Source: Herpetosiphon geysericola
GTDB lineage: Bacteria > Chloroflexota > Chloroflexia > Chloroflexales > Herpetosiphonaceae
Direction: 5' to 3'
NCBI RefSeq assembly: GCF_001306135.1
Contig: NZ_LGKP01000025.1
Location: 1-64,000 of the forward strand
DNA: 64,000 nt
The notes beneath the pieces were generated by a model. That model did no database searches. It was not told where the DNA came from and worked only from the letters and a program-made list of their open reading frames with translations. Shown piece after piece: positions 1 to 64,000 of this stretch. Each line of letters begins with the position of its first letter. Position 1 is the first letter of the stretch. The position numbers and the translations under genes are program-made.

Positions 1-44
1 GTGTACAGGAATGTATGAGAGGCACCGTCGAGACGAGGCGGACA
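1..44 (+). rRNA. 23S ribosomal RNA, 3' end (partial)
   Basis: The first ~44 bases fit the last helix of bacterial 23S rRNA. A short hairpin (GTACAG / TGTATG around GAA) is followed by GAG, ACCG and a GAGGCGG tail, in the order seen at the 23S 3' end. The position directly upstream of a 5S gene supports this. The match was made by eye on a short stretch and the exact 3' end is approximate. Confidence 0.6.
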
Positions 45-204
45 ACTGGGGTGCTGTGGAGGCCGTGTGAACGGTAGAGCAGACACCCGCAGAAAGCCAA
101 GCGATCATCGGTTGCCGCGCGTCGGCAAGAATGAAATCTGTAATTTATAAACTGCAATTTTCAAAACTATAGTTGTCAAGCTTATCTGTTGTTAGGTTTA
201 CCAT
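45..204 (+). other. 23S-5S internal transcribed spacer
   Basis: About 160 bases lie between the 23S tail and the 5S gene. I see no tRNA in it. The second half is AT-rich. It is probably transcribed and removed during rRNA processing. Confidence 0.5.
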
Positions 205-321
205 TGGTACGTGTCGAGGTGGTTGTGCCCCACGCTGCTCCATCCCGAACCAGGCCGTGAACGCGACACACACCGAGGCTACTGCAGCACCCGCTGTGGG
301 AACGTAGGGGGATGCGTACCA
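205..321 (+). rRNA. rrf: 5S ribosomal RNA
   Basis: The segment is about 117 nt, the normal size for 5S rRNA. The ends pair as helix I (GGTACG at 206-211 with CGTACC at 315-320). The conserved loop C block CATCCCGAAC lies at 241-250, preceded by GTCGAGGTGG. The 3' half has the expected CACCGAGG...GTAGGGGGATG pattern. It follows the 23S 3' end and precedes a strong terminator, as the last gene of an rRNA operon should. Confidence 0.93.
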
Positions 322-328
322 TCCAAAC

Positions 329-365
329 AAATGCGCTAGCTGTTTCAAACAGCTAGCGCATTTTT
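329..365 (+). terminator. rRNA operon terminator
   Basis: A near-perfect 17-bp inverted repeat (329-345 with 347-363, core GCGCTAGCTG / CAGCTAGCGC) is followed by a T run. It starts 8 bases after the 5S 3' end and is the obvious Rho-independent terminator of the rRNA operon. Confidence 0.9.
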
Positions 366-490
366 GTGTCTCTATATTTTTTCGCTTGGATCAAATCGAC
401 TTGTTACCTCATGAATGCTTTGCCCGCACTGCGCTTAATCCAGACAACTATTAATTGTAATCGTGCTAATAGGCAAGCAGCCTAAAATGC

Positions 491-524
491 AAAACCACCA
501 GTTCATCGAACTGGTGGTTTGCTT
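491..524 (-). terminator. Intrinsic terminator of the 14-codon unit
   Basis: A 13-bp perfect stem (492-504 with 508-520, CCACCAGTTC / GAACTGGTGG) has a 3-nt loop. T-rich tracts lie on both sides, so it could work in both directions. On the minus strand it lies about 28 nt after the stop codon of the small ORF at 549-593 and would end that transcript. On the plus strand it could back up the rRNA terminator. Confidence 0.75.
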
Positions 525-548
525 TCGTCTTTTTGCTTCACGATAGGA

Positions 549-593
549 CTAGAGAAGTCCCCCCGTGATGCTACAATGACTACTATCACTCAT
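549..593 (-). CDS. Candidate 14-codon small protein or leader peptide
   Basis: An ATG at 593 opens a 14-codon frame (starts MSDSSHC, ends TGGLL) closed by TAG. It is preceded by AAAGGAGGTGAT, one of the strongest possible Shine-Dalgarno matches, about 8 nt upstream. A sigma-70-like promoter lies at 647-674 and a 13-bp terminator follows, so a transcript of only about 150-160 nt is predicted. I do not recognise the peptide. It contains one Cys and several Ser. It may be a small protein, a signal peptide precursor, or a translated part of a regulatory RNA. No coding statistics are possible at this length. Confidence 0.45.
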   Translation of the reverse strand: MSDSSHCSITGGLL

Positions 594-646
594 TAGCATC
601 ACCTCCTTTATCCCTTGCGGTAGGTATCAATAAAGGTTATGTACGA

Positions 647-674
647 AGTATAGCACGCAGAAAATGATTGTCAA
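647..674 (-). promoter_or_regulatory. Sigma-70-like promoter TTGACA-N16-TATACT
   Basis: On the minus strand a perfect -35 box TTGACA (669-674) is followed after 16 nt by TATACT (647-652). The -35 box overlaps the stop codon of the LysM lipoprotein gene. The promoter therefore gives the short downstream ORF its own transcription start near position 640. Confidence 0.75.
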
Positions 675-1072
675 GGTGTTGGAGTTAGGTCTTTAGACTG
701 ATTTAATGGCATCGTGATTGTCAGATTATTGGTGCCGCTAATCAGCGATGGAATAATCAACGCTTGGCCAATTGAAATAACATTAATATCTTCGAGCTTA
801 TTAGTTGCTGAAATTTCTTCTACGCTGGTGTTGAACGCTAAGGCTATCGATTCGAGCGTATCGCCGTCGCGCACAATATATAAGCCCAATGGTTGGGCAG
901 TTGGCTGTAATTCATTTTTATAGGCTTCACGGGTTGCATCTAAATCGATAGTTGGAGCTGCGGTTAGATTAACAATTGGTTTTGGCGTTGGGCGACTCGC
1001 AACAGGCGTGCCACAGCCAACTAAAGCTGCCAATATCAAACCAACTGCTACTTGATCTCGTCGTTTCATCAT
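671..1072 (-). CDS. LysM-domain lipoprotein
   Basis: This 133-residue protein starts with two basic residues and a hydrophobic stretch ending in the lipobox L-V-G-C, so it should be exported and lipid-anchored. A Pro/Thr-rich linker follows. Residues ~63-109 form one LysM domain (YIVRDGDTLESIA...ISIGQALIIP), a fold that binds peptidoglycan or chitin-like glycans. A weakly conserved tail remains. The start has two adjacent ATGs. AGAGGA lies 2 nt before the first and 5 nt before the second, so 1069 is equally possible. Only 6 bases separate it from the upstream SpoIIM-like gene, which suggests one transcript. The function beyond cell-wall binding cannot be read from the sequence. Confidence 0.88.
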   Translation of the reverse strand: MMKRRDQVAVGLILAALVGCGTPVASRPTPKPIVNLTAAPTIDLDATREAYKNELQPTAQPLGLYIVRDGDTLESIALAFNTSVEEISATNKLEDINVISIGQALIIPSLISGTNNLTITMPLNQSKDLTPTP

Positions 1073-1078
1073 GATCCT

Positions 1079-2086
1079 CTAGAGTGCTGGGATTTCAAGC
1101 TTCAAGGCGCTTGTTTCAGCAGATTCTTGTTTTTGGACGTTGCGTCCAGCTAATAAAAGATAGGCATACATGCTACCAGCACTGATAATACCAACTGCAA
1201 TCTTAAACCACAATGGGAGATATTGGGGTGAGATAAACCCTTCAATCAAGCCCGCTAGAATGAGAAACATCACGATTGCGCCAGAAACTCTGAAGGCCCG
1301 TTGGGCAGCCATTGCTAAAGCAGCCCGCCGCGAAACCATACCTGGCCGTAAGATTGCCCAAGCAAGTTGTAAGCCAGCACCCCCAGCCAGAAAAATGATG
1401 CTTAATTCGACTGGCCCATGGGCGGAAATAAAGCCCCAAAGGTTTTCTGAAAAGCCCATATTTTGCGCTGCACCAGAAATAATGCCAAGCATTAAGCCAT
1501 TGTAGTACATGGCATAGAGGGTCAAAATTCCTAGTGATAAGCCACCAACAAAGGCTTGAAATGCAACAAAAATATTATTTGAGAGAATCATGGCTGCACC
1601 TTGAGCGTTATTATTGTTTAAGTTGCGCCACCATTCAGTCTTGGCTTGAATATCTTCAATGACTGGCTGAAATTCTGGGGCAAGCGCTACACCCCGCGCT
1701 GGATCTTGATAGCTGATGATCCAGGCAACAAGCGCTGGTAGAAAAAACGCCAGAAATGCGATCCCAGTAAACGGCAGTAGCTCGCGAAACGCTTGCGGTA
1801 GTTGATATAAAAAGTAGTTTTTTATCCCAGTTATTGGCGAACTGCGCTCACGATAAATGCTACTATGGCCCCGCGCAACCAGATCGTTTAAATAGATTGT
1901 CAGCGGATGGCCAGGAAAATCGCGCCGTGCTTGGGCCAAGTCGGAAGTTGCTTGGCGATATAAGCGGCCTAGCTCTTGCAATTCGCTAGCATTCATGGCA
2001 ATAATATTACTCTGAGCACGGCTGGTTAGCTGGGTTAATCGCTCCCAAGCATGATGTTTGGCATTGATAAAATCTTCTGCTACCAT
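1079..2086 (-). CDS. SpoIIM/DUF95-family integral membrane protein
   Basis: The protein has 335 residues. A soluble helical N-terminus (~100 residues, typical of the family) precedes six to seven hydrophobic segments, with Gly-rich helices such as FVAFQAFVGGLSLGILTLYAMYYNGLMLGII and the family's HGPVEL motif. In Bacillus, SpoIIM is part of a peptidoglycan-remodelling complex. In non-sporulating bacteria these proteins commonly sit beside RDD proteins and their role is unknown. Here it is divergent from an RDD gene and is followed at 6 bp by a LysM lipoprotein, consistent with an envelope role. The ribosome site AGAGGAG lies 7 nt before the ATG. Confidence 0.85.
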   Translation of the reverse strand: MVAEDFINAKHHAWERLTQLTSRAQSNIIAMNASELQELGRLYRQATSDLAQARRDFPGHPLTIYLNDLVARGHSSIYRERSSPITGIKNYFLYQLPQAFRELLPFTGIAFLAFFLPALVAWIISYQDPARGVALAPEFQPVIEDIQAKTEWWRNLNNNNAQGAAMILSNNIFVAFQAFVGGLSLGILTLYAMYYNGLMLGIISGAAQNMGFSENLWGFISAHGPVELSIIFLAGGAGLQLAWAILRPGMVSRRAALAMAAQRAFRVSGAIVMFLILAGLIEGFISPQYLPLWFKIAVGIISAGSMYAYLLLAGRNVQKQESAETSALKLEIPAL

Positions 2087-2126
2087 AAAGCAACTCCTCT
2101 ACTGATTATATTGTTTGGAGATAGAG

Positions 2127-2942
2127 ATGATTGATAATCGGATGAACGATCGCTATATTATTGATACGCCGGAAAGTATTGAATTTGGGTATGATGTGGC
2201 TGGAATCGGGGTGCGCTTCGTGGCTGCATTAATCGATACTGCCCTCTTCTCAATTATTCTCTTTATTGCCTTTCGTTTATATATCGGCGATCTGAGTATG
2301 ATCATGTTCGTTAATCCGATAGCCATCCAAATTTTCTTTCTGTTCTCTATCTTTACGGTCGTGATTTATTATATCGCCTTTGAACGCTTTTGGAATGGTC
2401 AAACCCCAGGCAAGCGGCTTTTGGGTATTCGGGTGGTGCAAGATGCTGGTAAGCCACTTACTTTCAATGGTAGCTTGATTCGTAATTTGCTCCGTTTGAT
2501 TGATTTTGTGCCAGCCTATTACGCAATTGGCGTATTGTCCATGTTGATCGATAAACGCACGCGCCGTTTGGGCGACTTAGCTGCAAGTACCTTTGTGGTG
2601 CGCGATCGCCAACGAGTTACGCTTGAGATGCTGTTGCAATCGACGCGCGACGATAAAGTTGCGAGTGCATTAAAAGATAGTGGCGCAACGCTGCCAAATA
2701 TTACAGCCTTGCGCCCAGTCGATATGGATTTGGTTCAAAATTTTTTGCTGCGCCGCGGCACCTTAGCGCCTGATCGACGCTTACGGATTGCAACCCAATT
2801 GGCGTATGCGCTCTTTGGGCGGCTTGGTTATAGCGTGCCTGGCGATCCTGAGCAGTTTTTGCAACAGGCTAATGATCAATATGTATTGCTTCGGGCGCAG
2901 GCATTGCAGCAAGCAACATCTGCACCTGTTGCAATAGATTAG
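2127..2942 (+). CDS. RDD-family membrane protein
   Basis: The protein has 271 residues and an N-terminal RDD domain. The Arg and Asp signatures are visible as GVRFVAALIDTALFS and later GKRLLGIRVV...RNLLRLIDFVP...RRLGDLAASTFVV. Three hydrophobic segments lie within residues 20-150. The C-terminal ~110 residues are soluble and not recognised. RDD proteins are small membrane proteins, some linked to transport, and most lack a known function. I chose the ATG at 2127 because GGAG lies 6 nt before it. An in-frame TTG at 2115 is less likely. Its last 74 bases overlap the end of miaA on the other strand. Confidence 0.85.
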   Translation: MIDNRMNDRYIIDTPESIEFGYDVAGIGVRFVAALIDTALFSIILFIAFRLYIGDLSMIMFVNPIAIQIFFLFSIFTVVIYYIAFERFWNGQTPGKRLLGIRVVQDAGKPLTFNGSLIRNLLRLIDFVPAYYAIGVLSMLIDKRTRRLGDLAASTFVVRDRQRVTLEMLLQSTRDDKVASALKDSGATLPNITALRPVDMDLVQNFLLRRGTLAPDRRLRIATQLAYALFGRLGYSVPGDPEQFLQQANDQYVLLRAQALQQATSAPVAID

Positions 2943-3819
2943 GATGCCGAGCGTCGAGGCTAACCCGATTGGGCAAGCGCCGAAACCATGCGCCTTGTTT
3001 GCGCGCAAAGCGATGGGTATTGAATTTGAGTTGGCTGATGCAGGCAGTGGCACTCTGTTGGCCCTGCCACAATGGCCGAAATTCTGCATAGCCCAACCCC
3101 GACATCGCTGGCAGTTCCCAGCCATACCCTTGACGAATTAAACCCCAAACCTCAGCAATCAGCCCTTGCTGAACCATGATCTCAACTCGTTGATCGATCC
3201 GTGCATAGAGTTCGTCGCGGGGTCGCTCCAAATCGAGCGTGAGGATGCGATAAGCTGGCGGCTGGCGACGTTGCAGCTGGCTAATTTGCTGCCCTGTTAC
3301 TGCGAAAACTTCGAGCGCCCGAATAACCCGCCGCACATTGGTGGCATCAATCGTCGCCGCAGCCTCGGGATCAATCGCTTGTAGTTGTTGATGCAGCGCT
3401 GCATGGCCTTCGAGCGCTGCCTGTTGCTCATAGCGTGCGCGCAATTCGTAATTGGGTGCAACCTCAGGAATGCTCCAGCCCTCTAATAAGGCTGCCATAT
3501 ATTGGCCAGTGCCGCCAACCAGAATTGGCAGTTTGGCCCGCTGAACAATGCTCGCAATCGCTGCATAGGCGGCTGCTTGGTAGGTCGCTAAGCTATAATC
3601 CTGATCTGGTTTGACCACATCGATTAAATGATGTTTGACTAGCGCTTGTTCTGCAGGCGTTGGTTTGGCTGTGCCCAAATCCATACCACGATAGACTAAG
3701 CGCGAATCGACTGAGACGATTTCGCCGTTCAAGGCTTGGGCTAAATCAAGTGAAAAAGCGGTTTTGCCAACCGCAGTTGCGCCAACAATGGCGATAATTA
3801 AAGGTTGTGATGCTTGCAT
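2869..3819 (-). CDS. miaA: tRNA dimethylallyltransferase MiaA
   Basis: MiaA transfers a dimethylallyl group to the N6 of A37 in tRNAs that read codons starting with U. The 316-residue protein has the P-loop GATAVGKTAFS near the N-terminus. The DSRLVYRGMDLGTAKP signature follows, then LVGGTGQY and the C-terminal RxFARKQGAWFRR region that contacts tRNA. Length and motif order are standard for the family. I start at 3819 because the sequence from there matches typical MiaA N-termini. An in-frame start at 3855 would add 12 residues. Neither has a clear ribosome site. The 3' end runs 74 bases into the convergent RDD gene. Confidence 0.95.
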   Translation of the reverse strand: MQASQPLIIAIVGATAVGKTAFSLDLAQALNGEIVSVDSRLVYRGMDLGTAKPTPAEQALVKHHLIDVVKPDQDYSLATYQAAAYAAIASIVQRAKLPILVGGTGQYMAALLEGWSIPEVAPNYELRARYEQQAALEGHAALHQQLQAIDPEAAATIDATNVRRVIRALEVFAVTGQQISQLQRRQPPAYRILTLDLERPRDELYARIDQRVEIMVQQGLIAEVWGLIRQGYGWELPAMSGLGYAEFRPLWQGQQSATACISQLKFNTHRFARKQGAWFRRLPNRVSLDARHPNLLQQVQMLLAAMPAPEAIHIDH

Positions 3820-3934
3820 GGGCGCTATGATACAAGTCTCAATCGATTGTTGCAATATTAATTAGGCTCTGATGCTATTTTAGCCATTTTTGAGGTACAG
3901 TACTACAGAACTCTTTTGTGTTAGAGGATCAATC

Positions 3935-4144
3935 ATGACTGAACAACCACCCAAACGTGATGATGATCAAGGCTTTGAAGGCCAGGCTGGCTACGATAGT
4001 GGCTTCCAAGATGGCAAATATACCAATCCTGAAATTGCTGAATCGGGCGATGTAGAGGATCGGGCTGGCTCATATGAAGATGGGTTACGGATTGAGCGTG
4101 ATGATGCCATCGATCAAACCCTCGACGAGCAAGGGGAGGCCTAG
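3935..4144 (+). CDS. Small acidic hypothetical protein
   Basis: This 69-residue protein is very rich in Asp, Glu and Gly (for example DDDQGFEGQAGYDSGFQDG) with no hydrophobic segment, so it is probably cytosolic and partly disordered. I start at ATG 3935, which has AGAGGA about 7 nt upstream. The stop is 2 bases before the GTG of the cysteine ligase, and its end carries the ribosome site for that gene (GGGGAGG). The two are therefore probably translated from one message. I do not recognise a family. Confidence 0.75.
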   Translation: MTEQPPKRDDDQGFEGQAGYDSGFQDGKYTNPEIAESGDVEDRAGSYEDGLRIERDDAIDQTLDEQGEA

Positions 4145-4146
4145 GC

Positions 4147-5337
4147 GTGTTGCTTTATGATACCCTGCGCCAAACCCCGGTTGCCATGGAGCCAATCGAT
4201 GGCTTTGTGCGCATGTATGTGTGTGGCGTGACTCCCTACGATACTACACATATGGGTCATGCTCGCACCTATGTGGTTTATGATACAATTCGGCGCTATT
4301 TGGAATGGCAAGGCTTGCCAGTGATCTATGTGCAAAATGTGACTGATATTGATGACGATATTTTGCGCAAAAGTGCCGAACTTGGCCTGACATGGGATGA
4401 GCTGGGCCGCCAAGAAACAGAGCGTTTCTTACGTGATATGGATTCGCTGAATGTGCGTATGCCCAATCACTATGTCAAAGCTACCGATGCAATCGCTAAA
4501 ATTATCGAAGTGACCAGCGGCTTGATTGAGCGGGGCGTGGCCTACGAAAATCAAGGCAATGTTTATTTCAATGTGCATGCCGACCCTGATTTTGGCAGTT
4601 TGGCGCATAGCGATTATGCCACTATGCTGGAGATTGCCAACCAGCGCGGCAATTTTCCCGATGATCCCCACAAGCGTGACCCATTGGATTTTGTTTTGTG
4701 GCAAGCAACCAAGCCTGGCGAGCCATGGTGGGATAGCCCATGGGGTCGCGGTCGGCCAGGTTGGCATATTGAATGCACTGCTATGGTGCTGGAGTACCTT
4801 GGGCCACACATTAATATTCATGGTGGCGGCAGCGATTTGCAATTTCCGCATCATGCCTGTGAATTAGCCCAAGCAGAGAATTTTACTGGCCAAAGCCCGC
4901 ATGTTGAAGCTTGGTCGCATATTGGTATGGTTTTTTACGAAGGCGAGAAGATGAGTAAATCGCTGGGCAATTTGGTGTTGGCCAGCAAAACCCTCGAACA
5001 CTACAGCGCCGATGCGATTCGGCTGGGCTTGCTCAAATATTATTATCGCGATCAATTTGAGTATAGCGATGACGATGTAGCCTGGGGCGAGCGCACCGTT
5101 GAGCGCTTTAAGCTGGCGGTTAATAGTGGCGTAGCTGGTGGCGCACTTCATGCTGAAGAGTTGCGCAATGAGGCAATCGCAGCACTTGATGCCGATTTTC
5201 AAACACCAGCATGTTTGCAAGCATTGATAACGTTGGCCGAAGCCAGCATCAATGGTGAAATTGACGACGCTGATCTCGCCGCCAGCACCCTGCGTGAGTT
5301 GGGCGCTGTGCTTGGTTTACGCAGCGAATTGTGGTAA
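4147..5337 (+). CDS. MshC-like cysteine ligase (CysS paralogue without anticodon domain)
   Basis: The 396-residue protein has the class I synthetase core: CGVTPYDTTHMGHART (HIGH motif) near residue 28, GRPGWHIEC, GGGSDLQFPHH, and EKMSKSLGN near 270. The Zn ligands (Cys in CGVT, Cys in HIEC, His in FPHH, Glu in HACE) are present. It stops about 80 residues short of a typical cysteinyl-tRNA synthetase and lacks the anticodon-binding end. The signatures CGVTPYD, KRDPLD, GGGSDL and DAIRLGLL look like MshC, the mycothiol-pathway enzyme that joins cysteine to glucosaminyl-inositol. FPHHACE is more CysS-like. The substrate is therefore uncertain. The GTG start has GGGGAGG 8 nt upstream. Confidence 0.8.
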   Translation: MLLYDTLRQTPVAMEPIDGFVRMYVCGVTPYDTTHMGHARTYVVYDTIRRYLEWQGLPVIYVQNVTDIDDDILRKSAELGLTWDELGRQETERFLRDMDSLNVRMPNHYVKATDAIAKIIEVTSGLIERGVAYENQGNVYFNVHADPDFGSLAHSDYATMLEIANQRGNFPDDPHKRDPLDFVLWQATKPGEPWWDSPWGRGRPGWHIECTAMVLEYLGPHINIHGGGSDLQFPHHACELAQAENFTGQSPHVEAWSHIGMVFYEGEKMSKSLGNLVLASKTLEHYSADAIRLGLLKYYYRDQFEYSDDDVAWGERTVERFKLAVNSGVAGGALHAEELRNEAIAALDADFQTPACLQALITLAEASINGEIDDADLAASTLRELGAVLGLRSELW

Positions 5338-5349
5338 TTGCGCTAAATT

Positions 5350-5382
5350 CAACAAGGGTAGCCTCTACGACTACCCTTGTTG
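5350..5382. terminator. Inverted repeat between convergent genes
   Basis: A 12-bp stem, CAACAAGGGTAG (5350-5361) with CTACCCTTGTTG (5371-5382), lies between the convergent cysteine-ligase and DUF1499 genes. There is no good T run on either side, so it is a weaker terminator or an mRNA-stabilising hairpin. Confidence 0.5.
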
Positions 5383-5393
5383 GCTCGAAATGC

Positions 5394-5969
5394 TTACTGA
5401 CTTGGTGTGCCTAAATCTTCCTCAAGTGCATGCACCAATTGGCGAATATGCCGCCGATTTGCCCCAAGATCTGCACCGCCAACCTTGGATGCCGATTGGA
5501 TATCCACGCGAGTTTGCCCGCCTTCATCGTTAAAGGCCACAGTTAACTCATCGGTGAAGATTCCAAACATCACATCAATATCGACTTTGAGCGACATTTG
5601 GCTATCGGAACGATTCGTAATTGTCCAACCACGTTGGGCTTGAATCGCCCGAATTCCTGCTTCATAGAGCGTCTTTTGATCTTGGCTGAAGCGTGGAGTC
5701 ATGAGTTCAGGAATAAGCGGGGTATCGCTGGTTGCAGCGCGATTGGTGGTTAGCCCACGTTCAAATTTATCGCGAAAGTTTGGCACAAAACGGAAGGCAT
5801 AAAACACCAAGCCAAGACAAACCACAAACAGGACGATCCGTTTGCCTGGGAACATTTTAGGTTGTGGCCGAAAAATCCAACGAACTGTTGAGAAGAGTGC
5901 CATCGAAGCTAAAAGAATCGAGCTTGCGACCACTACTTCCCATGGGAACACATCCTGATAGTAATTCAT
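5394..5969 (-). CDS. DUF1499-domain membrane protein
   Basis: The protein has 191 residues. Two hydrophobic helices lie at residues ~8-30 and ~42-62. The C-terminal ~110 residues match the DUF1499 pattern, ending with the family hallmark GGQTRVDIQSASKVGGADLG followed by NRRHIRQLVHAL. The soluble domain should sit on one face of the membrane. The role of DUF1499 proteins is unknown. An AGGAGG-type ribosome site precedes the ATG. It is transcribed divergently from the WYL regulator gene. Confidence 0.8.
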   Translation of the reverse strand: MNYYQDVFPWEVVVASSILLASMALFSTVRWIFRPQPKMFPGKRIVLFVVCLGLVFYAFRFVPNFRDKFERGLTTNRAATSDTPLIPELMTPRFSQDQKTLYEAGIRAIQAQRGWTITNRSDSQMSLKVDIDVMFGIFTDELTVAFNDEGGQTRVDIQSASKVGGADLGANRRHIRQLVHALEEDLGTPSQ

Positions 5970-6192
5970 GCATCCTCCTAGGCAAAAAGAACGAATGGTA
6001 CAAACATTGCCTTGGTCTTTGGTCGATACGTGCTATGCTACCACATTCAGTGCAAGCTGTTGACGAGCCGCAATCGTTGCATCCACGAGTGGCTATCGTT
6101 GCGCTTACCTAGGTTGTTTGTAGTCCCATATGTGCCCCATATTCCACCCTACATTGTGTTAAAAGGGCCTCTTTTGGAATAGTGAGGAAACC

Positions 6193-7221
6193 GTGAATAC
6201 AAAACGACAAGCACGCGGGATCAAGCGTTCATCGGTGATGAAGGTTCAGCGCCAGATGTTATTGCTGCGTTGTTTGGGGAGTGGCCCTAAAACGAGCGAT
6301 GCTTTGATCGATGAAGTTAATAGCCAGATGCTCGAAGCCTATCCTAAGGCTGCTCGCGAAGCACTGCGCCACGATTTGCGGGCCTTGCGCGAGGTTTTCG
6401 GCTGTGTGATCGAGTATACCGCTTCGGTGGGCTATCGCTTGGTCAGCGTTGGCGATTTGGCCTTGCTCAATTTATCAAATGATGAAATTGCCGCCTTGCG
6501 CTTTCTCGATGCCAGTTATCCTGCCAATAGCAGCTTGCCCGACCATCAACAGGTGCGGCGTTTGGTCGAGCGGATTATCGATTTTTTGCCGATCGAGCGG
6601 CGCGGGGCCTTGAATGCTGGTGAGCCAATTTTATACCAAGCTGGCCCCGTTGCTCCCTACGACCACGATGCCCAAATTATGCGTAGTTTGCGTAAAGCGC
6701 TGGCCCAACGCCGCGAAATTCGCTTTCGCTATAGCTCAAGTCAGCGTGAAGGCGAGGAGAATCATCGGGTTGGGCCAGTTAATATTTTTACTCGTGATGG
6801 CCATGCCTATTTGTTGGGCTATTGCTTCGAAGGCCCACAACAGATGGCCGAGCGCATTGGCCGCTATGTTGATTATCGGATTGACTATATCAGCAAAAAT
6901 AGCTTGACGATTTTGCCGCGTGTGTTGCCGCCAGCCTTGCCCAAACGCCCAACATGGACGGTAAAATATGAGCTGCGCGATGTTGTGGCTCGCAATAAAA
7001 AGGTCGCTCACTGGTTCGATAATACCGAGATTGACTATCGGCCTGATGGCTCGGCGTTGGTAACAGCCACGGTGCATAATCTTTGGCAAACCCGCCAAAT
7101 TCTCTTGCGCTACTTAGACAATTGCCGTGTGCTAGAGCCGCCAGAGCTCATTGATATGATGCGGGCAACTGCCCAAGGCTTGCGCGATTTGTACCCGCCG
7201 AGTAGCAACGAAATTGGCTAA
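6193..7221 (+). CDS. WYL-domain transcriptional regulator
   Basis: The 342-residue protein has an N-terminal winged-helix region (residues ~15-85, including ALRHDLRALREVFGCVIEY...GYRLV) and a WYL domain (residues ~165-245, with REIRFRY...VGPVNIFTRDGHAYLLGYC). A WCX-like C-terminus follows, ending in ILLRYLDNCRVLEPPEL. WYL proteins sense ligands, often nucleic acids or nucleotides, and regulate DNA-damage or defence genes. No defence genes are adjacent here. The GTG start has GAGG 6 nt upstream. The target genes cannot be deduced. Confidence 0.85.
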   Translation: MNTKRQARGIKRSSVMKVQRQMLLLRCLGSGPKTSDALIDEVNSQMLEAYPKAAREALRHDLRALREVFGCVIEYTASVGYRLVSVGDLALLNLSNDEIAALRFLDASYPANSSLPDHQQVRRLVERIIDFLPIERRGALNAGEPILYQAGPVAPYDHDAQIMRSLRKALAQRREIRFRYSSSQREGEENHRVGPVNIFTRDGHAYLLGYCFEGPQQMAERIGRYVDYRIDYISKNSLTILPRVLPPALPKRPTWTVKYELRDVVARNKKVAHWFDNTEIDYRPDGSALVTATVHNLWQTRQILLRYLDNCRVLEPPELIDMMRATAQGLRDLYPPSSNEIG

Positions 7222-7250
7222 GCATAGGTTAGGGTTAGAGTACAGCTATT

Positions 7251-7280
7251 TTTGCAGATCTCAGTAGGCTATAGTACAAT
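7251..7280 (+). promoter_or_regulatory. Promoter of the 6S-like RNA
   Basis: TTTGCA (7251-7256) and TACAAT (7275-7280) are separated by 18 nt. They place a start near 7287, exactly where the first strand of the closing stem of the downstream RNA begins. Confidence 0.6.
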
Positions 7281-7286
7281 AAGGCG

Positions 7287-7450
7287 CACCCTTCGCTGTA
7301 CGTGCGGTGGGAATTAGTTTTGAGCCAACACTTTATGAAGGGGAGCTGGGTTCCGCGACTAGTGCGGCTGGTGTTGCACGACTCAAGGGCTGGCACCCAC
7401 CTGCGAAAGCAGGTTCAAAACTACCCCGCTCACGGCTGATTGAAGGGTGT
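7287..7450 (+). ncRNA. ssrS: 6S-like regulatory RNA candidate
   Basis: About 160 nt fold as a long rod. ACCCTTC (7288-7294) pairs with GAAGGGT (7442-7448). TAGTTTTGA (7315-7323) pairs with TCAAAACTA (7415-7423). A CCTGC-GAAA-GCAGG hairpin (7400-7413) lies on the 3' side of the central region. An apical arm carries CCGC...GCGG and CAACAC/GTGTTG pairs. This long closing stem, open centre with a 3' small hairpin, and apical arm is the 6S RNA plan. 6S RNA binds RNA polymerase holoenzyme. A T-rich tract (7449-7458) follows. The alternative is a cis-acting leader of holA, whose start is 10 nt away. No covariance search was possible. Confidence 0.6.
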
Positions 7451-7458
7451 TTTCTTTT

Positions 7459-8430
7459 ATGTTATATCTCTTTTTTGGCCCCGACGATTATACCCGCCAA
7501 GCGACGATTAACGCGCTGAAGGCGGCCTTCCCACCTGATGCCGCTGCATTCAATGTGGTGGTTCTCCATGGCAAATCTGCCAAACTCAACGATGTGCGTA
7601 CTGCCTGCGAAGCCTATCCCGTGTTCCATGATCGCCGCTTGGTGATTGTGCATGATCTGCTGAAGAACGCTAAATCTGCTGACGTGCGTGATGGCCTTAA
7701 AGCCTTGGTCCAACGTTTGCCTAATACAACCGACTTGGTGCTGAACGAAAGCGATGCGCCTGATAGTCGTTTGAGCGTGGTCAAGGATATTCAGAACTTG
7801 GCCAAAAGCAAACAAGCAGAGCTACGTGAATTTAAATTACGTGAAGGCAATGCGCTGATTGGCTGGATGCAGCAAGAAGCTCAAGCCAATGGCGTGCAAC
7901 TGCGCCCAGATGCAGCCCAACATTTGGTTGATTATGTGGGCAGCGACGGCTGGATGCTGCACAACGAAATTGCTAAACTCGCTGCCTATGTTGGCGAACC
8001 AGGCACTATTGGCGTGCACGAAGTTGATTTGCTGGTGGCCGACGAAACCGAAACCAATTTATTTAACTTTATCGATGCGCTGTGTGCGCGCCGTGGTGCG
8101 GCGGCGGTGCAAGGCCTGAATGGCTTATTGGCCGATGATGCTGCGCCGCTGTATATTTTGACCATGATCGCCCGTCAGGCGCGCTTGATGTTGGCCGCCC
8201 AGAGTGCAGGCAAGGTTGCGCCCGATGAGTTGGCCAAGCTCTTGGGCCAAAAGCCGTTTGTTGCGCGCAAAGCAGCAGAACAAGCGCGCAACTTTAGCCC
8301 AACCGAGCTGCGGTTGCTCCACGAACGCGTGGTGCAGATTGACCACAGCATTAAAACAGGTAAAATCGACGCAGAAGGCGCACTAGCAAGCCTCGTTGGC
8401 GATTTTGGCTTTGCGCCAAGCAGAAAATAA
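7459..8430 (+). CDS. holA: DNA polymerase III delta subunit
   Basis: HolA is the clamp-loader subunit that opens the beta sliding clamp. The 323-residue protein begins LYLFFGPDDYTR, the usual HolA N-terminus, and has the domain I AAA+-like fold (ALKAAFPPDAAAF...LVIVHDLLKNAK...LVLNESD). The collar domain motif LFNFIDALCAR...LLADDAAPLYILTMIARQARLML is also present. I start at ATG 7459. The GTG at 7447 has no room for a ribosome site. The only Shine-Dalgarno-like bases, GAAGGG, lie in the 3' strand of the preceding RNA's closing stem, so that RNA's folding could limit holA translation. Confidence 0.93.
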   Translation: MLYLFFGPDDYTRQATINALKAAFPPDAAAFNVVVLHGKSAKLNDVRTACEAYPVFHDRRLVIVHDLLKNAKSADVRDGLKALVQRLPNTTDLVLNESDAPDSRLSVVKDIQNLAKSKQAELREFKLREGNALIGWMQQEAQANGVQLRPDAAQHLVDYVGSDGWMLHNEIAKLAAYVGEPGTIGVHEVDLLVADETETNLFNFIDALCARRGAAAVQGLNGLLADDAAPLYILTMIARQARLMLAAQSAGKVAPDELAKLLGQKPFVARKAAEQARNFSPTELRLLHERVVQIDHSIKTGKIDAEGALASLVGDFGFAPSRK

Positions 8431-8547
8431 CGATTAAGGCCTTAGATTGCGGTTAACCCTATTGCGTAGAGCGATGCGACTCGTTAGAATAGCTATGAGT
8501 CCATCAATCTGCCCATGCAACACGCAACCACACGCGAAGGATGTCCC

Positions 8548-10962
8548 ATGGAAGAAATCCTCATCATCGACGATAGCCGTCAGATAGCCGATTTTTTGGC
8601 TGAGACGGTGCTGCCATACTATGGCTATCGTTCGCGCGTCGTACCCACAGGCTGGGAAGGTCTGGCTTTTTTGAAACAACGCCAGCCCGACCTGATTTTG
8701 CTTGATCTCCAACTTCCTGATACGTCGGGGCTTGATGTGCTTCGCCAAATGGGCGAACTTGGCTACGATATTCCGGTGATTTTGATGACCGCCCATGGTA
8801 CCGAGCAAACCGCTGTCGAGGCCTTTCGACTTGGTGCCAAAAATTATTTGATCAAGCCGTTTGAGGCTTCAGAAGCAGGCGCAGCAATTGAGCGCGCCTT
8901 GCGCGAACGCCGTTTGCAGCGCGAAAAAGAGGTGCTAACCCGCACTTTACAACAACGCTTGCAGGAGTTAACGATTCTCTCAAGCGTCGGCAAATCGGTC
9001 ACTTCGCTGCTCGATCTTGAAGAATTGCTCGAACGAATCGTCGATGCTGGGGTCTATCTGACGCACGCCGAAGAGGGCTATTTGCTACTGCGCGATGGCG
9101 ACGAGTTGTATCTGCGGGCGGCCAAAAATCTTGGCGAGGAGCGCGTGCAGCGCTTTCGGGTCAAGATGGATGATAATGTGGCGGGCCAGGTTATTCGCAC
9201 CGTCAAGCCAATTCGCCTCGATCGCTCGCAGCACCAAGATTTAAAGATGCGCACTGGCCTTTTAGTGCAGGCCATGCTGCAAGTGCCACTCATTGTTGGC
9301 CGCCACGCAATTGGCGTGTTGGCGGTTGATAATCGGGTGCAGCAACGCACATTTAGCGAAAATGACCAATATTTGCTTTCAGCAATTGCCGATTATGCAG
9401 CGATTGCGATTGAAAATTCACGCCTGTTTAAATCTACCCGCGATTCTGAGCAACGCTACCGCGAATTGTTCGATAACGCCAACGATATGATCTTTACGCT
9501 TGATCCACAGCTACGAATTGCCTCGATCAATCGGCAAGGGGTGAAATTATTGGGCATGGCCTTGCCCGAATTGATGCGACGCACGCTGATTTCGCTCTGC
9601 GTGCCCGACGATCAAGCAGCGATTGAACATCAATTGCAACGTCAATTGGCCAAAGCTGCTGGTGATGGTGGGGCGTTTCCATTAACCTTGCGCCGCGCCA
9701 ATGGCGAAGATTTGCATATTGAAGTTAGCGCCCAACTGATGCAGCGTGGCGATCAGGTGATTGGCTTACACTGTATTGCGCGGGATGTAACCGACCGCCG
9801 CCGCTTGGAATTGCAACTATTACAGGCCGAAAAGCTCTCAGCGATTGGCCAATTGGTGGCTGGGGTTGCCCACGAGTTGAACAATCCGATGACTAGCATC
9901 AAAGGTTTTGCTGAACTACTGCTGCGCCGCAAAGATTTGGATGATGATGCGCGGACTGACCTCAATTACATCAATAACCAAGCTGAGCGCGCAGCGCGAA
10001 TTGTGACCAACCTATTGACCTTTGCACGTGAGCACCAGCCGCAGCGAGTTGCCGTTGATGTGAATAAGGTTATCGACGACACGCTGAGCTTGCATAGCTA
10101 TCACTTGCGGGTTGATAACATCAAAGTGCAACGTCAGTTCGAGCCAAATCTCCCGAATACGGTGGCCGACCCATACCAATTGCAACAGGTTTTTCTCAAC
10201 CTGATTGGCAATGCCCACCAAGCGATGGCCGAAAAAGGTAGCGGCGGCTTCCTAACCGTCAAAACCGAGCGGGTTGACGATGAAATTCGGATCAACATTG
10301 GCGATACAGGGCCTGGCATTCCTCAGCACTTGGTTGGCCGGATCTTCGATCCATTTTTTACCACCAAGCCAGTTGGCAAGGGTACAGGGCTTGGGTTATC
10401 GATCTGCTACAACATTTTGCATGATCATGGTGGCAATATTTGGGTCGATAGCGTAGCCAACGAAGGCACAACCTTCCATTTGGCCTTGCCAGTGGTCGAG
10501 GGCGAGAATCCTGAATTGCTGAACGATGATGATCGTGAAACCACCGTCAAGCCCGACCAAGCCTACAAGATTTTGGTCGTTGACGATGAAGAAGGCGTAG
10601 CGCAGGTCATTCAACGCTTGGTGCGCGATTTGGGCCATCAGCCGATGGTTGTGGCTAGCGGCGAGGCCGCCTTGCAAGCAGTCGATCAAGCTCAGTTCGA
10701 TTTGATTCTGAGCGATGTCAAAATGCCTGGCATGAACGGCTTCCAGCTGTATCGAGCCTTGCAGCAAAAATCGCCAGATTTGGCCAAGCATTTTATCTTC
10801 ATCACAGGCGATACGATGAGTCCGGCGACGCTGACCGCAATGCGTCAAATTGGCACGCCGATGATTGCCAAGCCTTTCTCGGCCAAGAAGCTCGAACGCA
10901 CGATTAATGAGTTTATGGCCCGTGAAGCAGCGGTTGAACGCGAGGCTGAAATTCAGCAATAG
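8548..10962 (+). CDS. Hybrid histidine kinase REC-GAF-PAS-HisKA-HATPase-REC
   Basis: This 804-residue cytosolic protein has no membrane segment. The order is receiver (1-115; LILLDLQLPDTSG, K in LIKPF), coiled coil, GAF (~145-290), PAS (~305-420), HisKA (His in GVAHELNNPMTS, ~440), HATPase (NLIGNAHQAM, DTGPGI, GKGTGLGLS, ~540-650) and a second receiver (~670-790; LILSDVKMPGMNG). An input receiver means another kinase probably acts upstream. The AHELNNP box marks the NtrB-like HisKA subtype. ATG 8548 has GAAGGA about 8 nt upstream. An upstream in-frame ATG at 8515 is less likely. Partner proteins are not adjacent. Confidence 0.92.
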   Translation: MEEILIIDDSRQIADFLAETVLPYYGYRSRVVPTGWEGLAFLKQRQPDLILLDLQLPDTSGLDVLRQMGELGYDIPVILMTAHGTEQTAVEAFRLGAKNYLIKPFEASEAGAAIERALRERRLQREKEVLTRTLQQRLQELTILSSVGKSVTSLLDLEELLERIVDAGVYLTHAEEGYLLLRDGDELYLRAAKNLGEERVQRFRVKMDDNVAGQVIRTVKPIRLDRSQHQDLKMRTGLLVQAMLQVPLIVGRHAIGVLAVDNRVQQRTFSENDQYLLSAIADYAAIAIENSRLFKSTRDSEQRYRELFDNANDMIFTLDPQLRIASINRQGVKLLGMALPELMRRTLISLCVPDDQAAIEHQLQRQLAKAAGDGGAFPLTLRRANGEDLHIEVSAQLMQRGDQVIGLHCIARDVTDRRRLELQLLQAEKLSAIGQLVAGVAHELNNPMTSIKGFAELLLRRKDLDDDARTDLNYINNQAERAARIVTNLLTFAREHQPQRVAVDVNKVIDDTLSLHSYHLRVDNIKVQRQFEPNLPNTVADPYQLQQVFLNLIGNAHQAMAEKGSGGFLTVKTERVDDEIRINIGDTGPGIPQHLVGRIFDPFFTTKPVGKGTGLGLSICYNILHDHGGNIWVDSVANEGTTFHLALPVVEGENPELLNDDDRETTVKPDQAYKILVVDDEEGVAQVIQRLVRDLGHQPMVVASGEAALQAVDQAQFDLILSDVKMPGMNGFQLYRALQQKSPDLAKHFIFITGDTMSPATLTAMRQIGTPMIAKPFSAKKLERTINEFMAREAAVEREAEIQQ

Positions 10963-11473
10963 CGAAATTGGAGGGATTGAGGATTGGTTGTTGGGGATTG
11001 GGCTGTCATGGCCTGATCCTCTTTTTTGATCCACGAAGCACACGAAGGGGCTGAAACCGCGAAGAGAGCGAAGAGCACGAAGAATTTTTTAAAGCCACAG
11101 ATTATTGAGATTATGTTTTTTCAGCCGATAGCCGATAGCCCATAGCTATGATTCCTCTGCGCCTCTGCGTTAAATGCTGATCCACGAAGCACACGAAGGG
11201 GCTGAAACCGCGAAGAGCGCGAAGAACACGAAGGTTGAGGCGATAGGCTATGGGCTATCGGCTCATTTGCTGATCGCTGGCCCTGACCTCGCTTCTACCT
11301 TTTGATTTCTGATTTCTGACTTTCATTCTTCATAATTCCCCTATGTTCTATGTTCGATGCTCTTTGTTCTACGGTCTGTCATCCGATTGTCATTTAAAAG
11401 CCTGCTTTTGCTGTCAGGCTCGTGCTACTGTGTGTAGCAACGGCTACGATTTAACCTAGTTCTGGGGGTTGCG
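10963..11473. repeat. Repeat-filled spacer with a 56-bp direct repeat
   Basis: No gene is visible. Two copies of a 56-bp unit (11027-11082 and 11178-11233, starting TGATCCACGAAGCACACG) differ at two positions. Between them lie a CCTCTGCGCCTCTGCGTTAAA block and one half of an inverted repeat (GCCGATAGCCCATAGC at 11130-11145) whose partner (GGCTATGGGCTATCGGC) is at 11246-11262. The same word families recur at 24263-24650, 44960-45290, 58562-58700 and 60496-60617. Confidence 0.85.
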
Positions 11474-14400
11474 ATGAAACAAGTAGCATTTTGGTTGGTT
11501 GCGCAAGTGCGAAGCATTCGTCAGCCATTGCGGTGGTTGGCTTGGCCTGTGGCCATTATTGCGGCCTTGTTTGTGGTGGCGGCTTCGGCTCAAACTGGCG
11601 AACGCCGTTCGAGTTCATTCGAGCCAGTTGAAGTTGTGCTTGATACAAGTGCCTTAGGTCGCGGTAATGGTCAGCGCACGCGGGTCACGCCCGAGGGTAT
11701 TCAGCCAGAGCCTGCTGGCGGTATGTTGATTACGGTGCCGCAAGAGGTCAATCAATTTAGCGATTTGCTGGCTTCATGGCGCGCCGATGAGCCGCTTTCT
11801 TCGACCTTGCAGATTTCCATGCGGGTTTCGAGCGATGGCAGCAATTGGTCGCGCTGGGCGCTGATTGAAGAATCGCATGATTTTTTGGATGAACGCGATG
11901 CAGCCGATATGCATTGGGGTTCGCCGATGTTTGTTGGCTTGGCAACATGGTGGCAAGCTAAAATTGAATTTGGGCCTGCGCCCGATGGCAGTTTGCCAAT
12001 CCTGCGTGAACTGCGGGTGAGCACGGTTGATGTTGGCGCACTAACCCCAACTGAGCCACAGGCCAATGCCGAACGCTCAACCGATGTCGCTAAGCCGCCT
12101 GTGGTAAGCCGCACTGGTTGGGGCAGCCCCGACGGTCAAGGCAGCCGCGTGGCTCCAGCCTACTATCCAGTAACCCATTTGGTTGTGCACCATACCGCCG
12201 ATGCCAATAGCTTGGGCGGCAGCGAAGGCTGGTGGGGCGATCGGATTCGCGCAATTTGGTCGTTTCATACCTTTACCCGTGGTTGGGGCGATATTGGCTA
12301 CAACTACCTGATTGCGCCAGATGGCACGATTTTCGAAGGCCGCGCTGGCGGCGATAATGCAGTCGCCTTTCACGATACTGGCAATTATGGTTCGATGGGC
12401 GTTTCAATGGTTGGCACCTATGCCAGCGTGCCGCCAACCAGCAACGCCCAAAATAGCTTGGTTGAGTTATTGGCTTGGAAAGCTGAACAACGCGGCATTG
12501 ATCCGCTTGGTCGAGCCTATTATTATGGGTGCGATATTTCCCGCTATTGTGGAAATCCTGGCTCGATTACCCCGAATATTGGAGGCCATCGCGATGTGGC
12601 CAATAATCCAGTGGGCTATACGTCCTGTCCTGGCGATAATTTGTTTGGTTTATTGCCAACCATTCGTTCGCGGGTGCAATCGCGCTTGAGCAGTACGCCC
12701 GATAACGGCGATATGACGATCGATGATTTGGAATCGAGCTTTACGCGCTCGGCTGCTCAATGGTACGAAGCTGCTTGTGGCGATGGTGGGCATATTTTCT
12801 ACACCTATTCGACGAACGACCCGCTGGAAAGCAGCAATAGAGGGCGCTGGCGCAATCAGAATATTGTTGCTGGCAATTATCGAATTTTTGCCCATGTGCC
12901 GCAAAATTGTGGTGCGCTGAATGCGACCCAAAGCGCGCGCTACACGGTTTGGCAAAATGGGGTCCAAATTGGCGAACGGGTGTTGAGCCAAGATACCACC
13001 ACCGAGTGGATTGAAATTACGACGAGTCCATTGGCACTTTCTGGAGTGCCTGTCGAAGTCCACTTAACCGATTTGACCAACGAGCCGTTGAGCGCTGAGC
13101 GCAAGGTCATTTTCGATACTGTGCGCTGGGTCAAGCAAGATACCCAAGTCGATGTTGCGCTTGAATCAGTCAATTATGATCGCACAACCTTGGCTGGCGG
13201 CGAGTTACTCAAAGTCACCTTTCGGGTGCGCAACACTGGCAATGTGACGCTGGAAACCCAAGCGCCCGACGCTGGCAGCCCTAGCGATAGCACAACTGGC
13301 TACACCTACGATGAGGGCGAATGTTTCCTTGGCAATGGCAACAACGGCTACCCAAGCTATCCCAAAGAATCTGGTCGTTTTCGGCTGGTGCTGGGCGGCG
13401 ATGGCCTGACCTTGGCCTGTGCCGGCGATACTGGCGGCTATCCATGGCGCTGGAGCATTGGCGGCGATCTTGCGCCAGGCGAGGCTCGCGATTTGGTTGG
13501 CTATGTCCGTTTTCGCAATCACACCACTAGCCCGCGCCAAGTAACCTTGCGTGCTGGGTTGGTGCAAGAATATGTGCGTTACTTTAGCCAAAACCAAGCC
13601 AGCCAAACCATCACGATCAATCCTGAAAATGACGCACCACAATCGTTGATTTATAACGATTGGCAACCGCAGGCCTTGGTCTATGAGTTGGGCGCGATTC
13701 CCGATGATTTTCTGGCCCGCACCGCCAACCCACTTTCGATTCCTGAAGGCGCTTTGTTGGGCAGTTTTGGTTGGAGCGGCACGCGTTTAGATTTAGGCGA
13801 TGGTGGCTTGTTTGGCCAAAATGATCGCTTTATCGTGCGCCAAACTAGGAGTTTTGTTGCTCCGGTTACTGGCAACTATCGCTTTCGCCTAACCTCGGAT
13901 GATGGCGCTTGGCTCTGGATTGATGAGGAATTGGTCGCCGAGGCTCATGGCTTACACCCTGAGCGCGAGGTGATTGGCGAGCGTTGGCTGAGCGCTGGCG
14001 AGCATCAGCTAGGCTTCAAATATTTTGAGCGTACCTCGCAAGCAGTGCTGAGTTACGATTGGCAAACGCCTGGGAGTAACGATTTCAGCCCAATTCCGGT
14101 TAATATCGGAGCTGGAGCCACTCGCTATGGCAACTATTTTGCCCCAAATGCCCAAATGACCATCGTTGCTGATGATCATGGTGGTTCGGGCGTTGCTAGC
14201 ATTCGTTGGCGCTGGAATGGCAGCGCTTGGGAAGAAGATGCAGGCAGTATGCTGACCTTTACGCCTGGCGGTGGCAACTTCACCTTGGAATATGCCGCCC
14301 GTGATGCTGCTGGCAATTTGGAAGCCACCCGCAGCCTGAGTTGGCAAGTTGATGCTAGCCCGCCTAGCTCAACCGTAAGTAGTGCCACCGTTGAGCCAAC

Positions 14401-14692
14401 GGGCGTAATTCGGCTAAATTTAAATAGCAATGACGTTGGCAGCGGTGTGCGCCAAATTGAAATAAGCGTGCGCGAGCAAGCTGATGGCGAATGGACTATT
14501 TGGACTGTTGTGCCAGCCAATAGCTCGCCAGTTTTTATTGGCCAGCCCGATCATCGCTACGATTTTCGCAGCCGCGCCATCGATAACGTTAACAATCGCG
14601 AAGCTGAGCATAATGGGGTTGATGCTAGCGCCACTGTGCCAAGTGACGCTAGTTTCTACTACGTTCATACGCCGCTGGTGATGAAAAACTAA
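11474..14692 (+). CDS. Secreted PGRP-type N-acetylmuramoyl-L-alanine amidase with golvesin-like and PA14 domains
   Basis: The protein has 1072 residues. A long basic/hydrophobic signal segment lies at residues 20-40. Residues ~208-400 are an Amidase_2/PGRP domain. Zn ligands are likely the His of VVHHTAD, the His of GGHRDV and the Cys of TSCPGD. A GYNYLI block is also present. Residues ~410-550 resemble the golvesin C-terminal-like domain. A CARDB-like region follows (~555-720), then a PA14 domain (~728-865; YRFRLTSDDGAWLWIDEELV) and an Ig-like tail (GGSGVASIRWRW...AARDAAGN). It should cut peptidoglycan cross-bridge peptides from glycan outside the cell, fitting predation or wall turnover. 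GGGGG precedes the ATG. Confidence 0.88.
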   Translation: MKQVAFWLVAQVRSIRQPLRWLAWPVAIIAALFVVAASAQTGERRSSSFEPVEVVLDTSALGRGNGQRTRVTPEGIQPEPAGGMLITVPQEVNQFSDLLASWRADEPLSSTLQISMRVSSDGSNWSRWALIEESHDFLDERDAADMHWGSPMFVGLATWWQAKIEFGPAPDGSLPILRELRVSTVDVGALTPTEPQANAERSTDVAKPPVVSRTGWGSPDGQGSRVAPAYYPVTHLVVHHTADANSLGGSEGWWGDRIRAIWSFHTFTRGWGDIGYNYLIAPDGTIFEGRAGGDNAVAFHDTGNYGSMGVSMVGTYASVPPTSNAQNSLVELLAWKAEQRGIDPLGRAYYYGCDISRYCGNPGSITPNIGGHRDVANNPVGYTSCPGDNLFGLLPTIRSRVQSRLSSTPDNGDMTIDDLESSFTRSAAQWYEAACGDGGHIFYTYSTNDPLESSNRGRWRNQNIVAGNYRIFAHVPQNCGALNATQSARYTVWQNGVQIGERVLSQDTTTEWIEITTSPLALSGVPVEVHLTDLTNEPLSAERKVIFDTVRWVKQDTQVDVALESVNYDRTTLAGGELLKVTFRVRNTGNVTLETQAPDAGSPSDSTTGYTYDEGECFLGNGNNGYPSYPKESGRFRLVLGGDGLTLACAGDTGGYPWRWSIGGDLAPGEARDLVGYVRFRNHTTSPRQVTLRAGLVQEYVRYFSQNQASQTITINPENDAPQSLIYNDWQPQALVYELGAIPDDFLARTANPLSIPEGALLGSFGWSGTRLDLGDGGLFGQNDRFIVRQTRSFVAPVTGNYRFRLTSDDGAWLWIDEELVAEAHGLHPEREVIGERWLSAGEHQLGFKYFERTSQAVLSYDWQTPGSNDFSPIPVNIGAGATRYGNYFAPNAQMTIVADDHGGSGVASIRWRWNGSAWEEDAGSMLTFTPGGGNFTLEYAARDAAGNLEATRSLSWQVDASPPSSTVSSATVEPTGVIRLNLNSNDVGSGVRQIEISVREQADGEWTIWTVVPANSSPVFIGQPDHRYDFRSRAIDNVNNREAEHNGVDASATVPSDASFYYVHTPLVMKN

Positions 14693-14702
14693 GCAACGAT
14701 GC

Positions 14703-14735
14703 AAGACCCGCTGCTCATATCAAGCAGCGGGTCTT
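14703..14735. terminator. Bidirectional terminator
   Basis: A 13-bp perfect stem, AAGACCCGCTGCT (14703-14715) with AGCAGCGGGTCTT (14723-14735), lies between convergent genes. It touches the stop codon of the minus-strand gene. The plus-side tail CAAAAA is weak. It likely ends both transcripts. Confidence 0.75.
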
Positions 14736-16282
14736 CAAAAATCGTAGATCATGTGAATTTCCTCTAGCTGTTGCTGTTCATAGTTGGTCAATTTTATATC
14801 GGTTGCGTTGATTGTATAAAGTGTGCTATGGCCTTGGAATCGACTTTGGCTGGCAGCGATTGCATACACCGTTGAGCCATCCCAATTGGTGGTAAAGCTA
14901 TTAATTGGCTTCAAGAGCGAGTTTTGCCATAGTTGCTTGCCGCTCTGGCGATCGAAGGCATAGAAGGTTGTGCTATATACATCGCTATCACGAATGATGA
15001 TTGTTTGTTGATTGCCACTTATCTGAACATCGGTCATTGTGACAAGGCTTGGTTTAGCCGAACTACCGAGACCAAGCATCCCAAATTGCATTGAGCGGTA
15101 CAGATTTTGGTTGAGTTGTTGCTCCACTTCCAGCTTGGTTGAATTGAGGGTTGTGCGCTGCTCAAGGTCATAGGTCAGCACCTGTTGATCAGCAGTTAAA
15201 AGCGTGAGCAGATTGGGGTTGGTTGGGGAGATTGCGTAATCGAGATACTCGCTAAACGGTAATTCTTGATCGTAACGATACAAGCTGCGATTGCTCTCAA
15301 GATAACGACATGGGCATTCAGGAGTTGCTGGTTTTATCGCGCCGCTGCTGGCGTCAATAACGAGGTATTGTTTACTCATTGGGGCTATATCTGGGCTTTG
15401 GCCCGCCGCTGGTTGCGGATTTTCGATTTGGCGTAAATCGACTGTACCAGTTATTGGACTGATGATTATTGCACCACTGGCGCCTGCGACCGAATTTGGT
15501 AAGATCGGATCGGGATTGCTTTCGATGGGGACAGCATAGGCTAATGGTTCCTGCTCTGAGCTAAGTTGCTGTTTTGGAATGATATTGAAACTTTGATCGC
15601 TACTGCTTGGTTGATCTGGTTGGCTTGGAGCATAGGCGGTGAGATATAGTTCAGCGTGATCGGGACTAGCATACAAGCCAAGAATTGTGCTTGAATCTGG
15701 TGCATATGGCAGCGATTGTTGCCAAATTGGTTGTTCGTCGCTGCTTTTACGGCTAAGCAGATAGTGTGATTGCTGCCTGCTCAGCTCAACGCGATCGCCA
15801 TTCTCGGCGATAATTAATGCCTCGACATTATTTGCTTGCCACATTTGCTGATCAGCATGCATGGCGCGCACAAAATGATTTTGCTCGTGATCTACGCCTT
15901 TAATCAACAGTAATTGCTGCTCTGGCGTATCTGGTGCGTGATCGGCCATAGCTAAAGCAAGCACATCGTGATTGAGCGGTGGAGAAACGTTGGTACGTTT
16001 GGCCAAATACATGCCGCCCAATAACACGACGACAATCAACAAGGCGTTGAGCGTATGTTTGTAGGTGCTTAATGTAGTTAGACGCTTGATGTTATGGCTT
16101 GGCGTAGCCAAACGCTCGCTCTGGCCAAAGATCGAGCGGAGATTACGTTGCATGGTTTTGGTTTTTTCAAGTAATTCGCGCAGTTGTGGCTCTTGATCAA
16201 GGCGTTGTTCAAAGGCTTGGCGATCGCTTGTGCCAAACCGCTGATCAAGATAATCAAGCACTGCCGCTAGATCATGGTTCAT
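14735..16282 (-). CDS. Membrane anti-sigma factor with beta-propeller-like outer domain
   Basis: The protein has 515 residues. A ~70-residue cytosolic N-terminus (DYLDQRFGTSDRQAFEQRL) resembles the binding end of ECF anti-sigma factors but lacks a zinc-finger HxxxCxxC. One membrane helix lies at ~75-95 (LIVVVLLGGMYLA). The ~400-residue outer part has repeated strands typical of PQQ/WD-type propellers (YAFDRQSGKQLWQNSLL). The ATG overlaps the sigma gene stop as ATGA, and GGAGG lies just upstream, so the two are translationally coupled. I infer it holds the sigma factor until the outer domain senses a signal. The sensed signal is unknown. Confidence 0.75.
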   Translation of the reverse strand: MNHDLAAVLDYLDQRFGTSDRQAFEQRLDQEPQLRELLEKTKTMQRNLRSIFGQSERLATPSHNIKRLTTLSTYKHTLNALLIVVVLLGGMYLAKRTNVSPPLNHDVLALAMADHAPDTPEQQLLLIKGVDHEQNHFVRAMHADQQMWQANNVEALIIAENGDRVELSRQQSHYLLSRKSSDEQPIWQQSLPYAPDSSTILGLYASPDHAELYLTAYAPSQPDQPSSSDQSFNIIPKQQLSSEQEPLAYAVPIESNPDPILPNSVAGASGAIIISPITGTVDLRQIENPQPAAGQSPDIAPMSKQYLVIDASSGAIKPATPECPCRYLESNRSLYRYDQELPFSEYLDYAISPTNPNLLTLLTADQQVLTYDLEQRTTLNSTKLEVEQQLNQNLYRSMQFGMLGLGSSAKPSLVTMTDVQISGNQQTIIIRDSDVYSTTFYAFDRQSGKQLWQNSLLKPINSFTTNWDGSTVYAIAASQSRFQGHSTLYTINATDIKLTNYEQQQLEEIHMIYDF

Positions 16283-16806
16283 ACATCCTCCAAGTGGTTG
16301 CGTAGTTGGGTATGGGCAGTGTGTAAACGCGACCGCACTGTGCCAATTGGGCATTCTAAAATGGCTGCAATTTGTTCGTAACTTAGGTCGTGAAAGTAGC
16401 GCAACACAATGACGCTGCGCAATTTCAAGGATAAGTTGCTAATGGCGTTCCAGATAACTTGCTCCTCCTCGCTGCGTAACAAATTATCAAGGGTCGTCGC
16501 TTGCGGTTGTTCTGTCTCAGGTCGCAATTGTTCGCCCAGCCAGCGGCTTAGCCGTTTGCGGGTGCTTAAACAACAATTTACCGTGATATGGTGCAGCCAG
16601 GTTGACCATGCTCCTCGTTCAGGGTCAAAGCGCACCAAAGCCCGATTAACCCGCATCCAGACCTCTTGGGCGACATCTTCAGCATGACCCCAATCTGCCA
16701 AAATTAAATAGGCAGTTCGGAGCACCATTGCGTGATAACGACTATGCAATGATTCGAGTGTTTCGCTGTGCAATTGCTGAAATTCTGTCATAACAGATGA
16801 ATTCAT
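16279..16806 (-). CDS. ECF RNA polymerase sigma factor
   Basis: The 175-residue protein has sigma region 2 (residues ~22-90, with AYLILADWGHAEDVAQEVWMRV and LHHITVNCC) and region 4 (~115-170, with LSYEQIAAILECPIGTVRSRLHTAHTQLR). This is the two-domain plan of extracytoplasmic-function sigma factors. It is followed by an overlapping membrane anti-sigma gene. Upstream on the minus strand GAACC and GTATA are 17 nt apart, which resembles ECF promoters and could mean self-control. An ATG at 16791 is an alternative start. No clear ribosome site favours either. Confidence 0.92.
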   Translation of the reverse strand: MNSSVMTEFQQLHSETLESLHSRYHAMVLRTAYLILADWGHAEDVAQEVWMRVNRALVRFDPERGAWSTWLHHITVNCCLSTRKRLSRWLGEQLRPETEQPQATTLDNLLRSEEEQVIWNAISNLSLKLRSVIVLRYFHDLSYEQIAAILECPIGTVRSRLHTAHTQLRNHLEDV

Positions 16807-16891
16807 CGGAGCTTTCCCTCATGCATGCTTGCTCAACTATACTGAGGGCTGGGCCAAAAGGTTCAGTTTCAAGCACGAATTAAAAATAAAC

Positions 16892-16917
16892 CGCGCTGAT
16901 CAGCTACAATCAGCGCG
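16892..16917 (-). terminator. carA terminator
   Basis: On the minus strand a 9-bp stem (CGCGCTGAT / ATCAGCGCG) is followed by GGTTTATTTTTAA. It begins about 26 nt after the carA stop codon and fits a Rho-independent terminator. Confidence 0.8.
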
Positions 16918-16942
16918 AGGTTGGCGTTAAGCTGATAGTTTT

Positions 16943-18073
16943 TTAGTTACGTTGTTGATCAACAAGCGCGATAAAGCGCCGGAAGTGCTCATCGCCATCG
17001 TGCGGGCCAGGCCCAGCTTCAGGGTGATATTGCACGCTAAAAACAGGCAAGCTCTGGTGTTGCAAGCCTTCGCAGGTTTGATCATTGCCGCTGACTTCGG
17101 TCACCTGAACATCATTGGGTAAGCTGGCAGGATCGAGCGCAAAGCCATGATTTTGGGCCGTGATGCGTACCTTGCCTGTGCTCGTATCGAACACTGGGTG
17201 ATTGCCTGCGTGATGCCCAAATGGCAGCTTGAAGGTTGTGCCACCAAGCGCTTGACCAATCAATTGGTGGCCCAAGCAAATGCCAAACACGGGCACTTGG
17301 CCAATCAGACTGCGAATCGTATCCACTGCATAATCCAAGGTGGCTGGGTCGCCTGGGCCATTGGAAATCAACACGCCATCGGGCTTTAATGCTAAGCTTT
17401 CTTCTGCAGAGGTACGATTTGGCACAACCGTCACTTTACAGCCAAAGTCGACCAAGCGGCGCAGGGTGTTGCGTTTGACACCAAAATCGTAAACCACGAC
17501 ATGGCGGTTATGGATTTCTTCAGGCAGCGCCAGTTGCAAGGTGGTGAAATCGGTTGGCGTGCCTTCGTGCCACTCGTAGCTTGTTTGGGTGCCAACATCG
17601 CTGGCCAAATCGCGGCCTTCCATTACTGGGATAGCTTGCGCTTTGGCGACCAAACTTGCTGGATCAAGGTCTTCGGTTGAGAGCACAGCGCGCATTGCGC
17701 CTGCCGCCCGAATATGCCGCGTCAAAGCCCGCGTATCGAGATCAGCCACAGCCATAACACCGCGCCGTGCTAGCAGCTCGCTGAGCGATTCGCTGGAACG
17801 CCAATTGGAAGGACGCTCGGTAAAAGACCGCACGATCAGCGCTTCAGCCCAAGGCGTGGCTGCCTCAAGATCAAGCTGATCAATGCCATAATTGCCAATA
17901 TGCGAGGCCGTTAAGGTTACTAACTGACCGCGATACGACGGATCGGTTAAAATTTCAGCGTAGCCAGTCATGCTGGTATTGAACACAACTTCACCTGCAC
18001 GTTCGCCGCGTGCGCCGACAGCCCGCCCCCAGAAGGTGCGTCCATCTTCCAATGCCAGTAATGCGCGTGTCAT
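16943..18073 (-). CDS. carA: Carbamoyl-phosphate synthase small (glutaminase) subunit
   Basis: CarA hydrolyses glutamine and passes ammonia to CarB, making carbamoyl phosphate for arginine and pyrimidines. The 376-residue protein has the N-terminal CarA domain (FNTSMTGYAEILTDPSYRGQ). Its class I amidotransferase domain has the nucleophile in GICLGHQ and the His/Glu pair in QYHPEAGPGPHD. The length is normal. No carB is in the window, so the two subunits are unlinked or carB lies elsewhere. A TATAAT -10 box lies on the minus strand at 18132-18137. Confidence 0.96.
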   Translation of the reverse strand: MTRALLALEDGRTFWGRAVGARGERAGEVVFNTSMTGYAEILTDPSYRGQLVTLTASHIGNYGIDQLDLEAATPWAEALIVRSFTERPSNWRSSESLSELLARRGVMAVADLDTRALTRHIRAAGAMRAVLSTEDLDPASLVAKAQAIPVMEGRDLASDVGTQTSYEWHEGTPTDFTTLQLALPEEIHNRHVVVYDFGVKRNTLRRLVDFGCKVTVVPNRTSAEESLALKPDGVLISNGPGDPATLDYAVDTIRSLIGQVPVFGICLGHQLIGQALGGTTFKLPFGHHAGNHPVFDTSTGKVRITAQNHGFALDPASLPNDVQVTEVSGNDQTCEGLQHQSLPVFSVQYHPEAGPGPHDGDEHFRRFIALVDQQRN

Positions 18074-18131
18074 GGCAACTCCAAGCTAGAAGCAATCGGG
18101 TGGTTCAGCCAAAACTGAGTACCAACCGAGT

Positions 18132-18137
18132 ATTATA
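18132..18137 (-). promoter_or_regulatory. -10 box for carA
   Basis: A perfect TATAAT on the minus strand lies about 58 nt before the carA start. No good -35 is visible at the right distance, so the promoter may need an activator. Confidence 0.45.
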
Positions 18138-18171
18138 ACGGAATCGCCATTTTTTGTGGTGGCTGGTTGCG

Positions 18172-18200
18172 TTGACGCTCTGCGTAAGATGGCCTATGAT
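18172..18200 (+). promoter_or_regulatory. Promoter of the enoyl-CoA hydratase gene
   Basis: TTGACG (18172-18177) and TATGAT (18195-18200) are spaced by 17 nt, a good sigma-70 match. It lies 64 nt before the ATG and points away from the carA promoter. Confidence 0.7.
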
Positions 18201-18263
18201 TAGGCCAAACTACAGCCGTCCCTCGCTGGCACCACCGTTCTTTAGCACAAAGGAAGATCGTCA

Positions 18264-19049
18264 ATGACTGACACGCTTCTGATTAGCAAAGCCGATAATG
18301 TAACGACCCTCACGCTGAATCGCCCAGCAGTCCGCAATGCTGTCGACCAACCAACCATGGACGCGCTGCGGGCAGCGATTGAGGCTTGCGAACATGATGG
18401 CACTCGTTGTATTGTGATTGCTGGCGCTGGTGGCGCATTTTCATCAGGGGCCGATATTATGGCGGCCTTACAATCTGGTGGCACGCCAAATGATGTATAT
18501 CGGGTGTTGACCGAATCGTATGGCCCAACCTTGTTGAGCATTCGCCAATCGTCGTGGCCAGTCATTGCCGCTGTCGATGGGGTTGCCGCAGGCATTGGCT
18601 CGGATTTGGCCTTGGCCTGCGATTTGCGCTTGGTATCAAGTCGTGGCCGCTTCTCAGAAATCTTTATCAAAGTTGGCTTAATTCCCGATGGTGGCGGAAC
18701 CTATAGTTTGCCACGGTTAATTGGGCTTGGTCGCGCCATGGAACTCATGTTGACTGGGGCGATGGTTGAGGCCGAACGGGCCTTGGCTTGGGGTATGGCC
18801 AATGCGGTCTTTGATGAAGCAAATTTTGCCAACGATGTGCAAGCTTATGCTGCAACGATTGCAGCACAAGCTCCTTTGGCGTTAACCAGAGGCAAACAGG
18901 CGATGCTGGCGGCCCAAAATGATCAAAGCTTTGCCGATGCGCTACGCCGTGAAGCTGAATTCCAGCGAGAAATTTTTAATAGCGAGGATGGCTTTGAAGG
19001 CTTTCAGGCCTTTTTGCAAAAACGCCCACCTGTGTGGAAAGGACGATAA
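18264..19049 (+). CDS. Enoyl-CoA hydratase/isomerase family protein
   Basis: The 261-residue crotonase-fold protein has the oxyanion-hole stretch GAGGAFSSGADI and the second signature GVAAGIGSDLALACDLRL. The active-site segment FIKVGLIPDGGGTYSLPRLIG carries Asp where hydratases with two Glu residues would differ, so an isomerase such as PaaG-type activity is possible. It should act on acyl-CoA thioesters in fatty-acid or aromatic degradation. It is 3 nt upstream of a hybrid kinase gene and may be co-transcribed with it, although no functional link is obvious. The exact substrate cannot be fixed. Confidence 0.88.
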   Translation: MTDTLLISKADNVTTLTLNRPAVRNAVDQPTMDALRAAIEACEHDGTRCIVIAGAGGAFSSGADIMAALQSGGTPNDVYRVLTESYGPTLLSIRQSSWPVIAAVDGVAAGIGSDLALACDLRLVSSRGRFSEIFIKVGLIPDGGGTYSLPRLIGLGRAMELMLTGAMVEAERALAWGMANAVFDEANFANDVQAYAATIAAQAPLALTRGKQAMLAAQNDQSFADALRREAEFQREIFNSEDGFEGFQAFLQKRPPVWKGR

Positions 19050-19052
19050 CTC

Positions 19053-22000
19053 GTGATTGCAACCCCGTATAGCTCAGCTCAACAGCGCTCACGCTTTGTG
19101 TGGTTAATGAGTATCCAAGCGGTCTTGGTCGTTGTATTGCTGATTGCATCAACGCTTTTGACGTTTGGCATGAACCGTCTGAGCGCTCGTGATGCAGCTT
19201 TGCTGAGCTATCGGGTGCGTTTAAACGATGTCCATATCGCCTTGTTGGCGCTCCATAACAACTTGCGCGGTTATACCACTACCGGCTCGGCTATTTTCTA
19301 CGACGAGATTCAAAAACAGCACGCGATTGTGGCCGAGGGTTTAGACGTTCTAGCGCTCAACCCGCCCGATCCCAGTTTGCCGCAGGTTGTGCAGCAAATT
19401 CGCGAATGGCTGAACAATACCTATCAACCAGTGCTTGATTCGGTAGCCAAGCAAGACCTGCTTTTGGCCGAATTGACTCTTGAGCAAGGCCGCCCACAAA
19501 TCGAAGCGGTAATTGATACAACCAATACGTTACGCACCCAGTTGCGCGAACGCTCCGATGGCTATCGCGCCCAAATCGATACCTACAACTGGATCAAATT
19601 CGCCTCGATTGGCTTGCTTTCGGCTTTGATTGTGGTCTCGATGCTTGTGACGCTGCGGTTTTGGCGTACCCAACAGCACTTAATTCATGAGATTGAGGAT
19701 AAAGGCAGCCAATTGCTGCAAAGTAATCATGAGTTGAGTTTCAATACCAATCAATTATCAATTATTAACAGTATTTTGGGCGTGCGGATCAACGAGTCGC
19801 GGGTGTTGCGCGAAATTAGCGATTATTTGGTGACTAATCCGACTCCCGCTGAAGCTTATACATTTGTGGCCCAAACGGTGGGTAATGTTTTGAATACGTG
19901 GTGTAGCATTGCCCTGCGTTTTCAGCCGCCACGCGAAGAGTTTCTTGATGTCATGGCCTCGTATCATTCATTGCCAAGTCGCCAAGCCTACATCGACCAA
20001 ATGGTACAAAGCGTTCAGTTTCGAATTGATAATGGCCTCTACTCGCCACTCTTTATGCAACGTGCCCAGGTGGTCGAGCTTTTCAATGTGCCAGTTGAGC
20101 AACGCCATCCCAACTATCTCACCAGCGAAGTGCGCGAACATTTAGAGCCGTTTACGCTGTATTCGTATCTTGCAGTGCCGATTAAAATTCAAGATGAAGT
20201 CGTTGGCATGATTTCGGCGGCCTCTGATTCGCCCGAACGCTTGCTCGACCACGACCAAACCTTGTTTGTGCGTCAAGTGGCTGATCGCTTAGCAGCATGG
20301 CTCGAAAATATTCAACTGTTTTATTTGCTCAAGCAACAAGCTAATGAGTTACAAACCAGTTTCGACAGCATCGACGATATTGTGGTTGCCTACGATAGCC
20401 ATGGTCATCAAACTAGGATTAACGAGGCTGGCTTGCAATTCTTTGCTGGTCGTCACTTCGATTTTCTTTCGACGAACTTGGTTTGGCGCACCGCCAAGGG
20501 CAATGTGCTTGGCTTCGATGAACATCCGGTGCAGCAAGCCTTGGCTGGCACAACTGTACGCGATATTGAGGTTGCCTTGGCGCGCGCCGATGGCGTGCCG
20601 ATTATTCACGAGGTCAGCGTCTCGCCATTGCGTTCTGGCGATGGCATCATCGAGGGGATTGTGCTGGTCGCCCGCGATTTGACCGCCCGCAAAGAGCTTG
20701 ATCGGCTTAAAGAGGAATTGGTCGCCAACATGAGCCACGAGTTGCGCACGCCGCTGACCGCAATCTTGGGCTATAGCGAGCTGTTGCTCAAACGCCGCAC
20801 CGAAGTGCTCACGCCATGGCATACCACCAAAATTGATGGCATTCGCACCGGCGGCCAGCGTTTGCTGAGTTTGGTCAATGACCTGTTGGATATTGCCAAA
20901 CTTGATGCTGGCCGAATTGAGTTGCAACGCCAAACGACGCTCATCAATAGCCTGTTGGAAGAGCAAGTGTCCATGTTGCAAACGATGATTCGTGAGAAAA
21001 ATCAAACTCTGATTTTGCAATTGAGCGATGATTTGCCCTTGCTGATGATCGATCCTGAGCGGATTGGTCAAGCAGTGACCAACCTTTTGAGCAATGCAAT
21101 TAAATTTACGCCGGAGCACGGCACAATTACCTTGGCTTCAGCGGCCTTGAATATCAACGAACAAGGCCAAGTTGAATGGTTGACCCAAGCCTTAGATACC
21201 GAAGTGCCGCCGATGTTGGCTGGCCAATATGTGCTGATTCAGGTCAACGATAACGGGGTTGGCGTGCCTACCGAAGCCCTGCTCAAACTGTGGGATCGTT
21301 TTTATCAAGTCGAAGGTGGCTCGACGCGCCGCTTTGGTGGCACAGGCTTAGGTTTATCCATTGTTCAGCAATTGGTCGAGTTGCATGGTGGTCGCACATG
21401 GGCCTCCAGCGCTGGCGAAAATCAAGGCAGCAGCTTTACAATTATGCTGCCAGCCAGCCGTGGCACGCAGCTGGCGCGGCTCAACCAAGGCGTGCGGCGC
21501 ACAATTTTGGTCATCGAAAACGATCAACATTTAGCACTGCAACTTGAAGAACAATTAAATTCTGCTGGTTTCGAGGTGATTGTTGCTGCCGATCGCCATA
21601 GTGCTTTGGCCTGGGCCAAACAGCATTCACCAGCGGCAATTACCCTCGATTTGGTGATGCCCAATAGCGACAGCTGGGAAACGCTGGCAGCGTTGCGCGA
21701 AATTGACCATTTAGCCCAAGTTCCCGTCTTGATCGCAAGTGACGCTTCGTTATACAATGAACTACCAGGGGTTGGGGTTTCTACCTATGTTGTCAAGCCA
21801 ATCGATAGCAACATTCTGATTCGGATTATTCGTCAGTTGCTTGGGGTGCAAACCCAATCGGGCTTTATTCTGGTTGTTGATGATGATTATGATATGGCCG
21901 AATTGCTGTGTGCAACTTTGCAGGAGCATGGCTATCTGACCCAAGCTTCGTATGATGGCGCTGCGGCGCTTGATCTGATTCAACAGGGCAATTATCCCCA

Positions 22001-22247
22001 ACTGATTTTGCTTGATCTGATGATGCCTGTGGTTGATGGTTTTCAACTACTCGAACGACTGCGTGCCAATCCTGAAACGCGCAATATTCCGGTGATTATT
22101 GTGACAGCACGCGACTTAACCAACGATGAAATTCGCCAATTGCGCCAAGCTGCGCAAGCCATTCAGACGAAACATACCCTCAGTATGCGTAAGCTGGTTG
22201 CTGAAGTCCAACGGTTTGCCCCGTTGAAGGAATCGGATACTCCATGA
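19053..22247 (+). CDS. Membrane hybrid histidine kinase CHASE3-GAF-PAS-HisKA-HATPase-REC-REC
   Basis: The protein has 1064 residues. Two membrane helices (~12-38 and ~178-200) flank a helical CHASE3-type sensor of about 135 residues (LHNNLRGYTTTG). GAF (~250-430), PAS (~440-545), HisKA (MSHELRTPLTAILGYSELL, ~560), HATPase (NLLSNAIKFT, NDNGVG, GGTGLGLS) and two receivers follow (AITLDLVMPNSD; LILLDLMMPVVDG). It starts with GTG 3 nt after the crotonase gene. The stop overlaps the ATG of a single-domain response regulator as ATGA, so a kinase, two internal receivers and one free receiver form a multi-step relay. The sensed signal is unknown. Confidence 0.92.
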   Translation: MIATPYSSAQQRSRFVWLMSIQAVLVVVLLIASTLLTFGMNRLSARDAALLSYRVRLNDVHIALLALHNNLRGYTTTGSAIFYDEIQKQHAIVAEGLDVLALNPPDPSLPQVVQQIREWLNNTYQPVLDSVAKQDLLLAELTLEQGRPQIEAVIDTTNTLRTQLRERSDGYRAQIDTYNWIKFASIGLLSALIVVSMLVTLRFWRTQQHLIHEIEDKGSQLLQSNHELSFNTNQLSIINSILGVRINESRVLREISDYLVTNPTPAEAYTFVAQTVGNVLNTWCSIALRFQPPREEFLDVMASYHSLPSRQAYIDQMVQSVQFRIDNGLYSPLFMQRAQVVELFNVPVEQRHPNYLTSEVREHLEPFTLYSYLAVPIKIQDEVVGMISAASDSPERLLDHDQTLFVRQVADRLAAWLENIQLFYLLKQQANELQTSFDSIDDIVVAYDSHGHQTRINEAGLQFFAGRHFDFLSTNLVWRTAKGNVLGFDEHPVQQALAGTTVRDIEVALARADGVPIIHEVSVSPLRSGDGIIEGIVLVARDLTARKELDRLKEELVANMSHELRTPLTAILGYSELLLKRRTEVLTPWHTTKIDGIRTGGQRLLSLVNDLLDIAKLDAGRIELQRQTTLINSLLEEQVSMLQTMIREKNQTLILQLSDDLPLLMIDPERIGQAVTNLLSNAIKFTPEHGTITLASAALNINEQGQVEWLTQALDTEVPPMLAGQYVLIQVNDNGVGVPTEALLKLWDRFYQVEGGSTRRFGGTGLGLSIVQQLVELHGGRTWASSAGENQGSSFTIMLPASRGTQLARLNQGVRRTILVIENDQHLALQLEEQLNSAGFEVIVAADRHSALAWAKQHSPAAITLDLVMPNSDSWETLAALREIDHLAQVPVLIASDASLYNELPGVGVSTYVVKPIDSNILIRIIRQLLGVQTQSGFILVVDDDYDMAELLCATLQEHGYLTQASYDGAAALDLIQQGNYPQLILLDLMMPVVDGFQLLERLRANPETRNIPVIIVTARDLTNDEIRQLRQAAQAIQTKHTLSMRKLVAEVQRFAPLKESDTP

Positions 22248-22624
22248 ACAAACCAGTTTTTCTGCTGGTCGAAGACGATCCATACAACCGCGATATTTTG
22301 CGCGAAATTCTCGAGGATTATGCCGATTGCGAGATTGTGGAAACCACCAATGGGCGGGAAGCGCTTAATTGGCTTTTAGATCAATCCAAACTTCCAAACC
22401 TCATTTTGCTCGATATGATGATGCCCGAGATGGATGGCTTTGAATTTTTGCGCCACTTGGGTAAGCATCCTCAGCATAACCAACTGCGGGTAGCTGGCGT
22501 GAGCGCCCGGGCACATAACCACGACCGCGATCGGGCGCTCCAAGCGGGCTGCTGGCGCTATCTCACCAAACCCTTTGATATTCACGAAATTGAATCAACA
22601 ATTGCTGCGGCTCTGACAAACTAA
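22244..22624 (+). CDS. Single-domain response regulator
   Basis: The 126-residue CheY-like receiver has the acidic pair EDD (9-11), the phospho-acceptor Asp in LILLDMMMPEMDG, Ser in GVSARAH and the conserved Lys in LTKPFD. There is no output domain, so it passes phosphate on or binds a partner. The ATGA overlap with the preceding hybrid kinase indicates coupled translation and a shared pathway. Confidence 0.93.
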   Translation: MNKPVFLLVEDDPYNRDILREILEDYADCEIVETTNGREALNWLLDQSKLPNLILLDMMMPEMDGFEFLRHLGKHPQHNQLRVAGVSARAHNHDRDRALQAGCWRYLTKPFDIHEIESTIAAALTN

Positions 22625-22678
22625 GGTTTCGGCAGTGCGGTGGTAGATTTTTCTATGGCTTTTTAGGAGGTTTCATTG

Positions 22679-24262
22679 ATGATTCCCCAGACGGCTACGA
22701 CGCTCAATTTGGCCACAATGCTCGATGATCACGCCCGCAAGCGCCCCAACCGCACTGCCCTCATTTTCAACGATATGCGTTTCAATTATGCCCAGCTGAA
22801 TGCCATGACCAACCAAATTGCCAATGGCATGCTGGCACTCGGCATCAAGCCAGGCGATCATGTGGCGCTGTCGTGCCCCAACTTGCCCTATTTTCCAATG
22901 GTCTACTACGCTGCGCTCAAAGTTGGCGCAGTGATCGTCTGTTTGAATATTATGTTGAAACCACGCGAAATCGCCTATCACCTCAACGATTGCGATGCGA
23001 AGGCCTTCTTCTGTTTCGAGGGCACTGCCGAATTGCCATTGGGTCAAATGGGCAAAGCTGGCTTTGATCAAGCTGAAAACTGCGAGCACATGATCGTGCT
23101 GACCGTCAATCCTGCTGCACCATCGCCCATCGAAGAGGTCAAAACCTTGGGCCAATTGATGTACAATCAAGCCCCAACATTTACGACCCACCCCACCAAG
23201 GCCGACGATACGGCGGTAATTTTCTATACTTCGGGCACGACTGGCCAGCCCAAAGGCGCAGAACTCAGCCACGCCAATATGTTTTTCAATGCTATGGTTG
23301 CCCGCGATTTGGCATGGCCAATTCTTGATAATAGCCTCGATGGCTCGAATGTGGTGTTGATTACGCTGCCGCTCTTCCACTCAACGGGCCAAACCGCGCA
23401 GATGAATGCCAATATTTTTGCTGGCGCAACCCTGACTTTGCTGCCCCGTTTCGAGCCAGCTACAGTTCTGGCTGTGATGGAGCGCGATAAAGTCAATCTC
23501 TGGACGGGCGTGCCAACCATGTTTTGGGCGCTCTTGCAATATATCGCCGCCAATAAGATCGATCCCACACCGATTGCTGCCAACTTGCGCCTGACCTCAT
23601 CGGGCGGTGCGCCGATGCCCGTTGAAGTTATGCGCCAATTCGAAGAAGTGTTCGGGGTGCGGGTGCTCGAAGGCTATGGGCTTTCTGAATGTTCGCCGAT
23701 TGCCACCTTCAATCATATCGATCTGCCCTCGAAGCCAGGCACGGTTGGCCAACCAGTCTGGGGCGTTGAAGTGCGCTGCGTCGATGACGCTGGCAATCCA
23801 GTTGCCGCAGGCGAAAAAGGCGAAATTCTGATTCGCGGCCATAACGTGATGAAGGGCTACTACAAACGCCCCGATGCAACTGCCGCCGCCATTCAAGATG
23901 GCTGGCTCTATACTGGCGACGTTGGCACGATTGACGAAGATGGCTATCTCTCAATCGTCGATCGCAAGAAAGATATGATTTTGCGTGGTGGCTACAATGT
24001 CTATCCCCGTGAGATCGAAGAAGTGCTGATGACCCACCCAGCGGTTTCGTTGGTGGCCGTGCTCGGCGTGCCCGACGAAAAACTGGGCGAAGAAGTCAAG
24101 GCCTTTATCGTCAAAAAACCTGGCGCTGAAGCCAGCGAAGAAGAAATTGTGGCTTGGTGTCGCGATCAATTTGCCGCCTACAAATACCCACGCATCGTCG
24201 AATTCCACGACCAATTGCCAATTAGCGCCACTGGCAAGATTCTCAAACGCGAATTGCGCTAG
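22679..24262 (+). CDS. Long-chain acyl-CoA ligase (AMP-forming)
   Basis: The 527-residue ANL-superfamily enzyme activates a carboxylic acid to acyl-AMP and then acyl-CoA. It shows the P-loop YTSGTTGQPKGAELSH (A3), EGYGLSECSP (A5), GWLYTGDVGTID (A7), DRKKDMILRGGYNVYPREIEE (A8) and the catalytic Lys in ISATGKILKRELR (A10). Length and motifs fit FadD-type ligases. ATG 22679 has a perfect AGGAGG 8 nt upstream. A TTG 3 bases before is less likely. Substrate chain length cannot be read from the sequence. Confidence 0.93.
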   Translation: MIPQTATTLNLATMLDDHARKRPNRTALIFNDMRFNYAQLNAMTNQIANGMLALGIKPGDHVALSCPNLPYFPMVYYAALKVGAVIVCLNIMLKPREIAYHLNDCDAKAFFCFEGTAELPLGQMGKAGFDQAENCEHMIVLTVNPAAPSPIEEVKTLGQLMYNQAPTFTTHPTKADDTAVIFYTSGTTGQPKGAELSHANMFFNAMVARDLAWPILDNSLDGSNVVLITLPLFHSTGQTAQMNANIFAGATLTLLPRFEPATVLAVMERDKVNLWTGVPTMFWALLQYIAANKIDPTPIAANLRLTSSGGAPMPVEVMRQFEEVFGVRVLEGYGLSECSPIATFNHIDLPSKPGTVGQPVWGVEVRCVDDAGNPVAAGEKGEILIRGHNVMKGYYKRPDATAAAIQDGWLYTGDVGTIDEDGYLSIVDRKKDMILRGGYNVYPREIEEVLMTHPAVSLVAVLGVPDEKLGEEVKAFIVKKPGAEASEEEIVAWCRDQFAAYKYPRIVEFHDQLPISATGKILKRELR

Positions 24263-24711
24263 GCGTTTGTAAAGGATGAAGGATGAAGGACGAGGAATGA
24301 ATGCCGAAAGGCAAAAGCCCACAGCCTATAGCCCAATCCCAAGAATCTGTGCCAATCTGTGGCGAAAGAGGGATTAGGCTATAGGCTGTGAGCTATCGGC
24401 GATTGATTGAAACCCAAAGCCCATAGCCATTTCCCCTTCGTGATCTTCGCGTTCTTCGTGGTTAAACGTGGATCACGATTTTAACGCAGAGCCGCAGAGG
24501 AATTATGTTGTGGGCTGTGGGCTATTTGGAAACCTAATCAAGAAAATCTGGGCCAAGCTGTGGCGAAAAAATGTGCTTCGTGTCCTTCGCGTTCTTCGCG
24601 GTTTCAACGCTTCGCGCGCTTCGTGACCTTCATGCATCATAACTCCTGAGTCCAACGATTGTTATAATACTGAATAACTATCGTTGTTTTATCCGCTGAT
24701 GGAGGCGTGTT
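24263..24711. repeat. Repeat-filled spacer
   Basis: No gene is visible. A 21-bp inverted repeat (24320-24340 with 24370-24390, one mismatch, arms CACAGCCTATAGCC / GGCTATAGGCTGTG) forms a large hairpin. TTCGCGTTCTTCG-type words and an AACGCAGAGCCGCAGAGG block follow. A TATAAT at 24663-24668 is the likely -10 box of the next gene. Confidence 0.8.
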
Positions 24712-25140
24712 GTGAAGTTTCTGATTGCTCTTGATCAAGCTGGGGCTGCCGATCCAGCGTTGGTTGGTTTAACCGCGCTCAATTTAGCCGGGACAACTCC
24801 TGGTTTTGTCTTGAATACAACGGTCTATCATACAGCGCCGCATGGTGAAATTACCCCCGATGTTGAGGCCGAAATTGCCCAAGCTTACGCCGAGTTGGGC
24901 GTAGAAGCAGTTGATGTGCTTGCTTCACCAGCGATCGTTGGTGGTGCACCGAGCAATGCTCCAATGGCCTTTGCTAGCTTTACCGCAGTTCAAGGAGTCG
25001 ATAAAATTGTCTTAGCAACCGAACGCTGCTGGCAATCGGCAACTAGCGAGACAGCCCGTAAATTCTATAGCGAGCAGGCAATTAATCCCGACGATGTCCA
25101 ACTGGCAGTGGTGATTATTCCAAGTAGTAGCCAAGCCTAG
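24712..25140 (+). CDS. Hypothetical protein
   Basis: The 142-residue protein is soluble, Ala-rich and mildly acidic. It shows alternating strands and helices (MKFLIALDQAG..., VDKIVLATERCW, VQLAVVIIPSS), which suggests a small alpha/beta sandwich. I do not recognise a conserved family. GGAGG lies a few bases before the GTG start, and a TATAAT box lies about 45 nt upstream, so it is probably expressed alone. Confidence 0.7.
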   Translation: MKFLIALDQAGAADPALVGLTALNLAGTTPGFVLNTTVYHTAPHGEITPDVEAEIAQAYAELGVEAVDVLASPAIVGGAPSNAPMAFASFTAVQGVDKIVLATERCWQSATSETARKFYSEQAINPDDVQLAVVIIPSSSQA

Positions 25141-25189
25141 TGCAAGAATTCGCCGTGGCTAGGCTCTTTGCAAAACAGCCCAATTAAGC

Positions 25190-25217
25190 TTGATGGTTTT
25201 CGGCATGCTGCTATAAT
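25190..25217 (+). promoter_or_regulatory. Promoter TTGATG-N16-TATAAT
   Basis: TTGATG (25190-25195) and a perfect TATAAT (25212-25217) are 16 nt apart. They lie about 60 nt before the secreted repeat protein gene and would also serve the P450 and uvrA genes behind it. Confidence 0.7.
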
Positions 25218-25279
25218 GGGGCTATGCCCGCCGAAACGTTCAATTGAATCATCAAATCAGTTTTGTCGAGAGGTTGCTT

Positions 25280-25753
25280 ATGTTTCGTCGTTTCTCTGGC
25301 TTGCTTGCTGTCGTTATGCTCGGAGTGCTCAGTTTGGTCTTGCTCCAGCCAGTAGCTGCAAGTAGCTTGGCTCAACCACCTCGTCCAACCTTAACGCCTA
25401 CGCCGCTGCCGACAGAAACACCCGTACCCACGGCAACTCGTTTACCTGCAACCGCAGTTCCGGTGGTTACTGCTGAACCAACCGCAATTGCGCCAACGCT
25501 TGAGCCAACTGCAACGCTTGAACCAACCGCGATTGCGCCAACTGCAACCGCCTTGCCAAGCGCAACACTCGTTCCGGCTACCACCACCCCAATGCCGCCA
25601 GTAACCTTACCTGATACCGGTGTAGTGAAACCCGCTCCGGTTGCTTTGCCGGTCACCAGCAGCCCATCAACCTCGACTGGGTGGTTATGGCTCGCTGTGG
25701 CCTTGATTGGCTTGGGTTTGGTTGGGCGCTTTGGGTTGAAGTTTATGCGCTAA
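25280..25753 (+). CDS. Secreted Thr/Pro-rich protein with LPxTG-like motif
   Basis: The protein has 157 residues. A signal peptide (residues ~1-30, with LLAVVMLGVLSLVLL) is followed by a low-complexity region of Pro-Thr-Ala repeats (TPTPLPTETPVPTATR; EPTAIAPT). It then has LPDTG, about 20 Ser/Pro/Thr-rich residues, and a C-terminal hydrophobic helix with a basic end (GRFGLKFMR). LPDTG, helix and positive tail are the parts of a sortase signal, but the usual spacing is shorter. It could instead simply be membrane-anchored. ATG 25280 has GAGAGG about 7 nt upstream. The P450 gene starts 3 nt later. Confidence 0.75.
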   Translation: MFRRFSGLLAVVMLGVLSLVLLQPVAASSLAQPPRPTLTPTPLPTETPVPTATRLPATAVPVVTAEPTAIAPTLEPTATLEPTAIAPTATALPSATLVPATTTPMPPVTLPDTGVVKPAPVALPVTSSPSTSTGWLWLAVALIGLGLVGRFGLKFMR

Positions 25754-25756
25754 ACT

Positions 25757-27046
25757 GTGAAACGACACATAGCTCCTCCTGCTGGCTGTCCGCCTGGTTC
25801 GTTTGGGTTGCCGCTTATTGGCGAGATTCGTGAATGGGCCGCTGACCCATTGCAATTTGCCCAAGAACGTGCTCAACGCTATGGCCCGATTTGGTCGACC
25901 CATCTTTTGGGTCGGCCTTGTGTTGTTTTATTGGAGCCTGCGGGCAATCGTTTTATGCTCAGCCAAGCAACCCAGCATTTTTCGTGGCGCGCTGGTTGGG
26001 GTCGCGCCATGCTGCGCCTAATTGGCGGCGGCTTATCACTCACTGATGGCCAACAGCACGATCAGCAACGCCATATTCTCAAGCCTGCTTTTGCTCATGC
26101 AGCGCTGCAACAGTTGCAACCGCAGATTCAGCAGTTGATTCAAGCGCAAATTCAAACATGGCTCGCTACCGATCAGGTCTGTTTATTGCAGCGTTTGCAG
26201 GCCTTGGCCTTTGATGTGGCCTTGTTGGTGGTTTGTGGACGCACGCCAGCCCCGATTGCCGAGGCTTTGCACCACGATTTTGCGGCTTTTACCGCTGGTT
26301 TGTTTACCCCAGTGCCCTACCCAATTCCGGCCACGCCCTATTATCGGGCGCAACAGGCTGGGCGTCGCTTGCGCCAAAATTTGGGCTATCTCATCGAGTT
26401 GCGGCGTTTGAGCTTGCAACCTGATGCGCTGGATAGTTTAAGCTTGCTCTTGCACGCCGACCCGCATCAAACTGACGATCAATTAATTAGTGAATTATTG
26501 CTCTTGCTGTGGGCTGGCCACGATACAGTTGCTTCGTTGCTAACTTGGATTTGTATTGAATTGGCGCAGCAGCCTGAAATTCTGCAACGTTTGCGCCAAG
26601 AAATGAATACTAATCACCATAGTTTGCTTGATCATGTGTTGCGTGAGGCCGAGCGTTTACACCCGCCCGCGCCTGGTGGTTTTCGCGGTGTGGTTGAAGC
26701 CTTTGAGTATGCTGGCTATCATGTGCCGCAGGGCTGGCTGGCAATGTACTCATCGGTTTATACTCATCAGATGCCAAGTTTGTGGCATAATCCAACCCAA
26801 TTCAACCCCGATCGCTTTGCAGCACCAAGCAACGAGGGCAAACAAGCCTATAGTTTGGTTGGTTTTGGTGGCGGGCCACGAATTTGTATTGGTTTGGCGT
26901 TGGCCCAAATCGAAATGCGCTTGGTCATCCGCGAATTGCTCGCCAATTACGATTGGCAACTTGTGCCCAATCAAGATTTGCGGCCAGTTTGGTTGCCAAC
27001 CAACCAACCCCGTTCAGGCGGTCTAATCACAATCCAGCGGATTTAG
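25757..27046 (+). CDS. Cytochrome P450
   Basis: The 429-residue soluble P450 has the I-helix oxygen-activation motif WAGHDT (~255), the ExxR pair in LREAERLHP (~295) and the haem-binding loop FGGGPRICIGLALAQ with its Cys ligand (~375). The N-terminus PPAGCPPGSFGLPLIGEIREWAADP resembles the CYP120/CYP26-like group that acts on terpenoids or retinoids, which is a tentative placement. It needs a redox partner, and none is adjacent. The GTG start is 3 nt after the preceding stop, without a clear ribosome site, so translation may be coupled. uvrA follows 11 nt downstream. Confidence 0.92.
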   Translation: MKRHIAPPAGCPPGSFGLPLIGEIREWAADPLQFAQERAQRYGPIWSTHLLGRPCVVLLEPAGNRFMLSQATQHFSWRAGWGRAMLRLIGGGLSLTDGQQHDQQRHILKPAFAHAALQQLQPQIQQLIQAQIQTWLATDQVCLLQRLQALAFDVALLVVCGRTPAPIAEALHHDFAAFTAGLFTPVPYPIPATPYYRAQQAGRRLRQNLGYLIELRRLSLQPDALDSLSLLLHADPHQTDDQLISELLLLLWAGHDTVASLLTWICIELAQQPEILQRLRQEMNTNHHSLLDHVLREAERLHPPAPGGFRGVVEAFEYAGYHVPQGWLAMYSSVYTHQMPSLWHNPTQFNPDRFAAPSNEGKQAYSLVGFGGGPRICIGLALAQIEMRLVIRELLANYDWQLVPNQDLRPVWLPTNQPRSGGLITIQRI

Positions 27047-27057
27047 AGGAAGCGGTT

Positions 27058-29916
27058 ATGGCTGAAATTGACCAAATTCAGATTGTTGGCGCACGCCAGC
27101 ATAATCTTAAAAATATCGATTTAGCCATTCCCAAAGGCAAATTGGTGGTTTTTACCGGGCCATCGGGCGCTGGCAAATCGAGCTTGGCGTTTGATACGAT
27201 TTATGCTGAAGGCCAGCGCCGCTATGTTGAATCGCTTTCGAGCTATGCCCGCCAATTTTTGGGCCAATTGCCAAGACCCGAAGTCGATAGCATTCGCGGT
27301 TTAGCGCCAGCGATTGCGGTTGCTCAGCAGACGATCAATCGTTCGCCGCGCTCAACTGTTGGCACAATCACCGAAATTTATGATCATTTGCGCTTACTGT
27401 ATGCGCGGATTGGCAAGCCACATTGCCCAATTTGTGGCCGCTCGATTGAGCAGCAAACCGCCAGCCAAATTGTCGATCAGATTTTGAGCTATCCCGATGG
27501 CACGCGCTTGATGATTTTAGCGCCGTTGGTCAACGAGGAAATTGGCTCGCATGCGACAGTTTTGGAGCAAACACGGCGGGCGGGTTTTGTGCGGGTGCGA
27601 GTCGATGGGGCAATTCTGGATCTTGATGATCAGATCGATTTGGATCATCATGTGGCGCATAGCATCGAGGTGGTGATTGATCGTTTGATTATTCGCCACA
27701 GTGAAGCCAGCAGCTTGAACGATCATCCTGATCGGGTGCGAGTGAGCGATTCGGTTGAAACTGCGCTCAAAACAGGCGTTGGCGTCTTGCTCGTTCAGCC
27801 GATCGACGGCCAGCAGATGCGTTATAGCGAGCATGCTGCTTGCCCAGAACACGGGCCATTGGCCAGCGGGGCCTTGGAGCCACGCATTTTTTCATTTAAC
27901 AGCCCGCATGGGGCTTGCCCTGTTTGCGATGGTTTAGGCACAGTTGATGATTTTGACCGGAACCTGTTACAATCTTACGCAGCGCAAACTCTTGGCGAGT
28001 TGCTTTTGAACCCACTGCGCACAAGCGCATCGACCAACCAACAATATTGGGAAGAAACAATTCAGGCTGTAGCTGATGCTTTGGCCGTCGATCTCGAACA
28101 GCCTGTTGACACAATGGCAAGCTGGGCCTTAGATTTATGGCTCGAAGGCAGGCTGCCAAGCGCTGAGCAATTGCCTTTAAGCAAAACCTTGCGCCGCCAA
28201 TTGGAGGCTTGGCCTGGCTTGCTTGGTTGGTTACGCCAACATTGGCAGCAGGCAAGCGAACAAGAGCGCGAAGGCCTAAGCCACTATCGCCAAGGGACTG
28301 TTTGCTCTGCATGCGAAGGTTCGCGTTTGCGACCAGAGGCGCGGGCAGTTACACTACAAGGGCTGGCAATTGATCAAATTACTGGGTTATCGATTGAGGC
28401 TTGTTTTGCTTGGCTCAGTGCGTTGCCCAACAAATTGCGCCGCGAGCGTGATCAGCAGATTGCAGCGCCGATTGTACGTGAAATGGTTTTGCGTTTACAG
28501 TTCTTGCGTGATGTTGGTTTAGAATATTTGAGTTTGGCGCGCACTGCTGATAGCTTATCTGGTGGTGAAGCGCAACGGATTCAGTTAGCCACCCATATTG
28601 GAGCAGGCTTATCAGGGGTCTTGTATGTGCTGGATGAGCCGTCGATTGGCTTGCATCCACGCGATACAGCGCGGTTATTACAAACATTGTTGCAACTCCG
28701 CGACCTTGGTAACTCAGTTTTGGTGGTTGAGCATGATTCAGCGATTATTGCGGCGGCAGATTGGGTCGTTGAAGTTGGGCCGACGGCGGGTGTACAAGGT
28801 GGGCATATTATTGCGAGTGGGACAGTTGAACAACTGATGGCTCAGCCCAATTCGCAAACTGGTCACTATTTGGTTGGCCAACGCCAGCTTAGTTTGCCTC
28901 AAACCCGACGAAAGCCAACCCATGCTACACTACTGCTACGGGGAGCCAAGCAGCACAATCTCAAAGATCTTGATATAACAATACCTTTAGGCTGTTTGGT
29001 GGCGATTACTGGCGTTTCTGGCTCGGGAAAATCGACCTTTATCCATGAGATTCTCTACCCACGGCTGGCCAACGAATTGCATGGTAGCCGGCTAGCAGTG
29101 GGTCGGCATCGCAGCCTTGAAGGCTATGAGCAACTTGATAAAGTAATTGCGGTTGATCAAACGCCGCTTGGGCGTTCAGCGCGTTCCAATCCTGCGACCT
29201 ACACTGGTATTTTCGACGCATTGCGTCAATTGTTTGCTGGGACAGCTGAAGCCAAAGTGCGGGGCTATGGAGCCAGTCGATTTTCGTTTAATGTTAAGGG
29301 CGGGCGCTGCGAGCAATGTCGCGGTGAAGGTGTGGTAACGATTGCTATGCAATTTTTACCAGATTTAGCGGTGACCTGCGACGCATGCGCTGGGTTGCGT
29401 TATAATCGGGAAACCCTTGATATTCGCTATCGTGGGTATACCATTGCTGATGTACTCGCCATGACAGTTGGCCAAGCCTTAAGCGTTTTCGAACGCATTC
29501 CGGCCTTGGCGCGGAAACTTGAGAGTTTGGTTGAGGTTGGGTTAAGCTATTTGACCCTAGGCCAGCCAGCGGCGACTCTTTCGGGGGGCGAAGCGCAGCG
29601 GGTAAAACTAGCGGCAGAGCTAGCACGTCGCGGGACAGGCCGAACCCTGTATATTCTTGATGAACCAACAACAGGGCTCTATTGGACAGATGTTGAACGG
29701 TTAATTGCGATCGTGCAACGCTTGGTTGATACAGGAAACAGCGTTGTGGTGATTGAACATCACCTTGACGTGATCAAGACCGCCGATTGGGTGATCGATT
29801 TAGGGCCTGAAGGTGGAGACACTGGTGGCCAGCTGGTTGTGGCTGGGCCGCCGGAAGTAGTCGCTATGAATCAAGCTTCATGGACTGGCCGTTTCCTTCA
29901 AACCGTGTTAGCTTGA
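27058..29916 (+). CDS. uvrA: Excinuclease ABC subunit A (UvrA family)
   Basis: UvrA is the damage-sensing ATPase of nucleotide excision repair. The 952-residue protein has two ABC modules: Walker [10 protein letters not shown] and GVSGSGKST; signatures [11 protein letters not shown] and [11 protein letters not shown]; Walker [11 protein letters not shown] and [10 protein letters not shown]. The UvrB-binding insertion ([18 protein letters not shown]...) is present, so it is not the short UvrA2 type. Zn-binding pairs are CPEH/CPVC and CEQC/CDAC. Some normally fixed residues differ (IAMQFLPD for IEMHFLPD; GLYWTD for GLHFxD), so it may be a second, diverged copy. ATG 27058 has AGAGGA 7 nt upstream. 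Confidence 0.9.
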
Positions 29917-29966
29917 CGGTATGCCCAAAGCGTGAACAGCAACTGTGAATTTGGGGCATTATAAAG

Positions 29967-30009
29967 GCACATTGTGTTGACGAAGGTATAGCCTTAATGT
30001 ACAATGTGC
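29967..30009 (+). promoter_or_regulatory. Promoter flanked by an inverted repeat
   Basis: TTGACG (29977-29982) and TACAAT (30000-30005) are 17 nt apart. Perfect 9-bp arms GCACATTGT (29967-29975) and ACAATGTGC (30001-30009) flank them, so the right arm overlaps the -10 box. This looks like an operator for a dimeric regulator controlling the signalling operon downstream. Confidence 0.7.
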
Positions 30010-30086
30010 GTGCTGGCCGGGCCACGTTCCGAACCACGCCGTGTTGCCCCACTGCGAAGCTCACAGCATAGTGCAAGGAGTTACTC

Positions 30087-30737
30087 ATGGCAGAAGAGCG
30101 CACCAATACGTCTGACGAGCTTGAGCGCCTGTTCTACCCCAATAAAATCGCACGATTGTATCTTCTCAGTTTGGAAGATGTTATGGGCCGCACGGGGGTC
30201 AATGCGCTGCTAAATATGGCAGGGATGAAACACCTCGTCAATAACTATCCGCCCAACGACTTAAAACGCGAATTTTCGTTCTTTGATCTCGCAACGATCA
30301 GCGAAGCCACCGAAACAATGTTCGGTCCACGGGGTGCGCGTGGGATGGAACTGCGGGCCGGACGGTATGCGTTTAGTCTTGGGTTGAAAGAATTTGGCCC
30401 ACTATTGGGGATGGCCGACCTTGCGCTCAAACTGATGCCCATGACCATGAAAATGAAGATCGTCTTGAATGCGGTAGCACAAACGTTTGACCGCTTCAGC
30501 GATCAGCCGAGTCGGGTAGAAGACCAAAAGGGTCGTTTCCTTTATTACATTGATAAATCACCAGTGTTCTGGGGACGCGGCAATAGCACCCCGATCTTCT
30601 ATTTGGCGCAAGGGATTATCGAAGAAGCCTTGACGTGGGTGACCGGCGGTCATAACTTCAAGGTCGAACAAGTTGCAAGTCCACGCAATGGCGACCCATA
30701 TTGTGCGTTTGCCATTGACAAGGAGCCAATAGATTAG
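30087..30737 (+). CDS. V4R-like domain protein
   Basis: The protein has 216 residues. The second half fits a V4R (4-vinyl reductase-type) domain, ending with the hallmark GDPYCAFAID. An N-terminal helical region (VMGRTGVNALLNMAGMKHLV) is typical of these proteins. V4R domains bind small molecules or haem-like ligands and often serve as sensors or as chlorophyll-pathway scaffolds. It is the first gene after a strong promoter and leads the cluster with the giant kinase, so I infer a signal-input role. An AAGGAG ribosome site lies about 8 nt before the ATG. Confidence 0.65.
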   Translation: MAEERTNTSDELERLFYPNKIARLYLLSLEDVMGRTGVNALLNMAGMKHLVNNYPPNDLKREFSFFDLATISEATETMFGPRGARGMELRAGRYAFSLGLKEFGPLLGMADLALKLMPMTMKMKIVLNAVAQTFDRFSDQPSRVEDQKGRFLYYIDKSPVFWGRGNSTPIFYLAQGIIEEALTWVTGGHNFKVEQVASPRNGDPYCAFAIDKEPID

Positions 30738-30901
30738 GACGATGTAAGTCTGCCAATCTGTGCGCTGGCGACGAGCAGGACGCTCACAGACATCCAACTG
30801 TAATCTGCTAGATTCCCATATTCGTGTAAATGCGAGTATAGTACATGGTAGATACCAGTTGGTTTCGGTGGTCGAAACGTCTTGAGCTGCAGGGACTCGT
30901 T

Positions 30902-32200
30902 ATGAAACGGATTGTTCTCCGCGATCCTACGCTTATCGCTCCCTTTGGAGAACCAGCGCGTGATTTGCGGATTCTCAATAAGCCGCTGTGGCTGCTACAC
31001 CGTGATCTGCTTGCACGCCACTGCCAAAGTGTTGCGGAAGTAGACGATTGGTCTGAAATTTCACCAAGTAGTGATGAGCTCTTGGTGCATAAAGATAATC
31101 TCTATTTCAACCGCGATTTCATTGAGACGTTTATCGCTGAGGCACGCGCCACTGGGCAACCTTGCCAAGTGGCTTTTGCTGCTGATGATGCGATGATTAC
31201 GGCCCATGCTTTGCGATTACAAGAGGGTATTCGCAAGCATGGCAACCATTATATTGCCGACCTCTACTATTTCCCTCGCGGCGTTGTCCCGAATCCACAA
31301 CCGCTGGTAATCGATACCAATGCCATGGAGATGGGCTACTACCATATTCCAAGCTATATGGCGCCCAACCAAGGGGATTTGGTATTCCAGGTGCCAATTC
31401 GTGCGTTTTGTTCAATCGAAAGCTGGGTTCATATTTTCATGACAAACTCTCCGCTCGGGGTGTTTGCATGGGGTCGGAAGCTGGAGCAAGAGGTTGCCAA
31501 CAGTTGGCGTTTGAAGTTGAAAATTGGCTTTCGCTCGTTTATAGAACGTAAGCACTTTCTTTCATCATCACCTGTGGTCAAGATTGGCAAGAACTGCTCA
31601 ATCGACCCATCGGCGATTATTCAAGGGCCAACTGAGATCGGTAACAACGTGAATATTGGCGCTGGAGTGGTGATTACGAATAGCTTGATCGGTAATAACG
31701 TGACGATTATGCAAGGCTCCCAAGTGATGCTAAGCGTGGTCAGTGACCGTTGTTATTTACCATTCCGGGCCGCCTTGTTCATGACTGTCTTGATGGAAAA
31801 TTCGATGGTGGCGCAAAATACCTGTTTGCAGTTATGCGTCGTTGGCCGTAATACCTTTATCGGGGCTGGCAATACCTGTACCGATTTCGATTTGCTGGGC
31901 AAGCCAATCAAGACGCTCCATCGCGGGCGCTTGGAAGAAGTTGGCCTGCCAGTCATCGGCTCGGCAATTGGCCATAATTGTAAAATTGGCTCAGGCTTTG
32001 TCATTTATCCAGCCCGCAACATTGAATCAGGCACAGTCTTGATTTATGGCGATGATCATTCTGTCATTCCTAAAAATGTTTCGAGTGGTATTTACACCCG
32101 CCCACCAGTTTTCTATCCCGACCGCGATCCCCGCGTTCAACGCATTCCTGTGGGCGATCGCGTCGCCGATGAGTACCCAGCAGAACAATTCCGTGATTAA
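30902..32200 (+). CDS. Left-handed beta-helix (hexapeptide repeat) protein
   Basis: The protein has 432 residues. The N-terminal ~210 residues are unassigned. From ~215 on it shows hexapeptide repeats (IGKNCSIDPSAIIQGPTEIG, NNVNIGAGVVITNSLIG), an interruption (CYLPFRAALFMTVLM), and more repeats (VGRNTFIGAGNT; IGHNCKIGSGFVIYPAR). This is the plan of GlmU/LpxA-type acyltransferases and sugar nucleotidyltransferases. No nucleotide-binding GxGTRxxP motif is seen, so transferase activity is open and a scaffold role is possible. I start at ATG 30902 because conserved-looking sequence begins there. A start at 30845 would add 19 residues. The next gene follows after 38 nt. Confidence 0.75.
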   Translation: MKRIVLRDPTLIAPFGEPARDLRILNKPLWLLHRDLLARHCQSVAEVDDWSEISPSSDELLVHKDNLYFNRDFIETFIAEARATGQPCQVAFAADDAMITAHALRLQEGIRKHGNHYIADLYYFPRGVVPNPQPLVIDTNAMEMGYYHIPSYMAPNQGDLVFQVPIRAFCSIESWVHIFMTNSPLGVFAWGRKLEQEVANSWRLKLKIGFRSFIERKHFLSSSPVVKIGKNCSIDPSAIIQGPTEIGNNVNIGAGVVITNSLIGNNVTIMQGSQVMLSVVSDRCYLPFRAALFMTVLMENSMVAQNTCLQLCVVGRNTFIGAGNTCTDFDLLGKPIKTLHRGRLEEVGLPVIGSAIGHNCKIGSGFVIYPARNIESGTVLIYGDDHSVIPKNVSSGIYTRPPVFYPDRDPRVQRIPVGDRVADEYPAEQFRD

Positions 32201-32238
32201 CGCTGCATCGCACGCGGCGTGCGATGATGGAGGATACT

Positions 32239-33174
32239 GTGAGCAAAGAACGCATCTTAGTCGTCGAAGACCAAGCCGATATCTCTGGCTTGCTCAAAAT
32301 TTACTTCACCTCGCAAGGTTATGAAGTGATGACCGCGATGCGCGGGCAGGTAGCGCTCGATCTTGTGAAACGCACGCCGCCGCATTTGGCCTTGCTTGAT
32401 GTGAATTTGCCCGATATGACCGGGTATGATATTGGAAAAGCACTGCGCGCCAATGCCCGTACAAAGCATATTCCAATCATTTTCTTGACTGCCCGGGGCG
32501 AACGCGGCGATAAAGCAGAAGGGCTTGGGGTCGTCCAAGCCAATGATTATATTGTCAAGCCGTTCGATATTGAAGAAGTCCATATGCGGGTGCGCAACAA
32601 CTTGGCCTTGGCCCGCGAAAAAAGTCGCACCCACCCAGTCACTGGCTTGCCAACCGCCGAATTGATTAATGAAGAGCTGCGGCGCTTGCTCTCCGCCGAA
32701 GTCTGGACGCTCGCAACTGTCCATATCAATGGCTTCGATACGTTCACCCAAGTCTATGGCTCGGTCGTCGGCGAAGATGTGCTCAAATTTGGCGCATTGT
32801 TGATCAACGAAGTCGTCAGCGAGTTGGGTGGCCAAGAGGAATTTATCGGCCAGTTAGTCACTGGGCCGGATTTCTTGATTACCTCGATGCCTGAGCGGGC
32901 TAAAGCAATTATGGAGCGGATTGCCGAACGCTTTGACCAAGAAATTGGCTTGCACTACAGCTATCCCGACCGCAAACGTGGCTATATTTTGGCCAAAAAC
33001 GCCGATGGTACTGAACGCCAAGAGCCACTCATGACGGTTTCAATTGGGGTGCTCGATAGCAACGATGGGCCATTCTACGATATTCGTGAACTCAGCGAAA
33101 CTGCTGAAAGTGTGCGCCCATTGCCCAACCTGCAAGAAGGTTCAGTTCGTAGCGCTGTGAAATTTGGCCGCTAA
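32239..33174 (+). CDS. Response regulator with degenerate GGDEF domain
   Basis: The protein has 311 residues. The receiver (1-120) is intact: EDQADI, Asp in LALLDVNLPDMTG, Thr in FLTARG, Lys in IVKPFD. The second domain (~135-300) begins like a GGDEF domain (RTHPVTGLPTAELINEEL), but the active-site GGDEF is TGPDF, which should not make cyclic-di-GMP. It may bind nucleotide or mediate contacts. GTG 32239 is favoured because GGAGG lies 5 nt upstream. In-frame ATGs at 32224 and 32227 overlap that ribosome site. It precedes the giant kinase gene, which makes it a likely phosphorylation partner. Confidence 0.88.
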   Translation: MSKERILVVEDQADISGLLKIYFTSQGYEVMTAMRGQVALDLVKRTPPHLALLDVNLPDMTGYDIGKALRANARTKHIPIIFLTARGERGDKAEGLGVVQANDYIVKPFDIEEVHMRVRNNLALAREKSRTHPVTGLPTAELINEELRRLLSAEVWTLATVHINGFDTFTQVYGSVVGEDVLKFGALLINEVVSELGGQEEFIGQLVTGPDFLITSMPERAKAIMERIAERFDQEIGLHYSYPDRKRGYILAKNADGTERQEPLMTVSIGVLDSNDGPFYDIRELSETAESVRPLPNLQEGSVRSAVKFGR

Positions 33175-33191
33175 GCCAGGAGTTACTGCCT

Positions 33192-33218
33192 GTGCCTAAA
33201 GAACACAAACGCCCATGA
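33192..33218 (+). CDS. Eight-codon upstream ORF coupled to the giant kinase
   Basis: GTG at 33192 opens the frame MPKEHKRP and closes with TGA at 33216-33218. The TGA overlaps the ATG of the kinase gene as ATGA. AGGAG lies 9 nt before the GTG, while the kinase ATG has no ribosome site of its own. I infer that the short ORF delivers ribosomes to the kinase start. The peptide itself is unlikely to matter. Confidence 0.45.
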   Translation: MPKEHKRP

Positions 33219-36200
33219 AAATCTCTCCTCCTTCCACCGCAATTTGGCACGTGTTAACAGGCATTGCTCACCTCGCCCGTGAGCAATTGCCTGATTTGCC
33301 AACGTTCGCGCAGCGCTGTGCCGATTTGCTCAAACAAAGCGGCTTGTTTGCTCAAGGGGCGATCCTCCGCTTAGGCCAGCAACGTTCGTTGTTGACCGCA
33401 TGGGGCATGAATAAACGCGCAACCAATCGGTTGTTGCCTGCTCGGGTTTTAAATGGTGGAAGTGAGGTTCGGCTGCCAGAAGGGTGGCAGATGTTTGCAA
33501 TCGGCACCGCCGAAGTGCCAGGCGTTTTGGTCGCACCCGTCACGCTTGATCCAGAGCCATTAACCGTTCTGTTGGCCCAATTAACGACCTTGTGGCAGGG
33601 CGTGGCCTTACAAGAGGAGTTTGCCCGCCGCGAGCGTACCGTTGCCGCAATGACTGAATCGTTGCAGGGTTTGGCGCAACAGCTGAATGCAGACGAATTT
33701 TTGCAAACCTTGGTTACTCAAGCCACTGAATTGCTGGGCGCTGCTGGTGGCGGGGTCTACATGATCGATTCCAACCAGCAATACCTGGAGCTACGCCAAG
33801 TTGTGCAGTTTCCCGCCAATTGGAATGGTGCCCGAATTCAGGTTGGCAAAGGCGTGGCTGGCATGGTGGCCCAAAGTGGCAAGCCTATGCTGGTCAATAA
33901 TTATGGCCAAGCCAAAGAACAATACGATAATCTGCCCGAAGGGATTAACTTCTCTGCGGTGATGGCCGCGCCATTACGTGCCGACGAGGCGATTATTGGG
34001 GTTTTGGTGCTGGTGCATATCGAGCCTGATCGCGGCTTTCAAAATGCCGATTTGGCCTTGCTTGAATCGTTTGCGGCCCAAGCATCGCTGGCAATGCGCA
34101 CCGCCAAGCTCTTCGATGCCCAACGTCAACGCCAACGCGAATTGTATTTGCTGTATGAAAATAGCTTAACCGTTGGCTCCTCGCTCGATCTGACCCATAT
34201 TCTCAATCGCTTGACTGAAAATGTATTGCTGGCCCTTGGGGTCGAGCAATGTTTGTTATTGCTCTGGGACGATCGGCGCAAAATCTGTGAATTGGTGGCC
34301 CAAGCGACTGATGATGATGCAGCAAACTCGCTTGATTTGTCGATTGGGGCAACCTACGAGTTGCGGCCAGAATCGATTTTGAAAATTGCCTTCGATACCC
34401 AACAACCAGTCGCGGTTGTTGATGTTGGCACCGATCCACGGATTAATGCCCAACGTTCATGGCTCAAAGCGCGGGGAATTCGTAGCGCCTTGGGGTTGCC
34501 AATGCTGCTCAAGGAGCGGGTAATTGGCGTTCTCTTGTGTACGACCACCAGCCGCGTGCGTAGCTTCAACCCCGGCGAAATTACTTTGGCCCAAACCTTG
34601 GCCGCCCAAGCAGCTACGGCAATTGGCAATACCCGCTTGTTAAATGATGAGCGGCGCCGCAACTCCGAACTTTCAGTGCTGCAATCTTTGAGCGCCAAAT
34701 TGACCTCCGGCGTAAGCCTGCAAGTTGCCCTCGAAAGCATCGGCGACAGCGTTGCCCAGCTTTTCGATAATATCGATCTTGAAATTTGCGTCTACGATCC
34801 GCAAACCCAAGTGCTCAATAGCCAATACGCCACGCCCCGCACGCGTCAGCATTACGCCAGCGAAGGTGGCTCATATGGCATCGATCAGGGCTTGACTGGC
34901 TGGTTGGCCCGTCATCGCTCAACCTTGCGCATCGACGATTTGCAACGCCAAAAGATTGTTAAGCCAATTCGACCACACGAAACCGCAAGTGGTTTGGCTT
35001 TCCGCTCATTCTTGGGCGTACCAATGCTGATCGGCGATCAGTTGATCGGTACGTTAGAGCTTGGTTCTGGCACGATCGGGCGTTTTGATGCTGAAGATGA
35101 GCGTTTGCTGAATATTATTGCTTCTCAAGCAGCCCAAGCCTTGCGCAATGTTCAACGCTACGAGGCGACCGACGAAGTGCTGCGCGAACGGGTGCGCGAA
35201 CTTTTGGCGCTGCAACGGATTAGCCGCGAGCTAACCTCGACCTTGCAGCTTGAGCAATTGTTGCCAGCAATGTTGACCGAAATTAGCCAAGCAACTGGTT
35301 GTGGCTATGGGATTGTCGTGCTCTACAACGACGATGAATCGCTGCATGTGATTGCCCAAAATGGCTATGGCTCTGCTGAAGAAGCTGGCTTTTTGGCCTT
35401 GCCATTGCTGAATAATGGCTTGCTGAGCGACCCAATGCAACGCGCCGAGGCCTTAATTTATGACGATGTGACCGCGCTTGACGATACTGTCGAGTGGGGC
35501 GAAGTTCGTTCGTTGCTCATGGCGCCAATTTTGTATGAAAATCGGGTAGCTGGGGCAATTATCGCTGGCGATACCAAAGGCTATGCCTTTGATCACGCGG
35601 CCCTCGATTTTGTCCGCGCTGTTTCCGACCAAGCTGCCTTGGCCATTGGCAATGCCCAACACTACGAAGAGCAAGTCAAGCAACGTGAATTGTTGCAACA
35701 ACGGGCTAGCCTTTTGAATGAAGTGTTGGAGATTGGCAACGCGCTGCGAGCAGATATGGAGCTTGGCAATCTGCTTGAGCAAATTGCATTTAGCGTTACC
35801 GAAGCCGCTGGCTATCGCATGGTCTTGTTCAATCTGATTGATCAAGCTCATCCAACGATTATGCGCACGGTAGCTGGCGCCGGGATTGCGCTCTCCGATT
35901 TGGAGCAGTTGCGCAATGAAGATATTGCGATTGAAACTCTTCACCCATTGCTCGACTCGCAATATCGGATTGGGCGCGCCTACTACATTACTCGGGGCAA
36001 CGATTCGAATGCTTGGCACGATGGCGACCAACTGTTGGTACCATTGTACTCAACCGAGCGCGAATTAATTGGGATTATGACGGTCGATGATCCGTTTACC
36101 CATGAAGCGCCAACCCGCCGTACCGTCGAAACGCTGGAAATTTTTGCTAACCAAGCGGCAATTGCAATTGAAAACGCGCGCTTGTTTGATCAGCGTTCGC

Positions 36201-39200
36201 GCCAAATTGCTGAGCTAGCAATTATCAACCGCATTAGCCGTGCTGCCACCACCAGCCTCAAATTCAATGATCTGGCGCGTGAAGTCTATAACGTGCTACG
36301 GGAAAATCTGCCAATTCGGGCCTATTATTTGGCAGTATTCGACACCAAACGCAATAGTGTGGTCGAATCGTTGGCGATTGATGACGAACACTTTATGCCC
36401 GATGTCGTCAATGGGCCAATTAATGAAAACTCGTTGATGGCCAGAATTATCAAGCAACGCGAAACCTTGTTCTTCAACGACATGACCGCCGAGTTGCTCT
36501 CCAACGATGGCAATAGCCCACCGCGCAACGATGACGGCAATAAAACCGACGTGCCACGTTCGTGGATTGGCGTGCCGCTCCTCTTGGGCGATGGCACGGT
36601 GCGCGGGGTGCTTTCACTCCAACATAACGAAGCTGGGCGCTATGGCGAACGCGATGCAGCCTTGCTTGATACAATTGCCAATCAATTGGCGGTGGCGATT
36701 GAAAATTCGCGCTTGTATGGCGATAGTCAATCGCGCTTGGCTGAATTGGCGCTGATCAATAAAATCGGTAGCCTAACCAACTCAACCCTCGACTTTGTGG
36801 AAATTCTCAAGGGTGTCTACGAGTCGTTGCGCTCAATCTTAGATTTAAACGTTTTCTATAGCTTCGTCTATGATCCAATCCTGGGCGATATTGTGCTGCG
36901 GGTGAATGTTGAAGAAGGTAAGTTCTTTATTGAAGAACAACGCGAAAAGCTCTTGCCGAATTCGCCTTCTGCCCACGTTGTCAATACCCTTGAGCCTTTG
37001 GTCTTCCGTGATATGCCCCAAGAAATTCAGGGCAAATATACGATCAAGCGCTTTGGCAACCCCGATAAATGGGTGCGTTCGTGGATTGGCGTGCCGCTAA
37101 AAATTCGTGATGATACTGCTGTGGGGATGCTCTCAGTTCAGCATTACGAGCCAAACGTCTATAGCGAGCGCGAAGCTGAGTTGCTGCAAACGATCGCGAG
37201 CCAAGTAGCCTTGGCCGTGCAAAACGCGCGCCTGTTCGGCGACCGCGAACGCCAAATTCGCGAGTTGGATGCAATTAGCCAAATTGGTCAGTTGATGAGC
37301 GCCTCGCTTGATCTGAATGAAATGCTGGGCCTGACTGCTGAATACTTGCAAGAAGTTACTTCAGCTCCAGTTTTTTATACGATGATCTACGATGCAGAGC
37401 ACGACCAAATTACCGATGGCTATGCAGTGCAAGAAGGTGTGCCAGCAGAACGCACGCCGCGCGGCAAGCCCCGGGTTGGCAGCCCGAGCGCCTGGGTGGT
37501 GCAACATCGTGCGCCATTAATTTTGGCCGATGTAACCAATAAGGCTGAGTTGGAGCAAAAGGGCGTTCAGCCCATGGCCAACCCAATTCAGGGCAAGAAC
37601 AAATCGCCGCGTTCGTGGGTTGGCGTGCCGATTATTGCTCGCGACGGCGCACCGATTGGGATGCTCTCGTTGCAGGATTATCAGCCAAACGCTTTTGATC
37701 AACGCACAGTGGCCTTCTTGACCAACGTGGTTTCGCACATTAGCTTGGGTATTCAAAAGGTTCAGCTGTTCAACGAACGCGATCGCCAAATCAAAGAGCT
37801 TGATGTGATTCGACGGGTTGGCCAAGTAACTAGCTCGACCTTGAACGCCGATGAATTGATGCAGGGCGTGTATAACGTGCTGCGCGAATTCTTGCCGATT
37901 GATATTTTCAATCTCAGCGTTTTCGATAGCGAGCTGACGGTACGGATTCATAGCTTTGTGATTGATCGTGGCATGATTATCAATTATCCCAAAGCTACGC
38001 CGATTACGCCGCACTCGCTGACCGCGTGGATTCTGGAGCATCGCCAGCCGTTGCTGTTCAAGTCGGTTGACGAGGAAATGAAAGCCTACCCGGATATTCA
38101 TCCACGGGTCGCCTCAGCAGACACGGTGCTTTCGCAATCGTTGATGGGCGTGCCATTGCTCACCAACAACGACGAACCGCTTGGGATTTTGTTGCTTCAA
38201 CACTACAAGCAAGCAATGTTCGACGAACGCGATTTGCAATTGCTGATCAACGTGGCCTATCAGGTGACTTTGGGGATGCAAAACGTGCTGTTGTATAGCC
38301 AAACCCAAGATGGTTTGGATCAACTAGCAACTGAAGCTGAGCGTTTGGCGCTGATCAATCACGTTTCTGATTTGACTGCCTCAACCCTTGATACCCAAGT
38401 CCTCTACGATTTGGCCGTCGAAGAAATGGCCCAAGTGACCGATGCTTCGCAAGCGCGCTTGGTAATTTTCGATTACGAGGCGCAAGTTGGCTACACGCGA
38501 GCTGAGTTTCCCAAAGGCGATCTAAGCATCGAAGTTCCGGTTGCTAACAACGGCACGATTCCTTGGATGCAGCGCCATCGCCGCCCATTGGTGATCAACA
38601 ACCCGCTTGAGCATGAAATGACCGAATCGTTCCGCGAAACGACGAAGCAACTAGGCATTCAATCGTTGATGTTGGTGCCGTTGATCGTCAAGGGCGAAGT
38701 GGTTGGCTCGATTGGGCTTGATCATATGGTCGAAGGTCGCAACTTCAGCCAACGCGATGCTGAAACCTGCCAAACGATCGCCAATCAAATTTCGCAAGGT
38801 TTGGAAAACGCTCGTCTGTTTGCTGAAACTGAGCGCCAAGCCCAAGTGCTGAGCCGCAAAGTTGGCGAATTGTCGGTGCTTTTGGAAGCAGGTCAAGCAC
38901 TTAGCTCGATTCACGAGCCAACCCAAGTGTTGGATACCTTGGTGCGCTTGGTGGCTCGCCAACTCAAAATCGAAACCGTGATTCTGTTTACTGGCGATGA
39001 AGAGCTTCAGCCAGCAGCATCGTTGGGCTTGCCAACCGATTTTGTTCAAAGCCTGCGGGTCAAACGCGGCGAGGGCTTGGTTGGAACGGTCGCCGAATTG
39101 CGCAAGCCACTGACGACCAGCGCAACCGATGGCCAATCGCCAATCATCTCGCAACATGTCGAATTCAATCGCGACCATGGCCTCTCGGTCTTTATGGGTG

Positions 39201-42200
39201 TGCCAATTGTCTATCGTAATGAATTGTTGGGTGTGCTCAGCGTGATGTCTGGCGAGGGCGCTGCCTTCAACGAGGACGATACCGCGCTCTTGAGCGCTTT
39301 GGCCGACCAAGCGGCAATTGCGATTGAAAATACCCGCCTGTTTGTTGAGCGCGAACGCCAAATTACGGTGCTGCAAGCATTAAATGATGTGACCCAAGCG
39401 ATCACCTCGACGCTTGATCCACAAACCTTGCTACGCCAATTGCACCTGCGCTTGAGCAGCGTGGTCGATACCCGCCACTCATTCATTGTGCTCTACGACA
39501 GCGATCATAACATCTTGACCTTCCCAGTGGTGATGAATGGTGGCCGCGAGGAACGGCTCGAACCTCAGGCCTTGGCCGAAGGTGTGCTGAGTCGGGTTAT
39601 TCGTGGGCGCCGCACGATTGTGTTGAACTCGATTGAAGAAACCGCCAACGCCTCGCGCTTCTTGCTGGGCCACGATACGCCGATGGCTTCGTGGGTCGGG
39701 ATTCCGATTATGCTTGGCGATATGGTTTTGGGTGTTATCACCATTCAAAGCCCACTGCCACGGGCATTCAGCACCGAAACCATTCAATTCTTGCAGGCAG
39801 TTGCCAGCCAAACCGCCATCGCCTTGGAAAATGCACGCTTGTTTGCTGAGCGCGAACGCCAAGTAACCGAAGCGGCAATTTTGTCATCGATCAGCCAATC
39901 GATGACGGCAACGCTCTCGCCAGAAGAATTGGCTAGCTCGATTCTGAAGGGCTTGACCGAAATCTACAATACTGATAACGCCTATATCGTGTTCTACGAT
40001 GCGCCAACCAATATGATCTCGACCACGGTTGGGTTTAGCAATGGCCAACAGTATTCGTTGATTTCGCATGTGCTAAGCAACAGCTTCCTCAAAACGATGT
40101 TGTTTGAGCAACGCCCATTGATGTTCAACAGCAAGCACGATTTGCAGAACGAACGCTATTCGCCTCGGCTGGAAGGCATTCCTGAGGCAATCGAGCCAGA
40201 ATCGGTGATTGCAGCGTCGATCACGATGGGCAGCCAAACCTATGGCATGAATATCAATCAGCCATTGGGTGTGATTGTGATTCAAAGCCCGCAGGCCAAC
40301 GCATTTAGTCGTGGTCAGCTTCAATTCCTTGAATCATTGGCCAACCAATCGTCGGCAGCAGTCCAAAAAGCAATGCTGTTTACCGAACGCGAACGCCGGA
40401 TTCGTGAGCTGGATACGCTCAACCGCATCAGCCAAGGGATTACATCAACCATTAGTTTGGATGAAATCTTAGAGCGCTTGTATGCTGGCTTGGGCGAAAT
40501 TGTCGATGTCAGCACGGCCTTTATTGGCTTGTACGATCCGCAAACCCACTCGATGGAGTTCCGCGAGGCCCACGACCGTGGCGAGCCAGTCACGATCGGC
40601 ACGCGCCGCTTGTCGGTTGGGGTGCCAGCCTGGGTAATTGAACATCGCCAGCCGCTGTTGCTGAACACATCGGAAGAAGCCAACGAATATCGCGATGCCC
40701 AAACCCAATTAACGACTGAAGCAAGCGCCATGCGGATTGGCGACCGCGGCGAACTTGAACAATCGTATTTGGTTGTGCCAATTGTGGTTGGGGTCGATGT
40801 GATTGGGATTATCAATATTCAGAGCTACGAGGAATATGCCTTCTCTGAATATGATATGAGCTTTGTGACCACAGTTGCGGCCCAAGCTGGCGCGGCGATT
40901 GCCAATGCCCGCTTGTTCTCCGAGCGCGAACAATCGATTCAACGCTTGAACACCTTGAACAACATCGGTCAAGCCTTGAGTTCGACGGTGCGCTTTGACG
41001 ACTTGCTGCGCGTGATTTACGAACAAACTGGCAAGTTGGTCAATACTGAAAACTTCTACTTGGCGCTATACGACGAGCGCAATAAAGAAGTGACCTTCCC
41101 GCTTTACTACGAGCATGGCACTTCGGGCAACGTCTTGCCTCAGCGCGGCATGAACGGCCTCACCGAATATGTAATTCGCAAACGTCAACCGCTGTTGCTG
41201 CAAGGCCCACACATCGCCGAACGGATGGCCGAAATGAAGGTCGATCAAGTTGGCGATATGGCACGCTCGTGGTTGGGTATTCCGCTGATTGCAGCAGATA
41301 AAGTCGTGGGGGTTATGACGGTTCAGAGCTATGAGCAAGATAATGCTTATAGCGACGAATTGGTGCAATTGTTGCTAACGATTGCCTCGCAAGCAGCCCA
41401 AGCCTTGGAAAATGCCCGCCTGTTCTCGGAATCACGCCAAAGCGTGCGCGAACTCTCGACGCTTTCAGAAACCAGCGTTTCCTTGGCTAGCACCTTGGAA
41501 ATCGACGAATTGATGGCAATTAGCTCGTCAAGCGCAATCGAAATGTCGCGGGCCGATTTCGGCGGGATTATCGTGGTTTCGGGCGATGGCTACACCATCA
41601 CCAACTCGTTGGCGCTCAACCGCGACCATATGGAGTTGGAGTTGCCAAACGCCAACGAGCTTGATGTTGGCAGCATGGAAATTTTGCGCCCATTACGTTC
41701 AGGTCATCCGTTGGCGTTGTTTGATGCCAGCACCGATGCAACTTTAGCGCCATTTGTCAATAGCATTGGCATGCGTGGCTCGATCTTCTTGCCAATGTTG
41801 CGTGAAGGCTTGCGTGGCGTGGTCTTTGTGGGGATGGACGAACCATTTACCTTCAACGAACGCACCATTTCGAGCTTGATGATTTTGGCAACCCAAATTG
41901 GCCAAGCGATCAACAATGCTCAATTGTTCGATCAAATTCGCCGCTTCAACCTTGAGCTTGAAGAAATCGTTGATCAACGTACCTTGGAACTCAAGGGCGA
42001 AAAAGAACGGGTCGAAGCGCTCTACAACATTGCGACCGAGCTTGGTACGACTCTCGACCGCGATGAACTGTTGCTGCGAACCCTCGATTTGGCGGCTTCG
42101 GCCTTGATGGTTCGGCGTGGAGCAGTCTTCTTGCTCGACCGCGAATCCAAAGATTTGGTCTGTCATGCGGTGCTCAACGAAGAATTGGGCTTGAAATCGA

Positions 42201-43663
42201 TTGAAACGCGGGTACGCTTCCAGCACCCTGGCCTCGCCAACTGGATCATCGAGCACAACGAAGGCGTGGTAATCTCCGATGTGTGGCTGGATGATCGCTG
42301 GACGAATGCCCAAAGCGGGCGCGGCGACGATGTGCGCTCGGTAATTGCCGTGCCATTGCTTTCGAGCGACGCACCTCAAGGGGTGCTGATGCTCTATAGC
42401 AACGAAATTGGCTTCTTTACCCAAGACCACTTGCGCTTCCTCTCGACGATTGGTGGCGAAGTTTCTTCGGCCTTGCACAACGCCGACCTTTACACCTTGG
42501 TTTATGATTCTGCTGACCGGCTCTCCGACGCGATGTGGCAACAACGCGAAGAAGCTAGCAAGACCGCTGCTATTCTCCAGAGTGTTTCGGAAGGGGTTAT
42601 GGTGCTCGACCACCAAACCGAGAAGATCATTCTGTATAATCCAGCTGCCGAAGATGTGCTACGGATTCCGCGCTCGGAAGTGATGCATAACAGCTTGCAA
42701 GTGATTGCCGCGCCGCGCAACGAAGAAGAATTGCACGAAGAAGGTCGGGCCTTGCTGCTCTATACTGGTTTGCACGAAGGCATTCAAATTGTGCAACGCT
42801 CAGAGGGCGTGCATCGCAGCATGATCGAATTGCCTGGCCAATCGATTGCAGCCAACTTCGCGCCAGTGGTTGGCGAAGAAAGCTCGCGCTTCGGGGTTGT
42901 GGTGGTTTTGCGCGATATTACCCGTGAAGTTGAAGCCGACCGCGCCAAACGCGACTTTATCGCGACCGTTTCGCACGAGTTGCGCACGCCGCTGACGCCA
43001 ATTCGCGGCTTCGTCGATTTGCTCTTGCTTGGTGCAGTTGGCCAAATGTCCGACCCGCAGCGCGAAATGCTCACTACCGTCAAGACCAACGCCATGCGCA
43101 TGGTCGGCTTGGTCGAAGACTTGCTCGAAATTGGGCGCTTGGAAGCAGGCAAGATTGTCTTGAACACTGCGCCAAGCAATATCAACCAATTAGTCCGCGA
43201 TATTGTGGCAACCTGGGACCTTGAACTCAAGAAGAAGAACATGACCTTACAGCTTGAACTTGACGACACATTGCCATTAATCGAGTATGATAGTAAGCGG
43301 ATTGGACAGGTCTTAACGAACATGGTTTCGAATGCGATCAAGTATACCTACGCTGATGGCGATGTGATTATCCGTACCTTCATCAACGAGGACAACATGA
43401 TCCAGCTTGATGTCAAAGATACCGGGGTCGGTTTGACACCAGAGCAACAAAAGAGCCTGTTCAAACGATTCTATCGAGCCGATAGTCCCCTACGTGATGA
43501 GGTTGGCGGCACAGGCTTAGGGCTTTCAATCGCTAAGTCGTTTATCGAATTGCATAATGGCGATATGTGGGTGCAAAGCGTTTATGGCGAAGGCAGTACA
43601 TTTAGCTTCTCGCTGCCAGAAATGCAGCCCCGCCCCGACTTAGGCGAACGTGATGAGGTCTAG
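33215..43663 (+). CDS. Giant cytosolic histidine kinase with 17 GAF domains
   Basis: The protein has 3482 residues and no membrane segment. A ~130-residue N-terminus precedes 17 consecutive GAF units. Each closes with a helix like FANQAAIAIENARLF followed by a linker like RELDTLNRIS and TSTL. Several units contain SWIGVPL or a variant and GVLSLQ. A PAS domain (~3118-3238) is followed by HisKA (His in TVSHELRTPLTPIRG, ~3253) and HATPase (NMVSNAIKYT, DTGVGL, GGTGLGLSIAK, ~3368-3460). GAF domains bind small ligands or form dimers. So many in one chain is exceptional, and I infer signal integration or a long scaffold. The start is coupled to a short upstream ORF. Response regulators flank it on both sides. 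Confidence 0.95.
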   Translation: MKISPPSTAIWHVLTGIAHLAREQLPDLPTFAQRCADLLKQSGLFAQGAILRLGQQRSLLTAWGMNKRATNRLLPARVLNGGSEVRLPEGWQMFAIGTAEVPGVLVAPVTLDPEPLTVLLAQLTTLWQGVALQEEFARRERTVAAMTESLQGLAQQLNADEFLQTLVTQATELLGAAGGGVYMIDSNQQYLELRQVVQFPANWNGARIQVGKGVAGMVAQSGKPMLVNNYGQAKEQYDNLPEGINFSAVMAAPLRADEAIIGVLVLVHIEPDRGFQNADLALLESFAAQASLAMRTAKLFDAQRQRQRELYLLYENSLTVGSSLDLTHILNRLTENVLLALGVEQCLLLLWDDRRKICELVAQATDDDAANSLDLSIGATYELRPESILKIAFDTQQPVAVVDVGTDPRINAQRSWLKARGIRSALGLPMLLKERVIGVLLCTTTSRVRSFNPGEITLAQTLAAQAATAIGNTRLLNDERRRNSELSVLQSLSAKLTSGVSLQVALESIGDSVAQLFDNIDLEICVYDPQTQVLNSQYATPRTRQHYASEGGSYGIDQGLTGWLARHRSTLRIDDLQRQKIVKPIRPHETASGLAFRSFLGVPMLIGDQLIGTLELGSGTIGRFDAEDERLLNIIASQAAQALRNVQRYEATDEVLRERVRELLALQRISRELTSTLQLEQLLPAMLTEISQATGCGYGIVVLYNDDESLHVIAQNGYGSAEEAGFLALPLLNNGLLSDPMQRAEALIYDDVTALDDTVEWGEVRSLLMAPILYENRVAGAIIAGDTKGYAFDHAALDFVRAVSDQAALAIGNAQHYEEQVKQRELLQQRASLLNEVLEIGNALRADMELGNLLEQIAFSVTEAAGYRMVLFNLIDQAHPTIMRTVAGAGIALSDLEQLRNEDIAIETLHPLLDSQYRIGRAYYITRGNDSNAWHDGDQLLVPLYSTERELIGIMTVDDPFTHEAPTRRTVETLEIFANQAAIAIENARLFDQRSRQIAELAIINRISRAATTSLKFNDLAREVYNVLRENLPIRAYYLAVFDTKRNSVVESLAIDDEHFMPDVVNGPINENSLMARIIKQRETLFFNDMTAELLSNDGNSPPRNDDGNKTDVPRSWIGVPLLLGDGTVRGVLSLQHNEAGRYGERDAALLDTIANQLAVAIENSRLYGDSQSRLAELALINKIGSLTNSTLDFVEILKGVYESLRSILDLNVFYSFVYDPILGDIVLRVNVEEGKFFIEEQREKLLPNSPSAHVVNTLEPLVFRDMPQEIQGKYTIKRFGNPDKWVRSWIGVPLKIRDDTAVGMLSVQHYEPNVYSEREAELLQTIASQVALAVQNARLFGDRERQIRELDAISQIGQLMSASLDLNEMLGLTAEYLQEVTSAPVFYTMIYDAEHDQITDGYAVQEGVPAERTPRGKPRVGSPSAWVVQHRAPLILADVTNKAELEQKGVQPMANPIQGKNKSPRSWVGVPIIARDGAPIGMLSLQDYQPNAFDQRTVAFLTNVVSHISLGIQKVQLFNERDRQIKELDVIRRVGQVTSSTLNADELMQGVYNVLREFLPIDIFNLSVFDSELTVRIHSFVIDRGMIINYPKATPITPHSLTAWILEHRQPLLFKSVDEEMKAYPDIHPRVASADTVLSQSLMGVPLLTNNDEPLGILLLQHYKQAMFDERDLQLLINVAYQVTLGMQNVLLYSQTQDGLDQLATEAERLALINHVSDLTASTLDTQVLYDLAVEEMAQVTDASQARLVIFDYEAQVGYTRAEFPKGDLSIEVPVANNGTIPWMQRHRRPLVINNPLEHEMTESFRETTKQLGIQSLMLVPLIVKGEVVGSIGLDHMVEGRNFSQRDAETCQTIANQISQGLENARLFAETERQAQVLSRKVGELSVLLEAGQALSSIHEPTQVLDTLVRLVARQLKIETVILFTGDEELQPAASLGLPTDFVQSLRVKRGEGLVGTVAELRKPLTTSATDGQSPIISQHVEFNRDHGLSVFMGVPIVYRNELLGVLSVMSGEGAAFNEDDTALLSALADQAAIAIENTRLFVERERQITVLQALNDVTQAITSTLDPQTLLRQLHLRLSSVVDTRHSFIVLYDSDHNILTFPVVMNGGREERLEPQALAEGVLSRVIRGRRTIVLNSIEETANASRFLLGHDTPMASWVGIPIMLGDMVLGVITIQSPLPRAFSTETIQFLQAVASQTAIALENARLFAERERQVTEAAILSSISQSMTATLSPEELASSILKGLTEIYNTDNAYIVFYDAPTNMISTTVGFSNGQQYSLISHVLSNSFLKTMLFEQRPLMFNSKHDLQNERYSPRLEGIPEAIEPESVIAASITMGSQTYGMNINQPLGVIVIQSPQANAFSRGQLQFLESLANQSSAAVQKAMLFTERERRIRELDTLNRISQGITSTISLDEILERLYAGLGEIVDVSTAFIGLYDPQTHSMEFREAHDRGEPVTIGTRRLSVGVPAWVIEHRQPLLLNTSEEANEYRDAQTQLTTEASAMRIGDRGELEQSYLVVPIVVGVDVIGIINIQSYEEYAFSEYDMSFVTTVAAQAGAAIANARLFSEREQSIQRLNTLNNIGQALSSTVRFDDLLRVIYEQTGKLVNTENFYLALYDERNKEVTFPLYYEHGTSGNVLPQRGMNGLTEYVIRKRQPLLLQGPHIAERMAEMKVDQVGDMARSWLGIPLIAADKVVGVMTVQSYEQDNAYSDELVQLLLTIASQAAQALENARLFSESRQSVRELSTLSETSVSLASTLEIDELMAISSSSAIEMSRADFGGIIVVSGDGYTITNSLALNRDHMELELPNANELDVGSMEILRPLRSGHPLALFDASTDATLAPFVNSIGMRGSIFLPMLREGLRGVVFVGMDEPFTFNERTISSLMILATQIGQAINNAQLFDQIRRFNLELEEIVDQRTLELKGEKERVEALYNIATELGTTLDRDELLLRTLDLAASALMVRRGAVFLLDRESKDLVCHAVLNEELGLKSIETRVRFQHPGLANWIIEHNEGVVISDVWLDDRWTNAQSGRGDDVRSVIAVPLLSSDAPQGVLMLYSNEIGFFTQDHLRFLSTIGGEVSSALHNADLYTLVYDSADRLSDAMWQQREEASKTAAILQSVSEGVMVLDHQTEKIILYNPAAEDVLRIPRSEVMHNSLQVIAAPRNEEELHEEGRALLLYTGLHEGIQIVQRSEGVHRSMIELPGQSIAANFAPVVGEESSRFGVVVVLRDITREVEADRAKRDFIATVSHELRTPLTPIRGFVDLLLLGAVGQMSDPQREMLTTVKTNAMRMVGLVEDLLEIGRLEAGKIVLNTAPSNINQLVRDIVATWDLELKKKNMTLQLELDDTLPLIEYDSKRIGQVLTNMVSNAIKYTYADGDVIIRTFINEDNMIQLDVKDTGVGLTPEQQKSLFKRFYRADSPLRDEVGGTGLGLSIAKSFIELHNGDMWVQSVYGEGSTFSFSLPEMQPRPDLGERDEV

Positions 43664-43687
43664 CATCGGCAGAACACAGGAGCTTCG

Positions 43688-44068
43688 ATGGGCATGATCA
43701 AAATTCTCGTTGCAGACGATGAGCCAGATGTGCTGTTTATGACCAGCTTCAGCCTGCGGAGCCTTGGCGGGTTTGAGGTGATCGAAGCACATAATGGAGC
43801 TGAAGCGGTTGAGCTAGCCCTTCAGGTTGAGCCAGAGTTGCTGGTTCTTGATATTAAAATGCCAAAGATGACTGGCTATGAAGCATGTCGCGAGTTGCGC
43901 ACGTATCCGCAATTTGCTTCTACGCCGATTATTTTGCTGTCGGCCAAAGGGCAAAAAACCGAAATTGATGAAGGCTGGGAATCAGGCGCAACCGAGTATA
44001 TGCTCAAGCCCTATGCTCCAGCAACCCTCATTGGTCGGGTACGCGAATTGTTGAGTACGCAGGCATGA
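43688..44068 (+). CDS. Single-domain response regulator
   Basis: The 126-residue CheY-like receiver has DDE near the N-terminus, phospho-acceptor Asp in LLVLDIKMPKMTG, Ser in LLSAKGQ and Lys in MLKPYAP. There is no output domain. It lies 24 nt after the giant kinase gene with AGGAG 6 nt before the ATG, and overlaps the next gene by ATGA. It is the probable phosphate acceptor of that kinase. Confidence 0.93.
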   Translation: MGMIKILVADDEPDVLFMTSFSLRSLGGFEVIEAHNGAEAVELALQVEPELLVLDIKMPKMTGYEACRELRTYPQFASTPIILLSAKGQKTEIDEGWESGATEYMLKPYAPATLIGRVRELLSTQA

Positions 44069-44898
44069 GTGCAATTTTTATCGAAAATCGGGTTGTGCAT
44101 TATGAAGTTTTTGGCCGTGGTCAGCCAATTATCTTCTTGCATAGCTGGCTTGGCTCGTGGCGCTATTGGGTTCCATCCATGGAGATGGTCTCGGATCGCT
44201 TTCGAACCTACGCGCTCGATTTTTGGGGGTTTGGCGATTCGGATCGCGCGATTGGTACCTACAATATTGATGCCTATGTTGAGCAATTGTTGGCCTTTAT
44301 GCGCGAATTGGGGATGGTTCGCACCAACCTCGTTGGCCATGGCCTTGGCGGCATGGTCGCAATTCGGGCAGCAGCGCAGGCTCCGAATAGTTTTATCAAA
44401 GTCATCACATCGAATATGCCGGTGTATGGCGAGCCATTGAGCGGCTTGGTTAAGCCGAGCACGCTTTCGCGCTTGATGGGCAAGGCCAACCCAACTGAAA
44501 CTTGGAACAAGCTGCTCAAAAACATCAAAATCGATGATGATACCTATCGCGAAGTGCTCGAAGATACCAACGCCACCGCTGGCGAGGTGATTCAGCGAGT
44601 TTTTGATTCGGTGCTGGCTGCTGATTTGCGTTCAACCCTGGAAACGCTCAAAACGCCAACCTTGGGTATTTATAGCGGCAACGACCAAATTGTGGCCCGC
44701 GATCATGCCCAATTGTTTGAAACTGCGGCGATTGAGCACCAAGTCTTGACCTTGGAAAACAGTACCCACTTTCCATTTTTGGAAACTAATTCGCAGTTCA
44801 ATCGCTTAATTCTCGATTTCTTCACCAGTCGCGGCGCAAACACTGTCCAAATTAAGGAAGAGTGGCGGCGCCGGATGAGCCAATTCGAGTATTTGTAG
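44065..44898 (+). CDS. Alpha/beta hydrolase fold protein lacking the nucleophile Ser
   Basis: The 277-residue protein has the full alpha/beta hydrolase layout: HSWLGSWRYW oxyanion region, LDFWGFGDSD, the nucleophile elbow, acid in YSGNDQIV and His in NSTHFPFLE. The elbow reads VGHGLGG, with Gly in place of the usual Ser (codon GGC). It probably does not hydrolyse esters. RsbQ in Bacillus is a hydrolase-fold protein that partners a signalling phosphatase, so a sensor or partner role is reasonable here. It overlaps the response regulator as ATGA and ends the operon, followed by a terminator. Confidence 0.88.
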   Translation: MSAIFIENRVVHYEVFGRGQPIIFLHSWLGSWRYWVPSMEMVSDRFRTYALDFWGFGDSDRAIGTYNIDAYVEQLLAFMRELGMVRTNLVGHGLGGMVAIRAAAQAPNSFIKVITSNMPVYGEPLSGLVKPSTLSRLMGKANPTETWNKLLKNIKIDDDTYREVLEDTNATAGEVIQRVFDSVLAADLRSTLETLKTPTLGIYSGNDQIVARDHAQLFETAAIEHQVLTLENSTHFPFLETNSQFNRLILDFFTSRGANTVQIKEEWRRRMSQFEYL

Positions 44899-44923
44899 GC
44901 ACTTAAAAACGATCATTCGTAGC

Positions 44924-44955
44924 AACCGTCACCACGCTGTGGTTGGCGGTTTTTC
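44924..44955 (+). terminator. Terminator of the giant-kinase operon
   Basis: AACCGTCACCAC (44924-44935) pairs with GTGGTTGGCGGTT (44939-44951) with a bulge and a GU pair, followed by TTTTCT. It is 25 nt after the hydrolase stop and closes the operon that begins near 30012. Confidence 0.75.
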
Positions 44956-45323
44956 TCTGTTTAAAGGCTGGGAAAAGAACATAGAGCATAGAACATAGAA
45001 CATATGGCGTTGGGGATCGGTTGTTGGGGATTGGGGATCGGAAATTCAACGCTGCGCCTCTGCGTTAAATATCTGTTCGTTTAACGCAGAGGCGCAGAGA
45101 AAACGTGGCTGTGGGCTATTGGCTTTCGGGCAGCAGAAACCTAATCATAGAAATCGGTGCCAATCTGTGGCTAAAAACCTGCTTCATACGCTTCGTGTCC
45201 TTCGTTGATCAACAATCAATCTGGGCTAAAACGGCCTTCGAGTTTGGTGTGCTTAAAAACTCTGCGCCTCTGCGTTTAAAGAGTGCGCTTGATGCTTAAA
45301 CCCTCGTTTAATGTAGGAAGATC
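44956..45323. repeat. Repeat-filled spacer
   Basis: No gene is visible. It contains AGAACATAGAACATA words, GTTGGGGATTGGGGATCGG, and CTGCGCCTCTGCGTTAAAT with its inverse TTTAACGCAGAGGCGCAGAG about 10 nt later (a hairpin, ~45053-45098). A TTCGTGTCCTTCG word and a second CTCTGCGCCTCTGCG copy near 45260 follow. All belong to the families listed for 10963-11473. Confidence 0.8.
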
Positions 45324-46583
45324 ATGCAACTGCTGCTTGGTGGAACAATTTTTGGGGCCACGCTCTTGGGCGTGATGGTTCGTCCGCGTCAGATTTCGGA
45401 AGCATGGGTGGCTTTACTTGGCGCATTGGCCATGCTTTTGGTAGGCATTTTGCCGCTCAACGAGCTTGTACCAACCTTAGCTCGCGAATGGAATGTCTAT
45501 GGTTTTTTTGTGGGCTTAATGTTGATTGCCTTTTTTGCCGAGCAAGCAGGGGTGTTTCAAGCGTTGGCCTTGTATGCTGCGCGTTGGGCCAATGGCTCAG
45601 CCCAGCGTTTATACGTGGCGGTCTTTCTGGTTGGTACATTAATCACAGCGGTGCTTTCCAACGATGCAACGGCCTTGATTCTTACGCCAGTGGTTTGGAC
45701 GCTGACCAGCCGTTTGCGTTTGCGGGCCTTGCCATTTATGTTTGCTTGTACCTTTATCGCTGATACTGCTTCGGCCTTATTGCCAGTTTCCAATCCAATC
45801 AATATTCTGGTGCTGACCCGCTTTAATCGCGAGTTGTTGGAATATTGGGCCTATTTGTTGGTGCCTTCGCTGCTGTGTATTGGCTGGAACATTGGGCTAT
45901 TTGCTTGGTTGTTTCGGCGCGATTTGCAGGGTAGCTATGATTTAGCGCTGCTTGATGATTTCACGATCGCCAACCCCAAACTCTATCGTGCAACATTGAT
46001 TGGTCTAGGGTTAATTGCGCTTGCTTATGTTGGTGGTTCGCTTTGGCAAGTGCCATTGGCATTTGTGGCCTTGGCGGGCGCGGCGCTTTTGGCTGTGCTA
46101 AGTTGGTGGGCTGGTAGCTTCAAGCCCAAGCAAGCCTTGCACGAACTCTCGCCAGCCTTGTTTGGCTTTATTAGCGGCATGTTTTTGGTGGTGCGGGCAA
46201 TCGAACACCTGGGTTGGACTGAGCGCTTTGGCGCAAGTTTGTTACAGGGTAGCAGCGCTAGCTTGGGCAACATTGCGCGGGTGATTTTTGGTAGTGCGCT
46301 TGGCTCGAATATGATCAACAACGTGCCTATGACCTTGGTGATGACCTCGACGCTTGAGCATTTGCCCAATCAGCCTGCGCCAGCGTTGATCTATGCCACA
46401 ATTTTCGGCGCCGACCTTGGCCCGAATTTAACGATTGTTGGCTCGTTGGCAACCATGCTCTGGCTCGTGATTCTACGGCGCAAAGGCATAGAAATCAATC
46501 CTAAACAATACTTAAAATTAGGCTTGATCTTTGTGCTACCATCATTATTAATTGGTACGCTTTGGATGTGGCTTATTGCATGA
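45324..46583 (+). CDS. ArsB-type anion permease
   Basis: The 419-residue protein has about 10-12 membrane helices. The signature SNDATALILTPVVW and FIADTASALLPVSNPINI match the paired helical-hairpin loops of ArsB and its relatives in the ion-transporter superfamily. A second repeat has GSNMINNVPMTLV and FGADLGPNLTIVGSLATMLW. ArsB exports arsenite. Relatives carry other anions or organic acids. No arsR or arsC is adjacent, so the substrate is open. Its stop overlaps the ATG of the next gene. Confidence 0.82.
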   Translation: MQLLLGGTIFGATLLGVMVRPRQISEAWVALLGALAMLLVGILPLNELVPTLAREWNVYGFFVGLMLIAFFAEQAGVFQALALYAARWANGSAQRLYVAVFLVGTLITAVLSNDATALILTPVVWTLTSRLRLRALPFMFACTFIADTASALLPVSNPINILVLTRFNRELLEYWAYLLVPSLLCIGWNIGLFAWLFRRDLQGSYDLALLDDFTIANPKLYRATLIGLGLIALAYVGGSLWQVPLAFVALAGAALLAVLSWWAGSFKPKQALHELSPALFGFISGMFLVVRAIEHLGWTERFGASLLQGSSASLGNIARVIFGSALGSNMINNVPMTLVMTSTLEHLPNQPAPALIYATIFGADLGPNLTIVGSLATMLWLVILRRKGIEINPKQYLKLGLIFVLPSLLIGTLWMWLIA

Positions 46584-47089
46584 ATTATTATTTCTTTGAC
46601 CAATTAGGCAGGTGGTTGGCGCAGCATGGTTATGAATACAGCTGCCCAATTCAGCGCAACCCTCAAGCAGCCGATGTGCATGTGTGTTGGGTTGAAGCCC
46701 TGCCATTGATTGGCAAAGTGACCAGCGATCTCGCATTTTGGGATTTTGATCGGCTGGCGGTTCCGCTGGAACAGCAGGCGTATGTTTTAGAGCAAGCAAA
46801 TCTTGCTCAATTAAACGTCGTCGAGGCCAATTTTCCGCGTAAGCGCTGGCTGCGGCTGCATATTCCCAATGCAATGACGATTGCAGTTAGTGCCCGTCCA
46901 TTTAGCGCCGAGTGCATGAAGTTGGTTCAATTGCCGTTTTCTACGCCGAGCAATGGCTATTATCGCTCGCTGGTTTTGCTCAATCCACGGAGCTATAGCA
47001 GCATCCAACAAGTAGTTTGGCCTGGTTGGAGGCTGCCATCAAAGCCAGCAATTAAGTTTATCAAAACAATGCTCAAGAGTTTCGATTAG
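46580..47089 (+). CDS. Hypothetical protein
   Basis: The 169-residue soluble protein overlaps the permease stop as ATGA, so translation should be coupled. It has an aromatic-rich start (MNYYFFDQLGRWLAQHGYEY), a WLRLHIP segment and a basic C-terminus (KPAIKFIKTMLKSF). I recognise no family. It may assist the permease, but nothing in the sequence proves it. Confidence 0.7.
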   Translation: MNYYFFDQLGRWLAQHGYEYSCPIQRNPQAADVHVCWVEALPLIGKVTSDLAFWDFDRLAVPLEQQAYVLEQANLAQLNVVEANFPRKRWLRLHIPNAMTIAVSARPFSAECMKLVQLPFSTPSNGYYRSLVLLNPRSYSSIQQVVWPGWRLPSKPAIKFIKTMLKSFD

Positions 47090-47103
47090 TTAATGAGGTA
47101 TCT

Positions 47104-47937
47104 ATGCAAACGATTGAATTATCTGATGCAACTGGATTTTTAGAACGCTATGCTGATGTAGCGATTACTGGCCTCTTGCCGCGCCACGTTGATGTTTGGT
47201 TGCCAGCCAACTACCATAGCTCCGCCGAAAGCTTTCCCGTAGTTTATATGCACGACGGTCAGAACTTGTTTGACCCAGCGCTAGCCTACATCGGGATTGA
47301 TATGGGCGTTGATGAGGCGATTGAAAACCTGATTGCCAGCCAAACGATTAATGGCGCGATTGTGGTTGGCATTTGGAATAGCGAGCAGCGCATTCGCGAT
47401 TATCTGCCAGCGAAGCCGTTTTACAGCAGCAGCCAAGCAATGCAAGCCCAATTTATGGCTGCGGTTGGCGGCGAGCCACTTTCCGACCAATATTTGGCTT
47501 GGATTGTGAACGAACTCAAGCCACAAATCGATGCAACCTATCGCACTGACCCTGAGCCTGAGCACACCAGCATTATGGGGGCAAGCATGGGCGGCTTGAT
47601 CTCGCTCTATGCCTTGGTAGAGTATCCTGAGGTTTTTGGTAATGCTGGCTGTCTTTCGACCCACTGGCCAATTGGCGGTAGTCCATTGGTTGAGTGGTTT
47701 AGCAAGCGCTTACCAGAGCCTGGCGAGCATCGGATCTATTTTGATTTTGGCACCGAGGATCTCGATGCAGAATACGAGCCATTTCAACGCGAGATGGATG
47801 GCTTTATGCACGCGGCGGGCTATCGTCAAGGCGACGATTGGCTGACCAAAAAATTTATTGGGGCTGGTCACTCCGAGCAAGCTTGGCGCGAACGAATCGA
47901 TTTACCATTGGCCTTTGCCTTAGGAGCCAGCGTGTGA
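47104..47937 (+). CDS. Alpha/beta-hydrolase esterase (enterochelin-esterase-like)
   Basis: The 277-residue protein has YMHDGQNLFD near residue 42, the nucleophile elbow MGASMGGLISLYA (Ser ~160) and a late His in GAGHSEQAW. This is the COG2819 / esterase-D-like plan. There is no signal peptide, so it is cytosolic. GAGG lies 7 nt before the ATG. Its end overlaps the glycosyltransferase start (GTGTGA), so the two are coupled. A shared role in processing a glycosylated or esterified small molecule is possible but speculative. Confidence 0.85.
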   Translation: MQTIELSDATGFLERYADVAITGLLPRHVDVWLPANYHSSAESFPVVYMHDGQNLFDPALAYIGIDMGVDEAIENLIASQTINGAIVVGIWNSEQRIRDYLPAKPFYSSSQAMQAQFMAAVGGEPLSDQYLAWIVNELKPQIDATYRTDPEPEHTSIMGASMGGLISLYALVEYPEVFGNAGCLSTHWPIGGSPLVEWFSKRLPEPGEHRIYFDFGTEDLDAEYEPFQREMDGFMHAAGYRQGDDWLTKKFIGAGHSEQAWRERIDLPLAFALGASV

Positions 47938-49199
47938 GAATCTTAATCATCGCGTTGGGCACGCGCGGCGATGTGCAGCCGATGCTTGCCTTGGGCCTAG
48001 CCTTGCAACAGCGCGGGCATCCGGTGACGCTCTTGGTCAGCAGTAATTTTCAGGCTTGGGTCGAATCGTTTGGCTTACAGGTGGCAATTGCTCGGGTCGA
48101 TATTCAGCAACTTATGCTGAGCGACCAAGGCAACGATTGGGTCAAACATGGTGCGAATCCAGCCAAACAAATGCAAGCAATGCGCCGCTTGTTGGAGCAC
48201 CATGCGCTAACCATGATCGAGGATGCCTGGCAGGCTGCCCAACATTGCGATGTATTAATCAGCAGCTTTACATCGGATACCTTTGCGGTGACCTTGGCCG
48301 AGGTTTTGGGCTTGGTGCATATCAGTGCGCCGTTACAACCAGCAATGTTAGCCACTCGTTCTGGGCCTTCGAGCGTTGCGCCGCTGCTCGAAAACCGCGA
48401 TACTTGGCTTAACTATTGGTTTGGGCGCTTGGTAATCGAGCCGTTTCCTTGGCTCATTGGCGGCAAATTTCTGAATCAATTTCGGCAGCAGCAGCTCAAA
48501 TTGCCAGCCCAAACCAGGGCCGAATATTTGCAACGCTTGCGCCAAACCACAATTATTCAAGGTTTTAGCCCTGCACTTATTCCGCATCCCCACGATTGGC
48601 CCGCCAATATTCAAACCGTAGGCTTTTGGCGCTTGCCGCCTGATGAAACGTGGCAAATGCCAGCTGAGCTTGAGCAGTTTTTGGCCGCTGGGCCAACCCC
48701 AATCTACATTGGCTTTGGCAGCATGACCGGAGCCAATCCTGATGCATTTAGCGAACTATTGCTCAAGGCTGTGGCCCATAGCGGACAGCGCGCCATTATC
48801 CAAACTGGTTGGGCAGGCTTGGGCCAAATCGAGCTGCCAAAAACCGTCTTGCGCATTGGCGCTGCGCCGCATGAAATGCTCTTTCGCCATGTCAAAGCGG
48901 CTGTGCATCATGGTGGGGCAGGCACAACTGGCGCCAGCCTCGCAGCCGGCTTGCCAACAGTAATCGTTCCGCATTTGGGCGATCAACTGCGTTGGGGCCA
49001 GCGCGTAGCAGCCTTAGGCTTAGGGCCAAAAGCTATTCCACGCAACAAATTGACCGTGGAGCGCTTAGCGTGGGCGATTGCCCAAGCAGCAAATACGCCG
49101 AGCATGCAACACAAGGCCCAAGCCATGGTCAACATCCTCCAAGCAGAGCAAGGGATTAGCCGCGCAGTCGAGATTATCGAACAGCGCATGCAAACCTGA
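47934..49199 (+). CDS. UGT-like glycosyltransferase (GT1 family)
   Basis: The 421-residue GT-B protein has an N-terminal acceptor domain starting RILIIALGTRGDVQPMLALG, the motif of sterol and antibiotic glucosyltransferases. The C-terminal donor domain has IYIGFGSM and the GT1 signature VHHGGAGTTGASLAAGLPTVIVPHLGDQ. It should move a sugar from UDP- or dTDP-sugar to a lipid or secondary metabolite. The GTG at 47934 overlaps the preceding stop. An upstream in-frame ATG at 47838 would sit inside the esterase gene and is unlikely. The donor and acceptor are unknown. Confidence 0.9.
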   Translation: MRILIIALGTRGDVQPMLALGLALQQRGHPVTLLVSSNFQAWVESFGLQVAIARVDIQQLMLSDQGNDWVKHGANPAKQMQAMRRLLEHHALTMIEDAWQAAQHCDVLISSFTSDTFAVTLAEVLGLVHISAPLQPAMLATRSGPSSVAPLLENRDTWLNYWFGRLVIEPFPWLIGGKFLNQFRQQQLKLPAQTRAEYLQRLRQTTIIQGFSPALIPHPHDWPANIQTVGFWRLPPDETWQMPAELEQFLAAGPTPIYIGFGSMTGANPDAFSELLLKAVAHSGQRAIIQTGWAGLGQIELPKTVLRIGAAPHEMLFRHVKAAVHHGGAGTTGASLAAGLPTVIVPHLGDQLRWGQRVAALGLGPKAIPRNKLTVERLAWAIAQAANTPSMQHKAQAMVNILQAEQGISRAVEIIEQRMQT

Positions 49200-49243
49200 A
49201 ATATATAGTTGTGGAGTCTTAGATAGGCAGTGAGGGATTGGTG

Positions 49244-49969
49244 ATGCGCTATTTTTCGCAACAAAAACTTGATCAACTGCTCGCAGCCCATACCGAATGG
49301 TTACATGAGCAGCTTGGCGAAGCCATAACTTTACGCAATTGTGATTTGCGCAGCATGGATTTGCATGGCCGTTCGTTGATGCGCATGCAGTTGGAAAATG
49401 TGGTTTTGGCAGGCTGCGATTTGCGCGGTTGTAATTTTTTTGGGGCAACGCTGCAACAGGTTGATTTGTACGCTGCTGACTTACGCAAAGCCTGCTTTGC
49501 ATCGAGCTTTTGCAAGCAGGTTGATGCGCGCCACAGTAATTGGCAGCAGGCTGATTTGAGCAGTGCGATTATTAAAATGAGCGATTTTAGCCAAGCCAAC
49601 CTTGCTTATGCCGACCTCAACAAAACAGATTTTGAAACCAGTATTTTAGATCAAGCAACTCTTAGCTATACCACTGCGATTCGACTGAATATTAGCCGCA
49701 GTTCACTGCGGCGAGTGCAGCTTGATCATGCCATCCTTGATTTCGCGACGCTTTATAACAGCGACTTGCGGGGCGCAAACTTGAACGCAGCAAGTTTGCG
49801 CAAGCTCAAAAACTTTGAAAATTTAGCGGTAGCTGGTTTACAGGCCAACGCTGTGGTGCTTGAAGCTGGGCGGTTTAATGGCTGGTTTGATGCTAGCCCC
49901 GAAGCCGATGGCAGCCAACGCCACGATGCAGATTGGATGCGTGCACAATTGGTTGAAGCTTATTTGTGA
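49244..49969 (+). CDS. Pentapeptide-repeat protein
   Basis: The 241-residue protein is made largely of A(D/N)LxX repeats (LRNCDLRSMDLHGRSLMRM, LVLAGCDLRGCNFFGATLQQ, ANLAYADLNKTDFETS). These fold as a right-handed square beta-helix. Residues ~30-195 hold the repeats. Such proteins include gyrase-protecting DNA mimics, but most have no known role. ATG 49244 has GAGGGA 6 nt upstream. It is followed by a spacer with a TATAAT (50003-50008) before the toxin island. Confidence 0.88.
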   Translation: MRYFSQQKLDQLLAAHTEWLHEQLGEAITLRNCDLRSMDLHGRSLMRMQLENVVLAGCDLRGCNFFGATLQQVDLYAADLRKACFASSFCKQVDARHSNWQQADLSSAIIKMSDFSQANLAYADLNKTDFETSILDQATLSYTTAIRLNISRSSLRRVQLDHAILDFATLYNSDLRGANLNAASLRKLKNFENLAVAGLQANAVVLEAGRFNGWFDASPEADGSQRHDADWMRAQLVEAYL

Positions 49970-50062
49970 CCTATTTTTCATAAAAAATCATCCTCTCAAT
50001 GGTATAATCCGCAAGATCTTTTTTTATGCCTTATAGGTATAGCAATCTTGAGGGAATAACTG

Positions 50063-51229
50063 ATGGCTTCAGAATTTATCCAGATTGAGTACGAGACGAT
50101 TGCCAATGTAGCGCAACGTTTTGGCAAGCTGGTAGCGAACGTGCAACAGTTGCAACAACAATTGCAAAAAACTGCTGCTCTGTTGGCAACCAATTGGCAG
50201 GGCGACGCTGCAACGGCCTTTGCCCAAGAGATGCAAGCAAGCATTGTACCAACCCTGAAACGGTTATCAGTGGCCTTTGAAACCGCCCAACAAGTTACGC
50301 TCAATGTGAGCAAGATTTTTGCCCAAGCAGAACAAGAGGCTGCTGGCTTGATCAAATTCGATAACAATCCCAATGCTGCCAAACCTGCAACCAACGCCGA
50401 TGGGCCAACGGTTATGGGTGTGGTTCACGAGGTACTTGATTGGGCTGGCTTTATTCCAGGTTTGGGGGCTGTGCCCGACGCAATCAATGCAGGCCTGTAT
50501 GCGATCGAAGGCGATTGGGGCAATGCAGCGTTATCGGGTGCTGCGGCGATTCCAATTGTTGGGGATATTGCCAAAGGGGTTGATAAGGCGGCTGATATTG
50601 CCAAAGTTGTCGATAAAGTCAGTGATGCTAGCCGAGCTATTGATAAAGCCGACGATGCTGCTGATGCAGCCAAAGGCATTGATAAGGCTACCGATGCAAC
50701 CAAAGCTGCCGATGAAGCTGCTGCTGCGGCCAAAGCGGCAGAGGATGCCGCGAAAGCCCGTGCATTGGCCTTGGAATCAGCCGATGGTGGCCATAGTATT
50801 GCCCGTCATGGTCCAGAGGTCAGTGATCAACAATTAAAGGATCGTTTGACGACCGGCTATGCGCCTGATGGCAAACTTAGCCCAACTTCGGCCTCAACCA
50901 AGTTTAATAGCTATCAAGATTGGGAGCGCACGCGCCAATCGGCGCTTGATGATATTGCCCAACGTGATGGCGTTGATTTTAGTAAGCCGCCAGCAGCTGG
51001 CGAACCAACCCGCTATATGACTACCGTCGATCATGGGCATCCGCCGATTGGCAATGGCTTTGAAGGCGTTGATGCTAAGCGCATCCCTCGTCCCAATGCA
51101 GATTCTGGGACTATTCGAGTCTACGATAATACCCGACCACTTGGCGATATTAGTCAAACCAAAACCACGGTTGAGTGGAACCCAGCAACCAACAATTGGG
51201 ATGTGGTTCAACACTTTCCCACAAAATAA
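50063..51229 (+). CDS. WXG100-fused polymorphic toxin with RNase A-like C-terminus
   Basis: The protein has 388 residues. Residues 1-95 are a helical hairpin with the W-x-G turn (NWQGDAATAFAQEM), homologous to the start of the protein at 51951. Residues ~115-165 resemble a pre-toxin glycine-rich segment (GFIPGLGAVPDAINAG). A 70-residue Ala/Asp/Lys linker follows. The C-terminal ~145 residues begin GGHSIARHG and end DVVQHFP, resembling the CdiA-type RNase A-like nuclease (His-centred GGH motif, final xxFP). WXG100 proteins leave the cell by type VII secretion. No secretion ATPase gene is in the window. The next gene is the probable immunity gene. The toxin-family call is tentative. Confidence 0.75.
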   Translation: MASEFIQIEYETIANVAQRFGKLVANVQQLQQQLQKTAALLATNWQGDAATAFAQEMQASIVPTLKRLSVAFETAQQVTLNVSKIFAQAEQEAAGLIKFDNNPNAAKPATNADGPTVMGVVHEVLDWAGFIPGLGAVPDAINAGLYAIEGDWGNAALSGAAAIPIVGDIAKGVDKAADIAKVVDKVSDASRAIDKADDAADAAKGIDKATDATKAADEAAAAAKAAEDAAKARALALESADGGHSIARHGPEVSDQQLKDRLTTGYAPDGKLSPTSASTKFNSYQDWERTRQSALDDIAQRDGVDFSKPPAAGEPTRYMTTVDHGHPPIGNGFEGVDAKRIPRPNADSGTIRVYDNTRPLGDISQTKTTVEWNPATNNWDVVQHFPTK

Positions 51230-51267
51230 TTAAACTATTGAGGCCTATCACTTTTCAAGGAAGTATT

Positions 51268-51639
51268 ATGCAATTCAGTCAACAGGTTTTTGATTACTAT
51301 CTGCAATATGTAACCGCTGCATGGTTTGGTCGCAACGATCTACCACCAGAAGACTTAAGCGGCTATAAAGCCTATGTCGAAGAACTTAAACTGCACCTAG
51401 CCAAACATCACGATGAGCAGATCTTTAAGGCTGCCTTAGAATCAGCTTTGACGAGTGCTGAGCTTGATTATGAGCGCTATAGCGGTGGTGCCTATCCATT
51501 TGAGCCTGAGGAAGTGCAAGCGATTATGCACTATATTTACCAATCCTTGTGGCCTGAAGCCGAGTTGCCTGCGGTTGCGCCAGCAATCGAATGGCTTGAT
51601 TTGAACGTTAATCAATGGTTTGCCCGTAAAAAAGCCTAG
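51268..51639 (+). CDS. Candidate immunity protein for the RNase-like toxin
   Basis: The 123-residue small acidic soluble protein (many Glu/Asp, YDELYSGGAY-like central part, C-terminus WFARKKA) lies 38 nt after the toxin gene on the same strand. I recognise no family. Position, size and acidity are what is expected of a cytosolic immunity protein to a nuclease toxin. AAGGAAG lies before the ATG. A strong terminator follows at 51669. Confidence 0.6.
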   Translation: MQFSQQVFDYYLQYVTAAWFGRNDLPPEDLSGYKAYVEELKLHLAKHHDEQIFKAALESALTSAELDYERYSGGAYPFEPEEVQAIMHYIYQSLWPEAELPAVAPAIEWLDLNVNQWFARKKA

Positions 51640-51950
51640 CAGCGCATCCGCCAGCTAGCACAAATACCAAGCCCCATGATCATGTGATCACGGGGCTTTT
51701 GGTTGTTGCATGGTCTTGTTCTTGCAACGCTTTTGGCAGCCTAATTTAGGCAAATTGTACGAAGCTACCAATAAAAATTAACAATAACTAACTAGCTAGG
51801 TGCTAGATTCAGACTTTTTATTAAGAAAGATCTTGACGTAAGTCTGTTTTTATACGATGATACTGCTACATTTCGGTTTTTTACCCCACATTCGGTCAAC
51901 GAGAGTAAGAATATTCCAGGGGTTGAAGCGCACTTTTAAGGAGTATTGGC
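51640..51950. other. Spacer between the two toxin units
   Basis: About 310 bases hold the terminator at 51669-51700, then an AT-rich stretch with a CTAGCTAGGTGCTAG near-palindrome (~51793-51807). A possible -35 TTGACG near 51834 has no well-placed -10. AAGGAG just before ATG 51951 is the ribosome site of the next gene. I see no further gene. Confidence 0.6.
51669..51700 (+). terminator. Terminator after the RNase-toxin unit
   Basis: AAGCCCC (51669-51675) pairs with GGGGCTT (51692-51698), extended by TGATCA/TGATCA across a mismatch, then TTTTGG. It separates the two toxin/immunity units. Confidence 0.85.
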
Positions 51951-53225
51951 ATGGGAGCTGAAATCGTTCAAGCTCAGTATGACCAACTCACTCAAGTTGC
52001 AAGTCGGTTTGGCAAGCAATCGGAGGTAGTTGATCAGATCAACAGCCAGATTCGCCAGAGCTATGATAGCTTAGCAAATGGCGGATGGATGGGTGATGCG
52101 GCCAAGGCATTTTTTAACGAAATGCAGTCGGAAATTTTTCCCGTTATGCAACGTCTAACCAGTGTATTGCGGGAAGCTCAAACGGTGACCCAACAAATTA
52201 GCAGCGTGTTTCAGCAAGCTGAACAAGAAGCTTCGAAGGTCATGACGTTTGGCGATGGTGGCGCGAGTGCAGGCAATGGGTCAACGTCGTTTAGTGCTGC
52301 GGCGCAAGGCTTTGCAGCAGGGGCGGCGGCTGGCAACCAATTGCCACCACCACGGATGTACATTGTCAATGGGATTAATGCTAAAGATGGAGATGGCGTA
52401 CCCCACACCGATAGTGCAGCATTTCGGCAATTTTTGGCTGACCGTGGCTATGACCCAAATCAAATTGTCGCGATGCCAGCAATTTACAATACCAACTATG
52501 TGACCGATCTGAAAGGAACCGACCTCAAAGGAACCAATCACGGTGGCTGGTTATCGCCAGTCGATTGGCTGACTGGTGCTGGTGCTGGGATTGTCAACAA
52601 GGTTACTGGTGCTGGTGCTGGAATTGTCAATGGTGGTTCGCAACTGTTCAATACGGTTGTGGGGGTTAGCGAAGTTGTGCAAGAGTATACAATGCAAGAT
52701 CAAGGCAAGTATACGCGCGAAACCTATGCCAATATTGTCAATGACCTTAAGCAAAACCCACTTTTACCTGGCCAAACAGTTATGATGATTGGCCATAGTG
52801 GCGGCGGTGCGGTTGTTAGCAATCTTGCGCCAATGCTTGAGAACAACTTAGGTGTTGATGTCTCTGGGGTGGTCACAATGGGGTCGCCAGTCGCGAACGC
52901 TGATAGGGCAATGCAATATGCCAAGTTCCTCAGCATTAGCGATAAGGGCGATTACATTGGCCAGCCATGGATTCGCTCCGACGAAGGTCGCAATTTTATC
53001 ACGCCTGGGTTGATGACTGGGATTCTTGCGCCCAAGTCATTGCCATTCGTTGTGCCTGGCGTGCTTGGTGCTGATCAAGCATCACGTGATGCTGGGATTA
53101 ACTACTTTACGACCAATGCGAATGCAGGTAATCCAATTAGCAATCATAACTCCTATTGGTCAAGCAATGAGGTGGTTAGCATCCTTAAAAATAGCTATCC
53201 CCAAGTTGCACCATACTTAAAATAA
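51951..53225 (+). CDS. WXG100-fused lipase-type effector
   Basis: The protein has 424 residues. Residues 1-97 are a WXG100-like hairpin (GGWMGDAAKAFFNEMQ), clearly homologous to the protein at 50063. After a Gly/Ala linker, an alpha/beta hydrolase domain (~130-424) has the nucleophile elbow MIGHSGGGAVV, GSPVANAD with a likely Asp, and a late His in SNHNSYW. Short tandem repeats GTDLKGT and TGAGAGIVN occur near 190-220. It resembles lipases secreted by type VII systems, and I infer an attack on membrane lipids of rivals or prey. A lipoprotein gene 3 nt downstream is the probable immunity partner. Confidence 0.8.
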   Translation: MGAEIVQAQYDQLTQVASRFGKQSEVVDQINSQIRQSYDSLANGGWMGDAAKAFFNEMQSEIFPVMQRLTSVLREAQTVTQQISSVFQQAEQEASKVMTFGDGGASAGNGSTSFSAAAQGFAAGAAAGNQLPPPRMYIVNGINAKDGDGVPHTDSAAFRQFLADRGYDPNQIVAMPAIYNTNYVTDLKGTDLKGTNHGGWLSPVDWLTGAGAGIVNKVTGAGAGIVNGGSQLFNTVVGVSEVVQEYTMQDQGKYTRETYANIVNDLKQNPLLPGQTVMMIGHSGGGAVVSNLAPMLENNLGVDVSGVVTMGSPVANADRAMQYAKFLSISDKGDYIGQPWIRSDEGRNFITPGLMTGILAPKSLPFVVPGVLGADQASRDAGINYFTTNANAGNPISNHNSYWSSNEVVSILKNSYPQVAPYLK

Positions 53226-53228
53226 TCC

Positions 53229-53873
53229 ATGAATGTTGTGTGTAGAGTATGGTGGAGGGTGCTTGCAATGGGTTTGTTGGCATCGCTCTTTGGATGTGGA
53301 TCAAGTGCTGTTCCCGAGGCCGTGCGTAGCGGCCTCGACGAACAGTCGATTCAAACAATTGGCACATTGGATATCAGCCCGTGGTTGGGTGACAACCCAC
53401 GGTATCGGCGTTTAAGCTTGATTCAAGCGCAAACCTTGGCTGGTCAACCTACAATATTGGCGTATCTTGAGCCAAACGAAGGCGCGGCGGTTTTTTCGCT
53501 TGCGTTGAGCCAGCAGTTTCCCGAAGCACCGTTGCAAACGGCTTTATTCGACATTGATGGCTATCGGCTGATTGTAGGTTTAGTCGATGCCGATGTTCAA
53601 GGCGAACTTACCACAATCGAATTTGAACGGGAAGAACCAAATCGCGCCCGTTGGTTAGATGCATTAAAAGTAAGCAACTTAAAAAAACGAACCTTTGTGA
53701 TTCCCATCGCCCCGAATGAACAAGCGCAATGGTCAACGATCCAACGGATTGCGGTGAACACGAGCCAATCACGTCAACGGATAGTCGATGATCGCAATGC
53801 TTCAGGTCACGAATGGGAACAGCAATATTCCAATCCTATTGCAATTGACAGTACCTTTGCGGTTGTACCGTAG
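53229..53873 (+). CDS. Lipoprotein, candidate immunity to the lipase effector
   Basis: The protein has 214 residues. A basic start, a hydrophobic segment (VLAMGLLASLF) and the lipobox LFGC place it as an exported, lipid-anchored protein. The remainder is soluble and of no recognised family. It starts 3 nt after the lipase effector gene. Surface lipoproteins neutralise the type VII lipase toxin of Staphylococcus, so an immunity role is a reasonable inference. The next gene follows after 11 nt. Confidence 0.7.
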   Translation: MNVVCRVWWRVLAMGLLASLFGCGSSAVPEAVRSGLDEQSIQTIGTLDISPWLGDNPRYRRLSLIQAQTLAGQPTILAYLEPNEGAAVFSLALSQQFPEAPLQTALFDIDGYRLIVGLVDADVQGELTTIEFEREEPNRARWLDALKVSNLKKRTFVIPIAPNEQAQWSTIQRIAVNTSQSRQRIVDDRNASGHEWEQQYSNPIAIDSTFAVVP

Positions 53874-53884
53874 GAGATTAGGGC

Positions 53885-54670
53885 ATGACAACCCCCCAAC
53901 CCTTGGTCGCAGTGACACTTTCACGGAGTGAACTGCTGTTAATTAGTGCACTCCTAAAAGCTCCAGCTTTGATGGGTGTCGAAGCGACCACCGCCGATGA
54001 GAATCAACGCGCTTTGGAGTTGTTGCAGGCTGAACATTCGCTCCGTGCTCGCAACGCTGCGGCGGTCGATGAAAATGGTCAACTATTAATTGTCCGAGAT
54101 TTACTTGGAGTTGTGGCAAGTTGCGCGTATCCACAACGCTCACTGGTGGTTTATCATACTCGTGCAGATGGGGTGGTGCTTCAAGGTTTTGGCCATGTAC
54201 GCGATGAATTTTTGGTCGTGCATACGGTGATTAACCCCGAAGTTCACAATCTCGCGCAGATGCCCAATCTTGACCGCTTGATCGAAACGGTGTTTCAATT
54301 GAGCGATTATGCAGCCAATACTGCAGCAGTTAATTTACACGTTGATATTAGCCGCGAAAAACTGGTGCTGGCTCGCCAATTGGCCGAACAAGGCCAAACT
54401 GCCCAATCAGCAGATACCTTGGTGCGCAGCGGTGTAACCCCAACCGAAGCCGAGTTGTTGGTGCGCATGTTTAGCTTGCCCTCGACAACCACGGTTTTTG
54501 TGACAATTCAGTATAGTGGCAGCCATGCTATGGCTCGTGAATATACCTTGTTCAAAAATGAACTTGGCTCGTTCTTAATGACCCAAACCGACCTTGAGGT
54601 TGAACGCTATCAACTTAAAGGTATCGATTATATGGGGCTTGGCGGCCTCTTATATGAGTCACTTTCATAA
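53885..54670 (+). CDS. Hypothetical protein, possible effector chaperone
   Basis: The 261-residue soluble protein has no signal peptide or membrane helix. The start LSRSELLLISALLKAPALMGV, the middle GVVASCAYPQRSLVVYHTR...VLQGFGH and the end LTQTDLEVERYQLKGIDY suggest an alpha/beta fold. The layout loosely recalls EspG, the cytosolic chaperone of mycobacterial type VII substrates. The similarity is weak and is my inference. AGGAG lies before the ATG. It ends the toxin island, and a terminator follows. Confidence 0.65.
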   Translation: MTTPQPLVAVTLSRSELLLISALLKAPALMGVEATTADENQRALELLQAEHSLRARNAAAVDENGQLLIVRDLLGVVASCAYPQRSLVVYHTRADGVVLQGFGHVRDEFLVVHTVINPEVHNLAQMPNLDRLIETVFQLSDYAANTAAVNLHVDISREKLVLARQLAEQGQTAQSADTLVRSGVTPTEAELLVRMFSLPSTTTVFVTIQYSGSHAMAREYTLFKNELGSFLMTQTDLEVERYQLKGIDYMGLGGLLYESLS

Positions 54671-54690
54671 GCTCGCTCGCCTGTACCAAG

Positions 54691-54718
54691 CCGCTCATTC
54701 GCCCGAATGGGCGGTTTT
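54691..54718 (+). terminator. Terminator of the lipase-effector unit
   Basis: CCGCTCATTCG (54691-54701) pairs with CGAATGGGCGG (54704-54714, one GU) and is followed by TTTTGG. It lies 20 nt after the last gene of the island. Confidence 0.85.
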
Positions 54719-54835
54719 GGCGTTAATTGTAATTAAGCGCGCGCCCTAAGGTGTACTGCTTTTTCCAATTGCTTACGCTAAAAGTGCTAAACTGACTGGT
54801 TATGAGGTTCGATTTAGCATCAAAGCAGGCTCATT

Positions 54836-55225
54836 ATGGAATTAACCTTCACCACTCCGGCGCTGTTGTTTCCAGCAATCTCGTTGCTGTTTTTGGCCTA
54901 TACCAATCGCTTTCTTTCAATTGCATCGTTAATGCGCGAACTCAAAGGCCGCTATAAAATCGATCGCGACCCACGGATTCGTGGCCAACTGGAAAATTTG
55001 CGCTATCGAATTGGGATTATTCGTAGCATGCAAATTTGTGGGGTGGCAGCATTTTTCTTCTGTGTGCTGTGTATGTTTGTGTTGTTTGCAGGCCAAGCCT
55101 TTTTGGGCAAATTAACTTTTGGCGGCAGTTTATTGCTGCTCTTGACCTCGCTAGGCTTGTCGTTACGCGAAATTCAGGTTTCGATCGATGCGCTAAGCCT
55201 TGAAATTGCCGATCTTGATGAGTAA
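54836..55225 (+). CDS. DUF2721-family membrane protein
   Basis: The 129-residue protein has three hydrophobic helices (~10-30, ~62-85, ~90-112). The family pattern is visible: LFPAISLLFLAYTNRFLSIASLMREL and LRYRIGIIRSMQI. DUF2721 proteins are small inner-membrane proteins without a known role. It lies 11 nt before a membrane histidine kinase gene, so the two may be co-transcribed. Confidence 0.85.
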   Translation: MELTFTTPALLFPAISLLFLAYTNRFLSIASLMRELKGRYKIDRDPRIRGQLENLRYRIGIIRSMQICGVAAFFFCVLCMFVLFAGQAFLGKLTFGGSLLLLLTSLGLSLREIQVSIDALSLEIADLDE

Positions 55226-55236
55226 TTGGATTTGTT

Positions 55237-56397
55237 ATGCCCAAACAAGCGCTTGAACAATCAATCCAGCAGTTACGCCAGATTATGCTGATCGCCCTCG
55301 CCTTCGTTGGCTACAGCCTAGGGTTTATGTTGTTCTACGATCAGATGGGGGCCGTGATTGGCTCGTTATTACTGCTCCCCGTTGGTTTAGCTGCCTGGTT
55401 TTTGGGTTGGCGTGGTGGTTTGATCGCGGCTTTGATTGGGATTTGCCTTAACATCGGCTTATTTTTGTTGAATAGGGCATCCTTTGTTGAGATTCTAGCG
55501 CTTGGGCCTGGCTTGATGATGGCATTTGTGGTCGGCGGCGCCATTGGCTGGTTGCGTTCGTTGCTCGATAAAATTCAGGCTCAAACGAGCCAGCTGGAGC
55601 GCGAGCGCGAATTATTGGCCAACGAAATTAGCCAACGCAAGCAAATCGAGCAATCGTTGCTGGCTGCCAAAGAAGATGCAGAGTTGGCAAACCACTCGAA
55701 AAGCCAATTTTTGGCCATGATGAGCCATGAGTTGCGCACGCCGCTGAACGCGATTATTGGCTATAGCGAGTTGCTGCAAGAAGATGCAGCCGCTGAGCAA
55801 TTAACGACTTTTGAGCAAGACCTGAAGATCATTCACAATGCTGGCGTGCATTTGTTGGGCTTGATCAATAGCGTGCTTGATTTGGCGAAGATTGAGGCCG
55901 GACGCATGGAATTATTTGGCCAAGATTTCCAGGTACACGAGTTAATTGATGATTTGGTGTTATATTGCCAGCCGCAAATTGCCAAAAATAGCAATCGTTT
56001 GGTGTTGGATATTGCTGAGAACGTGGGTTTGATGCATAGCGATGTGCAAAAGCTGCGCCAAATCTTGCTTAACTTACTGAGCAATGCAGCCAAATTTACC
56101 CAACAAGGCACAATTACCTTGCGGGCGAAGCGCGATGGCGATTGGTTGCATTTTGAGGTTGCTGATAGCGGCATCGGCATGAGCAGCGAACAACTTGCTA
56201 ACCTATTCCAGCCGTTTGTGCAGGCCGAGCAATCGACGGCGGCACGCTTTGGCGGCACTGGTTTGGGGTTGGCAATTAGTCGTTCGTTAGCTAAACTTTT
56301 AGGTGGCGATGTTATGGTTGAAAGTATTCAAGGTCAGGGGTCGTCTTTCCAATTAATTGTGCCAGCCTTTCAGTTGGCTCCGGTTACGGCAATGTAG
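55237..56397 (+). CDS. Membrane sensor histidine kinase
   Basis: The 386-residue protein has four hydrophobic helices (~15-110) laid out like the KdpD-type DUF4118 sensor. A coiled coil follows, then HisKA (His in MMSHELRTPLNAIIGYSELL, ~165) and HATPase (NLLSNAAKFT, DSGIGM, GGTGLGLAIS, ~270-380). It has no receiver and no adjacent response regulator, so it is an orphan kinase. The sensed signal lies within the membrane or close to it. Confidence 0.9.
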   Translation: MPKQALEQSIQQLRQIMLIALAFVGYSLGFMLFYDQMGAVIGSLLLLPVGLAAWFLGWRGGLIAALIGICLNIGLFLLNRASFVEILALGPGLMMAFVVGGAIGWLRSLLDKIQAQTSQLERERELLANEISQRKQIEQSLLAAKEDAELANHSKSQFLAMMSHELRTPLNAIIGYSELLQEDAAAEQLTTFEQDLKIIHNAGVHLLGLINSVLDLAKIEAGRMELFGQDFQVHELIDDLVLYCQPQIAKNSNRLVLDIAENVGLMHSDVQKLRQILLNLLSNAAKFTQQGTITLRAKRDGDWLHFEVADSGIGMSSEQLANLFQPFVQAEQSTAARFGGTGLGLAISRSLAKLLGGDVMVESIQGQGSSFQLIVPAFQLAPVTAM

Positions 56398-56458
56398 GCA
56401 ATGTTGGGTCATGGTTCTATCCCACATTTGGCGCAACGCATTCATACACATTGCTTAT

Positions 56459-56486
56459 TTGACAAGCACCAAAAGTACGCTAAAAT
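56459..56486 (+). promoter_or_regulatory. Promoter TTGACA-N16-TAAAAT
   Basis: A perfect -35 (56459-56464) and TAAAAT (56481-56486) are 16 nt apart. They start a transcript near 56493, more than 300 nt before the decarboxylase gene. Confidence 0.75.
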
Positions 56487-56654
56487 ATGCAACGGTGATC
56501 AAAATTCACCAAACGGTTTCCGTGCCTTCTCGGCGCTCATCGGCAGCAGGTCGCTGCATCAATTGGAACGATGAGTGATGGTTGTTTTCTGGGGCGCATC
56601 ACATTGTTTTGAGCGCTGGTTTTTGACTTCCGAGCGGGCTTTCAACGAGGCTAT

Positions 56655-56726
56655 ATGAACGGTAGACAGAATTTTTGCACGCTGCGACAGATTGCGCGGC
56701 GCTGTGCTGAACCTCCCTCAATTTAG
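56655..56726 (+). CDS. Candidate Arg-containing leader peptide
   Basis: ATG 56655 with GAGG 4 nt upstream opens a 23-codon frame ending TAG. It has four Arg codons (AGA, CGA, CGG, CGC), including LRQIARRC, and lies in the leader before a probable arginine decarboxylase. Part of the frame (56662-56670) forms one strand of the closing helix of the leader domain, so ribosomes on it would change the folding. There is no proof of translation. Confidence 0.4.
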   Translation: MNGRQNFCTLRQIARRCAEPPSI

Positions 56727-56784
56727 GTTGGTGAGTGTTGAAATCATGCTAGCAGACTAGCAATGGTTCTCTGTCTATCTCCTC

Positions 56785-56811
56785 ACCTGCCACAAATTGG
56801 GCAGGTTTTTT
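56785..56811 (+). terminator. Intrinsic terminator before the decarboxylase gene
   Basis: ACCTGCC (56785-56791) pairs with GGCAGGT (56800-56806), followed by a run of T. It sits between the leader and the coding region, as an attenuator would. Confidence 0.85.
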
Positions 56812-56857
56812 ATGCCCAGTGCTTAAGCCAAATGTCGCCCTGACACGTGGTTTTTTT

Positions 56858-58561
56858 ATGCCCAAAAAAGGGCAACGCACTTGGGAGTCTCCGTCAATAA
56901 ACACACAAACGAACAGCGCTAATTTTGATTGTACTTTGTTCTCTCAGCACCATGTTGTGGCTGAGCACTATCGTCGTGGCTATCACGGCTTGGAGGGACA
57001 CGTCCAGTTGATCGAGCAAACCTATGCTGGCTACCTGAATGATTCATTTGGCTTTTCGGGGGCTGGGGCTTTGACCGATTTTCTAACGCGCCGCAACGAG
57101 CGCTTGCTCTTAGGCGATACGGTCGATCTGGGTGCACTAGTTGAGCAATTTGGTGCGCCCCTTGAGGTTTCGTTCTGCCCGCAAATTACCACGCAGGTGC
57201 AGAATATGCTTGATTATGCGATGGCTGCACAGGTATCAGCAGGCTATACAGGCTCGTTCTTGTATGCCTATGCTACCAAGGCCAACTTTTCGGAAGAAGT
57301 GGTGCGTACAGCCTTGAATGCTGGTGCTCACTACGAAACCTCGGCTGCTGCCGATGTGGTGATTGCGCACCATCTCTGGCGCCAAGGCGTGCTTTCCGAA
57401 GATCGCTATATCTTCTGTAATGGCTCGAAAGAGCCGATGTATCTCGATGGGATCTTGGCGTTGCGCCACGCTGGCTACGAACGCGTCGTGGCAGTGCTCG
57501 ACGATCTCGATGAGCTTGATTATATTTTGACGCACAGCCGTGAACCAATGTTGTTTGGTGTTCGTGAGCGCCACGCCCCTGAAGTCGTGGATCGCAATCA
57601 TGCTGGAGCAGAACGCTTCGGCTTAACGCCCGCAGAAATGCAGCTTGTTGCTCAACGTTTGGCTGGGACTGCCCATGAATTGGTGGTCTATCACGCTATG
57701 GTTGGCTCGCAAATTGAGGATGCTGCTGCATGGGAAGCCCGTTTGGCACGTTCAGCCAACGCCTATGCTGCTTTGGCTAGCACCAGCCCAAGCTTGACGA
57801 TGTTCAATTTTGGCGGCGGCATGCCAACCTCGGGCTACGATTTGAATTTCCAATTCGATTATGTTGGCTTTTTGACCAACTTGATGGCTAATACCCAGGC
57901 AATTTGTGCTGAGCATGGCGTGGCAGCGCCCATGATCATCGCCGAATGTGGCCGCTACACCGTTGCTAACCATAATGTGTATTTGATTGAAGTTGGCCGC
58001 GTGAAGGAAGCTGGCGCAATTGAGCCTTGGTATTTGTTGAATGGCTCGTTGATGGTTTCGGCCCCAGATACCTTGATTGTTGATCAAGAATTTGTGGTTG
58101 TGCCCTTGGATGGCTGGGATACCGCAGTGCAAGCAGTGCGCTTGGGTGGCCGCCGCACCTGCGATTCCGACGATCTGTATCCACGTTCGCATCGCCCAGC
58201 CTTGATGTTGCCTGAATTCCAAACTGGCATGGTGTTGGCAGTCTGTGGCGTTGGCGCATACCAAGCCATGATTGGCGGCAAAGGTGGCGCACATCACTGT
58301 TTGAACCCAGAAATGCGCCGCATTATCATCGAGCAAGATGGCGATCAATTGGTGATGCGCGAGATTGCCCCACAAAACTTGATGGCTCAAATGAGTGCTT
58401 TGGGCTATAGCATTGCCACGATCGAGCAACCAGCCCGCAAGCCTCTGCCAGTGCGCACTGCTGTGGTGAGCGAGCAATTGCCAGTGCGGCCATTACGCGC
58501 TGCCCGTCGGCGTCAAGCGCCCTCAACCTTGCGCACCAGCCGTTTTGCTGCAAGTGCCTAA
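56858..58561 (+). CDS. PLP-dependent decarboxylase, probable arginine decarboxylase
   Basis: The ~567-residue fold-type III enzyme would convert arginine to agmatine for polyamines. The PLP Lys is in LYAYATKANFSEEV, followed by AHYETSAAADV, VYHAMVGSQIED, FNFGGGMPTSGYDL and IIAECGRYTV. The Cys/Asp active-site end is seen as RRTCDSDDLYPR. It is shorter than the ~640-residue SpeA type, and a related diaminopimelate or ornithine substrate is not excluded. The C-terminus is basic and Pro/Arg-rich. ATG 56858 and GTG 56819 are both possible starts, and neither has a ribosome site. The terminator just upstream implies control by readthrough. Confidence 0.75.
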   Translation: MPKKGQRTWESPSINTQTNSANFDCTLFSQHHVVAEHYRRGYHGLEGHVQLIEQTYAGYLNDSFGFSGAGALTDFLTRRNERLLLGDTVDLGALVEQFGAPLEVSFCPQITTQVQNMLDYAMAAQVSAGYTGSFLYAYATKANFSEEVVRTALNAGAHYETSAAADVVIAHHLWRQGVLSEDRYIFCNGSKEPMYLDGILALRHAGYERVVAVLDDLDELDYILTHSREPMLFGVRERHAPEVVDRNHAGAERFGLTPAEMQLVAQRLAGTAHELVVYHAMVGSQIEDAAAWEARLARSANAYAALASTSPSLTMFNFGGGMPTSGYDLNFQFDYVGFLTNLMANTQAICAEHGVAAPMIIAECGRYTVANHNVYLIEVGRVKEAGAIEPWYLLNGSLMVSAPDTLIVDQEFVVVPLDGWDTAVQAVRLGGRRTCDSDDLYPRSHRPALMLPEFQTGMVLAVCGVGAYQAMIGGKGGAHHCLNPEMRRIIIEQDGDQLVMREIAPQNLMAQMSALGYSIATIEQPARKPLPVRTAVVSEQLPVRPLRAARRRQAPSTLRTSRFAASA

Positions 58562-58732
58562 TTGTTGGGGGCTGGGGATTGGGGACTGGGGATCGGTAGG
58601 TTGGCCTGAAATCTCGAACAATACGAAAGGCACGAAGAATAATTTTCGTGCCTTTCGTGGTTAAATTTCATCCTTCATCCCTCATCCTTCATCCTTCACA
58701 AGATTGTTAAGTTTGTTGCTCAAAATTGATAC
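58562..58732. repeat. Repeat-filled spacer
   Basis: It has GTTGGGGGCTGGGGATTGGGG words, an imperfect inverted pair CGAAAGGCACGAAG (58623-58636) and CGTGCCTTTCGTGG (58648-58661), then four tandem CATCCTTCATCCCTC-like units (58669-58697). These are the same families as the other spacers. No gene is visible. Confidence 0.75.
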
Positions 58733-58762
58733 TTGACGAAATGGCAAGCCATGTGGTATGCT
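58733..58762 (+). promoter_or_regulatory. Promoter of the aromatic amino acid operon
   Basis: TTGACG (58733-58738) and TATGCT (58757-58762) are 18 nt apart. The predicted start near 58769 gives a short 5' end before the leader peptide. Confidence 0.7.
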
Positions 58763-58797
58763 CGCGCCAATCGTAATTGACACAAGGTTTGTCAGCC

Positions 58798-58896
58798 ATG
58801 CAATCTTTCAACAGCTATAACTCATATGCATTCTTTAGCAGCTATTTTTATTACTTTAGCTGCCATATTGAGTTGTCGCTGCCTACGAAGGATTAG
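58798..58896 (+). CDS. Phe/Tyr-rich attenuator leader peptide
   Basis: ATG 58798 opens a 32-codon frame ending TAG at 58894-58896. It has 5 Phe and 5 Tyr codons, including SYFYYF at codons 15-20. AAGG lies 10 nt upstream. Such aromatic enrichment in a short ORF between a promoter and a terminator, before chorismate mutase and DAHP synthase genes, matches the leader peptides of pheA-type attenuators. Slow translation when Phe-tRNA or Tyr-tRNA is low should stall ribosomes at codons 15-20. Confidence 0.85.
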   Translation: MQSFNSYNSYAFFSSYFYYFSCHIELSLPTKD

Positions 58897-58958
58897 ACAC
58901 ACCTTTACTGATTTTTGGAAGAACCCTTCGGCGCGGAGCGACAAGCTCCGCGCTTTTT
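58873..58958 (+). promoter_or_regulatory. Transcription attenuator: antiterminator and terminator
   Basis: Terminator: GCGCGGAGC (58931-58939) pairs with GCTCCGCGC (58945-58953), followed by TTTTTG. Antiterminator: TTGTCGCT (58873-58880) pairs with AGCGACAA (58937-58944), and CGAAGG (58886-58891) with CCTTCG (58925-58930), nested. The antiterminator uses part of the terminator arm and its loop, so the two exclude each other. A third hairpin, GCAGCTA (58838-58844) with TAGCTGC (58857-58863), encloses the Tyr/Phe codon cluster. The antiterminator begins 15 nt after the last Phe codon, just outside a stalled ribosome. Confidence 0.85.
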
Positions 58959-58982
58959 GTTGTGCTTCAATTGGAGGATGCT

Positions 58983-59387
58983 ATGCTCGTTTGTCGTGGA
59001 GTTCGCGGTGCGACGGTGGCAGTGGAAAATACGTCAGAGGCTGTGCTCGCCGCAACCAGTGAGTTGTTGTTGGCCATGGTTCAAGCCAACGAGATCGATC
59101 TTGACGATGTTGCATGTGTCTTTTTTACCACATCCTCCAATCTTAACGCGCAATTCCCTGCCTTGGCCGCTCGCCAACTTGGTTGGACCGATTTGGCGAT
59201 GCTCTGCGCCCACGAAATGGATGTGCCTGGCAGTTTATCGATGTGTATTCGGGTGCTGATGTTGTGGAATACCAGCCGCAAACCCAGCGAAATTATTCAT
59301 TGTTATCTTGGCGATGCCGCCAAATTGCGCCCTGAGCGCGCGCAATCAACAGCGTTGTTGAACATGCCCACCTGGCAACCAGCCTAA
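58983..59387 (+). CDS. aroH: Chorismate mutase, AroH class
   Basis: The enzyme rearranges chorismate to prephenate, the branch point to Phe and Tyr. The 134-residue protein has the AroH-class trimer signatures RGVRGATVAVENT, ATSELLLAMVQANEIDLDDV, FFTTSSNLNAQFPALAARQLGW, CAHEMDVPGSLSMCIRVLMLWNT and a late YLGDAAKLRPE. The catalytic Arg and Glu positions (RGATVAVE, HEMDVPG) are kept. GGAGG lies 5 nt before ATG 58983. It is the first structural gene after the attenuator. Confidence 0.93.
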   Translation: MLVCRGVRGATVAVENTSEAVLAATSELLLAMVQANEIDLDDVACVFFTTSSNLNAQFPALAARQLGWTDLAMLCAHEMDVPGSLSMCIRVLMLWNTSRKPSEIIHCYLGDAAKLRPERAQSTALLNMPTWQPA

Positions 59388-59459
59388 ATTTGGCTGCCAG
59401 CCGTCCACCTTGGTACTTGGTATTGGTATTTGGGTTTGTCAATTTGGAGGCATTTGACC

Positions 59460-60485
59460 ATGATCGTTGTAATGAAATCGCACGCTGATCTGACCGACCG
59501 TGACGCTGTTTTGACCCGCTTAGCTGAAAATAATCTTAAAGGCCATTTATCTGAAGGCGAAGAGCGGATTGTAATTGGGGTGGTTGGCGCAAAAATCCCA
59601 GCTGGCTTGGAAGAACAATTGCAATCAATGAGCGGCGTGCAAACCACGTTGCGCATCACCCGCCCCTACAAACTGGCTGGCCGCGAGTTCCAACAACACA
59701 ACACGGTGATTCGGGTTGGCGATTTGGAAATTGGCGGCGGTACGCCAGTCGTGATGGCTGGCCCTTGTTCAGTTGAAAGCGCCGAGCAATTGTTGAGCAC
59801 GGCCCACGCGGTCAAAGCAGCAGGAGCCAACATCCTACGCGGTGGCGCATTCAAACCACGCACCTCGCCGTACGCCTTCCGTGGTTTGGGCGAAGAAGGC
59901 TTGAAGATTTTGGCTCAAGCCCGCGAAGAAACAGGCCTGCCAATTATCACCGAAGCCCTGAATACTCGTGATGTTGAATTGGTTGCTCGCTACACCGATA
60001 TCATTCAGCTTGGCGCTCGCAATATGCAAAATTTCGCCCTCTTGGAAGAAGCAGGCCAAACTGGCAAGCCCATCATGGTCAAGCGCGGACCTTCAGCTAC
60101 GGTCGAAGAATGGTTGTTGGCTGCTGAATACATCCTCGCAACTGGCAATCGCAACGTAATTCTCTGCGAACGTGGCATTCGCACCTATGAAACCGCCACC
60201 CGCAACACCCTCGATTTGAATGCTGTGGCGGTTGCCAAGCGCCGCACCCACCTGCCAGTAATTGCCGACCCCAGCCATGGCACTGGCAAATGGTACTTGG
60301 TTGCGCCCATGGCCTTGGCTGGCTTGGCCGCTGGTGCAGATGGCTTGATGATCGAAGTGCACCACGACCCCGACCGCGCCTCATCTGACGGCCCTCAATC
60401 ACTCAACCACCTCAACTTTGCCCAATTGATGCAGCAAGTTCGCCGCTTGATCGCCGCCTTGGAGCCAGAATTAGCGGTTGCATAA
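59460..60485 (+). CDS. aroF: DAHP synthase (3-deoxy-7-phosphoheptulonate synthase)
   Basis: The enzyme joins phosphoenolpyruvate and erythrose-4-phosphate, the first step of the shikimate pathway. The 341-residue protein has an N-terminal ferredoxin-like regulatory domain (residues 1-70; [13 protein letters not shown]) and a type I-beta TIM barrel with [45 protein letters not shown] and ADPSHGTG. The N-terminal domain of this type allows feedback by Tyr or Phe. ATG 59460 has TTGGAGG 9 nt upstream. It follows aroH after 72 nt in the same attenuated operon. Confidence 0.95.
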
Positions 60486-60624
60486 CGAAGGGAGAAATTT
60501 AACCGCGAAGAGCACGAAGAGCACGAATGTTGGGTTCGTTGAATACTTTGGGTTTTGTAAAAGCACAATAATCCAATTAATCGATCTTCGTGTTCTTCGC
60601 GGCCTTCGTGGTTAAAAAAGCTCA
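60486..60624. terminator. Long inverted repeat between convergent genes
   Basis: CCGCGAAGAGCACGAAGA (60503-60520) pairs with TCTTCGTGTTCTTCGCGG (60585-60602), one GU pair in 18. Outer arms TTTAACC (60498-60504) and GGTTAAA (60610-60616) add to it. It ends both the aro operon and the lectin gene, and is built from the CGAAGAGCACGAAG repeat family found in other spacers. Confidence 0.6.
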
Positions 60625-62646
60625 TTAATTCGTCAGTTTGAAGCGTTGGGCGGCGCTGCTGTTCCATATCCATTGCTGGATATTGGCATTATCGGCGCTG
60701 CTGCCATCAGCCACATCAACTACTTTGCCAGTTGCTCGATTAACAAAACGCAGAAAACCATCGTCGAGCAGTTCAAGCCGCCATTGTTGGCTTTGGTTGC
60801 TGACCGCCGCCCATAGATGAATATTGGCTCCATCGGCGCTCGAATCGCCAGCAACTGAGAGCATTTTACCGCTGCTCTGGTGACGCAATTTGTAGTAGCC
60901 ATTATCGGTGTGCTGAAATTGCCATTGTTGGGCAGCCCCAGCATAACACGGCCATTGCAAAATGTTCGTGCCATCGGCGCTATTGTTATTGGCAACATCA
61001 ATACATTTATTGCTATGTTTGTTGGCAATTTGCAGCGTGCCAACTGGCTGAAGCCGCCATTGTTGGTCTGGGTTGCCCAGCCACGGCCATTGATGGGTTG
61101 CCGCACCAGGCTCGACCGAACCATAGACGATTGAGAGATATTTGCTACTGTTGCGATTGGCAATTCGCACCCAGCCATCGCTGACCGTTTGCAGATTCCA
61201 CTGCTGATTGGCTTGATTGCTGCCACAGGCCCATTGATGGGCGCTGCCACCATCGGCAGTGCTCCACGCAGCCAGATCCAAACATTTGCCAGTTGCCCGC
61301 GAAACCATTTGATAATAGCCGCTTTCTGCAAGCCGTAGTTGCCATTGCTGAGCATTCGAGTTGTTGCACGTCCATTGCTGCACTTTGGCTCCATCAGCGC
61401 TATTCGCATTGTCAACATCCAAACACAGCCTGCTACTGCGATTGATCAGGTTGAAATAGGCGGTGTTGCTTGGTGGCGGCGGTGGCGGGGTTGGAGTTGG
61501 CGGATTATCGCCGCCAGGCAAGGCGCGATAGACCAGCAAGATCCGTTCGTTGCGGTTGCGATAGGCAGTTGCCACCAAGCCAAACGTGCCATTGCCCCAA
61601 TTAGTCACGTGGCTGCCATCACCAAACGCGCGCCATTTGCCATCAGCGCCTTGCTGATAACTCAGGCCGCCCCAATATTCCATGCCCGTTGGCCGTTGAA
61701 TCCAAAGCTCAACTTTGTAGAGTTGTTGGGCGCTGACGCTGGGCTGCAAATTGAGATCGACAAATTCGTTGCCATGCGAAATGCCAGCCCAAACTTGGCC
61801 GTTATCGCTTTCGTCGATTTTGAAGCCGCCAGTGTAGATTTTGCGTTTGCTGCCGCCAGGTGCATCTGCTTCCCAATCTTCTACGTCGCGCACATGCTGG
61901 CCCTTCAAGCCCCAATAAATGTGTGTATTGCGATTGTCATAATGTTTGTATTTGGCAGTTAGGACGCCTGCTGATCGGGGCAAATAGGTGTTGCCAGCGT
62001 AATAATCCTCATCACCTGGAAATAGCACATCGGTGACGGCAATACTTTCGTTGGTGGTATTGATTGCGGTCAGGCTTTGGTTGGCATCCCAGGTTTGTTG
62101 GGCGGCGGCTGGAGTTTTGGGCACGCGCACCTTGCCATCTGCTTGGATATAAAAACCAGTTGTATTGCGCTGCAATGTCCAGCCACAGCAGGGCGTGCTG
62201 GCATTCCAAGGCCCCAACTGATAGCCAGGCATGGTCTGATATGGCGCGTATAAACCACCATTGGCTTGCACTAAAGCCCGAATATCGTACTCGCTATTGA
62301 TTGCCCAGCCACGGTTTTTGTTGCCTGTCGACCACAATATGCCAGTTGTGATATTGGGCACGTTGGGCAAGCTGTAATCGCTACTGACCAAATAATAGCT
62401 ACCCAGATCGCTGTACGAATGGATGGTGCTGGGAATATATTCGTTGGCGACATTGCTTTGGACGGGATAGCTGATGCCTTCAAAACTGACGTTGCCATAG
62501 CTGCGAGTGGTGTAGCCCTCGGCGTTGAGCGCAAGTGGCTCGGCGGCGGATACTACTTGGCTCAGCAAGCTCGCCAACAACATGCTTCCAAGGCAACTGA
62601 TCAGCAGACCCAAGTGCCAATGCCGATACTTCAGATCCATCAGCAT
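60625..62646 (-). CDS. Secreted protein with two ricin-type beta-trefoil lectin domains
   Basis: The protein has 673 residues. A signal peptide lies at ~1-36 (LLISCLGSMLLASLLSQVVSA). Residues ~37-395 form an unrecognised domain with YYAGNTYLPRSAGVL and WVGHGNEF-like strands. A Pro-rich linker (TPTPPPPPPS) follows. The rest is six ricin repeats, visible as QQWQL, QQWNL, QQWRL, QQWQF, QQWRL and QRFKL, which is two beta-trefoils. Ricin repeats bind galactose or related glycans, so it probably attaches to cell-surface or environmental sugars, and the N-terminal domain may be an enzyme. AGGAG lies 6 nt before ATG 62646. Confidence 0.85.
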   Translation of the reverse strand: MLMDLKYRHWHLGLLISCLGSMLLASLLSQVVSAAEPLALNAEGYTTRSYGNVSFEGISYPVQSNVANEYIPSTIHSYSDLGSYYLVSSDYSLPNVPNITTGILWSTGNKNRGWAINSEYDIRALVQANGGLYAPYQTMPGYQLGPWNASTPCCGWTLQRNTTGFYIQADGKVRVPKTPAAAQQTWDANQSLTAINTTNESIAVTDVLFPGDEDYYAGNTYLPRSAGVLTAKYKHYDNRNTHIYWGLKGQHVRDVEDWEADAPGGSKRKIYTGGFKIDESDNGQVWAGISHGNEFVDLNLQPSVSAQQLYKVELWIQRPTGMEYWGGLSYQQGADGKWRAFGDGSHVTNWGNGTFGLVATAYRNRNERILLVYRALPGGDNPPTPTPPPPPPSNTAYFNLINRSSRLCLDVDNANSADGAKVQQWTCNNSNAQQWQLRLAESGYYQMVSRATGKCLDLAAWSTADGGSAHQWACGSNQANQQWNLQTVSDGWVRIANRNSSKYLSIVYGSVEPGAATHQWPWLGNPDQQWRLQPVGTLQIANKHSNKCIDVANNNSADGTNILQWPCYAGAAQQWQFQHTDNGYYKLRHQSSGKMLSVAGDSSADGANIHLWAAVSNQSQQWRLELLDDGFLRFVNRATGKVVDVADGSSADNANIQQWIWNSSAAQRFKLTN

Positions 62647-63357
62647 AACTCCTAAATTAATTAAATAATTTTAATTAATCATAGCGATGCTAAGCAACTT
62701 ATTTCAATGACTAAAAGAAGCTAGATTTTGCGAAGTTAGCAAAAGAAGTATTGGAATGCTGAAAGTGTGCCAAGCGTTGGCCGAAAGTGGCACTTGCAGA
62801 ATTTGCGAGGAATCGCTAGAATTGCGGCGGATAGATTGGAAATTCATCAAGCCTTAGTGGGCAATCACGCCTGATCACTCCTTGCAACGCCCACCAATTA
62901 TATCCTTCCTGGTAGCAACATCCGAGTTCAACCAGATTAATGTAGATCCTTGCATATTTGTGGATTTGGTGGCGTAGCTTTTGCTTAACGACCAGCATTC
63001 TACAAGCCTATTAATCTGCTCGATCATTAAGCATTATTACTTATTGTTTGCGATGAATCATCAATAGTTGCTATGATTAAACTACTGTTGATTAATTGTT
63101 GCATACGAGCGTTCTCATTTGTAAAAAGATTCATTTAATCACAAATGTTAACGCTAAATAATTAAACTAGGCTAATGATTAACAAAATTAGAACTTATTT
63201 AATTATTGAAGGCAGCTAAAAAGGTTGTGCAAGCACAAATGGTTTGGATGATCGCTATACGTCAGAATCAATTAGTCTGGATGCATACTGATTATCTTTA
63301 TGACCCATCGCATCCATTGTTTGTTGGATGACGAACATAAGATAAGAAAGGATTTCA
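62647..63357. other. AT-rich spacer with a palindromic operator candidate
   Basis: About 710 bases are AT-rich. ATTAATTAAA (62656-62665) and TTTAATTAAT (62670-62679) form a 24-bp palindrome just upstream of the lectin gene's ribosome site. A minus-strand frame at 62816-62998 (60 codons) has no ribosome site and may be chance or a gene remnant. I see no terminator for an upstream gene and no RNA gene. Confidence 0.6.
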
Positions 63358-63978
63358 GTGGCAAATCAACCAGCTTCTCAGACGGCACGGGCCGTGGCAT
63401 CAGGTGATCAGGCTGATTTAGTGTTGGCTGCGCAGCTAGCCGCAGGCAACACGCAAGCCTTAGAAACATTGTATGAGCGTTATGCACGACCAATTTTTTC
63501 GTTGGCACTCCGGATTTTAGGCAATGAAGCCGATGCCGAAGAAGTAATGCAAGATGTTCTCGAACGAGTTTGGCGCTATTCAGGGAGCTTCGACGCACAA
63601 CGAGGCCGTTTTGGCTCATGGGTTTTAGGGATGACCCATCACGTCGCAATTGATGCAGTTCGCAAACGCAGCCGACGGCCTCAAGCTGTCGATGCTGAAG
63701 CCAGCGAACTCATGCTCGGCCTCATTTCCGACCCAAACCAACCTGATATGACCGATCAAGCCATCCAGCATGAACAAGCTGGACAGGTTCGTGATGCCTT
63801 GCGTAGTTTGCCCGAATCCCAACAACAAGCAATTGAATTGGCATTTTTTCGTGGTTTGAGCCACTTGGAGATTGCCGCAACAACAGGTGAACCTTTAGGG
63901 ACGGTCAAAACCCGCATTCGTCGGGGCATGGAGCGGCTACGCGCCGTTCTCTCCAAAACAGGGGTATTCAATGACTGA
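63358..63978 (+). CDS. ECF RNA polymerase sigma factor
   Basis: The 206-residue protein has sigma region 2 (~35-105; YERYARPIFSLALRILGNEADAEEVMQDV...WVLGMTHHVAID) and region 4 (~140-195; LPESQQQAIELAFFRGLSHLEIA...GTVKTRIRRGMERLR), with an Ala-rich N-terminus. This resembles the SigK-like ECF group. The GTG start has AAAGGA about 7 nt upstream. The end overlaps the next gene by 8 nt, which is usual for a sigma/anti-sigma pair. Confidence 0.93.
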   Translation: MANQPASQTARAVASGDQADLVLAAQLAAGNTQALETLYERYARPIFSLALRILGNEADAEEVMQDVLERVWRYSGSFDAQRGRFGSWVLGMTHHVAIDAVRKRSRRPQAVDAEASELMLGLISDPNQPDMTDQAIQHEQAGQVRDALRSLPESQQQAIELAFFRGLSHLEIAATTGEPLGTVKTRIRRGMERLRAVLSKTGVFND

Positions 63979-64000
63979 CCATCGTGATGAACTTATCGAA
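63971..64000 (+). CDS. Start of the downstream gene, probably an anti-sigma factor (partial)
   Basis: ATG 63971 overlaps the sigma gene stop and opens a frame MTDHRDELIE that runs to the window end. The position and overlap suggest an anti-sigma factor. Only 10 residues are visible, so the function is inferred from context alone. Confidence 0.45.
   Translation, partial: MTDHRDELIE

Follow-up and report, generated by a model that had tools for sequence, protein, structure and literature searches.

A probable ribosome-mediated attenuator with a conserved 5' domain precedes a putative arginine decarboxylase gene in the Chloroflexales

What does a leader of some 320 nucleotides do in front of a probable arginine decarboxylase gene? 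The question is raised by the window analyzed here, 64,000 nucleotides of DNA from Herpetosiphon geysericola, in which a first-pass annotation had pointed to a promoter, a 23-codon open reading frame with four Arg codons, a possible antiterminator (GGTGAG with CTCACC) and an intrinsic terminator. We could locate every one of these elements. We propose that the leader is probably a ribosome-mediated transcription attenuator of the decarboxylase gene, equipped with a new conserved 5' domain. Comparison of sequences among relatives supports the upstream open reading frame (uORF), the helix P2, the antiterminator/terminator pair and their fixed spacing; the three-state ribosome logic is given by calculation only, in which it comes out clean for each of the six Herpetosiphon species.

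The gene, its promoter and the spread of the leader

The two outer landmarks of the locus are as follows.

56459-56486, + strand: strong promoter, TTGACA-16-TAAAAT, with 11 of 12 consensus matches and a conservation boundary at the -35 box
56897-58561, + strand: probable arginine decarboxylase gene, by likeness to SpeA structures; start ATA at 56897

The decarboxylase is PLP-dependent and has the SpeA/LysA fold, and its closest PDB structures are biosynthetic arginine decarboxylases SpeA (3nzq, E 1.1e-20). It lies below the curated NCBIfam equivalog cutoffs for SpeA (PRK05354, 134 bits versus 369; speA TIGR01273, 116 versus 624), and we consider it a probable SpeA-like arginine decarboxylase. 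The same genome encodes an agmatinase that exceeds its cutoff, and the agmatine deiminase AguA was not found there, which makes the agmatinase route likelier. In three relatives (L066, L082 and L092), a candidate gene just 5' of the leader encodes what we take, from its translation, to be an arginase-like protein, a neighbor that ties the leader's context to arginine use. Given the agmatinase and these neighbors, the pathway served is likely to run from arginine to putrescine.

Translation of the decarboxylase most likely starts at ATA 56897, which is preceded by a Shine-Dalgarno sequence, GGGAG, at 56883-56887. An ATG at 56858 was ruled out because single-base indels break that frame in relatives. 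The arrangement around the ATA codon (GGGAG(G), 7-9 nt, ATA AAC AC) is conserved in three Herpetosiphonaceae genera, and in other lineages the start is TTG or GTG with no evident ATG. Such a conserved non-AUG start suggests that initiation of the decarboxylase is deliberately weak or regulated.

From the position of the promoter, transcription is predicted to begin at about 56493, which gives a leader transcript of about 319 nt ending at the terminator at 56785-56811. Counted as bare patterns, neither signal exceeds its shuffled expectation (promoter 2 versus 1.4, terminator 1 versus 2.2); they rise above chance because the leader is conserved in congeners and the same architecture is found again ahead of the orthologous gene throughout the order. 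The fold energy of the whole leader is 3 sd below that of dinucleotide shuffles. No Rfam 15 family, riboswitches and T-box included, reached its gathering threshold over 56380-57000, and two weak matches at E <= 10 in that interval were judged chance. Neither in the window nor in ten relatives did Rfam families, speF included, match the leader, which can still be called undescribed. Elsewhere in the window, at 7285-7452, lies a 6S RNA (RF00013; 65.4 bits, E 1.1e-10).

The source genome, of 6.1 Mb, has H. aurantiacus, H. giganteus and H. llansteffanensis among its relatives, at 96-98% protein identity. In five congeners the leader occupies the same place and is 92-98% identical. In the genus alignment, 21-27 of 40 columns vary just 5' of the -35 box versus 0-10 of 40 inside the leader; for most of the upstream histidine kinase gene the figure is about 10-15 of 40. 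Within the genus, leader and decarboxylase gene are conserved to about the same degree; the argument is therefore structure and not conservation by itself.

A DNA search of 60 relatives with the leader as query gave nothing above noise beyond the congeners, and the wider family was reached only through protein orthologues and then the sequence upstream of them. The orthologous gene is present in 58 of 60 relatives. Where the upstream regions of Chloroflexales were read, every lineage with enough sequence has the same plan before this gene: a TTGACA-type promoter, a hairpin P1, a linker resembling TATTCGnGC, the helix P2, TTTnnnGAGG, a uORF start UAUG(G/A)ACG and an intrinsic terminator, in that order from 5' to 3'. 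The promoter lies 103-195 nt 5' of every orthologous uORF. A covariance model built from 31 leaders finds the element, at E <= 1, in 75 of the order's 82 genomes. Its match is directly 5' of the gene in 54 of 58 gene-bearing genomes, and in the other four (G033, G035, G039 and G056) the gene sits at a contig end.

Some further matches were examined and set aside. Those read among the phylum-wide matches outside the order (400 genomes) sit inside unrelated ORFs and were judged chance. Of two apparent second copies, one (G025 C63) is this leader again, from a duplicate contig, and the other (G006 C4) lies inside an ABC-transporter ORF.

The genes upstream of the leader vary among lineages while the match is found at the decarboxylase gene in every testable genome, which marks the leader as a cis element of this one gene. 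This also bears on the proposal that the RNA is a free-standing small RNA with its own promoter, ended by the terminator T1. Promoter and terminator would indeed yield an RNA of about 319 nt, and terminated leaders of such kind can accumulate. However, an independent RNA would not be expected to adjoin the same gene in every testable genome, and the conserved complementarity between antiterminator and terminator (see below) would have no role; we regard this proposal as extremely unlikely. On the genomes compared, the leader is instead an element of the whole order Chloroflexales, specific to one gene.

Conserved parts of the leader

Between promoter and gene, the leader in the window is made up of these parts.

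56494-56510, + strand: hairpin P1, GGTGA/TCACC, at the 5' end of the leader; kept with changed arms elsewhere
56524-56533, + strand: 5' arm of helix P2, GCCTTCTCGG, found by covariation and by the swap scan
56630-56639, + strand: 3' arm of helix P2, CCGAGCGGGC, ending 7 nt 5' of the uORF Shine-Dalgarno
56647-56650, + strand: uORF Shine-Dalgarno GAGG, conserved at -8 to -5
56655-56726, + strand: uORF of 23 codons with four Arg, MNGRQNFCTLRQIARRCAEPPSI and stop; start kept, frame open
56708-56736, + strand: antiterminator 5' strand, TGAACCTCCCTCAATTTAGGTTGGTGAGT, running from the distal uORF to just beyond the stop, from the swap test
56781-56809, + strand: antiterminator 3' strand, which takes in the entire terminator hairpin
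56785-56811, + strand: intrinsic terminator T1 (ACCTGCC...GGCAGGT and a T run), stem 56785-56806
56828-56857, + strand: second terminator-like hairpin T2 (CCAAATGTC...GACACGTGG and T7), from the genus alignment

Other lineages form P1 with GGCGC/GCGCC, GGTAG/CTACT, GGTCG/CGACC or GCGAT/ATCGC arms; this hairpin was left out of the formal covariation test because its loops align badly. P2 has a covariation score of 0.407 versus 0.192 (sd 0.022) in shuffled alignments, with two-sided changes at four of the five outer pairs, and 86.5% of its alignment cells are paired versus at most 63% in slid versions. The interior of P2 ranges from 3 to 126 nt among lineages, with no conserved core seen. The single-stranded flanks of P2 are conserved over the order, as TATTCGnGC on the 5' side and as TTTnnnGAGG and UAUG(G/A)ACG on the 3' side. 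A pairing of the linker with AUGGACG, examined by eye, was inconsistent among lineages and was dropped.

The 3' flank of P2 leads directly into the uORF. Its Shine-Dalgarno positions -8 to -5 are G, A, G and G in 22, 25, 25 and 25 of 27 lineages, the base before the AUG is U in 27/27, and the start UAUG(G/A)ACG is common to nearly all. Frame 0 is open over 23 codons in all 27 lineages, versus 10 and 12 for the other two frames. Codon 2 is GAC or AAC throughout the 27 and never GAT or AAT, which indicates a constraint at the level of the RNA and not of the peptide. The distance from uORF start to terminator is 121-136 nt in most lineages and up to 167 in outliers. By this comparison, it is the start, the Shine-Dalgarno, the open frame and the spacing to the terminator that are under conservation, and the uORF is a candidate translated leader ORF of the attenuator type, with a Shine-Dalgarno of its own. 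As to single codons, Asn6 is kept in many lineages through both AAT and AAC, codon 7 is mostly TTA, GTA, ATA or CTA with the third base A kept, and both codons lie midway along the stretch in which ribosome pausing would lead to the antiterminator.

Sensing through an Arg-rich ORF is not supported by the comparison. In classical attenuation of this kind, scarce charged Arg-tRNA would stall the ribosome on uORF Arg codons, and in the window an AGA at codon 4 and a CGA at codon 11 do lie in or at the edge of the antiterminator-giving stretch. However, Arg codons amount to 0.92 of the composition expectation over 27 lineages, which share no conserved Arg-codon run; the residues that are raised are Asn, Asp and Cys, Asp because of codon 2. 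Moreover, a cell short of arginine would have little reason to switch on an enzyme that consumes it, and we give this explanation very little credence.

The uORF peptide itself could be the sensor: with arginine, ornithine or a polyamine bound to it inside the exit tunnel, it would arrest the ribosome as SpeFL does. The uORF precedes a polyamine gene, and MD(G/V)xxN(L/V/I) recurs at the peptide N-terminus. Arrest peptides, however, usually retain residues near the stalling site, whereas past the first residues this peptide differs among families, and within clades its nonsynonymous versus synonymous changes match a neutral permutation. The length of the uORF also varies, from 23 to 42 codons. 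A SpeFL-like peptide, which the first-pass annotation had offered as a parallel, is therefore highly improbable, its substitutions appearing unconstrained and Rfam giving no speF match.

More serious is the possibility that arginine, agmatine or a polyamine is bound by P1-linker-P2-UAUGGACG acting as a riboswitch, which would control uORF initiation or the downstream fold directly, with the ribosome as a mere relay. The order-wide conservation of the single-stranded P2 flanks and the RNA-level constraint on codon 2 would fit such a receptor, the conserved P2 is compatible with it too, and the leader is dedicated to one gene. Against this, the changing P2 interior offers no conserved core, Rfam gives no riboswitch match, and the conserved stretch falls on a ribosome-binding site, which could be conserved without any ligand. 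We judge a direct riboswitch unlikely.

Attenuation by the ribosome, the reading we prefer, calls for alternative folds downstream of the start. A blind scan for 12-nt window pairs that fold better natively than with partners swapped between lineages returned one anti-diagonal, uORF nt 52-76 with terminator nt 0-24. The same scan recovers P2 with z -5.8, a positive control of the method. In a swap test of 40-nt and 34-nt windows from 21 lineages, with each clade represented by one leader and the lineages treated as independent, the native mean was -28.8 kcal/mol versus -24.2 (sd 0.87) for permuted partners, a value reached in 0 of 20000 permutations. Four of six control windows were null, and two upstream windows gave p 0.02-0.04, far weaker, one of them overlapping the antiterminator strand. 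Against its own shuffles, the antiterminator strand gives a Stouffer Z of -7.3.

Because the terminator is self-complementary, a duplicated hairpin might mimic the swap-test signal. A test with the terminator loop only disfavors this artefact (native -8.82 versus permuted -7.63, sd 0.43, p 0.0055), and the loop signal appears only in windows that overlap the antiterminator strand, being absent in distant windows. The pairing of GGTGAG (56730-56735) with CTCACC (56782-56787), singled out at first as an antiterminator candidate, thus stands as the loop-proximal end of a larger helix, in which distal uORF nt 45-84 are complementary to the entire terminator hairpin; in the window, this duplex is worth -28.0 kcal/mol. 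Within Herpetosiphon, CAATT lies opposite AATTG in G000, G003 and G005, and CAATC lies opposite GATTG in G001, G002 and G004. The antiterminator is weak in several lineages (L044, L045, L089, L097, L100, L104 and L059). From these tests, the predicted antiterminator and the intrinsic terminator are mutually exclusive and conserved by structure. Overall, the alignment and covariation in relatives bear out what the annotation had put forward for checking: a helix that covaries, P2, and a uORF and terminator that are kept.

T2 lies 3' of T1 and pairs better in sister species; it is not released by the antiterminator, a point against the attenuator reading. A third hairpin, GCCCAAAAAAGGGC, stands between T1 and the gene; with T2 it spans 56828-56873, and both are conserved in the genus. 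TGGGCA/TGCCCA repeats at 56828-56873 could form further alternative pairs.

Ribosome position and the calculated switch

In Herpetosiphon, the minimum-energy and consensus folds contain one more helix, an anti-antiterminator that we call P3.

56661-56670, + strand: P3 5' strand, GGTAGACAGA, seen in Herpetosiphon only
56770-56779, + strand: P3 3' strand, TCTGTCTATC, invariant in the genus

The CCTC that follows the 3' strand, at 56781-56784, is paired to GAGG of the uORF. Since P3 does not vary within the genus, covariation lends it no support; as a general helix it was not seen in the swap scan of other lineages, where pairing of the uORF start with the pre-terminator region reaches a weak z of about -2.5.

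To calculate how a ribosome would affect these folds, we folded the segment that begins 30 nt 5' of the uORF and closes with the terminator, kept 30 nt unpaired as the footprint of the ribosome, and took folding at equilibrium, kinetics ignored. With no ribosome, the terminator has a probability of 0.92-0.98 in 6/6 Herpetosiphon leaders, because of P3 and the GAGG/CCTC pairing. With a ribosome on codons 1-10, its probability is mostly low, single codons excepted, and up to 18-20 antiterminator pairs form, with a weaker effect in L003. From codon 11 on, the terminator returns to near 0.98, with a second dip in L007 at codons 14-15, and the switch point at codon 10/11 is shared by all six species. 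In the two of the six leaders tested against shuffles, L002 and L005, 0 of 150 shuffles each reproduced the pattern. Outside the genus, the calculation shows switching in L048, L053, L054, L086, L092, L093 and L101, and in about half of the other lineages this equilibrium folding keeps the terminator wherever the ribosome is placed. In these locked lineages, either co-transcriptional kinetics decide or the logic differs.

These calculations suggest the following course of events. Polymerase would start near 56493 and transcribe P1 and P2 first, followed by the ribosome-binding site of the uORF and the uORF itself. As long as no ribosome has loaded, the uORF start would pair with the pre-terminator segment as P3, the antiterminator strand would be locked, and transcription would stop at the terminator. 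A ribosome on the first ten or so codons as the terminator region emerges would break P3, allowing the distal uORF to pair with the entire terminator hairpin and polymerase to read through into the gene. A ribosome at the uORF stop would, in Herpetosiphon, cover the antiterminator strand and let the terminator re-form. Where the uORF is longer, a finished ribosome would occupy the spacer between antiterminator strand and terminator and never the terminator itself; the stop is 18-64 nt from the terminator, never less than 18.

Lying beside the Shine-Dalgarno, P1-P2 may adjust how readily ribosomes load onto the uORF or pause early in it, whether or not a ligand takes part. The signal could be polyamine or arginine status: slow initiation on the uORF at low polyamine, for example, would conceivably give sensible feedback. 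A bolder version, which we put forward only tentatively and think improbable, is that P1-linker-P2-UAUGGACG represents a new class of RNA sensor for arginine, agmatine or a polyamine that acts through ribosome loading or early pausing on a peptide-indifferent uORF to set the terminator/antiterminator switch.

Relation to known systems and significance

The closest comparison is with ribosome-mediated attenuators of the trp/his type, such as enterobacterial trp and his and Corynebacterium ilvBNC (PMC10272879, PMC11857589). The leader shares with these a short ORF, a mutually exclusive antiterminator and intrinsic terminator, and a predicted OFF state with no or a finished ribosome and ON state with an early-stalled one. 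Unlike them, the Herpetosiphon leader lacks the regulatory codon run that defines classical members, the distal uORF supplies its antiterminator strand, which is complementary to the terminator hairpin in full, and an extra conserved 5' domain, P1-P2, precedes the uORF; gene and phylum differ as well.

Polyamine genes elsewhere offer partial parallels. In the enterobacterial speF leader (PMC6386406, cited in PMC7815308), the nascent peptide SpeFL senses ornithine and affects Rho. Like the leader described here, speF has a uORF and alternative RNA folds 5' of a polyamine-making decarboxylase; the present leader differs in its intrinsic terminator, in having no conserved peptide and in the lack of an Rfam match. 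The Rho-dependent mdtUJI leader of E. coli carries mdtU, a 34-codon uORF that has to be translated for control to work and that encodes a peptide with a conserved C-terminus, and the potB 5' RNA of Borrelia has its 3' end inside the ORF (PMC7815308, PMC10319736). Both show polyamine-linked premature termination, and mdtUJI, like speF, resembles the present leader in gene context, but they control transporters and not a biosynthesis gene, and the mdtUJI leader further differs from ours, which has an intrinsic terminator and no conserved peptide. The antibiotic-resistance attenuator vmlR of Bacillus subtilis likewise links transcription attenuation to a uORF; its signal is an antibiotic (PMC9226507), in contrast to the order-wide metabolic-gene leader described here, with its covarying helix before the uORF.

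In the openly licensed papers searched, we found no leader of such kind described for Chloroflexi or for an arginine decarboxylase. The element adds to the Chloroflexota an order-wide, structurally supported RNA regulator, and its alignment and covariance model could seed a new Rfam family. Here, ribosomes are predicted to control a polyamine biosynthesis gene with neither a conserved sensor peptide nor a codon run. If the sensor-class reading were true, the leader would be a riboswitch speaking through a ribosome. More broadly, the locus raises the question of whether a cell may gauge its polyamine or arginine status by ribosome initiation and pausing on a short ORF, perhaps aided by a structured RNA.
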